NCBI GenBank assembly: GCA_030424645.1 | Contig: JAUHWP010000011.1 | Coordinates: forward strand, 1-42,958 | Origin: Alphaproteobacteria bacterium | Lineage (GTDB): Bacteria; Pseudomonadota; Alphaproteobacteria; Rhodobacterales; Rhodobacteraceae | Length of the DNA: 42,958 bases | Direction of reading: 5' to 3' | Part shown: positions 1 through 42,958 of the stretch, in pieces | How positions within the stretch are numbered: the stretch's first letter is position 1 | Layout: the number at the start of each line of letters is the position of its first letter | The notes under the pieces: generated by a model | The model's database searches: none | Told to the model about the DNA's origin: nothing | What the model saw: only the letters and a program-made list of their open reading frames with translations | Program-made: the position numbers and the translations under genes

Positions 1-1
1 C

Positions 2-508
2 GAGGGCGCCGAGCTGACATTCTATGTGACCGAAGGCGGATCGGGTATGCTGGACCCCATTCCCATGGGCACCGCCATTCAGGCCGATCTTGAAGCCGTG
101 GGGTTCGACGTGAAGATCGAGACCTACGAGTGGAACACCTTCCTGGGCGAGGTGAACCCCGGCCTGGAAGGCAAGGCCGACATGGCCGAAATGGCGTGGA
201 TGACCAACGACCCCGACACGCTTCCCTATCTGGCACTGCGCTCGGACGCCTGGCCCGACAAGGGCGGGTTCAACTCGGGCTATTATGCCAACCCGCAGGT
301 CGACGAGCTTTTGGAAACCGCCCGCACCGCCACAGATCAGGACGAGCGCGCCCGGCTGTATCGCGAGATGCAGGCCATCGTGCAGGACGACGCACCGTGG
401 GTCTTCGTCGCGAACTGGAAACAGAACGCCGTGACCAGCGCCCAGGTCGAGAATTTCGGGCTGGAACCGTCGTTCCTGCTGCACCTGCAAAACGTGGTGA
501 AAAACTGA
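2..508 (+). CDS. ABC transporter family-5 substrate-binding protein, C-terminal part
   Basis: This is the C-terminal third (about 168 residues) of a periplasmic extracellular solute-binding protein of family 5, the class that delivers peptides, nickel or similar ligands to Dpp/Opp-type ABC importers. The 5' end lies outside the window; these proteins are usually about 500 residues. The visible part has the family-typical ending: a segment with NDPDTLPYLALRSDAW, then a region where a leaving partner protein would be expected (DERARLYREMQAIVQDDAPW), then a short C-terminal beta segment. It lies immediately upstream of two permeases and two ATPases in the same direction, so it is very probably the receptor of that transporter. 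The ligand cannot be read from this fragment. Confidence 0.9.
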   Translation, partial: EGAELTFYVTEGGSGMLDPIPMGTAIQADLEAVGFDVKIETYEWNTFLGEVNPGLEGKADMAEMAWMTNDPDTLPYLALRSDAWPDKGGFNSGYYANPQVDELLETARTATDQDERARLYREMQAIVQDDAPWVFVANWKQNAVTSAQVENFGLEPSFLLHLQNVVKN

Positions 509-518
509 ACCTGAACGC

Positions 519-545
519 TCCGGGGCCGATCTGGTCGGCCCCGGA
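519..545 (+). promoter_or_regulatory. Intercistronic hairpin between binding-protein and permease genes
   Basis: Perfect 11-bp inverted repeat: TCCGGGGCCGA at 519-529, loop TCTGG, TCGGCCCCGGA at 535-545. It starts ten bases after the stop codon of the binding-protein gene and ends 21 bases before the first permease. There is no T-run after it, so it is less likely to be a full terminator than a 3'-end stabiliser or partial attenuator. Such elements are known to keep binding protein in excess over permease in ABC operons. The role here is inferred. Confidence 0.6.
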
Positions 546-566
546 CCCAGCGACACCGGGGGCAAG

Positions 567-1514
567 ATGGGCGGATATATCCTGAAACGACTGATTTCGG
601 CGATCCCGGTCCTGTTCGGGATAACGATCATCGTCTTCCTGATCATGTCGCTTATTCCGGGCGATCCGGCAACCGCGATCCTCGGCTCCTATGCCACGCC
701 GGAAAATGTCGAGAAGCTGAACCGTGACCTCGGTCTCGACAAACCCATGGTGCAACGATACTTCATCTGGCTCGGCAACATGCTGACCGGAGATTTCGGG
801 CGGTCGTTCTCGCTTAACCGCCCGGTCATCGACGAGGTGCTGGAGCGGTTCAATGCGACGCTGATTCTTGCCGGCACCAGCTTCCTGCTCTGCTCGGTCC
901 TTGGTATCCTTGCCGGTGTGGTCTCGGCCGCGCGGCAATACGGTTTTGCCGACAAGGCCATCACCTTCGTGGTGCTGATCGGCATTTCCGTCCCGTCCTT
1001 TTTCCTTGGCATGATGATGATCCTTCTGTTCGCGGTGAACCTGCGCTGGCTGCCCGTCAGCGGCATGTATGCGATTTATGGCGGGGGGGACTTGCCGGAC
1101 CTGATCCGCCACCTGATCATGCCCGCGCTGGCGCTGGCGGCCGTGGCCACCGGGGTGATCGCGCGCCTGTCGCGGTCGGCCATGCTTGAAGTTCTGCGCC
1201 AGGATTACATCCGCACCGCCCGCGCCAAGGGTGTCACCGAACGCCGCGTGATCATGGGCCACGCGCTGCGGGTGGCCATGGTTTCGATCATCCCAGTTCT
1301 TGGTATCCAGGCGGGTTTCGTCCTGTCGGGCGCGGTCTATATCGAAATCGTGTTCCAGTGGCCCGGCGTCGGCCGGATGCTGGTCGATGCCATCCTGACA
1401 CGCGACCTGCTTCTGGTGCAGGGCGGCGTGGTCTTCGTCGCCGCCTGCTATGTGCTCTTCAACATCGCGGTGGACGTGGCGCAGGGCTTGCTTGATCCGA
1501 GGATCAAGACATGA
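567..1514 (+). CDS. ABC transporter permease, DppB/OppB type
   Basis: Inner-membrane permease subunit (315 residues) of a peptide/nickel-type ABC importer. The N-terminus is typical of the DppB class (YILKRLISAIPVLFGITIIV), followed by the conserved IPGDPA motif near residue 30. Several hydrophobic segments follow, and an EAA-loop region at about residues 205-230 (RQDYIRTARAKG) contacts the ATPases. The protein ends with the family-typical DPRIK. The ATG at 567 follows a G-rich stretch. The 3' end overlaps the next gene by 4 bp (ATGA), so the two are probably translationally coupled. It pairs with the DppC-type half of the next gene. Confidence 0.93.
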   Translation: MGGYILKRLISAIPVLFGITIIVFLIMSLIPGDPATAILGSYATPENVEKLNRDLGLDKPMVQRYFIWLGNMLTGDFGRSFSLNRPVIDEVLERFNATLILAGTSFLLCSVLGILAGVVSAARQYGFADKAITFVVLIGISVPSFFLGMMMILLFAVNLRWLPVSGMYAIYGGGDLPDLIRHLIMPALALAAVATGVIARLSRSAMLEVLRQDYIRTARAKGVTERRVIMGHALRVAMVSIIPVLGIQAGFVLSGAVYIEIVFQWPGVGRMLVDAILTRDLLLVQGGVVFVAACYVLFNIAVDVAQGLLDPRIKT

Positions 1515-3376
1515 GCGTGTTTCTGAAGCTTTTGTTCCGCAACCGGCTGGCGGCCATGGGCGCGGTGGTGTTGGCAGCCATACTTGTGCTGGTCCTGATC
1601 ACTCCGATCCTGCCCCTGCAGGACCCGGATGTCACCGCCACCGCCGACCGGTTCAAACGCCCCTTCACCGATGGCTATGTGCTGGGAACCGATCACCTTG
1701 GCCGCGACCTGTTAAGCCGGCTTCTGCATGGCACACGGCTGTCGCTTGCCGTCGGCATCGCCGCGGCGCTGATCGCGGCCACCATCGGGTCGGCCATCGG
1801 GATTGTCGCCGGTTACTTCGGGGGGCGCACCGACAATATCATCATGCGCATCGTCGATATGCTGATGGCCTTTCCTTATATCCTGCTTGCGCTGGCCATC
1901 GTCGCCGCACTGGGGCCGGGGCTGATGAACGCCCTGATCGCCGTCGCGGCGGTCAACGTCCCCTTCTTCGCCCGGAACATCCGCGGCATCACCGTCGGGC
2001 TTGCCGGGCGCGAGTTCATCGACGCCGCCCGACTGGCGGGCATGGGCCATAGCCGCATCATCCTGACCGAGCTTCTGCCCAACGTCCTGCCGGTGATCGT
2101 GATCGCCATGTCGACCACCGTGGGCTGGATGATCCTTGAAACGGCGGGCCTGTCCTTCCTTGGGCTCGGCTCGCAACCGCCGCAGGCCGATCTGGGCTCG
2201 ATGCTGGGCGAGGCACGGTCGGCCATGATCTCACACCCCCATACATCGGTCGTGCCGGGGATCATGATTTTCCTGATCGTCATGTCGATCAACCTGCTGG
2301 GCGACGGGGTCCGCGATGCGCTGGACCCGCGCCTGCGGTCGGGTGCCCTGTCACGCCCCCGCGCGACCACGCTGGTCGCCCGCGACGGCGACATTCCCGC
2401 CGCCACCGACGACCTTTTGGCCATTCAGAACCTGCACACACAGTTCCATGTCGGGCCGCGCACCTATCGGGCCGTGGGGGGCGTATCGCTGGCGGTGAAA
2501 CCCGGCGAGTGTCTGGGCCTGATCGGGGAATCCGGCTCGGGCAAATCGGTGACGGCGCTCAGCGTCATGGGACTGGTTGCATCACCGCCCGGTGTGATCA
2601 CCGGTGGCGCGGTCCGCTTTCAGGGCGAAGACCTGATCGGTGCGGAATACGAGACATTGCGCCAGAAACGCGGCGACCGGGTCGCCTATATCTTCCAGGA
2701 CCCGCTGTCCACCCTGCACCCCCTTTACCGTATCGGACAGCAACTGGCCGAAGCGATCCAGTCGCATCACAGCGTGTCGAACGCCGAAGCACGCACGCGC
2801 GCCATCCAGTTGCTCGGGGACGTGCGCATTCCGAATGCCGAGGCCCGTGTCGACGATTACCCCCACGAGATGTCCGGCGGTATGCGCCAGCGGGTCGGCA
2901 TCGCCATGGCCCTGGCCAATGAACCCGATGTCATCATCGCGGATGAACCGACCACGGCGCTGGACGTGACCGTGCAGGCGCAGATCCTCGCCCTTCTGGA
3001 CGACCTTCGGCGGGCACGGGGACTGGCGATCATCTTCATCACCCACGATTTCGGCGTGGTGGCGCAACTGTGCGACCGCGTGGCGGTGATGTATGCCGGG
3101 CGGATCGTCGAAGAAGGTCCGACCGCGGCGGTGCTGGACGCGCCCGCCCATCCCTATACCAAACGCCTGATCGCCTGCGTGCCCGAGCTGGGTGGCGGGC
3201 GGCGTGAACTGGCCGCCATTCCCGGCCTGCCGCCGGTGGTGGACGACCTGCCCCCCGGCTGTGCCTTTGCGCCGCGCTGCGACAAGGCCGAAGCCGCGTG
3301 CCGCGCGCAGGATATCCCCCTGAAAGGCGAAGCACCGCGCGCCGTGCGCTGTCTCTTTCCCGAGGAGGTCGTCTGA
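1511..3376 (+). CDS. Fused ABC permease (DppC type) and ATPase (DppD type)
   Basis: A single 621-residue reading frame joins two subunits that are usually separate. Residues 1 to about 280 are a DppC-class permease with TM segments, [12 protein letters not shown] near residue 60 and an EAA region around [19 protein letters not shown]. After a short linker (about residues 280-300), the rest is an ATP-binding subunit. It has Walker [10 protein letters not shown] near residue 338, signature [15 protein letters not shown] near 453, Walker B VIIADEP near 475, and a C-terminal oligopeptide-transporter tail with GCAFAPRC. Both halves look complete and no frameshift is needed. Such permease/ATPase fusions are known in this transporter family. 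The gene overlaps both neighbours (4 bp upstream, 1 bp downstream). Confidence 0.93.
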
Positions 3377-4332
3377 TGACCGCGCTCAAAGCCGTCGAGC
3401 TTTTCAAGACCTTCGCGCTGAAAAAGCCGCTTTTCGGCGCGGCCCCTGCGGGCGTGCGCGCCGTGCGCCCCATGTCTTTCGATGTCGAAACCGGCGAAAC
3501 CCTTGGCATCGTGGGGGAATCCGGCTGCGGCAAATCCACGCTGGCGCGGATGCTTGTGGGGCTTCTGGAACCGTCAGGCGGCACCATCGAAATCGAGGGC
3601 AAAGCGCTCGACACCGCCGATCCGGCGGAGTTCGGCAAGCTGATCCAGTATGTCTTTCAGGACCCGCAAAGCAGCCTGAACCCGCGCAAGACCATTCGTC
3701 AGGTCATGGAAGCCCCGCTGAAACGACTTTACGGGATGGCCAAACCCGAGCGCGACGCGCGCATTGCCGAGATTTTCGCCAGCGTCAACCTGCGCGAGGA
3801 ATTCCTTGAACGCTATCCGCACGAGTTTTCGGGCGGACAGGCACAGCGGATCGGCATCGCACGGGCGCTGGCGGCAAACCCCCGGATCATCATTCTGGAC
3901 GAACCGGTCTCGGCGCTGGATGTGTCGGTGCAGGCGCAGGTGCTGAACCTTCTGGCCGACCTCAAGGGTGAATTCGGCCTGACCTATCTGTTCATCACCC
4001 ACGATCTGGCGGTGGTGGAAGCCGTCAGCGACCGGATCATCGTGCTGTATTTCGGGGCCGTGGTCGAACTTGGAAAGGCCGACACGATCTTTGCAAACCC
4101 GCGTCATCCCTATACAAAGCTGCTTGCCGACAGCGCCCCGGTGGTCGGTCGTCCGCTTACCGCGCCCGAGCAGAAAGGAAGCGAGCTTCCCGACCCGCTC
4201 AACCCACCGCCGGGATGTGCGTTTGCTGGTCGTTGCCCGCGCGCGACCGATTTGTGCCGAACCGAGGATCCCGGCCTGAGACCGATGGGAGAAGACCAAC
4301 TTGCCGCCTGCCACCACCCGCTCGAAGGCTGA
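3376..4332 (+). CDS. ABC transporter ATP-binding protein, DppF/OppF type
   Basis: Second ATPase of the importer (318 residues). Walker A is GESGCGKST near residue 47, the Q-loop is YVFQDPQSSLNPR, the signature is FSGGQAQRIGIARAL near residue 150, and Walker B is IIILDEP, followed by the H-loop THD. The C-terminal GCAFAGRCPRATDLC is the cysteine-containing tail of the oligopeptide/dipeptide transporter class. I chose the ATG at 3376 because it overlaps the previous stop codon (TGATG) and has a strong GAGGAGG ribosome-binding site at 3362-3368. A longer in-frame reading from 3298 only runs into the upstream gene. It should form a heterodimer with the ATPase half of the fusion protein. Confidence 0.93.
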   Translation: MTALKAVELFKTFALKKPLFGAAPAGVRAVRPMSFDVETGETLGIVGESGCGKSTLARMLVGLLEPSGGTIEIEGKALDTADPAEFGKLIQYVFQDPQSSLNPRKTIRQVMEAPLKRLYGMAKPERDARIAEIFASVNLREEFLERYPHEFSGGQAQRIGIARALAANPRIIILDEPVSALDVSVQAQVLNLLADLKGEFGLTYLFITHDLAVVEAVSDRIIVLYFGAVVELGKADTIFANPRHPYTKLLADSAPVVGRPLTAPEQKGSELPDPLNPPPGCAFAGRCPRATDLCRTEDPGLRPMGEDQLAACHHPLEG

Positions 4333-5065
4333 ACCGAAGCTCAGCCGCCCGGTTCAGGTCGCCGAAGCGATCAAGGATTGGGTGGTCGAGCATGGATTGC
4401 AGGCCGGGGATCGCCTGCCCGGCGAGGCTGAACTGATCAAGCAATTCGGCATGTCGAAGGGCACGATCCGCGAAGCCATGCGCATTGTCGAAGCGCAGGG
4501 CTTGATCAAGACCCGCACCGGACCGGGCGGCGGCAGTTTCGTTCACGAGGTCAGCCGCCAGCGGGCCAAGGCCCTTTTGGGAAATTATTTCTATTTCAAG
4601 GACCTGACCATCGGCGACATCTATCAACTGCGCCTGACCCTGGAGCCTGAATTGGCCGCCACACTGGCCGGCAATCTGTCCGAAGACGTGCTGGCCCTGC
4701 TGGAAGAGAATATTGCCGCTTATCTGGACCCCGCGACCACGCTTTCCGAAGAACGCGAGCAGCATGTGGCGTCGCTTCGTTTTCACGCCATCCTTGCAGA
4801 ACAGGCGAAGAATCCGCTTCTTGGGTTCATCATCGACTTCATGGTCAGCCTGCTCAGCGATCTGACCGTCTATCGCCGCCTGTATTCCCCACCAAATGTC
4901 GAGCTTTGGAAGCAGGGCCGCGATCACCAGCAACAACTTGTGGTGGCGCTGCGCAACGGGGATGCCGAACAGGCCCGCACGATCATGTCCGATCACATGG
5001 AAACCGCGTGGACCCTGATGCGCCAGCAAGAGGTTGAAATGCAAAGCCGGTTCATCTCGGAATAG
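4301..5065 (+). CDS. GntR/FadR-family transcriptional regulator
   Basis: DNA-binding regulator of 254 residues. The N-terminal winged helix-turn-helix is at about residues 18-80 (VVEHGLQAGDRLPGEAEL, then SKGTIREAMRIVEAQGLI). The all-helical C-terminal domain resembles FCD/FadR ligand-binding domains. The start is a TTG at 4301 with GGGAGA about 8 bases upstream; no better in-frame ATG was found. Its 5' end overlaps the ATPase gene by 32 bp, so it is the last gene of the transporter operon and probably controls it in response to the imported compound or a metabolite. FCD regulators usually act as repressors, but the ligand is unknown. Confidence 0.88.
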   Translation: MPPATTRSKAEPKLSRPVQVAEAIKDWVVEHGLQAGDRLPGEAELIKQFGMSKGTIREAMRIVEAQGLIKTRTGPGGGSFVHEVSRQRAKALLGNYFYFKDLTIGDIYQLRLTLEPELAATLAGNLSEDVLALLEENIAAYLDPATTLSEEREQHVASLRFHAILAEQAKNPLLGFIIDFMVSLLSDLTVYRRLYSPPNVELWKQGRDHQQQLVVALRNGDAEQARTIMSDHMETAWTLMRQQEVEMQSRFISE

Positions 5066-5092
5066 CAGCCAGGTGCCACCAAAGCGCGACGG

Positions 5093-5731
5093 TCAACCCA
5101 TCCGCGCCCGGATCAGCCCCCGCAGCGCGTTGCCGACATAAAGCGCCTTTGCGTGATGCAGGCGGTCGATCGGGATGATCTGTTCACGGGCGCGTCCCGT
5201 CGCCAACATCTCTTCTCGCAAGATACCGGGCAGCAGACCGCAGGACGCGGGTGGTGTGACCAGCCCCTGCCCGAAATCGGCAAAGACATTGGTGATCGTG
5301 CCCTCGCACACCTCACCGCGTTCGTTCCCGAAAACGACTTCGTCGACCCCATCAGCAAGCGCTGCGCGGGTCTTGTCGTAAACCGCCCGGCGGGTGGATT
5401 TCACCGACAGCCACGGGTCGGACGACGACAACCTGCCCGAAGCCACCCGCAGGGTCCAGACCGTGTCAGATGGCAACGGCTGATAGGGCGCCGAGGTCAG
5501 GTCGAGCGTCCCGTCACCGCCCAGCGTCAACCGCAGCCGCCGTGGCGCTTCGGCCCGGAACGCGTCGAGCAACGGCATCGGATCGGGCAGCACGAACCCA
5601 AGCCGCACCGCCGACCGCGCCAGCCGTGCCATATGCCGATCCTGCCTCTGAACCCCATCCTCAGGCGTCCAGAGCATGGTTTCGATCACGTGCGTGCCGT
5701 CATCAATTGCGTCGCGAAACGCGCTTTCCAT
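5093..5731 (-). CDS. pabC: Aminodeoxychorismate lyase-like protein (PLP class IV)
   Basis: Probable 4-amino-4-deoxychorismate lyase (212 residues), which releases pyruvate to give p-aminobenzoate for folate. It belongs to the class IV aminotransferase fold: the substrate region VIETMLW is near residue 17, SVKSTRRAVYDKTR near residue 105 contains the likely PLP lysine, and EVCEGTITNVFAD is the conserved segment that positions the cofactor. The start overlaps the end of pabB by 46 bp, so the two are co-transcribed and probably translationally coupled. It is shorter than the E. coli enzyme (269) but similar to the short alphaproteobacterial form. A branched-chain aminotransferase-like activity is the main alternative; the pabB linkage argues against it. 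Confidence 0.85.
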   Translation of the reverse strand: MESAFRDAIDDGTHVIETMLWTPEDGVQRQDRHMARLARSAVRLGFVLPDPMPLLDAFRAEAPRRLRLTLGGDGTLDLTSAPYQPLPSDTVWTLRVASGRLSSSDPWLSVKSTRRAVYDKTRAALADGVDEVVFGNERGEVCEGTITNVFADFGQGLVTPPASCGLLPGILREEMLATGRAREQIIPIDRLHHAKALYVGNALRGLIRARMG

Positions 5732-6810
5732 AAGGCTTCCTCGTATTCCGACATCGGGGTGCTGTCATAGACGACCCCGCCCCCCACATTCAGCGTGACC
5801 GCGCCATCGTCCACCATCAGCGTGCGAATGGCCACGTTGAATTCCGACCGCCCGTCCGGCGCCGCCCAGCCGATCGTGCCGCAATAAATGTCGCGCGGGC
5901 TGTCTTCCAGCTCGGCAATGATCTCCATCGCGCGCAGTTTCGGTGCGCCGGTGATCGACCCGCAGGGAAAAAGCGCCTGGAAGATGTCGCCCAACCCCGT
6001 GCCCGCCTGCATCTGCCCACGCACCAGCGACACCATCTGATGCACGGTCTCATAGCTTTCGACCGTGAACAGCTCTGGCACGCAAACGCTGCCTGCCGTG
6101 CAAATGCGCGAGATGTCGTTGCGCAGAAGATCGACGATCATCAGGTTCTCGGCCTGGTTCTTTTCGTCGTTGCGCAGGAAATCGACGCGGTGGGCATCTT
6201 CGACCGGGTCCGCGCTGCGCGGCTGCGTGCCTTTCATCGGGCGGGTTTCGATCTGGCCGGTCGCGGTGGTGCGGAAGAACAGCTCGGGCGAGCGGGACAG
6301 GATTGCCGGCAATCCGTCTGCTTCGACCAGGGCCCCAAAGCGGACCGGTTGGATATCCGCCAACGCGGCATAAAGCGCCCGATGCGCGCCCGAAACCGTT
6401 CCGCGAATTGGAAATGTCAGGTTCACCTGATAGGTGTCGCCCGCGCAGATATAGTCGTGAACACGCTGGAACGCACTGTGATAGCACGCTTCTGTCCAAT
6501 CCGGCGACAGGTCGGCCAACTGCACCCCGCCCCGCACAACAGCGTCGGGCTGGCGCGGGACGTCGTAAACTCCGAACTGCACAAGCGGCAGGCGACGGTT
6601 GGGCGGCAAGAGCGGCGTCAGCCGCGGCTCCAGCGCATAGCCAAGCTCGTAACTTGCAAACCCGGCCACCCACGCACCCTGGGCGCGGGCGTGCTCAAGG
6701 TCGGCCAGCGCGGGGGCAACATCGCATGCCTCGTGCGCCACGATCAGCCGCCGGGGCGTATCGAACTGGCAAGGCCCCGCGTCCGGGCCGTGATCGAAGC
6801 GCAATCTCAC
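5686..6810 (-). CDS. pabB: Aminodeoxychorismate synthase component I
   Basis: Chorismate-binding enzyme (374 residues with the GTG start) that aminates chorismate in p-aminobenzoate synthesis. The C-terminal catalytic domain carries the family motifs: SPELFFR, ETRPMKGTQPRS, the metal-binding helix region DLLRNDISRICTAGSV, the glycine-rich GSITGAPKLRAMEII, and the end motif NVGGGVVYDS. I prefer the GTG at 6808-6810 (VRLRFDHGP) because AGGGAG lies about 8 bases upstream and the 24 residues encoded further upstream are low-complexity. No glutamine amidotransferase (pabA) is adjacent, so the protein must use TrpG/PabA made elsewhere, or ammonia. Confidence 0.9.
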   Translation of the reverse strand: MRLRFDHGPDAGPCQFDTPRRLIVAHEACDVAPALADLEHARAQGAWVAGFASYELGYALEPRLTPLLPPNRRLPLVQFGVYDVPRQPDAVVRGGVQLADLSPDWTEACYHSAFQRVHDYICAGDTYQVNLTFPIRGTVSGAHRALYAALADIQPVRFGALVEADGLPAILSRSPELFFRTTATGQIETRPMKGTQPRSADPVEDAHRVDFLRNDEKNQAENLMIVDLLRNDISRICTAGSVCVPELFTVESYETVHQMVSLVRGQMQAGTGLGDIFQALFPCGSITGAPKLRAMEIIAELEDSPRDIYCGTIGWAAPDGRSEFNVAIRTLMVDDGAVTLNVGGGVVYDSTPMSEYEEALWKARFATQLMTART

Positions 6811-7446
6811 GCGCGGGTCTCCCTTCTGATCAGCCCCAGTTCTATCCTTCGGATTGCCCCCGGACGCAACTGTTTGCGCCAAGACATCGCGCGATTGCGG
6901 CGCACGGACATGGCGTCAACCGACCCAACGATGCCGCCGAAAGCCGTTGATCGCTGAAAACTTGTATCTCAAAGCTGTTCTTAATCTGTGCCACAGGTAG
7001 CGGCACACCAAAAAAACATCGTAAATCACTCGTTCTATTTTGACGTTATGACGCCCGAGAGCAAATTCGAGCCACCGATACAGTCTGATCGTCGCCGATC
7101 AAGCTTGAACGCGTCGCTGTAGCTGCTTGTTCCCTTCTCGACCTCCTTGACCCAAAGTCAGGGGGCAAACCGTCCACAAATCCAGGGGCATCTCGGTCGG
7201 CAGCAACATCTGCGACGTTCTTCTGGTCCTTGGCATTGCTGCATTTGTGATCGCTTTGGCGGCCTATCCTGGCTTTACGCGATGGTCCGAGAAACGGTCA
7301 TTCATGACAGATCTCTCTTGGCTGCTGTCGATCCGTGCCGCTATGGCCAAGCACACCAGCCTGCCCATTATGGCAGGGCACTGCAAGCCACCGCGGGCTG
7401 TAGGCAATCAGGCAACCTGTTGGCTGTCTTGCCGATTGGGAACAGC
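6811..7446. other. Gene-poor gap with a possible antiporter pseudogene fragment
   Basis: This stretch of about 640 bp has no convincing intact gene. Its first 250 bases are noticeably more AT-rich than the flanks, with an A7 run near 7010, and must contain the promoter of pabB. From about 7140 to 7330, one forward frame (frame of position 7184) encodes a peptide like a helix of Na+/Ca2+ exchangers (see the separate entry). The remainder, 7330-7446, shows no recognisable feature and runs into the 3' end of the dehydrogenase gene on the minus strand. Confidence 0.5.
7184..7330 (+). pseudogene. Possible remnant of a calcium/sodium antiporter gene
   Basis: Read in the frame of 7184, the sequence gives ISVGSNICDVLLVLGIAAFV. 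It resembles the GNxxGSNIFNILLVLGxxAL segment in the C-terminal half of YrbG/CaxA-type Na+/Ca2+ exchangers. A hydrophobic continuation includes MTDLSWLLSI, roughly where those proteins have an RDLPVML-like segment. No start codon, no upstream alpha-repeat and no intact downstream part are present, so any gene here is decayed. The assignment rests on one short match. Confidence 0.3.
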
Positions 7447-8172
7447 TTACCTGCCGCGATACACCAACCAGTCGGGCAAAATCGCAAGTGCACGGATCGC
7501 CCAGGAAAACGGTGCCGGGAAATCGGTGCGAAACCGGCGCCTTGTCAGTGCCTTCATCACGCGTGCCGCTGCGTCCTCGGGCGCCATCAACATGGGCATA
7601 CGAAACCTGTTCTTCCGGGTCAGGCGGGTCTTGATGAAACCGGGATTGACCACGCGCACCACAACGCCGGTGCCTTTGAGGTCGAAGCGCATCGTTTCCG
7701 CCAGGCTGATCAATGCCGCCTTGCTGGCCCCATAACCGATGGCGGCGGGTAGCCCACGATACCCGGCCAGCGACCCGACCAGAGTTATATCGCCCTGCCC
7801 CCGCGCGACGAAACGCGGCACAAGCTCGCCCAACAGGCGCAAGGCGCCCATGAAATTGACGTCGCACAGCGTCAGGGCCGTGTCGCCATCCCATTCGCTG
7901 GCGCGCATCGGCTCATATGCCCCGGCACAATAGATCAAACCGTCCACGTCGCCGATCAGGGCCACGGCCCGCCGGACTGCGTCGGTATCGGTCACATCAA
8001 GCGGCAGAACACGCGCCTGTGACAAGTCGGATTTCAGGCTTTCAAGCCTGTCGGCATTGCGCGCCGACAGGATCAACCGCGCGCCCTCGGCATCCAGGCG
8101 CTGAGCGAGCGTGCGCCCCAACCCTTCGCTTGCCCCGACAAGCCAGTATGTCTTGCCCGCAACGTCGATCAT
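7447..8172 (-). CDS. Short-chain dehydrogenase/reductase (SDR) family oxidoreductase
   Basis: NAD(P)-dependent classical SDR of 241 residues. The cofactor glycine motif GASEGLGRTLA is near residues 13-23, DVTD follows the Rossmann beta-strand, and YCAGAYEP stands in place of the usual NNAG. The catalytic Ser-Tyr-Lys set is in SLAGYRGLPAAIGYGASKAA, and the PGFIKTRLT loop follows the active site. The ATG at 8170-8172 overlaps the stop of the upstream DUF1365 gene (ATGA), so I rejected the longer reading frame that starts at 8331. It is the second gene of the minus arm of the lipid/stress module. SDR genes recur in this neighbourhood in Rhodobacteraceae; the substrate is unknown and could be an oxidised lipid or aldehyde. 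Confidence 0.9.
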   Translation of the reverse strand: MIDVAGKTYWLVGASEGLGRTLAQRLDAEGARLILSARNADRLESLKSDLSQARVLPLDVTDTDAVRRAVALIGDVDGLIYCAGAYEPMRASEWDGDTALTLCDVNFMGALRLLGELVPRFVARGQGDITLVGSLAGYRGLPAAIGYGASKAALISLAETMRFDLKGTGVVVRVVNPGFIKTRLTRKNRFRMPMLMAPEDAAARVMKALTRRRFRTDFPAPFSWAIRALAILPDWLVYRGR

Positions 8173-8939
8173 TCTACCGCCCCACCCGGATTTCGGCTGT
8201 CGGTCATCAGCGGCGATGGCGCGGGCTGCTTTTTCAGAAACGGCGCCCGCTTCAGGCTCAGGATCGCGGCTTGCCAGTGGATCAGCACCAGCACCCTCAG
8301 CGCGCCAAAAGGGCGCCGGATGGCCGCCCATGCCAACGAGGCACTGGTGGCAGGTCGGCGTTGCCCCGATAAGGTTGCCAGGACGCCCTGATCGCCATTC
8401 TCGAAGGAAATACGAATATCGACGCGAGTCTCGCTCAGGCAGAAATTGAACCGGTAATGTCCGGCAATCTTCTGAAACGGGGACACATGCATCAGCTTGT
8501 CGGCGATCAAGGTATCGCCACGTTCAATCGGGCGAAAATCGCCATGAGCACAGAAATAGCAGTGACGTTGGCCGAAGGTGTTGTTGACCTCGGCCACAAA
8601 GGCCCGCGGGGCGCCATCAACCAATGCGATCCAAAAGCTGACCGGGTTGAAGTGGAACCAAAGGAAGCTGGGCTGCGTCAGCAATAGAAGCTGCGCACCT
8701 TCGGTTCGAAAACCTCGGTTGTCCAGAACTTCCTTGAACCACGCCACGCCGTTTCCTTCGCCACGTATTCCGCCATGGTGGCGATCCCAGATGGACCAGA
8801 GATTGAACCGGTTGCGTGACAACAGCCCGGCATTGGTTTTCCCCAGATCGGTCAACACGAAATCGACACCATAGTTAAAGGTGTTTTTCAGATTGCCGCG
8901 CCGGGCATGAACGGTTTGGGCCTGAATATGTTCCAACAT
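8169..8939 (-). CDS. DUF1365 family protein (COG3496)
   Basis: A 256-residue protein of the DUF1365 family, whose biochemical function is not established. It typically lies next to a COG2907 flavoprotein and a Cfa-type methyltransferase, as here. Near the N-terminus is VHARRGNLKNTFNYGVDFVL, the family-typical start; FLWFHFNPVSFWIAL is in the middle. I see no signal peptide or clear membrane helix. Two adjacent ATGs occur (8942 and 8939). AGGA lies 6 bases before the second but only 3 before the first, so I chose 8939. The predicted promoter -10 lies just 8 bases upstream, which would give a nearly leaderless mRNA. The 3' end overlaps the SDR gene by 4 bp. Confidence 0.88.
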   Translation of the reverse strand: MLEHIQAQTVHARRGNLKNTFNYGVDFVLTDLGKTNAGLLSRNRFNLWSIWDRHHGGIRGEGNGVAWFKEVLDNRGFRTEGAQLLLLTQPSFLWFHFNPVSFWIALVDGAPRAFVAEVNNTFGQRHCYFCAHGDFRPIERGDTLIADKLMHVSPFQKIAGHYRFNFCLSETRVDIRISFENGDQGVLATLSGQRRPATSASLAWAAIRRPFGALRVLVLIHWQAAILSLKRAPFLKKQPAPSPLMTDSRNPGGAVE

Positions 8940-8946
8940 CATGGGT

Positions 8947-8976
8947 CCTATACGCGCGCGCGACGCCCCTGGATCA
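8947..8976 (-). promoter_or_regulatory. Putative RpoE/ECF-type promoter for the DUF1365-SDR operon
   Basis: On the minus strand TGATCC (plus-strand 8971-8976) is followed after 18 bases by TATAGG (8947-8952). TGATCC is the -35 element I recall for the singlet-oxygen sigma factor RpoE of Rhodobacter. The spacing is identical to that of the divergent partner. Transcription would begin about 6-7 bases downstream, essentially at the start codon. The sequence match is direct; the sigma-factor assignment is inference. Confidence 0.5.
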
Positions 8977-9007
8977 GTTCCCACCAGAATTCTTTTTTCA
9001 GCATTTC

Positions 9008-9037
9008 TGATCCAGTCCGCCGGATGCCGCGTAACGG
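9008..9037 (+). promoter_or_regulatory. Putative RpoE/ECF-type promoter for the flavoprotein-Cfa operon
   Basis: TGATCC at 9008-9013, an 18-base spacer, then TAACGG at 9032-9037. It points toward the flavoprotein gene and would leave a leader of about 20-25 bases that includes the AAGGATGAGGG ribosome-binding region. It is the mirror image of the minus-strand promoter 31 bases away, with the same -35 hexamer and the same spacing, which makes chance less likely. Confidence 0.55.
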
Positions 9038-9066
9038 TCCCATACGATTGCAAGGATGAGGGTGGT

Positions 9067-10410
9067 ATGTTCGATCAGTTTCAGGGTGCACGAAAGAAGA
9101 TCGCCATCATCGGCGGCGGCATATCGGGCCTTTCGGCGGCTTACTACCTAACGCCCCACCATGACGTGACGCTGTTCGAGGCTGCCCCGAGACTGGGTGG
9201 CCACGCCCGAACGGTGATGGCAGGCAAGAACGGCGACCAACCGGTTGATACCGGCTTTATCGTGTTCAACTATGTAACCTATCCCTACCTGACTCGCCTG
9301 TTCAGGGACCTCGATGTGCCCGTGATGAAAAGCGAGATGAGTTTCGCCGCCAGCATCAATGATGGCTGGCTGGAATATGGCCTGAACAACATGGGTGCGA
9401 TCACGGCGCAAAAAAGCAACCTGCTGCGCCCCCAGTTTTACAGGATGATCGCCGACATTATCCGCTTTGGCAAACGCGCCGAAGCCGCCGCCACGGATGA
9501 TGACAAGACCATTGGTGAACTGGTGGATGAACTGGGCCTGGGCGACTGGTTCCGCAACAACTACCTGATGCCGATGTGCGGGGCGATCTGGTCGACACCG
9601 GTTGAAGACGTGGACCGTTTCCCGGCGAAGTCGCTTGTTCGGTTCTTTCGCAACCACGCGCTTTTGGCCGGCTCCGGGGAACATCAGTGGTGGACGGTCA
9701 AGGGCGGAAGCATCGAATACGTGCGTCGGTTAGAAGCCGCGCTTCTGGCGCGGGGTTGCAGCATTCGCGCCAAAACGGCGATCCGGCACGTTCAACGGGG
9801 CGCTCTTGACGTGCGCGTCATGGCCGATCAAGGCGTGTCGGCAACCTTCGACGAGGTCATCATGGCCTGTCATTCGGATCAGGCCCTGCAAATTCTTGGT
9901 GAAGACGCAACACAGGCCGAGGTCGATGCCCTTGGCCGTATTCGATTTCAGACCAACACCGCAGTATTGCATTGTGATGCAAATCAGATGCCGCGGCGCC
10001 GTTCCTGTTGGTCCAGCTGGGCCTATCGGTCTCAGGACGGCGATATCGGTCTTACCTACTGGATGAACCGGCTTCAGAACATACCCGAATCCGACCCGCT
10101 GTTTGTCACCCTGAACCCGTCAACCGAGATCCCACGGGACACGATTTATGACGAGGTGCAATTCGCCCATCCGGTTTTTGACAAGAACGCGCTGCGGGCA
10201 CAGCGGGACATCCGCCAAATGCAGGGCCGCAATCGGACATGGTTTGCCGGGGCGTGGAACCGGCACGGGTTTCACGAGGACGGTATCGCCAGCGCCATGC
10301 GCATCGTGCGCGCCCTGAACGAACGTCACCACTTCAAAGGAATGGACAATGCGCTTGACCAACAAGGCCCTGAAATCGAATTTCCTGTCGACCTGCGAGC
10401 GTCTGCATGA
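9067..10410 (+). CDS. FAD/NAD(P)-binding amine-oxidase-like flavoprotein (COG2907)
   Basis: Flavoprotein of 447 residues. The N-terminal dinucleotide-binding motif KIAIIGGGISGLSAAYYL (about residues 11-28) is followed by the acidic strand end LFEAAPRLGGHARTV, the amine-oxidase/phytoene-desaturase pattern. A substrate-domain segment MCGAIWSTPVEDVDRFP and a C-terminal FAD contact GAWNRHGFHEDGIASAMR are also present. COG2907 members co-occur with DUF1365 and Cfa-type genes and have been described as cyclopropane/cyclopropene fatty-acid-associated proteins. A fatty-acyl desaturase or oxidase role on membrane lipids is plausible but inferred. I chose the ATG at 9067 because the glycine motif begins 14 residues later and a GAGGG site precedes it. 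The end overlaps the methyltransferase gene by 62 bp. Confidence 0.88.
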   Translation: MFDQFQGARKKIAIIGGGISGLSAAYYLTPHHDVTLFEAAPRLGGHARTVMAGKNGDQPVDTGFIVFNYVTYPYLTRLFRDLDVPVMKSEMSFAASINDGWLEYGLNNMGAITAQKSNLLRPQFYRMIADIIRFGKRAEAAATDDDKTIGELVDELGLGDWFRNNYLMPMCGAIWSTPVEDVDRFPAKSLVRFFRNHALLAGSGEHQWWTVKGGSIEYVRRLEAALLARGCSIRAKTAIRHVQRGALDVRVMADQGVSATFDEVIMACHSDQALQILGEDATQAEVDALGRIRFQTNTAVLHCDANQMPRRRSCWSSWAYRSQDGDIGLTYWMNRLQNIPESDPLFVTLNPSTEIPRDTIYDEVQFAHPVFDKNALRAQRDIRQMQGRNRTWFAGAWNRHGFHEDGIASAMRIVRALNERHHFKGMDNALDQQGPEIEFPVDLRASA

Positions 10411-11506
10411 GGGGCAACTGACCCTGCACACACCCGAGGGTGAGCGTTATCACTTTGGCCAGTCCGGCCCCGAGGCAGAGATGGTCATTCGCGACTGGGC
10501 CGCCGTGTCGGCGCTTGCGGCGCATGGCCAGGTCGGGCTGGGAGAAACCTATGTTCAGGGCCTGTGGGACACGCCGTCGGTCGAAGGCCTGGTCGCTCTG
10601 GCAATGCGCAATCGCGATCATCTTGGCGCGTTTGACCAGGCAAGCCCGTTCAACAAGGCAAGATTCCGGCTGGTTGATACCGTGTTGCGGGCCAATTCGC
10701 GTCGCGGGTCCCGCAAGAACATTCGCGCGCATTACGATGTGGGCAACGAGTTTTACGCATTGTGGTTGGACGACGGGATGACCTATTCGTCCGGGTTGTT
10801 CACCCAATCCGACGATGATCTGACACGCGCCCAATCCCGCAAGAACGCGCGTGCCTTGTCGCGGCTAAGCGATGGCGAACGGGTTTTGGAAGTCGGGTGT
10901 GGCTGGGGTGGGTTTGCCGAGCACGCAAGTCAGGAAGGTCGCCACGTGACCGGCGTAACCGTATCGCGCAACCAGCACAGCTATGCCGAATGCCGTCTTG
11001 ATGGTCGTGCCGACATCCAGCTTCGCGACTATCGCGACATTGACGGGCAATATGACAACATCGTTTCGATCGAGATGATAGAAGCCGTTGGCGAACGTTA
11101 CTGGCCCAGCTATTTCGCCACACTCAAGCGTAGCCTGGCCGAGGGCGGACGCGTCCTGTTGCAGGCAATTACCGTCAAGGACAGTTTCTTTGACACTTAC
11201 AAAACCTCGTCCGACTACATCCGCCAATACGTCTTTCCCGGTGGCATGCTGTTGTCCGACAGCGTGATCGAAGCCCAGGCGAAAAAAGCGGGGTTTGCCG
11301 TTCGGGACAGTTTCGCGTTCGGTCAGGACTACGCCAGAACCTGCCGGATCTGGGCCGAACGGTTGAACTTCCAGAAACGCCGGATCTTCGAAATGGGATA
11401 TGGCGAAGGCTTCTTCCGCAACTGGCAATACTATCTTGAGATTTGCGCGGCCTCTTTTGCGGTTGGTCACACAGATGTCGTTCAGGTGGAACTGGCCCAT
11501 GCATAG
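10349..11506 (+). CDS. Cyclopropane-fatty-acyl-phospholipid synthase family methyltransferase
   Basis: SAM-dependent methyltransferase (385 residues) acting, by family, on cis-double bonds of unsaturated phospholipid acyl chains. The SAM motif is VLEVGCGWGGFAEHA (about residue 178), containing the cysteine conserved in Cfa enzymes. Further on, SIEMIEAVGERYW carries the conserved glutamate, then LLQAITVKD and QYVFPGGMLLSDS. Close relatives in Rhodobacter make methylated unsaturated or furan fatty acids rather than cyclopropanes, so the product here is uncertain. It starts at the ATG at 10349 with AAAGGA about 8 bases upstream, inside the end of the flavoprotein gene, so the two are tightly coupled. 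The stop overlaps the next start by 8 bp. Confidence 0.9.
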   Translation: MRLTNKALKSNFLSTCERLHEGQLTLHTPEGERYHFGQSGPEAEMVIRDWAAVSALAAHGQVGLGETYVQGLWDTPSVEGLVALAMRNRDHLGAFDQASPFNKARFRLVDTVLRANSRRGSRKNIRAHYDVGNEFYALWLDDGMTYSSGLFTQSDDDLTRAQSRKNARALSRLSDGERVLEVGCGWGGFAEHASQEGRHVTGVTVSRNQHSYAECRLDGRADIQLRDYRDIDGQYDNIVSIEMIEAVGERYWPSYFATLKRSLAEGGRVLLQAITVKDSFFDTYKTSSDYIRQYVFPGGMLLSDSVIEAQAKKAGFAVRDSFAFGQDYARTCRIWAERLNFQKRRIFEMGYGEGFFRNWQYYLEICAASFAVGHTDVVQVELAHA

Positions 11507-11993
11507 GATCCTTCTTTTCCTTGCAACTCTGGTCATTCCCCTCGGCGCACAGGCCTCTACCATCAAATCGGTGCTGCCGGGCGCGGAACTGCGCGGCACG
11601 GCAACCTTCCGGTATCTTGGTTTCCCACTTTACGAGGCCCAGCTTTACACCATTGCAGGCGCCCCGCTGGATTGGAGCAAGGATTTCGGACTTGAACTGA
11701 AATACCTGCGCAACCTGACCAAATTCGATCTGGTCGAAAGCACGATACGCGAACTGAACCGCACCGGCACAGCCCTGCCCGTCCGCGGTCAATTGGAAAG
11801 ATGCTTCAGGGGGGTGCAAAAAGGCGACCGCTATGTCGCCGTCACCAGCGGACCGGACCAAATCCGATTCTGGTTCAATGAAGCGCGCGTCTGCACACTG
11901 AGCCACCCGCAGATCAAAACCCGCTTCATGGCCATTTTCCTAGGCACGGATACCCGCTCGAAATCCTTCACCCGGAAGCTGAAAGGCGAATGA
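11499..11993 (+). CDS. Exported chalcone-isomerase-like protein
   Basis: A protein of 164 residues with a clear signal peptide (MHRILLFLATLVIPLGAQAS, cleavage near residue 20). The mature part resembles bacterial chalcone-isomerase-like proteins: ELRGTATFRYLGFPLYEAQLYT, then LELKYLRNLTKFDLVESTIREL, then a region with CFRGVQKGDRYVAV, and a C-terminal FLGTDTRSKSFTRKL. Members of this fold can bind fatty acids; no catalysis is known for the bacterial secreted branch. It begins inside the end of the Cfa-like gene, and its stop overlaps the MFS start (ATGATG). A periplasmic lipid- or fatty-acid-binding role in the module would fit; this is inference. Confidence 0.8.
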   Translation: MHRILLFLATLVIPLGAQASTIKSVLPGAELRGTATFRYLGFPLYEAQLYTIAGAPLDWSKDFGLELKYLRNLTKFDLVESTIRELNRTGTALPVRGQLERCFRGVQKGDRYVAVTSGPDQIRFWFNEARVCTLSHPQIKTRFMAIFLGTDTRSKSFTRKLKGE

Positions 11994-13219
11994 TGCTGTA
12001 TCCGCGTGTCAGCTTCTATGCACTCATGCTGGCTGCGGCGGGCATCCCGCTTTACATCCATTTGCCTCGGTTCGCCTCGATCGAACTTGGCATCGGATTG
12101 GGCGCCATCGGCACGATCCTGCTCGGGATACGGCTGGTCGATCTTGTGCAGGACCCGTTGATCGGTTGGGCTATTGACCGCTGGCCAAAGGCACAAAGCC
12201 TGTTTGCCAGTGCCGCAGCGCTTGGGCTGGCCATCGGTTTTCCACTGCTTTTTTCCGCCCAACCAGGCCCAAATATTGTGCCTCGGCTCATCGCCATTCT
12301 TGTGCTGCTGTTCTCGGCCTATAGCCTTGGCATGATCCTGCTTTACGGTCGCAGCGCAACGCTCACAACCTCGCCGACAGGGCGCGAGCTGATGACGCTG
12401 GCCGCCTTTCGTGAAGGGGGCATGTTGGCAGGTGTAATCATTGCTGCTGTCGCCCCGGCGGTCTTTGTCGCCCTCGGTGCTGATCGAGAAGGATATCGGG
12501 CTTTTGGCCTCTTTCTTGGTGTGCTGGCCGTTGTCACGGCCGCGATCACTCTGCCGATCTGGCGCCGCGAACCGATCCAGGGCGAGCGGCTTTCCCTTTA
12601 TGGTCTTCGTCAGGCCGGAGCATTACGGCTTCTGGCGCTGGCGCTGGTCAACAGCCTTCCGGTCGCCATCACGTCGACCCTGTTTCTGTTCTTTGTCGAA
12701 GATCGTTTGCGACTGGGGGGCTTGGCTGGTCCCCTGCTGATCCTGTTCTTTCTCAGCGCGGGCCTCAGCGTGCCGCTCTGGGCGCGGATGAGCCAGAAAC
12801 TGGGACCCAAGACCACCTTGTTGATAGCCATGCCGCTTGCCATCCTCGGATTTGTCGGTGCGGCGTTCCTGGCCCCCGGCAACCTGCCAGGTTTTGCCGC
12901 GATTTGCGTGGCGTCTGGTGCCGCGCTGGGGGCAGATATGGTCATCCTGCCTGCGATGTTTTCCGTGGCGCTGACCCGCGCGGGCCTCAAGGCGTCGCTG
13001 GCCTTTGGCATCTGGTCCTTTGCCGGAAAACTTGGCCTTGCCCTGGCCGCCTTTGCCGTCCTTCCGATGCTTGAGCATAGTGGCTTCACCCCCGGTGCAC
13101 CAAACAGCGCCACAGCCCTCAGCACATTGAATATCTTTTACGCTGTCATTCCCTGCATCCTGAAACTTGGCGCCGTGGCACTTGTCCTCGCGCTTCCCAC
13201 GGAGGCTCCAATCCAATGA
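11990..13219 (+). CDS. MFS transporter, GPH/MelB-like (MFS_2) family
   Basis: A membrane protein of 409 residues with about 12 hydrophobic segments. The N-terminal half has the GPH-family pattern LGAIGTILLGIRLVDLVQDP followed by IDRWPKAQ in the first cytoplasmic loop, where the acidic residue of cation symporters sits. GPH carriers usually move sugars, but a member of this branch recurs beside COG2907/DUF1365/Cfa genes, so its substrate may be lipid-related or a stress metabolite. Two start codons are possible (11990 and 11993), and the first overlaps the previous stop. The 3' end overlaps the DUF3833 gene by 4 bp. Confidence 0.87.
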   Translation: MMLYPRVSFYALMLAAAGIPLYIHLPRFASIELGIGLGAIGTILLGIRLVDLVQDPLIGWAIDRWPKAQSLFASAAALGLAIGFPLLFSAQPGPNIVPRLIAILVLLFSAYSLGMILLYGRSATLTTSPTGRELMTLAAFREGGMLAGVIIAAVAPAVFVALGADREGYRAFGLFLGVLAVVTAAITLPIWRREPIQGERLSLYGLRQAGALRLLALALVNSLPVAITSTLFLFFVEDRLRLGGLAGPLLILFFLSAGLSVPLWARMSQKLGPKTTLLIAMPLAILGFVGAAFLAPGNLPGFAAICVASGAALGADMVILPAMFSVALTRAGLKASLAFGIWSFAGKLGLALAAFAVLPMLEHSGFTPGAPNSATALSTLNIFYAVIPCILKLGAVALVLALPTEAPIQ

Positions 13220-13776
13220 AACTCCTCACTGCCCTGCTTGCTCTTTTCGTTCTGATCATGGCCGCAAAGTCCATGTTTCTAAGCTTTCGCGCACAGAACC
13301 CATCCGACTATGCCGATACCGGCCCCGCTTTCTCGCTGAAAACCCACCTGTCTGGCGAAATCCTTGCCGAAGGCCTGATTTATGGCCCAACCGGCAAAAT
13401 GACCAACAGCTTCGTCGCCCGAATGATCGGCGAATGGGACGGGGACACCGGGACACTGAGCGAAGAGTTCACCTATTCCAACGGCAAGCAGCAAAGGCGC
13501 AAATGGTTCCTGAAACTTGGTGAGGGGAACCGTTTCACCGCAACTGCCGACGATATTGTCGGCGAGGCACAAGGCACCGTGTCGGGATCGACCATCAAGA
13601 TGGAATACCGGATCGTTTTGCCGGACGACGCAGGGGGTCACACGTTGACTGCCACTGATTGGCTTTACCTGACCGAAAACGGCACCATCATGAACAAGTC
13701 CGAAATGCGCAAGTTCGGCATCAAGGTGGCCGAACTGATCGCAACCATGCGCCCGAACCCCGAAGCACGGCGCTGA
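13216..13776 (+). CDS. DUF3833 family protein
   Basis: A protein of 186 residues. The hydrophobic N-terminus (LLTALLALFVLIMAAKSMFL) acts as a signal peptide or membrane anchor. The body has DUF3833 features: FSLKTHLSGEILAEGLIYGP, GEWDGDTGTLSEEFTYSNG, and the C-terminal WLYLTENGTIMNKSEMRKFG. It looks like a beta-rich, calycin-like fold, but the function is unknown. It is the last gene of the plus arm, coupled to the MFS gene by ATGA. Many family members are lipoproteins; this one has no lipobox cysteine in its first 30 residues. Confidence 0.82.
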   Translation: MKLLTALLALFVLIMAAKSMFLSFRAQNPSDYADTGPAFSLKTHLSGEILAEGLIYGPTGKMTNSFVARMIGEWDGDTGTLSEEFTYSNGKQQRRKWFLKLGEGNRFTATADDIVGEAQGTVSGSTIKMEYRIVLPDDAGGHTLTATDWLYLTENGTIMNKSEMRKFGIKVAELIATMRPNPEARR

Positions 13777-14283
13777 ACGGGTTTCGACCCGGGCTATTTC
13801 CCATCAGCCTGAGCTTCTCACCGGTTCAACCAGCCGGATCGGTCTTGGGCATCCGGGGCGCGACCATTGCCTGGCGGATCGTCGGGGCCATCTGGAAGTT
13901 GCCCGATGCACCACATGGTGTGCATTGAAAGCTTATGTGCGTCCCTTTGCCGAGCAACCTATGTCTTGGCGTTTTCTGGATAACCAACGCTGCTTCAAGT
14001 CTGGCGACGGCGATGATCTTTCCCATGGCGAGCTTTGCGACTGTGGCAAGGACAGACACGGGAAGCGACATGCCGGTTTGGCCGGTTCACGCGATCGCGC
14101 TTTTCGGCGGATGGCTGACGGTGGCGCCCGGGGTTGGCGCGCCGGTGTTGTTCTTGGCTGCAACGGCGTCGGCGGCGCGGGGATGCCGTTAACCTTGCAG
14201 CCCCGACACCGACAGCGCGACAGGATTTGGGCGATCTTGGGGGGCCGCATGGAATTATCCCTAAATCTCGGTTAGGGTTGCAG
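13777..14283. other. Gap after the lipid module; no convincing gene
   Basis: About 500 bases without a supported gene. A plus-strand frame from 13935 to 14192 (85 residues) has two hydrophobic stretches (e.g. VHAIALFGGWLTVAPGVGA) and no family I recognise. It starts directly after an in-frame stop and has no clear ribosome-binding site, so it may be a fragment or chance. The region must contain the promoter of the exported protein that follows. I see no terminator with a good T-run after the DUF3833 gene. Confidence 0.4.
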
Positions 14284-15138
14284 ATGCTACGCGGCAATCA
14301 AGCGGGAGGTTTCGCCTTGATAAGGACATTGAAACCAGCATTGGCAGTGCTCCTGACCACCCTTGTGGTGCTTCCGACCGACGCGGTGGCCTGCCGGTTC
14401 CGCGGGGCGCCGGATATGTGCTCGAATGAAGCGCAAGATGCAGTTTTCTGGGTTGGGGAATGGGAGGGGCCGCAGCTCTCCCTTCGGCTCGAAATGAACG
14501 GAGTGGCGGTCACGCCGCAACACGATCCCTACGGGTCGATGACGCTGTTCGAGCTGGACGGTCAGCTGGGATTTGCCGGGGACGGCGTGTTGCGCGGAGA
14601 GGCCGAATTGACCAGCGTGCAGGGTGAATACATCGACCCGCTGGACCCCGCATGGGACTGGCTCAATGATGACGAGACCATCGATTTACTGGACGAATAC
14701 GGGGCCGAGTACACGACGGATCGAATAATCAATCCCTGCGGCTATCGGGAATGGCCCCGATGGACAGGCACCTATCTGCACCCGGAAGGTCTGACCATGT
14801 CGCTGACCATGATCGGCATGAGGGTCGATGCGATGTTGGGTCGGATCTACTACCGGGGTCCGTTGCGCGATCAAAGCGTGACGCTGGACAGCCGGTTCCT
14901 GATGCGCCGGTATTCCTTCGACACCAGCGGCTGGACCTGGCTGGGTCCGAACGTCACCGAGGACTGTCAAGCGTTGTGCATGGACGGCCTTATTCGGGGA
15001 TGGGACGACCGGGTTGCAGAGGTGACAGCCGAGGATTGCCAGAATCTCTGCACCAATGGTGAGATTGTCTTCCGGCGCCCCCCGGATCGTCCTATAGCGA
15101 TCAGGCCAGGCGTCTGGGAAAACTGTCCGGCTGATTAA
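14284..15138 (+). CDS. Exported protein of unknown function with a cysteine repeat
   Basis: I do not recognise this protein (284 residues from the ATG at 14284). It has a signal peptide (LKPALAVLLTTLVVLPTDAVA) followed at once by a cysteine pair (ACRFRGAPDMC), so it is probably periplasmic with disulfides. Near the C-terminus a short unit is repeated: TEDCQALCMDG and TAEDCQNLCTNG, 21 residues apart. The middle is acidic and aspartate-rich (DPLDPAWDWLNDDETIDLLD). An alternative start is the TTG at 14317, which has a better ribosome-binding site (GGGAGG, 7 bases upstream) and gives a standard-length signal peptide; this could be the true start. Its neighbours give no functional hint. Confidence 0.7.
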   Translation: MLRGNQAGGFALIRTLKPALAVLLTTLVVLPTDAVACRFRGAPDMCSNEAQDAVFWVGEWEGPQLSLRLEMNGVAVTPQHDPYGSMTLFELDGQLGFAGDGVLRGEAELTSVQGEYIDPLDPAWDWLNDDETIDLLDEYGAEYTTDRIINPCGYREWPRWTGTYLHPEGLTMSLTMIGMRVDAMLGRIYYRGPLRDQSVTLDSRFLMRRYSFDTSGWTWLGPNVTEDCQALCMDGLIRGWDDRVAEVTAEDCQNLCTNGEIVFRRPPDRPIAIRPGVWENCPAD

Positions 15139-15240
15139 GGCCCATGGCCCGCCGAACATCCGCACAGACCGATTGCGCATAGACCCTTAATCATGCGCCG
15201 GGTCCGATGGGGCGTTTGATCGCGATGCGACGGCTTTGGA

Positions 15241-15822
15241 TCATCGCGTCAAGATGATTTCCATCCGACCGAACATGGGCGCGCCATTATAGGTGAGTTG
15301 CGATCTGATGATCCCGTGGATCATGGTCTCATCAATAATGACCAGCCGATACGTGTCCTCCTTCAAGCCGTCGCCGAACGGGAACAGGCCGGTTGCCGAC
15401 AGGATGGGAAGTTGGCCGTCGTCGCATCCGGCCAGAATGTTCAGCTCTTCTTCGCTCGACAGTGCCGGGGGCATGTGAGATTCCACATCTGGAAACAGCG
15501 TGCGGCCCTCTTCCCAGGACAAGGGCAACGGCTCGGGCAGCTCAGACGAGGTCATGGCCAGTTGGCCGCGAGCCTCGTCAAACGAAAGGTTCATCGGCGG
15601 CAGAGCTGGAAATTCCTCGACTGGCATCGTCATGATCTCTTCGCGATAAAGCGTATGCCCCGCGACCGCCTTAACCTGCCAGGTGCCCTCCAGCATCGGC
15701 GCTATTGTCAGGAAATAGGCCGGGTCGGTGACGTCGCAGAAGCCGGGAGTTTGTCCCGCAGCGGGGGCCAAGGTTACGGCGGTTGCGGCAAAGGCAATTG
15801 CCATGGGCGAGATGATGTGCAT
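15241..15822 (-). CDS. Exported protein of unknown function
   Basis: A protein of 193 residues with a signal peptide (MAIAFAATAVTLAPAAGQ, cleavage near residue 24). Two cysteines (GFCDVTDP and LAGCDDG) could form one disulfide in the periplasm. The segment YFLTIAPMLEGTWQV resembles the start of a lipocalin-like or calycin beta-barrel, and the C-terminal half alternates as beta-strands (YRLVIIDETMIHGIIRSQL). No family is recognised with confidence. It is convergent with the cysteine-repeat gene and divergent from nothing obvious, and lies between the lipid module and tRNA-Phe. Confidence 0.7.
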   Translation of the reverse strand: MHIISPMAIAFAATAVTLAPAAGQTPGFCDVTDPAYFLTIAPMLEGTWQVKAVAGHTLYREEIMTMPVEEFPALPPMNLSFDEARGQLAMTSSELPEPLPLSWEEGRTLFPDVESHMPPALSSEEELNILAGCDDGQLPILSATGLFPFGDGLKEDTYRLVIIDETMIHGIIRSQLTYNGAPMFGRMEIILTR

Positions 15823-16120
15823 TGGGTCTCCAACATAGGTTCACTATCATCTTACCATTTCCGCCCGCTTACTGCATCCGAGACCAGCTGTTGGTACATT
15901 GCCGCGATTGCACCATTTGAACGGCCCCCCTCGGGCAGCGGAACGAATGTCGGGGATTGCCCTGATCAGGTGTGACTGGGCGACTCGACGGATATCGAAT
16001 GTGGCCGATGTTGTTCAGGCAGTTTAGTACCCAACCCAAAGCGCGCCACATCAAGCTTTGTATGAATTCCAACACTTCCGACTCGCGCGCTCGCAACCGA
16101 TGTCGGGTTAGCCGAGCTAG
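15823..16120. other. Intergenic region between an exported protein gene and tRNA-Phe
   Basis: About 300 bases with no coding signal. It lies just downstream of the 3' end of tRNA-Phe and would be the integration side if an island had inserted there, but I see no integrase gene and no copy of the tRNA 3' end. It must hold the promoter of the minus-strand exported protein. One minus-strand reading frame crosses the tRNA and is an artefact. Confidence 0.4.
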
Positions 16121-16195
16121 TGGTGCCCGGGGGCGGAATCGAACCACCGACACGAGGATTTTCAATCCACTGCTCTACCCCTGAGCTACCCGGGC
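16121..16195 (-). tRNA. tRNA-Phe (GAA)
   Basis: A 75-base cloverleaf on the minus strand. The acceptor stem GCCCGGG pairs perfectly with CCCGGGC, the discriminator is A, and the CCA is encoded. D arm GCTC/GAGC; anticodon loop TTGAAAA gives anticodon GAA; T arm GGTGG-TTCGATT-CCGCC. The anticodon stem is GTGGA/TCCTC, with a U-U mismatch at the second pair (positions 28-42). A sigma-70-like promoter lies upstream at 16228-16256. Confidence 0.95.
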
Positions 16196-16227
16196 ACGGG
16201 TGAACGGTTCATCGTTCGGGTGGGCGG

Positions 16228-16256
16228 GTTGTAGACGGGGGGTCGGGCCGTGTCCA
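16228..16256 (-). promoter_or_regulatory. Putative sigma-70 promoter of tRNA-Phe
   Basis: On the minus strand TGGACA (plus 16251-16256) and TACAAC (16228-16233) are separated by exactly 17 bases. They lie about 33 bases upstream of the mature tRNA 5' end, a normal leader length for a single tRNA gene. Confidence 0.5.
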
Positions 16257-16275
16257 GAGGGAAAATGCAGGTTTT

Positions 16276-16470
16276 TCAGTGCGGGCCGTGACTTTCCGAA
16301 GGCCGCGCGCGGGACAGCGCATCGGCGGCCTCTTCCAGGTCTTCCGGGTCCTCGGATGGCACCGCATACGACCCGCTCAGCCAGCGCCCCAGATCCACGT
16401 CTGCACAACGGCGCGAGCAGAAGGGGCGGTAGGTCGGATCGGTCTTTTTATCGCAAACGGGGCAGCTCAT
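16276..16470 (-). CDS. yacG: Zinc-binding protein YacG (DNA gyrase inhibitor family)
   Basis: A small protein (64 residues) with the YacG zinc site: [21 protein letters not shown] supplies four cysteines at residues 3, 6, 18 and 22, followed by DLGRWLSGSYAVP. The E. coli homologue binds GyrB and inhibits gyrase. The acidic C-terminal tail (EDPEDLEEAADAL) is typical. The ATG at 16468-16470 overlaps the end of the RNase E/G gene (ATGA), so I rejected the longer frame from 16674. It is the last gene of the long minus-strand cluster and faces tRNA-Phe downstream. Confidence 0.92.
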   Translation of the reverse strand: MSCPVCDKKTDPTYRPFCSRRCADVDLGRWLSGSYAVPSEDPEDLEEAADALSRARPSESHGPH

Positions 16471-17510
16471 GTCAGGTCCTTCAGACAGGCGCGCAGGCTC
16501 ATCCGTTCGCGCTTGCGCTGCAATTCGAAATTGCCCAGCGTGGTCCAGCCGACCAGAGATGTCTCGATCCCGTCTGCACGAAAGGCGTTGCGCAGGGCTT
16601 GCTCGATCTGGCGTCGGTCCTTTTTCGGGCTTGGCGCGAAATCGACGACGATCTGACCGCCCAGGCCCCGACACCGCAAAACACGCGGCAGGGCCTGCGC
16701 GGTGGCGATATTGGCCTTCAGGCCAGCCGCCGGGCTGCTGTCCGCACCGGTGTTCACGTCCACGGCCACAAAGGCGCGGGTGGGTTCGACGAAGGCGAAG
16801 GCCCCGCCTGACAGGGACACCCGTGGATTGTTCAGGTCGGCGATCAAATCGGGCACGCCGTGGCGGTCGAACGCCCCCTCCCCATCATCCAACTGATCGG
16901 GCGTTGCCCATTCACGCCATGCCTGATGATGCGGATCAGCGCCGTCAAGCAGCAGCTCAGGCACCTGCCCCGTTGCATCCGCACGCAAAGCGCGCGACAG
17001 ATCCAGCATCTGCGCAATATCGTCGGCAATTTCACCATCCGCACCGGTCGTCGCGACCGAGCGCAGGATCAATCCTTCCTCTGCCCCGTCCATCACCTCA
17101 TGCGCGATATCCAGAAGACGCACGCGTTCTTCATCGTCGCGAATGGCGCGGCTGACATTGATGCCGGGTGCCTCGGGCGTGACAATGGCAAAGCGGCTCT
17201 TGAACAGCAGCTTTTGCGTCACCGGAACGGCCTTGCCGTCCTCGGCAAAGCCGGTGACCTGCACCAGGATGGGCTGACCGGGCTTCAACCCCTTGCCTTG
17301 ACGCAGAAACCCGGTTTCCCCGTCCGGCAGGCGCAGCATCATGCCCCCCTGCCCTTTCAACGGGCGGTCGCAGATGGCCCGGAAAACCGCGCCGGGCAGC
17401 GTCACGTCTTCGGGTGGCTCGATCAGCAGGTCTTCCAGCCGACCATCGACGATATGCGCCGCTGCCATGCGACCCTTGTAATGGTCAAGCGCGATCACGC
17501 TGCCTTTCAT
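16467..17510 (-). CDS. Ribonuclease E/G family protein (short form)
   Basis: An endoribonuclease-like protein of 347 residues, shorter than E. coli RNase G (489). The N-terminal part is a reduced S1-like region ([22 protein letters not shown]). The catalytic DNase-I-like domain keeps the metal-binding aspartates in [12 protein letters not shown] and [15 protein letters not shown], and a 5'-sensor-like region is around [18 protein letters not shown]. The C-terminal zinc-link (CPxC) of RNase E/G is missing because the protein ends after the catalytic domain. This short form next to maf and yacG is typical of Rhodobacteraceae, and a full-length RNase E is expected elsewhere. Whether it cuts RNA is not shown here. 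Confidence 0.87.
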
Positions 17511-18094
17511 GTGCTCTCTCCGTAAAGCGGGTATCCGGCGGCCACCAGCAGGTTGGCGGTTTCGGCCACCGGCAGGCCGACGACAGCGGTGTAGCTTCCC
17601 TGAAGCCAGGTGACGAAGGCCCCGGCAGGGCCTTGGATGGCATACGCCCCAGCCTTGCCACGCCAGTCGTCAGACGCGAGATAAGCATTCAGTTCGGCAT
17701 CGGACAGACGTTTAAACTTGACGGTTGTCACCACGTCGCGCGCCCAGGTCTGGTTCGCATTGCGCACAACGACCGAGGTGATGACACGATGGCGCCGCCC
17801 GGACAGGGCCAGCAGAAACTCGGCCGCCTGACCGGCATCCTCGGGCTTGCCCAGAATACGGCGGCCCAGCGCCACGGTGGTGTCAGCGCACAAGACGACC
17901 TCGTCCGCCGCCACCTGCATTGCGTCAGCCTTCGCCGCAGCGATCCGGCGGCAATAGGCCAGCGGAAGTTCGCCGTTCTCGGCTGTCTCGTCCACGTCCG
18001 GCGGGCGCACCCCATCTGCAACAAGGCCGAGCTGCGCCAGCAACTCGGCCCGTCTTGGGCTGCCAGAGCCCAGAATCAGCTTGGGGCGTGTCAT
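17507..18094 (-). CDS. maf: Maf family nucleotide pyrophosphatase
   Basis: Nucleoside triphosphate pyrophosphatase (195 residues) of the Maf/HAM1-like superfamily, which hydrolyses non-canonical or excess dTTP/UTP-type nucleotides. Motifs: [14 protein letters not shown] at the N-terminus, [15 protein letters not shown] around residues 69-84, and [20 protein letters not shown] near the C-terminus. It overlaps the RNase E/G gene by 4 bp and lies 14 bp after infA, so it belongs to the infA-maf-rng-like-yacG operon. The subclass (dTTP/UTP versus 7-methyl-GTP) is uncertain. Confidence 0.9.
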
Positions 18095-18108
18095 GCCCGG
18101 CAGACCAC

Positions 18109-18327
18109 TTACTTGAAGCGGTAGTTGATCCGACCCTTGGTCAGATCATAGGGCGTCATCTCGACCTGCACCTTGTCGCCAGCCAGAACACGAATGCGGT
18201 TTTTGCGCATTTTTCCTGCCGTATGAGCGATAATCGTATGGCCGTTTTCCAGCTCGACCAGGAATGTCGCATTCGGCAGGAGTTCCTTCACGACACCGGG
18301 GAATTCGAGCAGTTCTTCCTTGGCCAT
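18109..18327 (-). CDS. infA: Translation initiation factor IF-1
   Basis: A 72-residue S1/OB-fold protein that binds the 30S A site during initiation. It has the nearly invariant segments [40 protein letters not shown] and [16 protein letters not shown] chose the ATG at 18325-18327 ([11 protein letters not shown]) with GGAGAGACC directly upstream; the longer frame from 18357 is not needed. An imperfect copy of the ribosome-binding site and first codons lies 62 bases upstream (see the mini-ORF entry). Confidence 0.97.
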
Positions 18328-18353
18328 GGTCTCTCCTATAGTGGTTATCCGCG

Positions 18354-18389
18354 TCAAATGCGCGGAAGTGGCAGTTCTTCCTGGGCCAT
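18354..18389 (-). CDS. 11-codon leader ORF resembling the infA start
   Basis: On the minus strand, GGAGTGAAC is followed by an ATG-initiated frame of 11 codons ([11 protein letters not shown], then TGA). It closely matches the beginning of infA, where GGAGAGACC precedes MAKEELLEF. The match covers the ribosome-binding site, spacer and first six codons, so it looks like a local duplication. The mini-ORF ends 26 bases before the infA ATG. It could be a leader peptide, a standby ribosome-loading site or decayed duplication debris. The repeat is seen directly; function is inference. Confidence 0.45.
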
Positions 18390-18430
18390 GTTCACTCCTG
18401 TATTTTCACCCACCCTTTGTGAGCGCCCTC

Positions 18431-18459
18431 TAAATGGGACCAATCTTTCAGTTTTTCAA
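18431..18459 (-). promoter_or_regulatory. Putative sigma-70 promoter ahead of infA
   Basis: On the minus strand TTGAAA (plus 18454-18459) and CATTTA (18431-18436) are separated by 17 bases. Transcription would start near 18424, giving a leader of about 95 bases to infA that contains the 11-codon mini-ORF. The gap between the phosphatase gene and infA (155 bases) is the largest in this cluster, consistent with a promoter here. Confidence 0.45.
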
Positions 18460-18482
18460 GGGAAATCCGGCATGGCGACCGA

Positions 18483-18959
18483 TTAGGCCGTGGTTTCATC
18501 CACTTGCGGGTGCGGCGGGCCGAACCGCTCAAGGATGTGGCCGCGAATCTGGTCGCGCGCCTGGCGATAGGCGGCCAGCTTTTCGTCGCGCCGCGTGCCA
18601 AGCCCGGTGGGGTCGAGAATCGGCCAGTATTCGACCTCCAGATGGAACAGTCGGGTCAGCTCAAGCGCCCGCCGTTGGCTGGCGGGGGACAGTGCAACAA
18701 CCAGATCGAAACTGGACAGGTCATCGCCCCACTCCTCCATCTGGTCAAAGCTGCGCACCCGGTGATTGGACAGGGTGATCCCCAGCTCGTCGCAAACCGA
18801 CACGGAAAACCCATCAATCTCCATCTCGCTGTGGACGCCAGCGGATTGGACATAGATATCGTGCCCGTAAAAGGCTTTCATCATCCCCTCGGCCATGGGC
18901 GAACGCACCGCATTGTGGTCGCAACAGAACAGCACCGATTGGGGACGATCCGCCGACAT
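18483..18959 (-). CDS. Low-molecular-weight protein-tyrosine-phosphatase / arsenate reductase-like protein
   Basis: A 158-residue member of the LMW-PTP fold. The N-terminal loop VLFCCDHNAVRSPMAEG corresponds to the catalytic P-loop (Cys-X5-Arg-Ser), and the C-terminal YWPILDPTG carries the general-acid aspartate. It could dephosphorylate phosphotyrosine or act as a thioredoxin-type arsenate reductase; the family cannot be split with confidence from sequence alone. The ATG at 18957-18959 lies 2 bases after the stop of the UPF0262 gene, which favours it over the longer frame from 18983. This pairing is usual in Rhodobacteraceae. Confidence 0.85.
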   Translation of the reverse strand: MSADRPQSVLFCCDHNAVRSPMAEGMMKAFYGHDIYVQSAGVHSEMEIDGFSVSVCDELGITLSNHRVRSFDQMEEWGDDLSSFDLVVALSPASQRRALELTRLFHLEVEYWPILDPTGLGTRRDEKLAAYRQARDQIRGHILERFGPPHPQVDETTA

Positions 18960-18961
18960 GT

Positions 18962-19444
18962 TCAGCCCCAGTGCAGGACGCAAATCAGGGTAAACAGGCG
19001 ACGCGCGGTATCTATGTCGACATTGGCCTTACCTTCCAGCCGCTCCTGCAACACCCGCGCGCCTTCGTTGTGAATGCCGCGCCGGGCCATGTCGATGGCC
19101 TCGATCTGGCTGGGGGGCAGTTTCTTCACCGCATCGAAATAGCTTTCACAGATCGCGAAATAGTCCTTCACCACCTGCCGGAACGGACCAAGCGACAGAT
19201 GAAACTCTGCCGCCGGGCTGCCGTTTTCGGTTTTGGCATCGACCACAAGCCGCTTTTCCCGAATGGACAGCCCCAGATGATAGGGGCCTTCAGGCGGGGT
19301 CTGATCGTCGCGTCCGGCCAGTTCGAAACTGTTGTCTTCCAACAGGTCGAAAATGGCGACCTTGCGTTCCTGTTCGATGGCAGGGGTCGGTGCGGCAAGG
19401 CCGCTGTCGTCGATCTGGATGTCGTTGATACGGTTCGTGGTCAT
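18962..19444 (-). CDS. UPF0262 family protein
   Basis: A protein of 160 residues of the uncharacterised UPF0262 family, which is largely restricted to Alphaproteobacteria and usually sits after hisD. Recognisable parts are EQERKVAIFDLLEDNSFEL, GPYHLGLSIREKRLVVDA, and a C-terminal helical region IEAIDMARRGIHNEGARVL ending in TARRLFTLICVLHWG. It is cytosolic by appearance, with no signal peptide. It starts 16 bases after hisD and is followed at 2 bases by the phosphatase gene, so it lies in the same transcript. Function unknown. Confidence 0.9.
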   Translation of the reverse strand: MTTNRINDIQIDDSGLAAPTPAIEQERKVAIFDLLEDNSFELAGRDDQTPPEGPYHLGLSIREKRLVVDAKTENGSPAAEFHLSLGPFRQVVKDYFAICESYFDAVKKLPPSQIEAIDMARRGIHNEGARVLQERLEGKANVDIDTARRLFTLICVLHWG

Positions 19445-19460
19445 CGGAATACTCTGAGGG

Positions 19461-20762
19461 TCAATCGTTCAAGGCGTCAAGCCGCGCACGCACCGACAGG
19501 CCATGCGCTTCAAGACTTTCGGAAATGGCAAGTGTTTCGGCGGCAGGACCGATGGCAGACAGCGCCGCCGGGGTCATCCGGGCCAGCGTGGTGCGTTTCA
19601 GGAAATCCATCACCGACAAACCCGAACTGAACCGGGCAGACCGAGCCGTCGGCAGCACGTGATTGGGACCACCGACATAATCGCCGATGGCTTCGGGCGT
19701 CCATTGGCCAATGAAGATCGCACCGGCATGGATACATTTTTCCGCCAACGCTTCGGGGTCTGCGACACAAAGCTCCAAGTGCTCGGGCGCAATGCGGTTG
19801 GACAGGGCGGCGGCTTGATCCAGATCGGCCACCGTGATGACCGCGCCGAAATCACGCCAGCTGGCCCCGGCAATGTCGCGACGCTCAAGCGTTTCAAGGC
19901 GTTTCTCGACCGCGTCGGCGACCTTGCGGCCGAAGCGCTCGTCCGTGGTGATCAGCAGGGATTGCGCGCTTTCGTCATGCTCGGCCTGGCTCATCAGGTC
20001 CAGTGCCAGCCAATCCGGGTCATTATTCGCGTCGGCGATCACGAGAATCTCGGACGGGCCCGCGATCATGTCGATCCCGACCTTGCCGAATACGCGGCGC
20101 TTGGCGGCAGCCACAAAGGCGTTGCCCGGCCCGGTGATCTTGTCGACCGGGGCAATCGTTTCTGTGCCATAGGCCAAGGCCGCCACCGCCTGCGCACCGC
20201 CGATGCGATAGATCTCGTCCACCCCGGCGATCTTCGCGGCCAGCAATACCAAGGGATTGACCACCCCATCCGGGGTCGGAACGGTGATGGCCAGACGCCC
20301 CACCCCCGCCACCTTGGCCGGAATCGCATTCATAAGGACCGAGGACGGATAGCTGGCAAGCCCGCCCGGCACGTAAAGCCCCGCCGCGCTGACCGCCGAC
20401 CACCGCCAGCCCAGATCGGCCCCGGCATCGTCGGTCCACCGCTGGTCATCCGGCATCTGGCGCGTGTGATAGGCGCGGATGCGGTCCGCCGCCAGTTCCA
20501 GCGCCGCGCGATCGGCATCCGAAACCCTGGCGCATTCCGCGTCAATCTCGTCGGGGGAAAACCGCAGCGTCTTGGGTGTAAGGTCCAGCCGGTCGAATTT
20601 CGACGTCAACTCGATCACCGCCTCATCCCCACGGATGCGCACATCGGCGATGATCCCGGCGACGATGTCATCAACCTCGGGGCTGTCTTCGCGTTTCATC
20701 GACAGAAGGTCGGCAAAACGCGCCTCGAAATCTGCGTCTTGAGAGTTCAGAAACTGGGGCAT
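19461..20762 (-). CDS. hisD: Histidinol dehydrogenase
   Basis: A zinc-dependent, NAD-linked enzyme (433 residues) that oxidises histidinol to histidine in the last two steps of histidine synthesis. Clear family segments are YVPGGLASYPSSVLMNAIPA, the GPGNAFVAAAKRRVFG cofactor loop, IDMIAGPSEILVIAD, the zinc/catalytic region LMSQAEHDESAQSLLIT, and APEHLELCV. The length is normal. It lies 3 bases after the DUF2948 gene, away from other his genes, as is usual in Alphaproteobacteria. Confidence 0.97.
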   Translation of the reverse strand: MPQFLNSQDADFEARFADLLSMKREDSPEVDDIVAGIIADVRIRGDEAVIELTSKFDRLDLTPKTLRFSPDEIDAECARVSDADRAALELAADRIRAYHTRQMPDDQRWTDDAGADLGWRWSAVSAAGLYVPGGLASYPSSVLMNAIPAKVAGVGRLAITVPTPDGVVNPLVLLAAKIAGVDEIYRIGGAQAVAALAYGTETIAPVDKITGPGNAFVAAAKRRVFGKVGIDMIAGPSEILVIADANNDPDWLALDLMSQAEHDESAQSLLITTDERFGRKVADAVEKRLETLERRDIAGASWRDFGAVITVADLDQAAALSNRIAPEHLELCVADPEALAEKCIHAGAIFIGQWTPEAIGDYVGGPNHVLPTARSARFSSGLSVMDFLKRTTLARMTPAALSAIGPAAETLAISESLEAHGLSVRARLDALND

Positions 20763-20765
20763 GGT

Positions 20766-21254
20766 CTATTCCGGGTGCTCGGGCGTATGGCGCGACGGCG
20801 CAACATAGGGACGGGTGACATCTTGCAGGGTGACATCCAGCGTTTCGACCTCCAGCGCAATCGCGCCGTCACCTGCCAGAACCAGTTCCAACCGCCCCAT
20901 CCCGTCTTCGCCCGCGACGAAGGACAGAGACAATAGCGACAGGACCAAATCCTTGTCGCCGCGCTGAACGCCCTGGCTTTGCACTTTTAATACATCGGAA
21001 ATGGATAGCACCGATTGCACCCGTTCAACAGGCCGCTGGCGGCGTTTGGCGGCGGGCACGTCTTCCCACCGGAAGCGGTTAAGCAAGAGCGCAAAGCGCC
21101 TATGGCGCGCATCCCACACGATCTCGGACGCCGGAAACACCGCATCCTGCACCAGCGCACTGATCACCTGCAGGTCGTCATCGTCCATCGCAATCAGGCG
21201 AAGGGGGGCCTCTGCCCCATCCTCGAACCGGGCATCTTGATCTGTGTCTGTCAT
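20766..21254 (-). CDS. DUF2948 family protein
   Basis: A protein of 162 residues of a family found beside hisD in Alphaproteobacteria; function unknown. Typical segments are [22 protein letters not shown], then a region with [13 protein letters not shown], and the C-terminal [22 protein letters not shown]. No signal peptide or membrane segment. The start codon overlaps the stop of murA (ATGA) and the gene ends 3 bases before hisD, so all three are co-transcribed. Confidence 0.9.
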
Positions 21255-22516
21255 TCTTTGATCCGTTCGATTTTAGCCCCGATCGAGGACAGCTTGCGCA
21301 CGACCTTCTCGTACCCGCGATCAAGGTGATAGACACGGCTGACCACGGTTTCACCTTCCGCCGCCATCCCCGCAAGGATCAACGACACCGAAGCGCGCAG
21401 ATCGGTCGCCATGACCGGGGCCCCTTTCAGCTTGTCGACCCCATGCACCGTGGCCGTGCCGCCATGCACCTCGATATTCGCGCCCATGCGGGTCAGTTCG
21501 GGGGCGTGCATGAAGCGGTTTTCGAAGATGGTTTCGTGCAGCACCGATGTGCCATTCGCGGTGCAGAGCATCGCCATCATCTGGGCTTGCAGGTCGGTCG
21601 GGAAGCCGGGGAAGGGTTCGGTCGTCACATCGACCGCAGAAACGCGCCCATTCTTGCGCGCGACTTTCAGGCCGCGCTCGGTCTCCTCCACCTGAATGCC
21701 CGCCGCATCCAGCTTCTCGACAAAACTCTTCACCAGGTCGATACGACCGCCCAGGCATTCGACTTCACCACCTGCAATGGCGGGGGCCAGCATATAGGTG
21801 CCAAGTTCGATCCGGTCGGTGACAACCGGATGGGTCGCGCCGTGCAGCCGGTCCACGCCCTGAACCACAATCTCGGACGTGCCGTCACCGTCGATCTGCG
21901 CGCCCATCTGGCGCAGGCAGTCGGCCAAATCCACGATCTCCGGCTCGCGCGCCGCGTTGCGAATGACGGTCGTGCCCTTGGCCAGCGTGGCCGCCATCAG
22001 GATGTTTTCCGTGGCCCCGACCGAGGCAAAGGCCAGTTCGATCTCGGCCCCTTTCAGGCCACGCGGCGCCTTGGCGTGCAGGTAACCGTCTTTCAACTCG
22101 ATCTCGGCACCCAGCTTCTCCAGCCCGAAAATGTGCAGATCCATGGGCCGTGCCCCAATCGCACACCCGCCGGGCAACGAGACAACCGCATGGCCCAGCC
22201 GCGCCAGCATCGGCCCCAGCACCAGGTTCGAGGCGCGCATCTTGCGCACGATGTCATAGTCCGCGACGTGGTTGTTGATGTCATGCGACGACATCGCCAA
22301 CACCTGCCCATCCTGCATCGACGTAGCCTCGGCCCCCAGGGACGCCAGCAATTCGGTCATCGTCTTGATGTCTGACAGGCGCGGCGCGTTGGTCAGCGTC
22401 AGCGGCTCTTCCGACAGCAGGGTCGCGGGCATCAGGGTCAGACACGCGTTCTTCGCCCCTGCAATGGGAATTTCGCCATGCAGCTCGCCGCCGCCGGTCA
22501 CAACTATCGAATCCAT
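21251..22516 (-). CDS. murA: UDP-N-acetylglucosamine 1-carboxyvinyltransferase
   Basis: The enzyme (421 residues) for the first committed step of peptidoglycan synthesis, transferring enolpyruvate from PEP to UDP-GlcNAc. It has the EPT two-domain fold: the N-terminal [15 protein letters not shown] provides the catalytic lysine, the mobile loop [16 protein letters not shown] carries the fosfomycin-reactive cysteine, and [17 protein letters not shown] carries the catalytic aspartate. The cysteine is present, so the protein should be fosfomycin-sensitive. It is co-transcribed with the 53-codon gene upstream or starts its own transcript 13 bases after it. Confidence 0.97.
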
Positions 22517-22529
22517 CTGCCCGCCTTTT

Positions 22530-22691
22530 CTATTGGTCTTTTTCTGTCTGCGACCGATTGGCCCCGTTTTCCGCCCGTGCCCGCGCCTGGGATTTGCGCC
22601 GCGCCATGTTGGCTTTCAGCGCAGCCTTCAGCCGCTCATCACGATCCGCCCCTTTTTTCGGGGGGTTCCGGGGTGTCTTCTTACGCTCCAT
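22530..22691 (-). CDS. Small conserved basic protein ahead of murA
   Basis: A 53-residue, very basic ORF ([20 protein letters not shown], then [20 protein letters not shown]). I recognise the [13 protein letters not shown] core as a small hypothetical protein found in the same position before murA in many Rhodobacteraceae. The ATG at 22689-22691 has GAAGGGGG just upstream, and the stop is 13 bases before murA. It is probably a nucleic-acid- or ribosome-associated helix; function unknown. Confidence 0.7.
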
Positions 22692-22735
22692 GCCCCCTTC
22701 TGTAACGCAGGTTAAAAAAAGGGTCCAGAATGCGC

Positions 22736-22763
22736 TTGCGTCGCGCGCCGATTAGGGCTACTC
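22736..22763 (+). promoter_or_regulatory. Putative promoter of tRNA-Thr
   Basis: TTGCGT at 22736-22741 and CTACTC at 22758-22763 are separated by 16 bases. They end about 19 bases before the mature tRNA 5' end. The position fits a single tRNA transcript; the -10 match is weak. Confidence 0.35.
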
Positions 22764-22781
22764 AGCCGCCCACGACAGAGT

Positions 22782-22856
22782 GCTGCTGTAGCTCAGTGGT
22801 AGAGCGCACCCTTGGTAAGGGTGAGGTCGGGAGTTCAATCCTCCCCAGCAGCACCA
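22782..22856 (+). tRNA. tRNA-Thr (GGT)
   Basis: A 75-base cloverleaf. The acceptor stem GCTGCTG pairs with CAGCAGC, and the discriminator A and CCA are encoded. D arm GCTC/GAGC; anticodon stem CACCC/GGGTG with loop TTGGTAA gives anticodon GGT; T arm GGGAG-TTCAATC-CTCCC. All stems are fully paired. Confidence 0.96.
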
Positions 22857-23152
22857 TTGATTTCCGACAAATCGAAGATCATGAGTGACCCACACAGCTG
22901 GGCCACCGCTCCGGTCATGCATCTTCCGCATATTGGATAAAAATCACGGGTGACGCGTTAGCTGTTGGAGGATTCAGAGGAATTTTCAACCCCTGATTGT
23001 TTCGCCTTTTTCAGCACCGGTTTACGCTTGCATCTGTTTTTGTTCAGTGACAGCGTTGCCCGCCAAGGTGTCGTGAAACATTTATCAGTTGTTTTCTGTT
23101 TCTAGGTACACTTTTAGGTTGTGTTTTTCTTCGGTGTAACCAAGATTTAGCC
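22857..23152. other. AT-rich upstream region of the quorum-sensing genes
   Basis: This 296-base stretch has clearly lower GC than its surroundings, with repeated T-runs between 22990 and 23140. It has no coding signal. It must carry the luxR promoter, but I could not find a convincing lux-box palindrome. The ribosome-binding site before the luxR ATG is weak. The base composition contrast may point to regulatory DNA or local transfer. Confidence 0.45.
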
Positions 23153-23764
23153 ATGAGCCGGAATCAAGCGATCGACTCGCTGCTGAACGAATTGGGACCT
23201 ATGGCCTCGGCGGGATATTTCGTCGGGCTGCACATTCGTTTTGCCGCACCTCTCTTGACCTTCCAGACCTACTCGCAAGCCTGGTCCGATCACTATACGC
23301 GCAGTGCTTACGCCCTGCGCGACCCGATGATCGCCTGGGGCATATCGCGCACCGGCGCCACACGCTGGAGCGATATCGACCTGCCCGACCCGTTCGGCAT
23401 CATGAAAGATGCGGCACGTCACGGGCTGGTCTATGGCGTTTGCGTGTCCTGTGGTGAAATCTCGTCGCGGACGGTTGCGGGTTTGGCCCGGGCCGACCGG
23501 GAATTCACCGATGAAGAGATTGCCGCCATCAGCGGTGTCGTGCTTCGGCTTCACCATGTTTCACAACCCCCTGACACGCTGACCAAGGCCGAGATCGAAG
23601 CACTTCGTGTTCTGGCCTCGGGCGAGCGGTATGCAAACGGTGCGGTTGTGCTGGGCATTTCGGAAAGCGCGCTGAAGGCGCGACTGGCCTCTGCCCGCAA
23701 GAAGTTATTCGCACGCACCTCGGCCGAGGCCATTCAAAGGGCCAAGGATTATCGCCTGATCTAG
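23153..23764 (+). CDS. LuxR-family quorum-sensing transcriptional regulator
   Basis: A 203-residue regulator. The N-terminal autoinducer-binding domain has the conserved pattern in YSQAWSDHYTRSAYALRDP: the W, the two Y and the DP correspond to the acyl-homoserine-lactone pocket residues of TraR/LuxR. A further W lies in RWSDIDLPD, and GLVYGVCVSC is in the GLxxG position. The C-terminal helix-turn-helix runs from LTKAEIEALRVLASGE to LGISESALKARLASARKKL. It is shorter than classical LuxR (about 240), as is common in Rhodobacteraceae. It lies 54 bases upstream of luxI, a typical sensor/synthase pair. Confidence 0.93.
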   Translation: MSRNQAIDSLLNELGPMASAGYFVGLHIRFAAPLLTFQTYSQAWSDHYTRSAYALRDPMIAWGISRTGATRWSDIDLPDPFGIMKDAARHGLVYGVCVSCGEISSRTVAGLARADREFTDEEIAAISGVVLRLHHVSQPPDTLTKAEIEALRVLASGERYANGAVVLGISESALKARLASARKKLFARTSAEAIQRAKDYRLI

Positions 23765-23765
23765 A

Positions 23766-23781
23766 CCCGGCTGTCGCCGGG
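23766..23781 (+). promoter_or_regulatory. Hairpin between luxR and luxI
   Basis: CCCGGC at 23766-23771, loop TGTC, GCCGGG at 23776-23781: a perfect 6-bp stem one base after the luxR stop codon. No T-run follows, so it may stabilise the luxR 3' end or reduce read-through into luxI rather than terminate. Confidence 0.45.
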
Positions 23782-23818
23782 GCGTGCTTCCCGTTTCCCA
23801 ACCAAACCGGAGAATGTC

Positions 23819-24406
23819 ATGCAGACGACCACACTTTCTTTCGCCAACATACACAACCATGGCGAGTTATTTGCAAATCTACTTCGCGCCAGGCGGCAAA
23901 GTTTCATCATTCAGAACCGCTGGAACCTTCCCGAAGCGATGGGGATGGAATTCGACCAGTATGACACACCAGCCAGCCGCTGGGTGGCGGTGCATGAGTT
24001 CGGGCGTGTGCTGGCGGGCATCCGATTGACGCCAACCACGGCACGCTGCGGTGTCTACACCTACATGATCCGCGACGCACAGCTTGGGTTGCTGGATTCG
24101 ATCCCCTCGGACCTTCTGTATGAAGAGGCCCCGGTGGCCGAAAACATCTGGGAAAGCAGCCGGGTCTTCGTGGCGCATGATACGCCGCAACGGATGCGCC
24201 GCCTTGTTCATGCTCACCTGATCTCGGAAATGACGAAATCCGCCCGCGACCTGGGCGCAACGCAGGTCCTGGGGTTGATCCCGGCCAGTTGGCCACGCTG
24301 GGCCAAGCGTGTCGGTCTTGACACCAGCGCCGCCGGCCGGGTGATGGAAATCGACGGCATCGACAACCAGGTCGTGTCCATTGACCTGTCTGGCAAACTG
24401 CACTGA
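23819..24406 (+). CDS. Acyl-homoserine-lactone synthase (LuxI family)
   Basis: An autoinducer synthase of 195 residues that makes an N-acyl-homoserine lactone from SAM and acyl-ACP. The conserved LuxI residues are visible: Arg and Phe in RARRQSFI, Trp in NRWNLPEAMGMEFDQYDTP with the following Glu and Asp residues, Arg in GIRLTPT, and Glu/Arg in WESSRVFV. The length is normal. CGGAGAATGTC precedes the ATG. It is in tandem after luxR, and a strong terminator lies 45 bases after it. The acyl-chain specificity cannot be read from sequence. Confidence 0.94.
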   Translation: MQTTTLSFANIHNHGELFANLLRARRQSFIIQNRWNLPEAMGMEFDQYDTPASRWVAVHEFGRVLAGIRLTPTTARCGVYTYMIRDAQLGLLDSIPSDLLYEEAPVAENIWESSRVFVAHDTPQRMRRLVHAHLISEMTKSARDLGATQVLGLIPASWPRWAKRVGLDTSAAGRVMEIDGIDNQVVSIDLSGKLH

Positions 24407-24450
24407 ACGGCCCCGCTGCGCGGGATACCACGATCACGAATTCTTTCATC

Positions 24451-24475
24451 AGGGCGCGGCAGACGCGCCCTTTTT
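24451..24475 (+). terminator. Rho-independent terminator after luxI
   Basis: GGGCGCG at 24452-24458, loop GCAGA, CGCGCCC at 24464-24470, then TTTTT at 24471-24475. A perfect 7-bp GC stem with a T-tract, placed 45 bases after the luxI stop. Confidence 0.85.
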
Positions 24476-24599
24476 CCGGGGGAACCAGCGGCGATCGGCA
24501 TGTATCAACCGACCGCGTGAACGCCTTGGCGAATCCCCGCCACCACGGGGCGACACACGGCCCCACCCCCTTAAATCTGCGCCAATCCACCCCTAAATA

Positions 24600-24630
24600 T
24601 GATCCAGAGGCACCTAAGCCTCGTATTAGG
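24600..24630 (+). promoter_or_regulatory. Possible TGATCC-type promoter for the outer-membrane protein gene
   Basis: TGATCC at 24600-24605, an 18-base spacer, then TATTAGG at 24624-24630. This is the same -35 hexamer and spacing as the two divergent promoters near 9.0 kb. The spacer holds an inverted repeat GAGGC/GCCTC. It would give a leader of about 20 bases. The assignment is weaker than for the divergent pair because only one side is seen. Confidence 0.35.
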
Positions 24631-24657
24631 GCCACAGATAACGAGAGGATGGAACAC

Positions 24658-25242
24658 ATGTTGAAGACGTTTTCTTACACCACAGCGGTCATCGCACTGA
24701 CAGCGACAACCGCATTGGCCGGAAGCATGGCAGAACCGGCGCCAGAGCCGACCATTGCCTATACCCCCGCCCCGGCTGCCATGCCGGACTGGACCGGCGC
24801 CTATATCGGTGCCCAGATCGGTTTCGCCGATGTCGGCACCACCGCCGCAGGTGTCGAAGGCGACGGAGTCATCGGTGGTCTGACCGCGGGTTACGATTTC
24901 GATATGGGCAACTGGGTCGCCGGTGTCGGGATCGACTATGACTGGGCCGATGTGGATGTTGGCGGCGTTGCCAACCTTGAGAACGTCCTGCGCATCAAGG
25001 CGCGTGGCGGTTACAAGATGGGCGACGGGCTGCTCTACGCGACCGCTGGTTACGCCAATGCCTATACGGACACGCTGGGTGACAGCGATGGCTATTTCAT
25101 CGGTGCCGGCTATGAACATCGCGTGACCAGCTCATTCAACCTGGGCGCGGAAGTTCTGTATCATGAGTTTGCCGATTTCAACGGCAGCGGCGTCGATGTC
25201 GACGCAACCACGATCCAGTTGCGCGGTACCTTCCGCTTCTGA
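24658..25242 (+). CDS. Outer-membrane beta-barrel protein (opacity/porin-like)
   Basis: A 194-residue exported protein with a signal peptide (LKTFSYTTAVIALTATTALA). A short Pro/Ala-rich linker is followed by an eight-strand-type barrel starting DWTGAYIGAQIGFADV, a hallmark of Omp25/opacity-like porin-family proteins. Alternating strands follow (NWVAGVGIDYDWADVDVGG), and the C-terminus TTIQLRGTFRF ends in the aromatic residue needed for barrel assembly. Two in-frame ATGs occur (24649 and 24658); GAGAGG is optimally placed for the second, which also gives a normal signal peptide. It is followed by a strong hairpin. Confidence 0.88.
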   Translation: MLKTFSYTTAVIALTATTALAGSMAEPAPEPTIAYTPAPAAMPDWTGAYIGAQIGFADVGTTAAGVEGDGVIGGLTAGYDFDMGNWVAGVGIDYDWADVDVGGVANLENVLRIKARGGYKMGDGLLYATAGYANAYTDTLGDSDGYFIGAGYEHRVTSSFNLGAEVLYHEFADFNGSGVDVDATTIQLRGTFRF

Positions 25243-25280
25243 TCGACGCTTCTGACCGACAGTGCACCTTTAGACAACAA

Positions 25281-25303
25281 TGGCGCGCCGGTTTGGCGCG
25301 CCA
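25281..25303. terminator. Hairpin between the convergent outer-membrane protein and acyl-CoA synthetase genes
   Basis: TGGCGCGCC at 25281-25289, loop GGTTT, GGCGCGCCA at 25295-25303: a perfect 9-bp stem between two convergent genes. T-rich sequence follows on both strands, though without a pure T-run, so it may terminate both transcripts. Confidence 0.65.
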
Positions 25304-25354
25304 TTCGTGTGTTTGGCCTGTGGTATCCGCGCCGGAAAGGGCGCGATTCCCGTT

Positions 25355-27247
25355 TCAATCCATCCATTCGAACGGGCGGGTGAACTCGCCCAGGCAATGG
25401 GCCACAGCCTCGTGATCCACGTCCCCCGTCGCGCGCAACCGCGCCACCAACCCGCGTTTCTTGTCGTCGATCACCTCGGCCACATGGGCTGCGTGACCGG
25501 CATCTTCCAGTGCCTTGTCATAGACGCGGGTGATCGCCGATTTGCGCAGATCCGGCTTGAACACCTTGCCCACCGCGGTCTTGGGCAATTCGTCCAATAT
25601 CTCGATATGTTTGGGCATGGCAGCCTTCTCGTGGATATGCTTTCTGGCATAGTCCATCAGCTCGTCCGCCGTCACCTGCGCCCCGCCGACCAGTTCGACA
25701 TAGGCACAGGGCAGTTCCCCGGAATAGCTGTCAGGCTGCCCGATCGCCCCGACGAAGGACACCGCATCGTGACCTGCCAGAACCTCTTCGATCTCGGCCG
25801 GGTCGATGTTGTGCCCGCCCCGGATGATCAGGTCCTTGGCGCGGCCCGTGATCCACAGATAGCCATCTTCATCAAGCCGCCCCAGATCGCCCGTGCGCAG
25901 ATAGGTGTCATAGGCAAACAGGCCTTTGTTCTTGGCCTCTTCCGTATAGGTGCTGCCCGCGAAGACCCCGGGGTTGGACAGGCAAATCTCGCCCACCTCG
26001 TCCACGTCATGTTCCTTCAGGACATTTCCATCCTCATCACAAGACAGGATCTTCACGTCCGTATAGGGGAACGGCACCCCGACCGACCCGACTTTCTTGT
26101 CACCGGTCGGCGGGTTGCAGGACACCAGACAGGTGGCTTCGGTCAAGCCATAGCCTTCGACGATCGTGACGCCGGTGGCTGCGACAAAGCGGTTGTAAAG
26201 CTCGATCGGAAGCGGCGCCGAGCCTGAAAACGCGGTCTTGAGCGAGGACACATCCGCATCGACAGGCCGCTGCATCAGGGCCGAAATCGCCGTCGGCACG
26301 GTGATCATGAAACTGACCTTGTAGCGTTCGATCAGCTTCCAGAAATTGTCGAACACGCCTTCGCCACGATAGCCGGCGGGCGTGGGGTGCACGAAATGGC
26401 TGCCGGCCATCAGAACCGACATCCAGATCACATGCACGGCAAAGACGTGGAACAGCGGCAGGGGGCAGATGATCACGTCGTTTTCATCAAACAACAGGCT
26501 CGACCCCAGCCAGCCGTTATAGACCATACCGGAATACTTGTGCTGCGCCACTTTCGGTGTGCCGGTCGTGCCGCCGGTGTGGAAATAGGCCGCCACGCGA
26601 TCCTCGGACGTATCGGTGAAATCGAGCGTCTTGTTCTGGCGCGACATCTCGGCCACGAAGTCCAGCACACGTGCCTTGTGCGTCACCGGGTTCTTCGGGC
26701 GCAAAAGCGGCACCAGCCAGCTTTTCGGAGGACTGAGATACCGGTTCAGGTCGATCTCAAGCACGGTTTCCACGTTCGGCGCCATCGCCACCGATTTCGC
26801 GGCCAGTTGCGCGACCTCGGATTTCGGGAAGGATTTCAGCGTCACCAGCACCTTGGCCCCGGTTTCGCGCAGGATGCCCGACACCTGCTCGGCATCCAGA
26901 AGCGGGTTGATCGGGTTGACGATCCCCGCAATGCCGCCGCCCATCAGCGTATAGATCGTTTCGTTGCAGTTGGGCAGAAGGAAAGCCACAACGTCTTTTT
27001 CACCAATCCCCAAAGACCGAAACAGGTTCGCCGCCTGGCACGAGCGTTCAAGCATTTGCCGCCAGGTCACGGTTTCCTTGGCATCCGTCGGCCCGGATGT
27101 CAGCTGATAGGACGCCGCAGGACGATCAGGGAACTTCTTCGCCGTGCGTTCCAGCATCTGATACAGCGTGACGGGCTTGTCGCGCTTGTCCCACCCCATC
27201 TCGGCCTCGACCGCGTTACGGTCTTTCATCGACCCAAAATCATACAT
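25355..27247 (-). CDS. Acyl-CoA synthetase (AMP-dependent synthetase family)
   Basis: An adenylate-forming enzyme of 630 residues that activates a carboxylic acid, probably a fatty acid, to its CoA thioester. Motifs: the phosphate-binding AYFHTGGTTGTPKVAQ, VEGYGLTEATCLVS, the hinge region LRTGDLGRLDEDGYLWITG with RAKDLIIRGGHNIDPAEIE, and the C-terminal lysine in LPKTAVGKVFKPDLR. I chose the ATG at 27245-27247 (MYDFGSMKDRN) because GGGAGG lies 7 bases upstream; the longer frame from 27286 is unsupported. It ends facing the outer-membrane protein gene. The exact chain length is unknown. Confidence 0.9.
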   Translation of the reverse strand: MYDFGSMKDRNAVEAEMGWDKRDKPVTLYQMLERTAKKFPDRPAASYQLTSGPTDAKETVTWRQMLERSCQAANLFRSLGIGEKDVVAFLLPNCNETIYTLMGGGIAGIVNPINPLLDAEQVSGILRETGAKVLVTLKSFPKSEVAQLAAKSVAMAPNVETVLEIDLNRYLSPPKSWLVPLLRPKNPVTHKARVLDFVAEMSRQNKTLDFTDTSEDRVAAYFHTGGTTGTPKVAQHKYSGMVYNGWLGSSLLFDENDVIICPLPLFHVFAVHVIWMSVLMAGSHFVHPTPAGYRGEGVFDNFWKLIERYKVSFMITVPTAISALMQRPVDADVSSLKTAFSGSAPLPIELYNRFVAATGVTIVEGYGLTEATCLVSCNPPTGDKKVGSVGVPFPYTDVKILSCDEDGNVLKEHDVDEVGEICLSNPGVFAGSTYTEEAKNKGLFAYDTYLRTGDLGRLDEDGYLWITGRAKDLIIRGGHNIDPAEIEEVLAGHDAVSFVGAIGQPDSYSGELPCAYVELVGGAQVTADELMDYARKHIHEKAAMPKHIEILDELPKTAVGKVFKPDLRKSAITRVYDKALEDAGHAAHVAEVIDDKKRGLVARLRATGDVDHEAVAHCLGEFTRPFEWMD

Positions 27248-27382
27248 TCCAAATCCTCCCCTGCGCCCAGAGCACCGGGCGGTCATTTGATCACAAGAAT
27301 GCGGTCAAATCCCAAACCCCGCAAGTGTGACGTGACGTGGCAAATTCAGGTGACGCAAGGGGAGGTAAATGGGCGAAAGCGA

Positions 27383-29179
27383 TCAGGCCATGCCTTCGGT
27401 AAACTGCAAGCGTGCCAGCCGGGCATACAGCCCATCCTGTGCCACAAGCTCATCATGGGTGCCTTGCGCCACGATGCGGCCTTCGTCGAACACGACGATC
27501 CGGTCCGCCTTTTTCACCGTCGCCAGACGGTGCGCGACGATCAGTGTGGTGCGCCCCTGCGCAAGCTCGTCCACCGCATGTTGCACCAGACGTTCGCTTT
27601 CAGCATCCAGCGCCGATGTCGCCTCGTCCAGCAGAAGGATGGGCGCATCCCGCAGGATCGCGCGGGCGATGGCGATGCGCTGTTTCTGGCCGCCCGACAG
27701 CATCACGCCGCGTTCGCCGACATAGGTGTCATAGCCTTCGGGCAGCTTTTCCAAGAATTCATCGGCAGCCGCGGCGCGTGCGGCAGCGGCAACCTCGGCA
27801 TCCGAGGCGTCAGGGCGACCGAAGCGGATGTTTTCGCGCGCCGAAGCCGCGAAAATCACCGCGTCCTGCGGGACCAGCGCCACGTATTTGCGGAACTCGT
27901 CCCGACGCATCTGGCGCAGGTCGATCCCATCCAGTTTCACCGCGCCGCTTTCCGGGTCATAGAACCGCTGGATCAGTTGAATAATCGTTGATTTACCTGC
28001 CCCGGAGGGACCGACCAAAGCCACGGTTTCACCCGGCGCAACGTTTAGCGAAATGCCTTCCAACGCCGCCTGATTGGGGCGTGCGGGATAGTGGAAGGTG
28101 ACATCTTCGAATGCAATCTCGCCTTTCGGGCGCGCGGTAATGGCGATCGGGTTGGCAGGGTCTTTCACCGCATCCTCGGCGTTCAGAAGCTCGACCAACC
28201 GTTCGGTGGCGCCGGCGGCGCGCTGTAGCTCGCTCCAGATTTCAGACAGGGCACCGACCGCGCCCGCCACCATCACCGAATAGATCACGAACTGAACCAG
28301 CGCCCCGATCGAGATCGTGCCCCCGGTCACATCCCGCATCCCGATCCACAACACACCCACGACGCCCGAGAAGATCAGCGAAATCACGATCACCGTCATC
28401 ACCGCACGGGTGCCGATGCGGCGTCTGGCCGAAATAAAACTCTCCTCGGTCAGCCCGGCAAATTCGCCGCGGCTCAGGTCTTCATGGGTGAAGGCCTGCA
28501 CGGTTTGCACCGACAACAACGCCTCGGACGCATTGCCCGAGCTTTTGGCGATCCATTCCTGGTTCTCGCGCCCCAGCACGCGCAGCCGCCGCCCCAACAC
28601 GATGATCGGCACAATGACGATGGGCACGATCAGCAGCACAAGCCCCGTCAGCTTGGCCGAGGTCAGCAGCATCAGGACCATCCCGCCAAGGAAAATGAAC
28701 ACATTGCGCAGGGCAACGGATACGGATGACCCGATCACCGACAGGATCAGGGTCGTGTCCGTCGTGATCCGGCTCAGAACCTCGCCGGTCATGATGTTTT
28801 CATAGAAAGCCGGGCTCATCCCCACAACGCGGTCAAACACCGCCTTGCGGATATCGGCCACCACCCGTTCGCCCAGACGGGTCACGAGGTAATACCGCAA
28901 CCCGGTTCCCAGCGCGAGCAAGCTGGCCACGATCAAAGCCGCCAGGAAATACTTGTCCAGCAACTGGTTGGTCGCTTCCCCGAACCCATCGACGACGCGA
29001 CGCACCGCAATGGGCAGGATCAGGGAAATGCCGGCCGTGAACACCAGCGCACAGAACGCGGCCAGAATCCACAGCCGATAAGGTTGCATGAACGGCCACA
29101 GCCCGGACAATGCGCCAATGCGTTTGGATTTCTCGCGCTCGTCCATTTCAACGCTGGACGCCCCTGCCTGTCTTGCCAT
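27383..29179 (-). CDS. ABC exporter, fused membrane and ATPase domains (MsbA type)
   Basis: A half-transporter of 598 residues that would work as a homodimer. The N-terminal six-helix membrane domain begins after a charged segment (LWPFMQPYRLWILAAFCAL). The C-terminal ATPase has Walker A VGPSGAGKSTIIQ, Q-loop YVALVPQDAVIF, signature LSGGQKQRIAIARAI, Walker B ILLLDEATSALD and H-loop VAHRL. It resembles lipid/multidrug exporters (MsbA/LmrA) of Rhodobacteraceae; the substrate is unknown. I chose the ATG at 29177-29179 with AAGGAG 8 bases upstream. The gap of 135 bases to the acyl-CoA synthetase gene leaves room for a separate promoter. Confidence 0.92.
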   Translation of the reverse strand: MARQAGASSVEMDEREKSKRIGALSGLWPFMQPYRLWILAAFCALVFTAGISLILPIAVRRVVDGFGEATNQLLDKYFLAALIVASLLALGTGLRYYLVTRLGERVVADIRKAVFDRVVGMSPAFYENIMTGEVLSRITTDTTLILSVIGSSVSVALRNVFIFLGGMVLMLLTSAKLTGLVLLIVPIVIVPIIVLGRRLRVLGRENQEWIAKSSGNASEALLSVQTVQAFTHEDLSRGEFAGLTEESFISARRRIGTRAVMTVIVISLIFSGVVGVLWIGMRDVTGGTISIGALVQFVIYSVMVAGAVGALSEIWSELQRAAGATERLVELLNAEDAVKDPANPIAITARPKGEIAFEDVTFHYPARPNQAALEGISLNVAPGETVALVGPSGAGKSTIIQLIQRFYDPESGAVKLDGIDLRQMRRDEFRKYVALVPQDAVIFAASARENIRFGRPDASDAEVAAAARAAAADEFLEKLPEGYDTYVGERGVMLSGGQKQRIAIARAILRDAPILLLDEATSALDAESERLVQHAVDELAQGRTTLIVAHRLATVKKADRIVVFDEGRIVAQGTHDELVAQDGLYARLARLQFTEGMA

Positions 29180-29370
29180 GTGACCCGCTCCTTTCGGGCA
29201 GAGATAGCCGGGCGCGGCGCGTGGCACAAGCCGAACTGCTTGTCACGAGTGTCGCAGACCCTCTGCACCGCGCCATCCTCAACGGATTGTGCGACGCTGC
29301 GGTCTTTCAAACATCAGCCACTGAATGCTATCATCCGGCTGTTCAGAAGGCCGATGAAGGACCGCGTATC

Positions 29371-29763
29371 ATGTTACTTTTCCACCGTATCCCCGCCGTG
29401 GCCGGTCTTGCGGTTATGCTGGGCCTGACCGCCTGCGCCACGCCGCAGCAACGCTGCATCGCCGGGGCGACGGCGGATTATCGAACGCTGCAAGCCCAGA
29501 TCAAGACAACCGAAGCGAATATCGCGCGCGGCTATGCCCTGCACCGGCAGTCGATTCCCATTCGCAGCACGCGGGTGTGCTATGACAGCAAAAGGCGGCC
29601 CTATACCTGCCACCGAACCGCCTTTCAGCAGATTGAAACGCCGGTTTCCATCGACATCGGAAACGAAAAGGCGAAGCTGGCAAGCCTGAAGGCGAAACTG
29701 ACCCAGGCGCAACGGAAAGCCGTGGCAGGCACCAAGACCTGCCGCCAGACCTATCCCGAATGA
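29371..29763 (+). CDS. Small lipoprotein of unknown function
   Basis: A 130-residue protein with a lipoprotein signal: hydrophobic AVAGLAVMLGLTAC, with lipobox LTAC placing the acylated cysteine near residue 22. The mature part is basic and partly helical (KAKLASLKAKLTQAQRKAV) and has four more cysteines, two of them in VCYDSKRRPYTCH. Coiled-coil character is likely in TLQAQIKTTEANIARG. Not recognised as a named family. The 3' end overlaps the YdcF-like gene by 4 bp (ATGA), so the two are coupled. Confidence 0.72.
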   Translation: MLLFHRIPAVAGLAVMLGLTACATPQQRCIAGATADYRTLQAQIKTTEANIARGYALHRQSIPIRSTRVCYDSKRRPYTCHRTAFQQIETPVSIDIGNEKAKLASLKAKLTQAQRKAVAGTKTCRQTYPE

Positions 29764-30254
29764 CCCGTGTTGCCATCGTTCTGGGGGCCGCCGTGCGCCC
29801 GGACGGAACGGCCTCGCTGGCGTTGCGCCGACGGGCCTGTCTGGCGGCCGACCTGTATCGGCAAGGGCGCGTGGACCGGATCATCGCCTCGGGCGGTGTG
29901 CCCCGTGCAGGTCGAAGCGAGGCAAGTGTGATCGGCCAGATATGCGAAAGGTCCGGGGTGCCGACCGGGGTGATCCAGATCGAAGACCGGTCGCGCAATA
30001 CCCTGGAAAATATCAGAAATTCCAAACCGCTTCTGCCACCGGGGGCCAGGGTCGTTCTGGTCACCGACCGCTATCACGCCTGCCGTGCAAAGCTTGTGGC
30101 GCGCGAGTTCGGTTTGAACCCGGACTGCGCATCACCCGCGTTGCGCCCGACCCCGGCAGGCCGCATCGTCAGGGGGTATCTAAGGGAAGCCGCCGCCTTG
30201 ACGCTTTACGCCCTGCGCCGCGCGGGGCGGATCATCTTGCAACAGTCACCGTAA
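29760..30254 (+). CDS. YdcF/ElyC-like DUF218 family protein
   Basis: A 164-residue protein of the DUF218 fold (YdcF/ElyC/SanA relatives), which act in envelope metabolism or bind SAM-like ligands. It opens with VAIVLGAAVRPDGTASLALR, the family's GxxxxxDG nucleotide-like loop, then DRIIASGGVPRAGRSEA, IQIEDRSRNTLENI and VVLVTDRYHACRA. Unlike ElyC/SanA it has no N-terminal membrane segment. It is coupled to the upstream lipoprotein gene. Its last 23 bases overlap the end of the convergent secreted-protein gene. Confidence 0.85.
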   Translation: MTRVAIVLGAAVRPDGTASLALRRRACLAADLYRQGRVDRIIASGGVPRAGRSEASVIGQICERSGVPTGVIQIEDRSRNTLENIRNSKPLLPPGARVVLVTDRYHACRAKLVAREFGLNPDCASPALRPTPAGRIVRGYLREAAALTLYALRRAGRIILQQSP

Positions 30255-30654
30255 GTGAGGTGCCCGTATTGCCACGGCCATAAATGCGCACGAACACGGT
30301 TGCCTCACCCTGCATCAGACGCTTGGCCGCCTGCGGATCAATCGAACCGTTCATCACCATGCGCTCCATGATCTTGCGATTGTCGATCGAGCCGAAAAAC
30401 GGGTCGAACTCATCCCCCGGCTGGCTGATACCGAAACGGTGGAAGTTGGCCCGGTCCTGACGCAGGATTTGCCAGGGCTGTTTCAGCCGCGCCCCTTTGG
30501 AATTATAAAGATCCGGCTGCCCGATATACGCCACGTAAGAGCCGATAAGCTCTTGCGCGTTGGCGGCACCTGCGACGATGGATGACAAAACCAGCCCCGT
30601 TGCAAGGGCAACGGCGCGCAGTCCATGGTGTCGTTTCCGGGTCATCAGCGACAT
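30232..30654 (-). CDS. Secreted protein of unknown function
   Basis: About 140 residues with a signal peptide (LRAVALATGLVLSSIVAGAANA). The mature part starts QELIGSYVAYIGQPDLYNSKG and contains LKQPWQILRQDRANFHRFG, features I associate with a small exported protein widespread in Rhodobacteraceae without known function. Three in-frame ATGs are close together; GAGGGG is best placed for the one at 30652-30654 (MSLMTRK). Its 3' end overlaps the YdcF-like gene in convergent orientation. Confidence 0.72.
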   Translation of the reverse strand: MSLMTRKRHHGLRAVALATGLVLSSIVAGAANAQELIGSYVAYIGQPDLYNSKGARLKQPWQILRQDRANFHRFGISQPGDEFDPFFGSIDNRKIMERMVMNGSIDPQAAKRLMQGEATVFVRIYGRGNTGTSLTVTVAR

Positions 30655-30801
30655 TGTCATCCCCTCATCGTTGCGCCCAACTTGGTGGTGTCGACGCGCC
30701 GGGTCAATGGCAGCGGATCACCTGCCCAACGGACTGCCCCAATTTTGCAACGTCGCCAAGCCTTGACGCAACGGGGGCAGGCCCGCGCCAAGGCATTGAT
30801 A

Positions 30802-31389
30802 TCATTGAGGGTCGGAAACGGTCAGCCCCAGCAGCCGCCACGCCTGCATTCCACCCCGATAGTAATGGATTTTTTCAGCAGGATATCCTGCCTCGATCAT
30901 CCGGCGCGCGGCGGTGGGCGATTGACCGCACCAGTTGCCGTTGCAGAACAGCGCAACGGGCTTTGCGCCTTCACAATCGAACCCGTCAAAGTCGATTTCG
31001 CAGCCCAGTTCGTCCAGCCGATCCGCCGCCTCGTTATAAGGGATCGAGATCGCACCGGGGATCGTGCCGCCCGCGTGGTCCGCCGGCACGCGGCTGTCGA
31101 CCACGATCACCTCGGGGTCTTGCAGCATCGCCAGCAGTTCAAGCTCGCCAATCGGGGTCACGCCGGGCGCGGGCACCATCGGCTGCACGCAGAAATTCGG
31201 ACACGCGCGCGAGGTGCGCGCCCATTCCCCCGTGATCTGGTTGTCCTGATCGGGGTTGCGGGATATCTCGACAGGCCCCGAGGCCGTGTCGACCGTCACC
31301 GACGCCACGTCCGGGCGAATGTTCACCCCGTCTGCCACCGCAGGGGTCGCCAACAGCGCGACGGCAAGAACTGCAATCGTCTTTTTCAT
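30802..31389 (-). CDS. Exported rhodanese-like protein
   Basis: A 195-residue periplasmic protein. Signal peptide KKTIAVLAVALLATPAVA, then an acidic linker region, then a rhodanese domain: VIVVDSRVPADHAGGTIPGAISIPYNEAA, and the active-site loop ALFCNGNWCGQSPTAARRM. This loop has two cysteines (CNGNWC) like the CxxCW-type rhodaneses linked to PQQ-dependent alcohol oxidation, rather than the single cysteine of thiosulfate sulfurtransferases. Two more cysteines occur in RACPNFCVQP. I chose the ATG at 31387-31389 because of AAAGG 7 bases upstream. No PQQ genes are in the window. Confidence 0.83.
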   Translation of the reverse strand: MKKTIAVLAVALLATPAVADGVNIRPDVASVTVDTASGPVEISRNPDQDNQITGEWARTSRACPNFCVQPMVPAPGVTPIGELELLAMLQDPEVIVVDSRVPADHAGGTIPGAISIPYNEAADRLDELGCEIDFDGFDCEGAKPVALFCNGNWCGQSPTAARRMIEAGYPAEKIHYYRGGMQAWRLLGLTVSDPQ

Positions 31390-31410
31390 TTTGAAGCCTT
31401 TCCGCAATGC

Positions 31411-31731
31411 TCAGTCGAACGTTTCGAACACGTCATACATGACCGGTTCGAAGCTTTTGCACAGGGTCGCGATCACGCGGTTCCGCTCGCGCATCTCATC
31501 GGAGCGCAGCATGGCCTGAAAATCTTCGCGCCGTTTCCATTGCGAATAGTTGGCAATCCGCGTCTGCGCGTCGTTGACATGCAATCCGGCCCCGACGAAA
31601 CCGGGCTGTTTCGAAATGAATTCGTGATAGGCGTCCGACAGCGCATCCAGCAAATCCTGACAGGTGCCGGGCGTCATTTCGAACGTGGTGATAACGGTTT
31701 GATAATCGGGGGCTTTGCTGATCTTTGGCAT
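31411..31731 (-). CDS. Antibiotic biosynthesis monooxygenase (ABM) domain protein
   Basis: A 106-residue dimeric ferredoxin-like protein of the ABM superfamily. The strand-helix pattern is visible: TVITTFEMTPGTCQDLLDAL, then a helix, FVGAGLHVNDAQTRIANYSQW, then KRREDFQAMLRSDEMRER. Such proteins can be quinol monooxygenases, heme-degrading enzymes or simply ligand-binding. AGGAGGAAGCC precedes the ATG. It starts about 100 bases downstream of the zinc-ribbon gene and is followed after 21 bases by the rhodanese gene, so these may be co-transcribed. Confidence 0.8.
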   Translation of the reverse strand: MPKISKAPDYQTVITTFEMTPGTCQDLLDALSDAYHEFISKQPGFVGAGLHVNDAQTRIANYSQWKRREDFQAMLRSDEMRERNRVIATLCKSFEPVMYDVFETFD

Positions 31732-31839
31732 GGCTTCCTCCTGTTGATAAGGAAAGCCTAAAGCCTTTCGCGCAGCAGATGAATACGAGATTTGGGGGTG
31801 GGCGGAAATAGCTCACCCCCGACCCGGATCGTGGGCGGA

Positions 31840-32217
31840 TCAATCGAAGTCGAAAATCTCGGACAGGATCGACTTGCGACGCTTTCGTTTATAGCGTTTC
31901 GCATGGCGGTAGTCGTCGTCATAATCGTCGTCGTCATCGTCGTAACGATACCGGTCCTTGCGCGGCGGCTTTCGGTATCGTTTGTCCTCGCGGTCGCTGC
32001 GATGGGGGGCATCGGTGGTGATCGGCCCCGGCAGGTCGGGCGGATCGACCGGGGCCGGGTCGGGATCCGGCAGCACCACGGCAGGGGTTGCCTTCTCGAT
32101 GATCTTGTCCAGCTCACCCCGGTCCAGCCAGACGCCCCGGCATTGGGGACAATAGTCGATCTCGACCCCGTGGCGTTCCGTCATCAAAAGGTCGGTTCCA
32201 TCAATCGGACATTTCAT
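31840..32217 (-). CDS. TFIIB-type zinc-ribbon protein with Asp-rich and basic tail
   Basis: A 125-residue protein. The N-terminal zinc ribbon has MKCPIDGTDL and YCPQCRGVWLDRGELDKI: the second part is the zf-TFIIB signature CPxCxGxWLDxGEL, while the first knuckle has only one cysteine (CPIDG). The C-terminal half is low-complexity: proline/aspartate-rich, then basic, then YDDDDDDYDDDYR, ending KRKRRKSILSEIFDFD. GGAGGAG sits 7 bases before the ATG at 32215-32217. Zinc-ribbon proteins of this type are often nucleic-acid-binding; the role is unknown. Confidence 0.8.
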   Translation of the reverse strand: MKCPIDGTDLLMTERHGVEIDYCPQCRGVWLDRGELDKIIEKATPAVVLPDPDPAPVDPPDLPGPITTDAPHRSDREDKRYRKPPRKDRYRYDDDDDDYDDDYRHAKRYKRKRRKSILSEIFDFD

Positions 32218-32259
32218 CTGCTGGCTCCTCCTGCCTTCTCGATCAATCATGTAGGCATG

Positions 32260-32285
32260 AAAAAGCGGGCCGCAAGGACCCGCTT
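32260..32285 (-). terminator. Terminator after the universal stress protein gene
   Basis: On the minus strand AAGCGGG, a 9-base loop, CCCGCTT, then TTTTT continuing to plus-strand position 32260. A perfect 7-bp stem with a T-tract, 26 bases after the stop of the stress-protein gene and before the zinc-ribbon gene. Confidence 0.8.
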
Positions 32286-32310
32286 CGACACCGTTCGACC
32301 AATCGGCAAA

Positions 32311-32718
32311 TTACCGCGAGACATGCACGGCACAGGGTGCATGACGCACGACGCGGGCCGCGGTCGAGCCAAGGAAAAAGTCGGTCAGACCGGGCCGGTG
32401 CGACGCAACGACGATACAATCGACATCGTTATGCTTTGCGTAATCGACAATCGCATGCCCGGCATGGCCCGACACGACTTTGATGCCGATATTGTCTTCA
32501 CCGGCCAGTTCTTCTTTCATACGCGCTTGAAGCTCGTGCACATTTTCTTCCAACTGACCTTCGGGCAGATATTGCGCGACATAGGCTGGCACCTCTTCCA
32601 TCACGTGAAGGGCTGTGATCTTTGCGCCTTTCTCGGCAATGGCTTTCGCAATGCTCAGCGCTTCCTTGGTGTCGCGCTCATGATCCAGCGCAATCGGCAC
32701 GAGGACATTCTTATACAT
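32311..32718 (-). CDS. Universal stress protein (UspA family)
   Basis: A single-domain UspA-fold protein of 135 residues. It starts MYKNVLVPIALDHERDTKEA, has ITALHVMEEVPAYVAQYLP in the middle, and ends with the ATP-binding-type loop: VVASHRPGLTDFFLGSTAAR followed by VVRHAPCAVHVSR. The pattern G-2x-G-9x-G(S/T) is partly kept, so it may bind ATP. AGGAGC lies 6 bases before the ATG at 32716-32718. It is followed by its own terminator, so it is probably monocistronic and stress-induced. Confidence 0.9.
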   Translation of the reverse strand: MYKNVLVPIALDHERDTKEALSIAKAIAEKGAKITALHVMEEVPAYVAQYLPEGQLEENVHELQARMKEELAGEDNIGIKVVSGHAGHAIVDYAKHNDVDCIVVASHRPGLTDFFLGSTAARVVRHAPCAVHVSR

Positions 32719-32833
32719 CTCGGTGCTCCTGTGTTTGAGTGTTCCGTTTCCCTTTCTCGATACGTTACACTGCGGCACTCAACCATGATACATGTCAATT
32801 GATGCCAGGCAGCGACCCTGCCTGCGGCTTTCC

Positions 32834-32862
32834 TTGACAGCTTGGGCCAAGCGGTCTATGTC
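32834..32862 (+). promoter_or_regulatory. Putative sigma-70 promoter ahead of ffh
   Basis: TTGACA at 32834-32839 (perfect consensus), a 17-base spacer, then TATGTC at 32857-32862. It would give an ffh leader of about 155 bases, unusually long. The leader contains an inverted repeat: CGCCCCCTGT at 32916-32925 and ACAGGGGCG at 32941-32949, with one bulged base. Confidence 0.5.
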
Positions 32863-32915
32863 CGCCCCAATTCCGGGAGTCGTTATGCTTCCGGTCCCAT
32901 GGCCTATGCCGGGAT

Positions 32916-32949
32916 CGCCCCCTGTCAGCGCGTCGCGCCCACAGGGGCG
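32916..32949 (+). promoter_or_regulatory. Hairpin in the ffh leader
   Basis: CGCCCCCTGT pairs with ACAGGGGCG across a 15-base GC-rich loop, with one bulge. It lies between the predicted promoter and the ffh start. It could be a 5' structural element; no known riboswitch or SRP RNA core motif is present. Confidence 0.35.
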
Positions 32950-33023
32950 TTACTGGTTTGAGGTTTGGATATGCGCAACCCACCCCTATCTAGGGGGAAA
33001 CGAAACGGCAAAGGAGCCGAGAT

Positions 33024-34529
33024 ATGTTCGAAAGCCTGTCAGACCGCCTGTCCGGTGTCTTTGACCGCCTGACGAAACAGGGTGCGCTGTCCGAGGATGA
33101 CGTGAAAACCGCCCTGCGCGAAGTGCGCGTGGCCTTGCTTGAGGCGGACGTTTCGCTGCCCGTCGCCCGCGACTTCATCAAGAAGGTGCAGGAACAGGCC
33201 ACCGGGCAAGCAGTCACCAAATCCGTGACCCCCGGCCAGCAGGTCGTGAAGATTGTCCATGACGCGCTGGTCGATGTTCTGACCGGCGAGGGCGAACCGG
33301 GTGCCCTGAAGATCGACAGCCCCCCGGCACCGATCCTGATGGTCGGCCTGCAGGGCGGTGGTAAGACCACGACGACCGCCAAGCTGGCCAAGCGCCTGAC
33401 CGAAAAAGACGGCAAACGCGTGCTGATGGCATCGCTTGATATCTATCGCCCGGCGGCAATGGATCAGTTGGCCGTTCTGGGCACCCAGATCGGCGTGGAC
33501 ACCCTGCCCATCGTGCCGGGTCAGAAACCCGTCGACATCGCCAAACGCGCCAAGCAGCAGGCGACGATGGGCGGCTATGATGTCTATATGCTGGACACCG
33601 CCGGTCGTCTGCATATCGACGAAGTGCTGATGGACGAGGTCGAGCAGGTCTCGAACGTCGTCACGCCGCGCGAAACCCTTCTGGTGGTCGATGGCCTGAC
33701 CGGTCAGGTCGCTGTCGAGGTGGCGCAGGAATTTGACGACAAGGTCGGCATCTCGGGCGTGGTGCTGACGCGGATGGATGGCGACGGGCGCGGCGGGGCG
33801 GCCCTGTCGATGCGCGCTGTCACCGGCAAGCCGATCAAGTATGTCGGTCTTGGCGAAAAGATGGACGCGCTGGAAACCTTCGAGCCTGAGCGGATCGCAG
33901 GCCGTATCCTTGGCATGGGCGATATCGTGTCGCTGGTCGAAAAGGCGCAGGAAACCATCGAGGCCGAACAGGCCGAGCGCATGATGAAGCGCTTCCAGAA
34001 GGGTCAGTTCAACATGAACGACCTGAAGATGCAGCTGGAACAGATGATCAAGATGGGCGGCATGCAAGGCGTCATGGGGATGATGCCGGGCATGAACAAG
34101 ATGGCCAAACAGGCCGAAGCCGCCGGCATGGACGACAAGGTTCTGAAACGCCAGATCGCCCTGATACAGTCGATGACCAAACGCGAACGCGCCAATCCGC
34201 AGATCCTGCAGGCCAGCCGCAAGAAGCGGATTGCGGCGGGTGCGGGTCTAGAAGTGTCCGAACTGAACAAACTTCTGAAAATGCAGCGCCAGATGGGCGA
34301 CATGATGAAGAAGATGGGCAAGATGGGCAAAGGCAAGATGCTGAAACAGGCCATGAAGGGCATGTTCGGCAAGGGTGGAATGCCCGATATGGGTGGTATG
34401 GACCCGTCCTCGATGGACCCGAAAGCGCTGGAAGCCGCCGCCAAGGCGATGGGCGCCAAGGGTGGCCTGCCCGGTCTGGGCGGCGGGGGCCTGCCCCCCG
34501 GCCTGTCGGGTTTCGGGAAGAAGAAGTAA
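33024..34529 (+). CDS. ffh: Signal recognition particle protein Ffh
   Basis: The GTPase (501 residues) that binds signal sequences and 4.5S RNA to target membrane proteins. It has the N domain (FESLSDRLSGVFDRLTKQG), then the G domain with GLQGGGKTTTTAKLAKRL (P-loop), DTAGRLHIDE and TRMDGDGRGGAAL. The methionine-rich M domain follows from about residue 325 (MIKMGGMQGVMGMMPGMNK), with the RNA-binding motif SMTKRERANPQIL and SRKKRIAAGAG. The tail is Met/Gly-rich. It is followed after 1 base by a GNAT gene and begins the translation/secretion cluster. Confidence 0.97.
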   Translation: MFESLSDRLSGVFDRLTKQGALSEDDVKTALREVRVALLEADVSLPVARDFIKKVQEQATGQAVTKSVTPGQQVVKIVHDALVDVLTGEGEPGALKIDSPPAPILMVGLQGGGKTTTTAKLAKRLTEKDGKRVLMASLDIYRPAAMDQLAVLGTQIGVDTLPIVPGQKPVDIAKRAKQQATMGGYDVYMLDTAGRLHIDEVLMDEVEQVSNVVTPRETLLVVDGLTGQVAVEVAQEFDDKVGISGVVLTRMDGDGRGGAALSMRAVTGKPIKYVGLGEKMDALETFEPERIAGRILGMGDIVSLVEKAQETIEAEQAERMMKRFQKGQFNMNDLKMQLEQMIKMGGMQGVMGMMPGMNKMAKQAEAAGMDDKVLKRQIALIQSMTKRERANPQILQASRKKRIAAGAGLEVSELNKLLKMQRQMGDMMKKMGKMGKGKMLKQAMKGMFGKGGMPDMGGMDPSSMDPKALEAAAKAMGAKGGLPGLGGGGLPPGLSGFGKKK

Positions 34530-34530
34530 C

Positions 34531-35094
34531 ATGGTCTCGCCCGTCACGCTTCCCTGCCCCGGCGCCCATATTGCCGAAGCCGCCCGCTCTGCACTGCCCG
34601 TGCTGCGCACCCGGCGGCTGGTGCTGCGCGCACCGGTTCTGGGGGATTTCGACCTGTTCAGCCGGTTGTTTTCCCTGCCTGCGGCCAAATATGTCGGCCG
34701 GACGCAGGATCACGAAACAATCTGGGCGCAGTTTACGAACTACACGGCGGGTTGGGTTCTTCGCGGCGACGGAATGTTCACGGTCTGTCAGGATGACACC
34801 ATCGTCGGGTTCGTTTTCGCCGGGGTCGAACCCGGTGACCAAGCCATCGAGCTTGGGTTTTTCGTCGCGCCCGAGGCCCAGCGTCAGGGCATTGCTTACG
34901 AAGCCGCAGAAGCCGCGCTGACCCATCTGCGCAGCTTGGGGCCAGACGAGATCGTCAGCTATGTCGCACCGGAAAACGCGGCCAGCCAAGCGCTGATCGC
35001 CAAACTTGGCGGTGAGCAGACCGGCACCTTGGACGGCGCGCTGGTCTTCACCTACCCGCTGGACAGTGACGGCAGCCCGGAGGCCTATTCATGA
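34531..35094 (+). CDS. GNAT family N-acetyltransferase
   Basis: A 187-residue acetyltransferase of the RimJ/RimL-like type. LRTRRLVLRAPVLGDFDLFS near residue 26 is the typical N-terminal strand; EPGDQAIELGFFVAPEAQRQ is motif A, with the acetyl-CoA pyrophosphate loop (QRQGIAYEA), and APENAASQALIAKLGG is motif B. The ATG follows the ffh stop after one base, and its stop overlaps the chorismate mutase start (ATGA). The substrate could be a protein N-terminus or a small molecule. Confidence 0.88.
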   Translation: MVSPVTLPCPGAHIAEAARSALPVLRTRRLVLRAPVLGDFDLFSRLFSLPAAKYVGRTQDHETIWAQFTNYTAGWVLRGDGMFTVCQDDTIVGFVFAGVEPGDQAIELGFFVAPEAQRQGIAYEAAEAALTHLRSLGPDEIVSYVAPENAASQALIAKLGGEQTGTLDGALVFTYPLDSDGSPEAYS

Positions 35095-35420
35095 CTGACG
35101 CCCCCCACGGAAAGGACCCGGCCATGACCGATGACGTGACCCGTGCCGCCGAGCTGTTGAAAGATCATCGCAAGTCGATCGACCGGCTGGATGCGATCCT
35201 TGTCTATACGCTGGGCGAACGCTTCAAACACACGCAGGCTGTGGGCAGGCTGAAGGCCGAACACGACCTGCCGCCATCGGACCCGGCCCGCGAAGCCAAA
35301 CAGATCGAACGTCTGGAGGACCTTGCGCGCCGCGCCGATCTGGACCCCGAATTTGCCAAGAAATTCCTGAACTTCATCATTGATGAGGTCATCAGGCATC
35401 ACAAGAAACATCAGGAATGA
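35091..35420 (+). CDS. Chorismate mutase (AroQ type)
   Basis: A 109-residue all-helical AroQ-fold protein converting chorismate to prephenate for Phe/Tyr synthesis. The first helix LLKDHRKSIDRLDAILVYTL holds the conserved arginine and aspartate, followed by ERFKHTQAVGRLKAEHDLPP with the lysine, and AREAKQIERLEDLARR. The ATG at 35091 overlaps the previous stop and has GGAGG 7 bases upstream; an internal ATG at 35124 is a less good alternative. The position between ffh and rpsP is standard for this family. Confidence 0.9.
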   Translation: MTDAPHGKDPAMTDDVTRAAELLKDHRKSIDRLDAILVYTLGERFKHTQAVGRLKAEHDLPPSDPAREAKQIERLEDLARRADLDPEFAKKFLNFIIDEVIRHHKKHQE

Positions 35421-35422
35421 CT

Positions 35423-35435
35423 GGGGCATTGCCCC
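35423..35435 (+). promoter_or_regulatory. Short hairpin between chorismate mutase and rpsP
   Basis: GGGGC, loop ATT, GCCCC directly after the chorismate mutase stop, followed by AT-rich sequence with the AAAAAAGGAAA ribosome-binding region of rpsP. No T-tract, so probably not a terminator. Confidence 0.35.
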
Positions 35436-35466
35436 GCTCGAATAGCTAGAAAAAAGGAAAACTCTC

Positions 35467-35868
35467 ATGGCTATGAAAATTCGTCTCGCCCGTGGCGGCT
35501 CGAAAAAACGTCCCTTCTATCGCGTTGTTGCAACCGACTCGCGCATGCCGCGCGATGGCCGCTTCATCGAAAAGCTGGGCACCTATAACCCGCTTCTGCC
35601 GAAAGATTCGGAAGAGCGTGTGAAACTGGACATGGAACGCGTTCAATACTGGCTGGACCAGGGCGCGCAGCCGTCCGACCGCGTCTCGCGCTTCCTGGAA
35701 GCCGCTGGCGTGCTTGAGAAGAAAGAGCGTGCCAACCTGAAGAAAGGTGAGCCGGGCAAGAAAGCCCAGGAACGCGTGCAGGAAAAAGCCGACAAGGCTG
35801 CCGCCGCCGCTGAAGCCGCTGCCGCACCTGCCGAAGAGCCTGCAGAAGAAGCCGCTTCGGAAGAATAA
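35467..35868 (+). CDS. rpsP: 30S ribosomal protein S16
   Basis: Ribosomal protein of 133 residues. The N-terminal part ([20 protein letters not shown], then [15 protein letters not shown] and [17 protein letters not shown]) is the conserved S16 core of about 80 residues. The remainder is a lineage-typical low-complexity extension, first Lys/Glu-rich, then Ala/Glu-rich ([20 protein letters not shown]). AAAAAGGAAAA precedes the ATG. It is a highly expressed gene and sets the head of the ribosomal operon. Confidence 0.97.
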
Positions 35869-35887
35869 TCTTCCAATAGGGTCTGAC

Positions 35888-36517
35888 ATGCACACCTTTC
35901 CCAAGGCGTTCCAGTCGGATCTTGAAGATCTGATGCGTTGGCGGCGCGATGTGCGCCGCTTTCGCACCGATCCTGTGGACGAGGCACTCTTGCAAGAGTG
36001 CCTCGACGCGTTTCTGCTGGCCCCGTCGGTGGGGCTGTCAGAGCCATGGCGGGTGATCCGGGTGGAAAGCGGTGCCGCCCGCAAGGCCGCGCTGGATAAT
36101 TTCACCGCCGCCAATGATGACGCGCTGCACGGCTATTCCGGTGACAAGGCTAAGCTTTATGCCGGGCTGAAACTGTCGGGGATGCAAAACGCGCCCGTCC
36201 AACTGGCCATCTTCAGCGACGAAGCCACCGAAAAGGGCGCCGGTCTTGGCGCGGGCACAATGCCCGAGATGCGGCGCTATTCGGTGGTGTCGGCCATCAT
36301 GCTGTTCTGGCTCGCGGTGCGCGCCCGCGGCCTTGGGTTGGGCTGGGTGTCGATCCTTGACCCCGACCGGCTTTGTCGCGACCTTGATGTGCCGTCCAAC
36401 TGGCAACTGGTCGGTTATTTCTGTCTGGGCTGGCCCGAAACGGTTGACGACAGCCCGGAACTTGAACATGCCGGATGGGAAACACGGCGCGGCGCGCTTC
36501 CCATCGAAACGCGCTGA
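35888..36517 (+). CDS. bluB: 5,6-dimethylbenzimidazole synthase
   Basis: A nitroreductase-fold enzyme (209 residues) that cleaves reduced FMN with oxygen to make 5,6-dimethylbenzimidazole, the lower ligand of vitamin B12. BluB-type features are MRWRRDVRRFRTDPVDEALL, then FLLAPSVGLSEPWRVIRVES, GTMPEMRRYSVVSAIMLFWL and GLGWVSILDPDRL. It lies 19 bases after rpsP and is followed closely by a small ORF and rimM, so it is in the ribosomal operon and not near cobalamin genes. No cobalamin riboswitch precedes it. Confidence 0.88.
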   Translation: MHTFPKAFQSDLEDLMRWRRDVRRFRTDPVDEALLQECLDAFLLAPSVGLSEPWRVIRVESGAARKAALDNFTAANDDALHGYSGDKAKLYAGLKLSGMQNAPVQLAIFSDEATEKGAGLGAGTMPEMRRYSVVSAIMLFWLAVRARGLGLGWVSILDPDRLCRDLDVPSNWQLVGYFCLGWPETVDDSPELEHAGWETRRGALPIETR

Positions 36518-36538
36518 TCTCTACGCGGGAGCGGTCTC

Positions 36539-36688
36539 ATGGGTTTGCTTTTTCGTCCCTTTCGGTTGATCCTGATTGTTGGCGCCGGGTTTCTGGCCGG
36601 GTTGCTGTTTGAACGAAGCTCGATGACGGACCGCTGCCTTGATCGCGGCGGCGCTGTCGAGCGTGGAATTTGCGTAGGTGTGAAATGA
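36539..36688 (+). CDS. Small membrane-anchored protein before rimM
   Basis: A 49-residue ORF: a short basic start, one membrane helix ([16 protein letters not shown]), then a soluble tail with [17 protein letters not shown], which has two cysteines. I recognise this arrangement (hydrophobic helix followed by a CL-x-GG-x-GIC tail) as a small hypothetical protein of Rhodobacteraceae. A GGGAGC site precedes it and its stop overlaps the rimM ATG (ATGA), which supports its being translated. Confidence 0.65.
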
Positions 36689-37197
36689 GCCACGATCGAA
36701 TTTGCGTGGGGGCGATCGCCGGGGCCTACGGCGTCAAGGGCGAGGTGCGGGTGAAAAGCTTCTGCGCCGAACCGGACGCCATCGGCGACTATGGCCCGCT
36801 TTGGTCCGAGGATGGCACCCGCAAGTTCATCCTGGCGCTGGATCGTCCGATCAAGAACGGCTTCGCCGCGCGCATTGACAGCATCGCCACCAAGGAAGAG
36901 GCCGATGCCCTGAAAGGCACCCGGTTGTTCGCCGACCGCGATGCGCTGCCGACCCTTCCGGATGACGAATATTACCACGCTGACCTGATCGGGCTGACAG
37001 TTCTGGACACGGGCGGGCGCGAATTGGGGCGCGTGTCCGCGGTTCACAACCACGGCGCCAGCGATGTGCTGGAGGTGCAAGGCCCCGGCCTGAAAACCGG
37101 TGCGCTGCTGCCCTTCACGCTTGAGGCCGTGCCGACCGTCGACCTTGCCGCAGGCCGGATCATCGCCGACCCGCCCAAGGGCGTCTTTCCCGAATGA
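36685..37197 (+). CDS. rimM: Ribosome maturation factor RimM
   Basis: A 170-residue factor that binds S19 and assists 30S head maturation. The N-terminal RimM domain has [20 protein letters not shown]; the C-terminal PRC-barrel has [14 protein letters not shown], then [18 protein letters not shown], and ends [17 protein letters not shown]. The ATG overlaps the stop of the small membrane ORF. The stop overlaps the start of the sulfotransferase-like gene by 4 bp, so that gene is coupled to rimM. Confidence 0.95.
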
Positions 37198-38012
37198 CGG
37201 GCGGAAATCCCCATGTCATCGTTCATGCCGGGTTTCACAAGACCGGCACCACCGGCCTTCAGGATTTCCTGAGCCAGAACCGAACCGCCCTGGCACCTTT
37301 TTTCGATTACTATGGCCAACAGGATTTCCTGAACGCGGGGGCCGCCGCACGGCTGTATGCACAGCGCCCGTTTCCGCACCGCCTGTATCTGTTTCGAAAG
37401 ACCTTTCGGACTTTTCTGGCCTCGGTGCCCGACCACAGGGTCATCATCCTGTCGCGCGAAAGCTTTTCGGGCGGAATGCCGGGGCACCGGATGCTGGGTG
37501 GGCGGATGATCACATCATATCTTCCCGCGGCCCGGAAGCTTGGCAGAACCATCGTGAAAGAACTGCGCCTGCGCTTTGGCCCCGGCGTCAAGATCACGTT
37601 CTTCTATACGACCCGCGAACGGGAAGACTGGCTGCGCTCGGTGCATGGGCACCTGCTGCGCTCGATCCGTCTGACGGATGACTTCCCGACCTTCCGCGCC
37701 CGGTTTCCGGCCGACCTGGACCTGACCGATCAGGCGCGGCATATGGCCGATGCCCTGTCACCCGCCCCGGTTGTGACAACGGCACTGGAAGATCACGCAG
37801 GCGACCCGCACGGCCCGGCCACCGCGCTGCTGGATCTGGCAGGGGTTCCCGCAGCGGCGCGCGCGGGTCTGGCACCCGCCCCCCACGTGAACCGGGGTCA
37901 GGGCAAGGCCCTGCGCGATGCTTTTCTGGCGCTGAACCGGGAACGCCTGTCGAAGCCGGTCCTGAAAGCGCGGAAAGAGGCCTTGCTTGCCCCCCATCGT
38001 CGGCAACGCTGA
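37194..38012 (+). CDS. Sulfotransferase-like protein
   Basis: A 272-residue protein that opens with [20 protein letters not shown]. This is the PAPS 5'-phosphosulfate-binding loop of sulfotransferase-family proteins (HxGxxKTGTTxLQ). A later segment, [20 protein letters not shown], resembles the 3'-phosphate-binding R...S region, and [20 protein letters not shown] is near the C-terminus. No signal peptide. The enzyme would transfer sulfate to a glycan or other acceptor, but the substrate is unknown. It is coupled to rimM by a 4-bp overlap and sits between rimM and trmD, normally adjacent genes, so it looks like an insertion into the operon. Confidence 0.75.
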
Positions 38013-38048
38013 CTTCCCACCGTGGCCGAAACCCGTTATGGGGGCGCC

Positions 38049-38915
38049 ATGACAGACAAACCCAAGCCCCCATCAACCGACACCGGCGCAGCCCCCAAGG
38101 CCCGTGCAATGAAGTCGCATGGCAAGATCGCCGTGTCCGCGTCGTTCAAGCCGCGCGCGTTGATGACCGACACGCCACGTTATGTCGGGGTCTGGACCGC
38201 GAAGGTGATTACCCTGTTTCCAGGGGCGTTTCCCGGCGTGCTGGGGGAAAGCCTGACCGGGCGCGCGCTGAAAGACGGGCTGTGGGCCTTGGAGCCGATT
38301 GACCTGCGCCCGTTTGGCGAGGGCAAGCATCGCAATGTCGACGATACGCCCGCCGGCGGCGGTGCCGGCATGGTGCTGCGCGCCGATGTGTTGGGAAACG
38401 CCATTGATACGGCGCAATCGGGCGTGACCAAGGACCGCGCGAAATGGCCGATCCTTTATATGTCGCCGCGCGGCAAGCCGCTTGATCAGGCGATGGCCCG
38501 CCGCTTTGCCGCCTGTGACGGCCTGACCATCCTGTGCGGCCGGTTTGAAGGCGTCGATCAACGGGTGCTTGAGGAATACGAGATCGAAGAGATCAGCCTT
38601 GGCGATTTCGTCCTGACCGGGGGCGAGATCGCGGCGCAGGCCCTGCTGGACGCCACCGTGCGACTTCTGCCGGGGGTTCTGGGCAACGAAGCCTCGACCG
38701 AAGAGGAAAGCTTTTCGGCCGGGCTTCTGGAACATCCGCAATACACCCGCCCCGCAGTCTGGCGGGGGCACCCGATCCCCGAGGTGCTGACATCCGGTCA
38801 TCACGGCAAGATCGCCGACTGGCGCCGCAAGATGAGCGAGCAGATCACCCGCGAACGTCGGCCGGATCTGTGGGAATCATTACGGCGAAAACACGACCCG
38901 GACGCCCCCGAATGA
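38049..38915 (+). CDS. trmD: tRNA (guanine-N1-)-methyltransferase TrmD
   Basis: A SPOUT-class methyltransferase of 288 residues that makes m1G37 in tRNA, needed for reading-frame maintenance. The catalytic core starts at about residue 45 ([20 protein letters not shown]), with [31 protein letters not shown] and [17 protein letters not shown] forming the knotted SAM site. The first 45 residues are an extra, proline- and lysine-rich N-terminal extension not found in E. coli TrmD (255). An internal ATG at 38163 would remove most of it, so the true start is uncertain. Confidence 0.95.
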
Positions 38916-39244
38916 CAGATTTTCGCCCTACCCAATAAAGGCTTTTTTGTGGCTTTGTTTCGAAAAGTGTAACTGTCTTCGAAATCGCCCCAAAACTGTT
39001 TCTGAAATCCCGGAAAATTCGGATCTTACACACTTTTGCACTCGCCATTTATGGGGAACCGAGAAAGGTGAATTTGTGTCATTTCTTGGGCGTGCGACGT
39101 TTAATCAACGATAGAACGAACCACCCATTGCAAGAGATTTCGCAGACCACGACGCGACCATCTTTCTTAGTCTCTTTTCGAGTGAAAACAGTTTTTGACT
39201 TCGAACTCTGAACGACCGGAACACGGCAAGGAAAGGTGAACGAC
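38916..39244. other. AT-rich gap downstream of trmD with repeated TTCGAA sites
   Basis: About 330 bases, clearly richer in A and T than the flanks, with no coding signal. TTCGAA occurs three times (38959-38964, 38978-38983, 39200-39205), and the first two form an inverted repeat with 19-base centre spacing. AAAAGTGT at 38963-38970 is complementary to ACACTTTT at 39030-39037. The region separates trmD from the small ORF and rplS, and probably holds a promoter for them. Confidence 0.45.
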
Positions 39245-39412
39245 ATGGAACTCTTGATCACTGCAAAACAGAACCGCATCAATGCACTGAATGCCCTTGA
39301 GCAAAAGAAGCGTGCGGCGTGCACCCCGCGCCCTTCGGCCGACATCAAGCGTTGCATTCCAATGTTCCGCACTGCGCGGAACGCGTTTTCGGCACCCCTC
39401 GTCCTCGTCTGA
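39245..39412 (+). CDS. Hypothetical small protein in the rplS leader region
   Basis: A 55-codon ORF (MELLITAKQNRINALNALEQ, then a basic segment with KKRAACTPRPSADIKRC). It has a strong AAGGAAAGGTG ribosome-binding region 6-7 bases before the ATG, and the codon choice looks coding. I do not recognise the family. Positively charged with two cysteines. A strong hairpin lies 32 bases after its stop, so it may be an independent transcription unit. Confidence 0.5.
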   Translation: MELLITAKQNRINALNALEQKKRAACTPRPSADIKRCIPMFRTARNAFSAPLVLV

Positions 39413-39444
39413 CGGACACCACCACTCACAAACGCCGAAACTCT

Positions 39445-39476
39445 GGAAGCTGCGCCAATTACAGGGTGCAGCTTCC
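39445..39476 (+). terminator. Hairpin after the small ORF
   Basis: GGAAGCTGC at 39445-39453 and GCAGCTTCC at 39468-39476, 9 bp perfectly paired with a 14-base loop that can extend the stem. The following sequence (GTCCTTTCC) has only a short T-tract. Confidence 0.55.
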
Positions 39477-39544
39477 GTCCTTTCCGGGCAGGCGCTTGCC
39501 CGTTGCCAATGCTCTTGATCTGCCGGGCCAATCCCCCTATACAC

Positions 39545-39583
39545 CGCCCGTCTGCCACTCTTCCGAGTCGCGCGGGCGTTTTT
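39545..39583 (+). terminator. Possible terminator in the rplS leader
   Basis: CGCCCG at 39545-39550 pairs with CGGGCG at 39573-39578, followed by TTTTT at 39579-39583. The loop is 22 bases, longer than usual, which lowers confidence. Confidence 0.45.
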
Positions 39584-39712
39584 CATTTGGGAAGGTGTGT
39601 GCTTCTGCGCCCGAAGACCCCGATGAAGAACCGAAAAAGAAACGACGGACGACCTCCTGCGGGCGCATAGCGGACCCGGTGAAGACAAGGAGCTCTTGGA
39701 CGGCTGCTAACT

Positions 39713-39729
39713 TTGCGGACCAACCGCAA
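39713..39729 (+). promoter_or_regulatory. Hairpin directly upstream of the rplS ribosome-binding site
   Basis: TTGCGG at 39713-39718, loop ACCAA, CCGCAA at 39724-39729. It ends 8 bases before the AGGAG of rplS, a position suited to translational control by L19 or by another factor. Confidence 0.45.
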
Positions 39730-39750
39730 GCATGAATAGGAGATGGTCAG

Positions 39751-40125
39751 ATGAACCTGATCGCAGAGCTTGAGGCGGAACAGATTGCCGCCCTGGGGAA
39801 GGACATTCCCGATTTCAAAGCCGGTGACACCATCCGCGTCGGCTTCAAGGTGACCGAAGGGTCGCGCACCCGTGTGCAGAACTATGAAGGCGTGTGCATC
39901 AGCCGCAAGAACGGCGCAGGCATTGCCGGGTCGTTCACCGTGCGCAAGATTTCCTTCGGCGAAGGCGTGGAGCGTGTGTTCCCGCTGCATTCCACCAACA
40001 TCGACAGCATCACCGTGGTGCGTCGTGGCCGCGTGCGTCGCGCCAAGATGTATTACCTGCGGACCCGCCGCGGCAAGTCGGCTCGTATCGCGGAAGACAC
40101 CAACTACAAAGCCAAGAAAGCTTAA
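39751..40125 (+). CDS. rplS: 50S ribosomal protein L19
   Basis: Ribosomal protein of 124 residues located at the 30S-50S interface. Conserved parts are [71 protein letters not shown], and the basic C-terminus [22 protein letters not shown] lies 8 bases before the ATG. It is followed after 11 bases by rpmE. Confidence 0.97.
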
Positions 40126-40136
40126 GGAGCGTCGTT

Positions 40137-40358
40137 ATGAAAAAGGATATCCATCCCGACTACCACATGATCGACGTCAAGATGACCGATGGCACGATCG
40201 TTCAGATGCGTTCGACCTGGGGCAAGGAAGGCGACACGCTGTCGCTGGACATCGACCCGTCGGCGCACCCCGCTTGGACCGGTGGCGGCACCCGCCTGTT
40301 GGACACTGGCGGCCGCGTGTCGAAGTTCAAATCGAAATACGAAGGCTTCGGCTTCTAA
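40137..40358 (+). CDS. rpmE: 50S ribosomal protein L31
   Basis: Ribosomal protein of 73 residues ([20 protein letters not shown], then TRSTWG-like region, [15 protein letters not shown], and [13 protein letters not shown]). It lacks the four zinc-binding cysteines of the C+ form, so it is the zinc-independent (C-) type by sequence. AAGGAGC precedes the ATG. A strong terminator follows. Confidence 0.95.
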
Positions 40359-40382
40359 GCCCTGCCCCTTCGACAAGACAGA

Positions 40383-40411
40383 AACGCCGTCCCAACCGGG
40401 GCGGCGTTTTT
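40383..40411 (+). terminator. Rho-independent terminator after rpmE
   Basis: AACGCCGTCCC at 40383-40393, loop AACC, GGGGCGGCGTT at 40398-40408, running into TTTTT (40407-40411). An 11-bp stem with one G-U pair, 24 bases after the rpmE stop. Confidence 0.85.
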
Positions 40412-40576
40412 CTTTGACACGTCCTGATCGGGTCTCGCCGGGTCCAGGCGCCGGACACCTGCTATGGCACTGAAGACTCAACCTTGATTTCAATGCGCGC
40501 AGCATCTTCCCCCCGCTGGGCTTCGTATCTATAGTCGCCGCACATAAAAAGCTGCACAACAGTCGGGGATACAGGC

Positions 40577-41389
40577 GTGGCGCATATCATCGTGGTCGGA
40601 AACGAAAAGGGCGGGGCGGGCAAATCCACCGTGTCCATGCATGTGGCAACGGCGCTGTCGCGGCTGGGGCACAAAGTCGGAGTTCTTGATCTGGACCTGC
40701 GCCAGAAGACCTTTGGCCGGTTCGTCGAAAACCGCAAAGCCACCATGGCGCGGGCTGGTGTCGATCTGGCAACGCCTGAATATCATGACCTGCCCGAGGT
40801 CGACCCTGCCACCCTGAAACCCGGCGAAAACCCCTATGACCGGCGCCTGTCGATGGCGGTGGCCGCGCTGGAAGCCGACCGGGATTTCATCATCATTGAC
40901 TGCCCCGGATCGCACACACGCCTCAGCCAGGTCGCCCATTCGCTCGCCGACACCCTGATCACCCCGCTGAATGACAGCTTTGTCGATTTCGACCTGCTGG
41001 CCCATATCGACCCCGAAACCAGCAAGGTCAAAGGCCCATCGGTCTATTCCGAGATGGTGTGGAACGCACGTCAGCTGCGCGCCAAGGCCGGGTTAAAACC
41101 GATTGACTGGGTCGTCGTGCGCAATCGTCTGGGCGCGCAAATGATGCACAACAAGAAAAAGATGGGCGATGCGGTTGATGACCTGTCCAAGCGGATCGGC
41201 TTTCGCGTGGCCCCCGGCTTTAACGAGCGGGTGATCTTTCGCGAATTGTTCCCGCGCGGGCTGACCCTGCTTGACCTGCGCGACGTGGGCGTGGTGGGGC
41301 AGATGAACATCTCGAACGTGGCCGCGCGCCAGGAATTGCGCGAGCTGATGAAGGCGTTGAACCTGCCCGGTGTCGAGGTGAAGATCTAA
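40577..41389 (+). CDS. mipZ: ParA/MipZ-family division-plane ATPase
   Basis: A 270-residue ParA-superfamily ATPase. It starts HIIVVGNEKGGAGKSTVSMH, the deviant Walker A with the signature lysine, followed by VGVLDLDLRQKTFGRFVENR and FIIIDCPGSHTRLSQVAHS (Walker B). The C-terminal part includes RVAPGFNERVIFRELFPRGL, typical of MipZ rather than chromosomal ParA. In Caulobacter, MipZ forms a gradient from the ParB-bound poles and inhibits FtsZ near them. The start is a GTG. There is no parB next to it, as usual for MipZ. Confidence 0.9.
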   Translation: MAHIIVVGNEKGGAGKSTVSMHVATALSRLGHKVGVLDLDLRQKTFGRFVENRKATMARAGVDLATPEYHDLPEVDPATLKPGENPYDRRLSMAVAALEADRDFIIIDCPGSHTRLSQVAHSLADTLITPLNDSFVDFDLLAHIDPETSKVKGPSVYSEMVWNARQLRAKAGLKPIDWVVVRNRLGAQMMHNKKKMGDAVDDLSKRIGFRVAPGFNERVIFRELFPRGLTLLDLRDVGVVGQMNISNVAARQELRELMKALNLPGVEVKI

Positions 41390-41449
41390 CCGCGCCGACC
41401 GCGCTTTTCCCTCTTTCCGTGGGGCTTGGCCCCGACTACGCTCGCCCTC

Positions 41450-42397
41450 ATGTTGCGTTTTGCCCTGACCCGCGCCTTTTCGCTTGGCCTCAGCCTCGTG
41501 GTTGCCTCGTTGGTGATCTTCGCGATGATCGAGGTAATCCCCGGCGATCCGGCGTCCTTCATGCTGGGGCTGAACGCGAGGCCCGAAACCGTCGCCGCCC
41601 TGCGCGCGGAACTCGGGCTGGATGGCACGTTGCCCGCCCGGTATCTGGGCTGGGTCGGTGGCATGATCACGGGGGATTTCGGCCTGTCTTATACCTATCG
41701 CGTGCCGGTGTCCGAACTGGTGGTGGAGCGGCTTCAGGTCTCGCTGCCGCTGGCGCTGTATGCCCTGTGCCTGTCCACCCTGATCGCCATCCCCGTTGGC
41801 CTGATCGCCGCCGCCCGCCGTGGCAACCCGGCCGATTACGCGATCATGGGGGCCACGCAACTGGGCATCGCGGTGCCGAATTTCTGGTTTGCGATGTTGC
41901 TGGTCATGGTCTTCGCGGTGCAGCTTCGCTGGTTCTCTGCTGGCGGCTTTCCGGGGTGGGACGAAGGGGTCTGGCCCGCGATGAAGGCCCTGACCCTGCC
42001 CGCCGTGGCACTGGCGCTGCCGCAGGCCTCTATTCTGGCGCGAGTTATGCGGTCGTCGTTGTTGGACGTGCTGCATCAGGACTATATGCGCACCGCCCGC
42101 GCCAAGGGGCTGACCATGGCCCAGGCCATCCGCCGCCATGCGCTGCGCAACGCGCTGATCCCCGTTCTGACCATCATCGGGCTGCAGTTCAGCTTCCTTC
42201 TGGCGGGTGCCATCATCATCGAGAATGTCTTTTTCCTGCCCGGCCTTGGGCGGCTGATCTTTCAGGCGATCACCCAGCGCGACCTTGTGGTGGTGGAAAG
42301 CGTGGTGATGCTGCTGGTCTTTGCGGTGATCCTTGTGACCTTCCTGGTCGATGTGGCCTATGCGCTGGTCGATCCCCGATTGCGGAGACGCCGATGA
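41450..42397 (+). CDS. ABC transporter permease, DppB/OppB type (second transporter)
   Basis: An inner-membrane permease of 315 residues. N-terminal RFALTRAFSLGLSLVVASLV leads to the conserved VIPGDPASFMLGLNA; LGLDGTLPARYLGWVGGMI is the usual periplasmic segment; the EAA loop is DYMRTARAKGLTMAQAIRRH. The protein ends DPRLRRRR. It differs clearly from the permease at 567-1514, so this is a separate transporter of the same class. The ATG at 41450 is preceded by a poor ribosome-binding site. The 3' end overlaps the next permease gene by 4 bp. Confidence 0.92.
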   Translation: MLRFALTRAFSLGLSLVVASLVIFAMIEVIPGDPASFMLGLNARPETVAALRAELGLDGTLPARYLGWVGGMITGDFGLSYTYRVPVSELVVERLQVSLPLALYALCLSTLIAIPVGLIAAARRGNPADYAIMGATQLGIAVPNFWFAMLLVMVFAVQLRWFSAGGFPGWDEGVWPAMKALTLPAVALALPQASILARVMRSSLLDVLHQDYMRTARAKGLTMAQAIRRHALRNALIPVLTIIGLQFSFLLAGAIIIENVFFLPGLGRLIFQAITQRDLVVVESVVMLLVFAVILVTFLVDVAYALVDPRLRRRR

Positions 42398-42958
42398 CCC
42401 GCCTGCCCGCTCAGCTTTGGATCGGCGCCGCCCTCAGCGCCCTGTTGCTGGCCGCGGCGTTGCTGTCGTTCATCTGGACACCCTACGACGTGACCACGCT
42501 GGCGATCAGCGCCAAGCTGCGCCCCCCGTCGGCCGAGTTTCTTCTGGGCACCGACCATTTCGGGCGCGACCTTCTGTCGATGCTGATGGAAGGCGGGCGC
42601 ATCTCGATCGCGGTCGCGGTATTGGCCGTGGGCATCGGCATGGCGGCGGGGGTGCCGCTGGGTCTGCTGGCCGCCGCCAATCGTGGCGGCTGGCTGGACG
42701 AGGTGACGATGCGCGGCAATGACCTGATCTTTGCCTTCCCGTCTCTGGTCATCGCCATCCTGATCACCGCAACCTTCGGCCCCTCGGCCACCAATGCAAT
42801 CATTGCCATCGGCATTTTCAACATCCCCGTCTTTGCCCGCGTGGCACGGGGAGGCGCGCTGACGATCTGGACGCAGGAATTCATCATGGCCGCGCGGGTG
42901 GCGGGCAAGGGCAGAACGCGGATCAGCGTGGAACACATCCTGCCCAACATCGCGAACC
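42394..42958 (+). CDS. ABC transporter permease, DppC/OppC type, cut by the window end
   Basis: The first 188 residues of a DppC-class permease. One N-terminal membrane helix (LWIGAALSALLLAAALLSFI) is followed by the conserved FLLGTDHFGRDLLSMLMEGG, then membrane segments with SLVIAILITATFGPSATNAI, and the start of the EAA region MAARVAGKGRTRISVEHILP. The rest lies outside the window. It overlaps the upstream permease by ATGA, so the two are the paired permeases of a peptide-, nickel- or sugar-peptide-type importer whose ATPases and receptor are presumably downstream. Confidence 0.92.
   Translation, partial: MTRLPAQLWIGAALSALLLAAALLSFIWTPYDVTTLAISAKLRPPSAEFLLGTDHFGRDLLSMLMEGGRISIAVAVLAVGIGMAAGVPLGLLAAANRGGWLDEVTMRGNDLIFAFPSLVIAILITATFGPSATNAIIAIGIFNIPVFARVARGGALTIWTQEFIMAARVAGKGRTRISVEHILPNIAN

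Follow-up and report, generated by a model that had tools for sequence, protein, structure and literature searches.

The seven genes at positions 7447–13776 of the 42,958-nucleotide stretch of DNA analysed here (the window) are a marine-bacterium version of a known gene set, the singlet-oxygen-responsive furan fatty acid (ufa) genes. Furan fatty acids are found in some plants, fish and microbes. Their presumed role is to shield membranes against singlet oxygen by scavenging it. We identify the cluster with high confidence, from its gene families and promoter motifs, as a roseobacter-type ufa locus that would be regulated by RpoE–ChrR (ECF11). The original prediction had called it the best candidate for an undescribed system. 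We reject that possibility: the core is the published UfaD/UfaO pathway, and the SDR, MFS and DUF3833 genes match the published Rhodobacter sphaeroides operon RSP_1091–1087. The expectations that the set acts on membrane lipids and is kin to the furan fatty acid loci of Rhodobacter have fared better; homology supports the first, and gene families and layout the second. What the present analysis adds are the RpoE-type sites on both arms, a recurring pairing of a chalcone-isomerase-like (CHI) gene with an MFS gene, and the fold and profile relations of the accessory proteins.

Open reading frames and Pfam profile searches place the seven genes in two divergent arms. The minus-strand arm holds an SDR oxidoreductase gene (7447–8172; PF00106, E 1.4e-38) and a DUF1365 gene (8169–8942; PF07103, E 4.4e-61) whose product is, by homology, the furan-forming oxygenase UfaO. 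The plus-strand arm encodes a homologue of UfaD, the FAD-type desaturase of methyl-branched fatty acyl chains (9067–10410; PF01593, E 9e-22), a UfaM-type SAM methylase of the CMAS family, subgroup B (10349–11506; PF02353, E 1.4e-75), an exported CHI-fold protein (11499–11993; signal peptide ending AQA-S, by eye), an MFS_2 (GPH-type) carrier (11990–13219; PF13347, E 3.4e-42) and a DUF3833 protein (13216–13776; PF12915, E 1.9e-54). The coordinates bear out the predicted tight packing with overlapping ends. The overlap is 4 bp for SDR/DUF1365, 8 bp for methylase/exported protein, and 4 bp each for exported protein/MFS and MFS/DUF3833; between flavoprotein and methylase it is at most 62 bp and varies with the chosen start, gene starts having been picked by eye. 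With the exported protein as query, 13 named roseobacter-group loci were retrieved, in which that protein is therefore present by construction; the other six genes, SDR included, occur in the identical divergent order in all 13. This shared order, together with the DUF3833–DUF1365 linkage described below, rules out chance neighbours as an explanation. Two neighbouring genes (14134–15138 and 15241–15822) matched no Pfam family, and the portions available of PMC3441632 and PMC3420878 contain nothing on the window's ufa-type locus.

Each arm has its own candidate promoter. A TGATCC-N16-CGTA site lies on the minus strand at 8951–8976, 8 nt before the first ATG of that arm, and another lies on the plus strand at 9008–9033, 33 nt before the ATG. 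The RpoE consensus given in the accessible part of PMC5507510 is the TGATCY-N16-CGTA motif found here, and all 14 loci, the window and the 13 named ones, have it at both arms. The 13 named loci (252,217 bases altogether) contain 26 motif sites in their gaps and 14 outside them, several of the latter preceding rpoE. Other exact sites in the window genome include those before the rpoE, photolyase, fasciclin and ferrochelatase genes, and the R. sphaeroides RpoE regulon includes a photolyase gene and a fasciclin gene. The genome also has rpoE–chrR on C113 (TIGR02451 over its cut-off), rpoE being preceded by a motif site; in this draft assembly the pair is on a different contig from the ufa locus. 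The predicted RpoE dependence of both arms is thus well supported, and it shares the high confidence given to the identity of the locus. The photolyase-linked genes are less uniform. A CMAS copy of the photolyase-linked type on contig C146 has no site with fewer than two mismatches in the 300 nt upstream, and before the photolyase of relatives the motif is exact in G018, has one mismatch in G212 and at best at least three in G131 and G281. The motif-bearing photolyase of the window genome (C204) is only 41–43% identical to the CMAS-adjacent photolyases of L129–L132, and is therefore not clearly the same gene.

The two arms would form singlet-oxygen-responsive transcription units that depend on RpoE, an ECF11 sigma factor, once ChrR has released it. 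The UfaM-type enzyme would methylate an unsaturated acyl chain on existing phospholipids, UfaD would form the methylated diene, and UfaO would add O2 and close the furan ring. These methylation, diene and furan steps have been demonstrated for R. sphaeroides and R. palustris proteins (Lemke et al. 2020, PMC7380195, in the sections available), and homology and layout suggest that the window organism carries out the same ones. That study also assigns the O2-using, furan-forming step to UfaO, which carries DUF1365, so the earlier statement that DUF1365 proteins lack an established function is out of date. A UfaD-type flavoprotein gene adjoining a DUF1365 UfaO gene marks a ufa locus, and this adjacency is found in the window and in all 30 of the best-scoring DUF1365 loci. 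The 60 loci surveyed are the 30 best-scoring matches per family rather than a random draw. Searching by sequence for a solved relative of UfaO gave one chance match (E 0.37). The putative orthology of the window proteins to UfaD, UfaO and UfaM rests on families, layout and a tree.

The closest known system is R. sphaeroides RSP_1091–1087, listed as ufaD, ufaO, a GPH carrier, a hypothetical protein and an SDR. UfaD, UfaO, MFS_2, DUF3833, SDR and an RpoE promoter are common to both. Two relatives (G131 and G212) carry an R. sphaeroides-like UfaD–UfaO–MFS–DUF3833–SDR array, divergent from rpoE–chrR. The window, by contrast, has arms that diverge from each other with one promoter each, an added CHI-like gene, rpoE–chrR on another contig and, within the cluster itself, a UfaM-type gene whose subgroup differs from that of RSP_2143–2144 (phrA–ufaM). 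UfaD, UfaO and UfaM share one cluster in Rhodopseudomonas palustris, as in the window; according to PMC7380195, an R. sphaeroides triple mutant given RPA2571–2569 (ufaD, ufaO, ufaM) made 9M5-FuFA, although, compared by description rather than by sequence, the gene order and accessory genes of R. palustris differ. The Pseudomonas and Vibrio photo-oxidative stress clusters governed by RpoE–ChrR or LitR, as outlined in PMC5507510, PMC5241685 and PMC9758184, contain phrB, an SDR, a flavoprotein, an RSP_1090 homologue and cfa/ufaM. They share the core families and, in the sigma factor cases, a TGATC(C)-N16(-18)-CGTA motif, whereas the word 'chalcone' has 0 occurrences in the available text of those three papers. 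Arabidopsis AtUFAMD1 and AtUFAO1 are UfaM/UfaD-like and DUF1365 proteins, as in the window, but in these plant proteins, whose activity is putative, the UfaM and UfaD parts are fused into one protein (PMC10940516).

The accessory genes are linked to the core well beyond the named loci. We surveyed 289 genomes of the window's class, the class (Alphaproteobacteria) and family (Rhodobacteraceae, roseobacters included) being judged from the 13 named loci; the survey took 150 of the 153 DUF1365-positive genomes, and ChrR only over the curated cut-off (114 of 166). Of the 102 genomes with both DUF3833 and DUF1365, 75 have the two genes no more than 10 kb apart, against an expected ∼0.6. Outside the window's family, other families of the class also have MFS_2, DUF3833 and SDR genes next to ufa genes, a range wider than the Rhodobacteraceae to which PMC3818230 states RSP_1089–1087 to be limited. 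Linkage of the accessory genes, which the original prediction had made its genome-survey test, thus holds overall, with the CHI-like gene as an optional member. Among the 41 genomes from the window's family, it occurs in 4 and DUF1365 in 37; across the class, the presence of CHI is not associated with that of ChrR (Fisher p 0.35). Four ufa clusters (L170–L173) lack MFS, CHI and DUF3833 altogether.

Where the CHI gene occurs, it tends to keep the company of the carrier. Of the 37 CHI-bearing genomes, 27 have it next to an MFS gene; once the 13 close named genomes are left out, the count is 14 of 24 (the 37 are 22 with the window included, G293, G324 and the 13 named loci; G319, taken to be the same as named locus L069, is not counted again). 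Eight of the 37 CHI genes showed no linkage within the stretches examined, although those of G111 and G093, where the contig is short or ends close by, may still be linked, and two further genomes (G181 and G257) have CHI without MFS. The pair can also leave the core. In G018 it lies ∼0.9 Mb from the ufa cluster, with an exact RpoE-type site that starts 113 bases upstream of the CHI match (L135); from this motif, the extra pair appears to be switched on together with the ufa locus. In G324, UfaO is ∼156 kb from an SDR/UfaD–CHI–MFS–DUF3833 block, and each has two divergent motif sites. We dropped the idea that the CHI-like gene occurs only with methylase subgroup B, because the CHI cluster of G324 has no CMAS gene and the CMAS gene near that of G243 is of the photolyase-linked type.

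We propose that the MFS, CHI, DUF3833 and SDR proteins most likely act after synthesis. The MFSD2A-like MFS_2 carrier, the CHI-fold protein and the anchored DUF3833 protein would transport furan lipids, or the products of their reaction with singlet oxygen, across the inner membrane and periplasm, or hold them there; the SDR would reduce carbonyls in oxidised products. In one form or another we put this at somewhat short of an even chance; the lipid-moving arm, judged from predicted folds and sequence profiles, is plausible. The SDR (241 residues) and DUF3833 proteins are counterparts by position and length of RSP_1087, listed as an SDR of 245 residues, and RSP_1088, which like the window protein has 186 residues. 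According to the sections available of the 2020 study (PMC7380195), RSP_1087, 1088 and 1089 are transcribed with the furan pathway, and deleting RSP1087, 1088 or 1089 in an R. sphaeroides delta-chrR strain left the fatty acid profile unchanged. Those genes are therefore dispensable for synthesis, which fits a later role without showing one. The fatty acid comparison of deletion mutants by GC-MS, proposed with the original prediction, has in this way been partly done in R. sphaeroides, with a negative outcome for three genes.

The same unchanged profile suits an alternative in which the four proteins repair or clear oxidised lipids rather than deliver furan lipids. Singlet oxygen opening the furan ring is expected to give dioxo-ene products, which such proteins would take up or remove. 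The shared regulon, the linkage evidence and the presence of an SDR all agree with it; the accessible part of the published account (PMC7380195) describes no singlet oxygen experiment on the RSP_1087–1089 mutants. We consider repair a real possibility, if a minority one.

The MFS protein is annotated in the GPH family, and it could be a sugar or small-solute symporter whose place in the operon is unrelated to lipids. The PF13347/GPH assignment, its similarity to MelB and the annotation of RSP_1089 as a sugar/cation symporter favour this, as does the single window protein used as query, which finds MelB far better than the lysophospholipid carrier MFSD2A (5e-7 and 8e-4). The family profile, however, gives nearly equal fits to MFSD2A (1.5e-27) and MelB (2.5e-28). 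Residues D51, D55 and K347 do not vary across 24 homologues and align, by eye, with residues common to MelB and MFSD2A; this cation-site Asp pair and Lys, being in MelB too, do not discriminate between the two. The sugar-binding aspartates of MelB, which we take to be D19 and D124, correspond to positions that are not acidic in the window protein (by eye, the first extrapolated beyond the printed alignment). Its steady partnership with a CHI-fold protein also argues against a sugar symporter, which we regard as improbable. The preferred reading, a possible lipid carrier, likens it to MFSD2A/NLS1, an MFS_2-type lysophosphatidylcholine symporter with the same Asp pair and Lys, although the window carrier is bacterial and about equally close to MelB.

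The chalcone-isomerase-like label of the exported protein is barely visible in the window sequence (PF16036 Chalcone_3, E 0.0083, under the gathering score) and is firm by family and predicted fold. PF16036 is matched at E 0.01 or better by 20 of 20 aligned homologues (best 1.3e-16), and the AF2 model (mean pLDDT 86.5) has 45 Foldseek matches at E 0.001 or better, all 50 matches listed being CHI-type proteins. The closest among them is the plant fatty-acid-binding protein AtFAP1 (4doo), which shares the predicted fold but differs in its ∼10% identity and in the signal peptide of the bacterial protein. No solved relative of the family was found by sequence. The DUF3833 protein, a membrane-anchored (by eye) nitrobindin-like beta-barrel in its model, is nearest to nitrobindin-type and other small barrels, its top match being a designed protein. 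For both proteins the fold matches at E 0.001 or better are distant (TM 0.4–0.67, 6–16% identity). Matches to nitrobindin and, for CHI, to yeast Aim18/Aim46, termed hemoproteins in the title of PMC9996372, raise the alternative that the CHI protein binds haem or another ligand and that the two handle haem or NO, and the ferrochelatase gene also has a motif site. Yet the best CHI match binds fatty acids, and the invariant columns of the roseobacter CHI set contain no His. We judge the haem reading quite improbable, and fatty-acid or lipid binding by the CHI-like protein possible from its modelled fold.

That the methylase is an ordinary cyclopropane synthase, so that the locus makes cyclopropane rather than furan fatty acids, is very improbable and we reject it: the proteins it matches best in NCBIfam and PDB carry the name cyclopropane synthase, but it scores below the Cfa equivalog cut-off (241 of 400 bits), groups with UfaM-type proteins apart from the two solved Cfa proteins (SH-aLRT 100) and has UfaD and UfaO partners. 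The tree places it in a 79-row clade of photolyase-linked (RSP_2143–2144 layout) and ufa-cluster CMAS proteins; outside are the solved Cfa references, two long branches that do not join the 15-row 'Cfa-like' group of other CMAS proteins from the family that also lies there. This was a quick tree, whose outgroup rows are long and which includes one odd long row (L166); UfaM is located in it by photolyase synteny rather than by its own sequence, and the tree shows the enzyme's grouping, not its product. The C146 copy is a second UfaM-type gene in this genome and a second candidate for feeding UfaD.

A further reading, which we hold as unlikely, is a dedicated envelope relay of CHI, MFS_2 and DUF3833 proteins, together with two UfaM-type methylases with differing products. 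The cargo of the relay would be acyl lipids, with the furan ring either intact or opened by singlet oxygen, handled by an MFSD2A-like bacterial carrier that works with a fatty-acid-binding CHI-fold protein in the periplasm. Induced with the pathway, it would let the scavenger reach, or the spent product leave, the leaflet where damage occurs. The roseobacter methylases, one in the cluster and one beside or formerly beside photolyase, may yield different methyl-branched or dimethyl products. Because CHI and MFS genes recur together, and one separated pair has an RpoE-type site of its own, the question of a furan-lipid carrier and binder becomes testable.

The seven genes of the module at 7447-13776 are real, as the original prediction held, and they form two divergent arms. 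The minus arm carries an SDR gene (PF00106) and a DUF1365 gene (PF07103). The plus arm carries a UfaD-type flavoprotein of the flavin amine-oxidase type (PF01593), a CMAS-family methylase (PF02353), an exported chalcone-isomerase-fold (CHI-like) protein (11499-11993, +), a GPH-type carrier (MFS_2, PF13347; 11990-13219, +) and a DUF3833 protein (PF12915). The sole Pfam match of the CHI-like protein is a weak one to PF16036 (Chalcone_3, E 0.0083). Overlaps between neighbouring genes measure 4 to 8 bases, except that the flavoprotein and methylase genes share up to 62. Two predicted exported proteins adjoin the module (14134-15138, +, and 15241-15822, −), neither of which reached the applied thresholds for any Pfam or NCBIfam family. 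The window spans all of contig C173, one of 208 in a 91.6% complete draft genome totalling 3,242,835 bases; the nearest named loci suggest that the host is a roseobacter-type alphaproteobacterium.

The module had been proposed as an undescribed system and DUF1365 as a family without established function. Neither proposal survives comparison with the furan fatty acid (ufa) genes of R. sphaeroides. There, the operon RSP_1091-1087 adjoins rpoE-chrR (PMC3818230). In it, RSP_1091 encodes the NAD/FAD-type desaturase UfaD, and RSP_1090 encodes the DUF1365 protein UfaO, by which O2 enters the furan ring (PMC7380195). The annotations of the rest are GPH-family symporter (RSP_1089), hypothetical protein (RSP_1088) and SDR (RSP_1087); RSP_2143-2144 are annotated as phrA-cfaS (PMC7074977), RSP2144 being the methylase UfaM (PMC7380195). 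The lengths of RSP1089, RSP1088 and RSP1087 (402, 186 and 245 aa; PMC7380195) agree with those of their window counterparts (409, 186 and 241 aa). Within the window's family, G131 and G212 share the R. sphaeroides layout: UfaD-UfaO-MFS_2-DUF3833-SDR, divergent from rpoE-chrR, with a single close CMAS match each, directly 3' of a photolyase. From the families, the matching protein lengths and this layout in relatives, we therefore read the window locus as a ufa locus with three differences: a methylase lies within the cluster, a CHI-like gene has been added, and the arms diverge from each other. The core of the locus is ordinary; its accessory part is a new variation.

The methylase itself groups with proteins of this kind of locus. 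A maximum-likelihood tree built rapidly from 97 CMAS sequences contains a 79-row clade (SH-aLRT 100) that unites proteins of ufa clusters with photolyase-linked ones; four members have neither gene within the stretch covered. The remaining rows are a group of 15 other CMAS proteins, one odd row and two solved cyclopropane synthases; these two sit on long branches, separate from the group of 15. The window protein falls in a subgroup of 28 rows (B), 21 of which have a CHI-like gene within 2.5 kb. A second copy in the same genome (G000:C146:3853-5004, L133) falls in a mainly photolyase-linked subgroup of 22 rows, where UfaM of R. sphaeroides is expected to belong as well. Because both copies lie in the 79-row clade, the organism probably has two UfaM-type enzymes of different subgroups. 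No photolyase was found beside the second copy, and the 300 nt preceding it contain no good RpoE-type site. By eye, its neighbours resemble those of the relatives' photolyase-CMAS locus.

The gap between the arms contains two divergent TGATCC-N16-CGTA sites, at 9008-9033 (+) and 8976-8951 (−). This is the published consensus of an RpoE/ChrR-type sigma factor in Pseudomonas syringae (PMC5507510), and it is close to the motif used for Vibrio cholerae (PMC5241685). The window has three such sites, where a first-order Markov model predicts 0.075. Both arm sites recur in all 14 loci compared, namely the window and 13 named roseobacter-group loci retrieved with its CHI-like protein, one of which (L073) has TGATCT at both. 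Across the 252,217 bases of the 13 loci, 26 motif sites lie in the gap versus 14 elsewhere. In 12 of the 13, rpoE-chrR lies just past the SDR gene; in L072 it is absent from the stretch covered. The locus also occurs in a Ruegeria pomeroyi record (L078). In the window's genome, ChrR (TIGR02451, above cut-off) is encoded on contig C113.

Genome-wide, the looser pattern TGATCC-N18-TA occurs 67 times versus 2 for the reversed control. Twelve of the 67 end in CGTA; eight of these are 3-43 bases upstream of a start codon, and the other four look intragenic by eye. Two of the eight precede the ufa arms; the others stand before rpoE, a photolyase, a fasciclin, a ferrochelatase, a TctB and an outer-membrane beta-barrel gene (window 24600). 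In R. sphaeroides, too, the RpoE regulon includes a photolyase and a fasciclin gene (PMC7074977), and a review counts furan fatty acid genes among the roughly 8 that make up a conserved core regulon (PMC6852236). The motif-bearing photolyase here is only 41-43% identical to the CMAS-adjoining photolyases of relatives. In the stretch 24600-25242 (+), an exact site stands 23 bases before the beta-barrel gene (PF13505), which is a possible further member of the RpoE-ChrR regulon on the same contig. On the minus strand (8939-8976), 8 bases separate the end of the predicted RpoE −10 box from the first ATG of ufaO; at so short a distance the mRNA could be leaderless, or the real start may be further downstream.

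How far the accessory genes travel with the core was surveyed in 289 genomes of the window's class, among which DUF3833 occurs in 110, DUF1365 in 153, ChrR above cut-off in 114 and the CHI-like gene in 22; pair counts use 150 listed DUF1365 genomes. With linkage taken as a distance of up to 10 kb, DUF3833 is linked to DUF1365 in 75 of the 102 genomes with both (about 0.6 expected). By the same limit, the CHI-like gene is linked to DUF3833 in 12 of 20 genomes with both (0.1 expected) and to DUF1365 in 9 of 18. Among the best-scoring 30 matches in each case, an MFS_2 gene adjoins DUF3833 in 27 and a UfaD-type gene adjoins DUF1365 in all 30. Many of the best-scoring DUF3833 and DUF1365 loci come from outside the window's family, a wider spread than the Rhodobacteraceae limit given in PMC3818230. 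Some ufa clusters (L170-L173) are without MFS_2, CHI-like and DUF3833 genes.

The predicted linkage of the accessory genes holds in part. Among 37 CHI-bearing genomes, 27 have the gene beside MFS_2 (14 of 24 once the 13 close named relatives, retrieved by a search with the window protein, are set aside) and two beside DUF3833 without MFS_2 (G181 and G257); eight show no link, and six of these eight genes are among the lower nine of 22 scores in the class search. In G181 and G257, photolyase, DUF3833, CHI-like and SDR genes are grouped apart from the ufa core (L096 and L099). The CHI-like gene is rare in the window's family (4 of 41 genomes, versus 37 of 41 for DUF1365), and its presence shows no association with that of ChrR in the class (Fisher p 0.35). 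Two rearranged genomes are telling. G018 has a ufa cluster without either gene and the pair about 0.9 Mb off (L135), with an exact site starting 113 bases ahead of the CHI match. In G324, UfaO adjoins rpoE-chrR about 156 kb from SDR/UfaD-CHI-MFS_2-DUF3833-DUF3833 (L223, L224), and each place has two divergent RpoE-type sites. Among the papers listed in literature searches, no title or abstract opening links a CHI-like gene to the furan pathway; papers behind a subscription, such as Dufour 2008 and Nam 2013, may mention one. The word 'chalcone' does not occur in PMC5507510, PMC5241685 or PMC9758184, the three texts in the word check.

For the CHI-like protein, a Foldseek search with its AlphaFold2 model (mean pLDDT 86.5) gives the plant fatty-acid-binding AtFAP1 as the best match (4doo, E 3.3e-7, TM 0.65), then FAP3, Aim18 and chalcone isomerase types. 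The ten-stranded DUF3833 model (mean pLDDT 87.4) has a designed retro-aldolase barrel as its top match, followed by nitrobindin, BFA1, THAP4, a spirocyclase and FABP-like Ycf58 (E 1e-4 to 6e-4). Several other lineages have, by eye, a lipobox-like Cys at the DUF3833 N-terminus; the roseobacter proteins have a hydrophobic anchor without it. A second DUF3833 gene lies just 3' of the module in several relatives (L066, 13162-13632; L068; L069, 12594-13064; L070; L074; L075; L223), and none was found downstream of the module in the window. The second proteins are 26-28% identical to the window's (four aligned), some with a lipobox-like N-terminus. For the carrier, the single window protein matches MelB (5e-7) better than MFSD2A (8e-4), and a profile of 24 homologues gives 2.5e-28 for MelB and 1.5e-27 to 4.4e-25 for four MFSD2A-type entries. 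Among the homologues there is no variation at D51, D55 or K347, which line up with an acidic pair and a lysine present in both MelB and MFSD2A. At the positions matching the MelB sugar-binding aspartates, which we take to be D19 and D124, the window protein is non-acidic, the first position being extrapolated past the printed alignment.

Work on other organisms has shown that the acyl chains of phospholipids are methylated, desaturated and then given O2 (PMC7380195), and we infer that the same furan chemistry under RpoE control very probably operates here. Mutants without RSP_1090 or furan fatty acid genes activate RpoE weakly under singlet oxygen (PMC6852236 and PMC3818230). The CHI-like, MFS_2 and DUF3833 proteins would serve to bind furan or oxidised acyl lipids and to move them, and the SDR would reduce carbonyl products; in one form or other this is a tentative proposal, somewhat short of an even chance. 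Deletions of RSP1087-1089 had no effect on the fatty acid profile (PMC7380195), which agrees with a role after synthesis and is not proof of one. The interest of the locus lies in a recurring lipid-binding/transport-type pair, as yet without explanation, that is tied to a known stress lipid.
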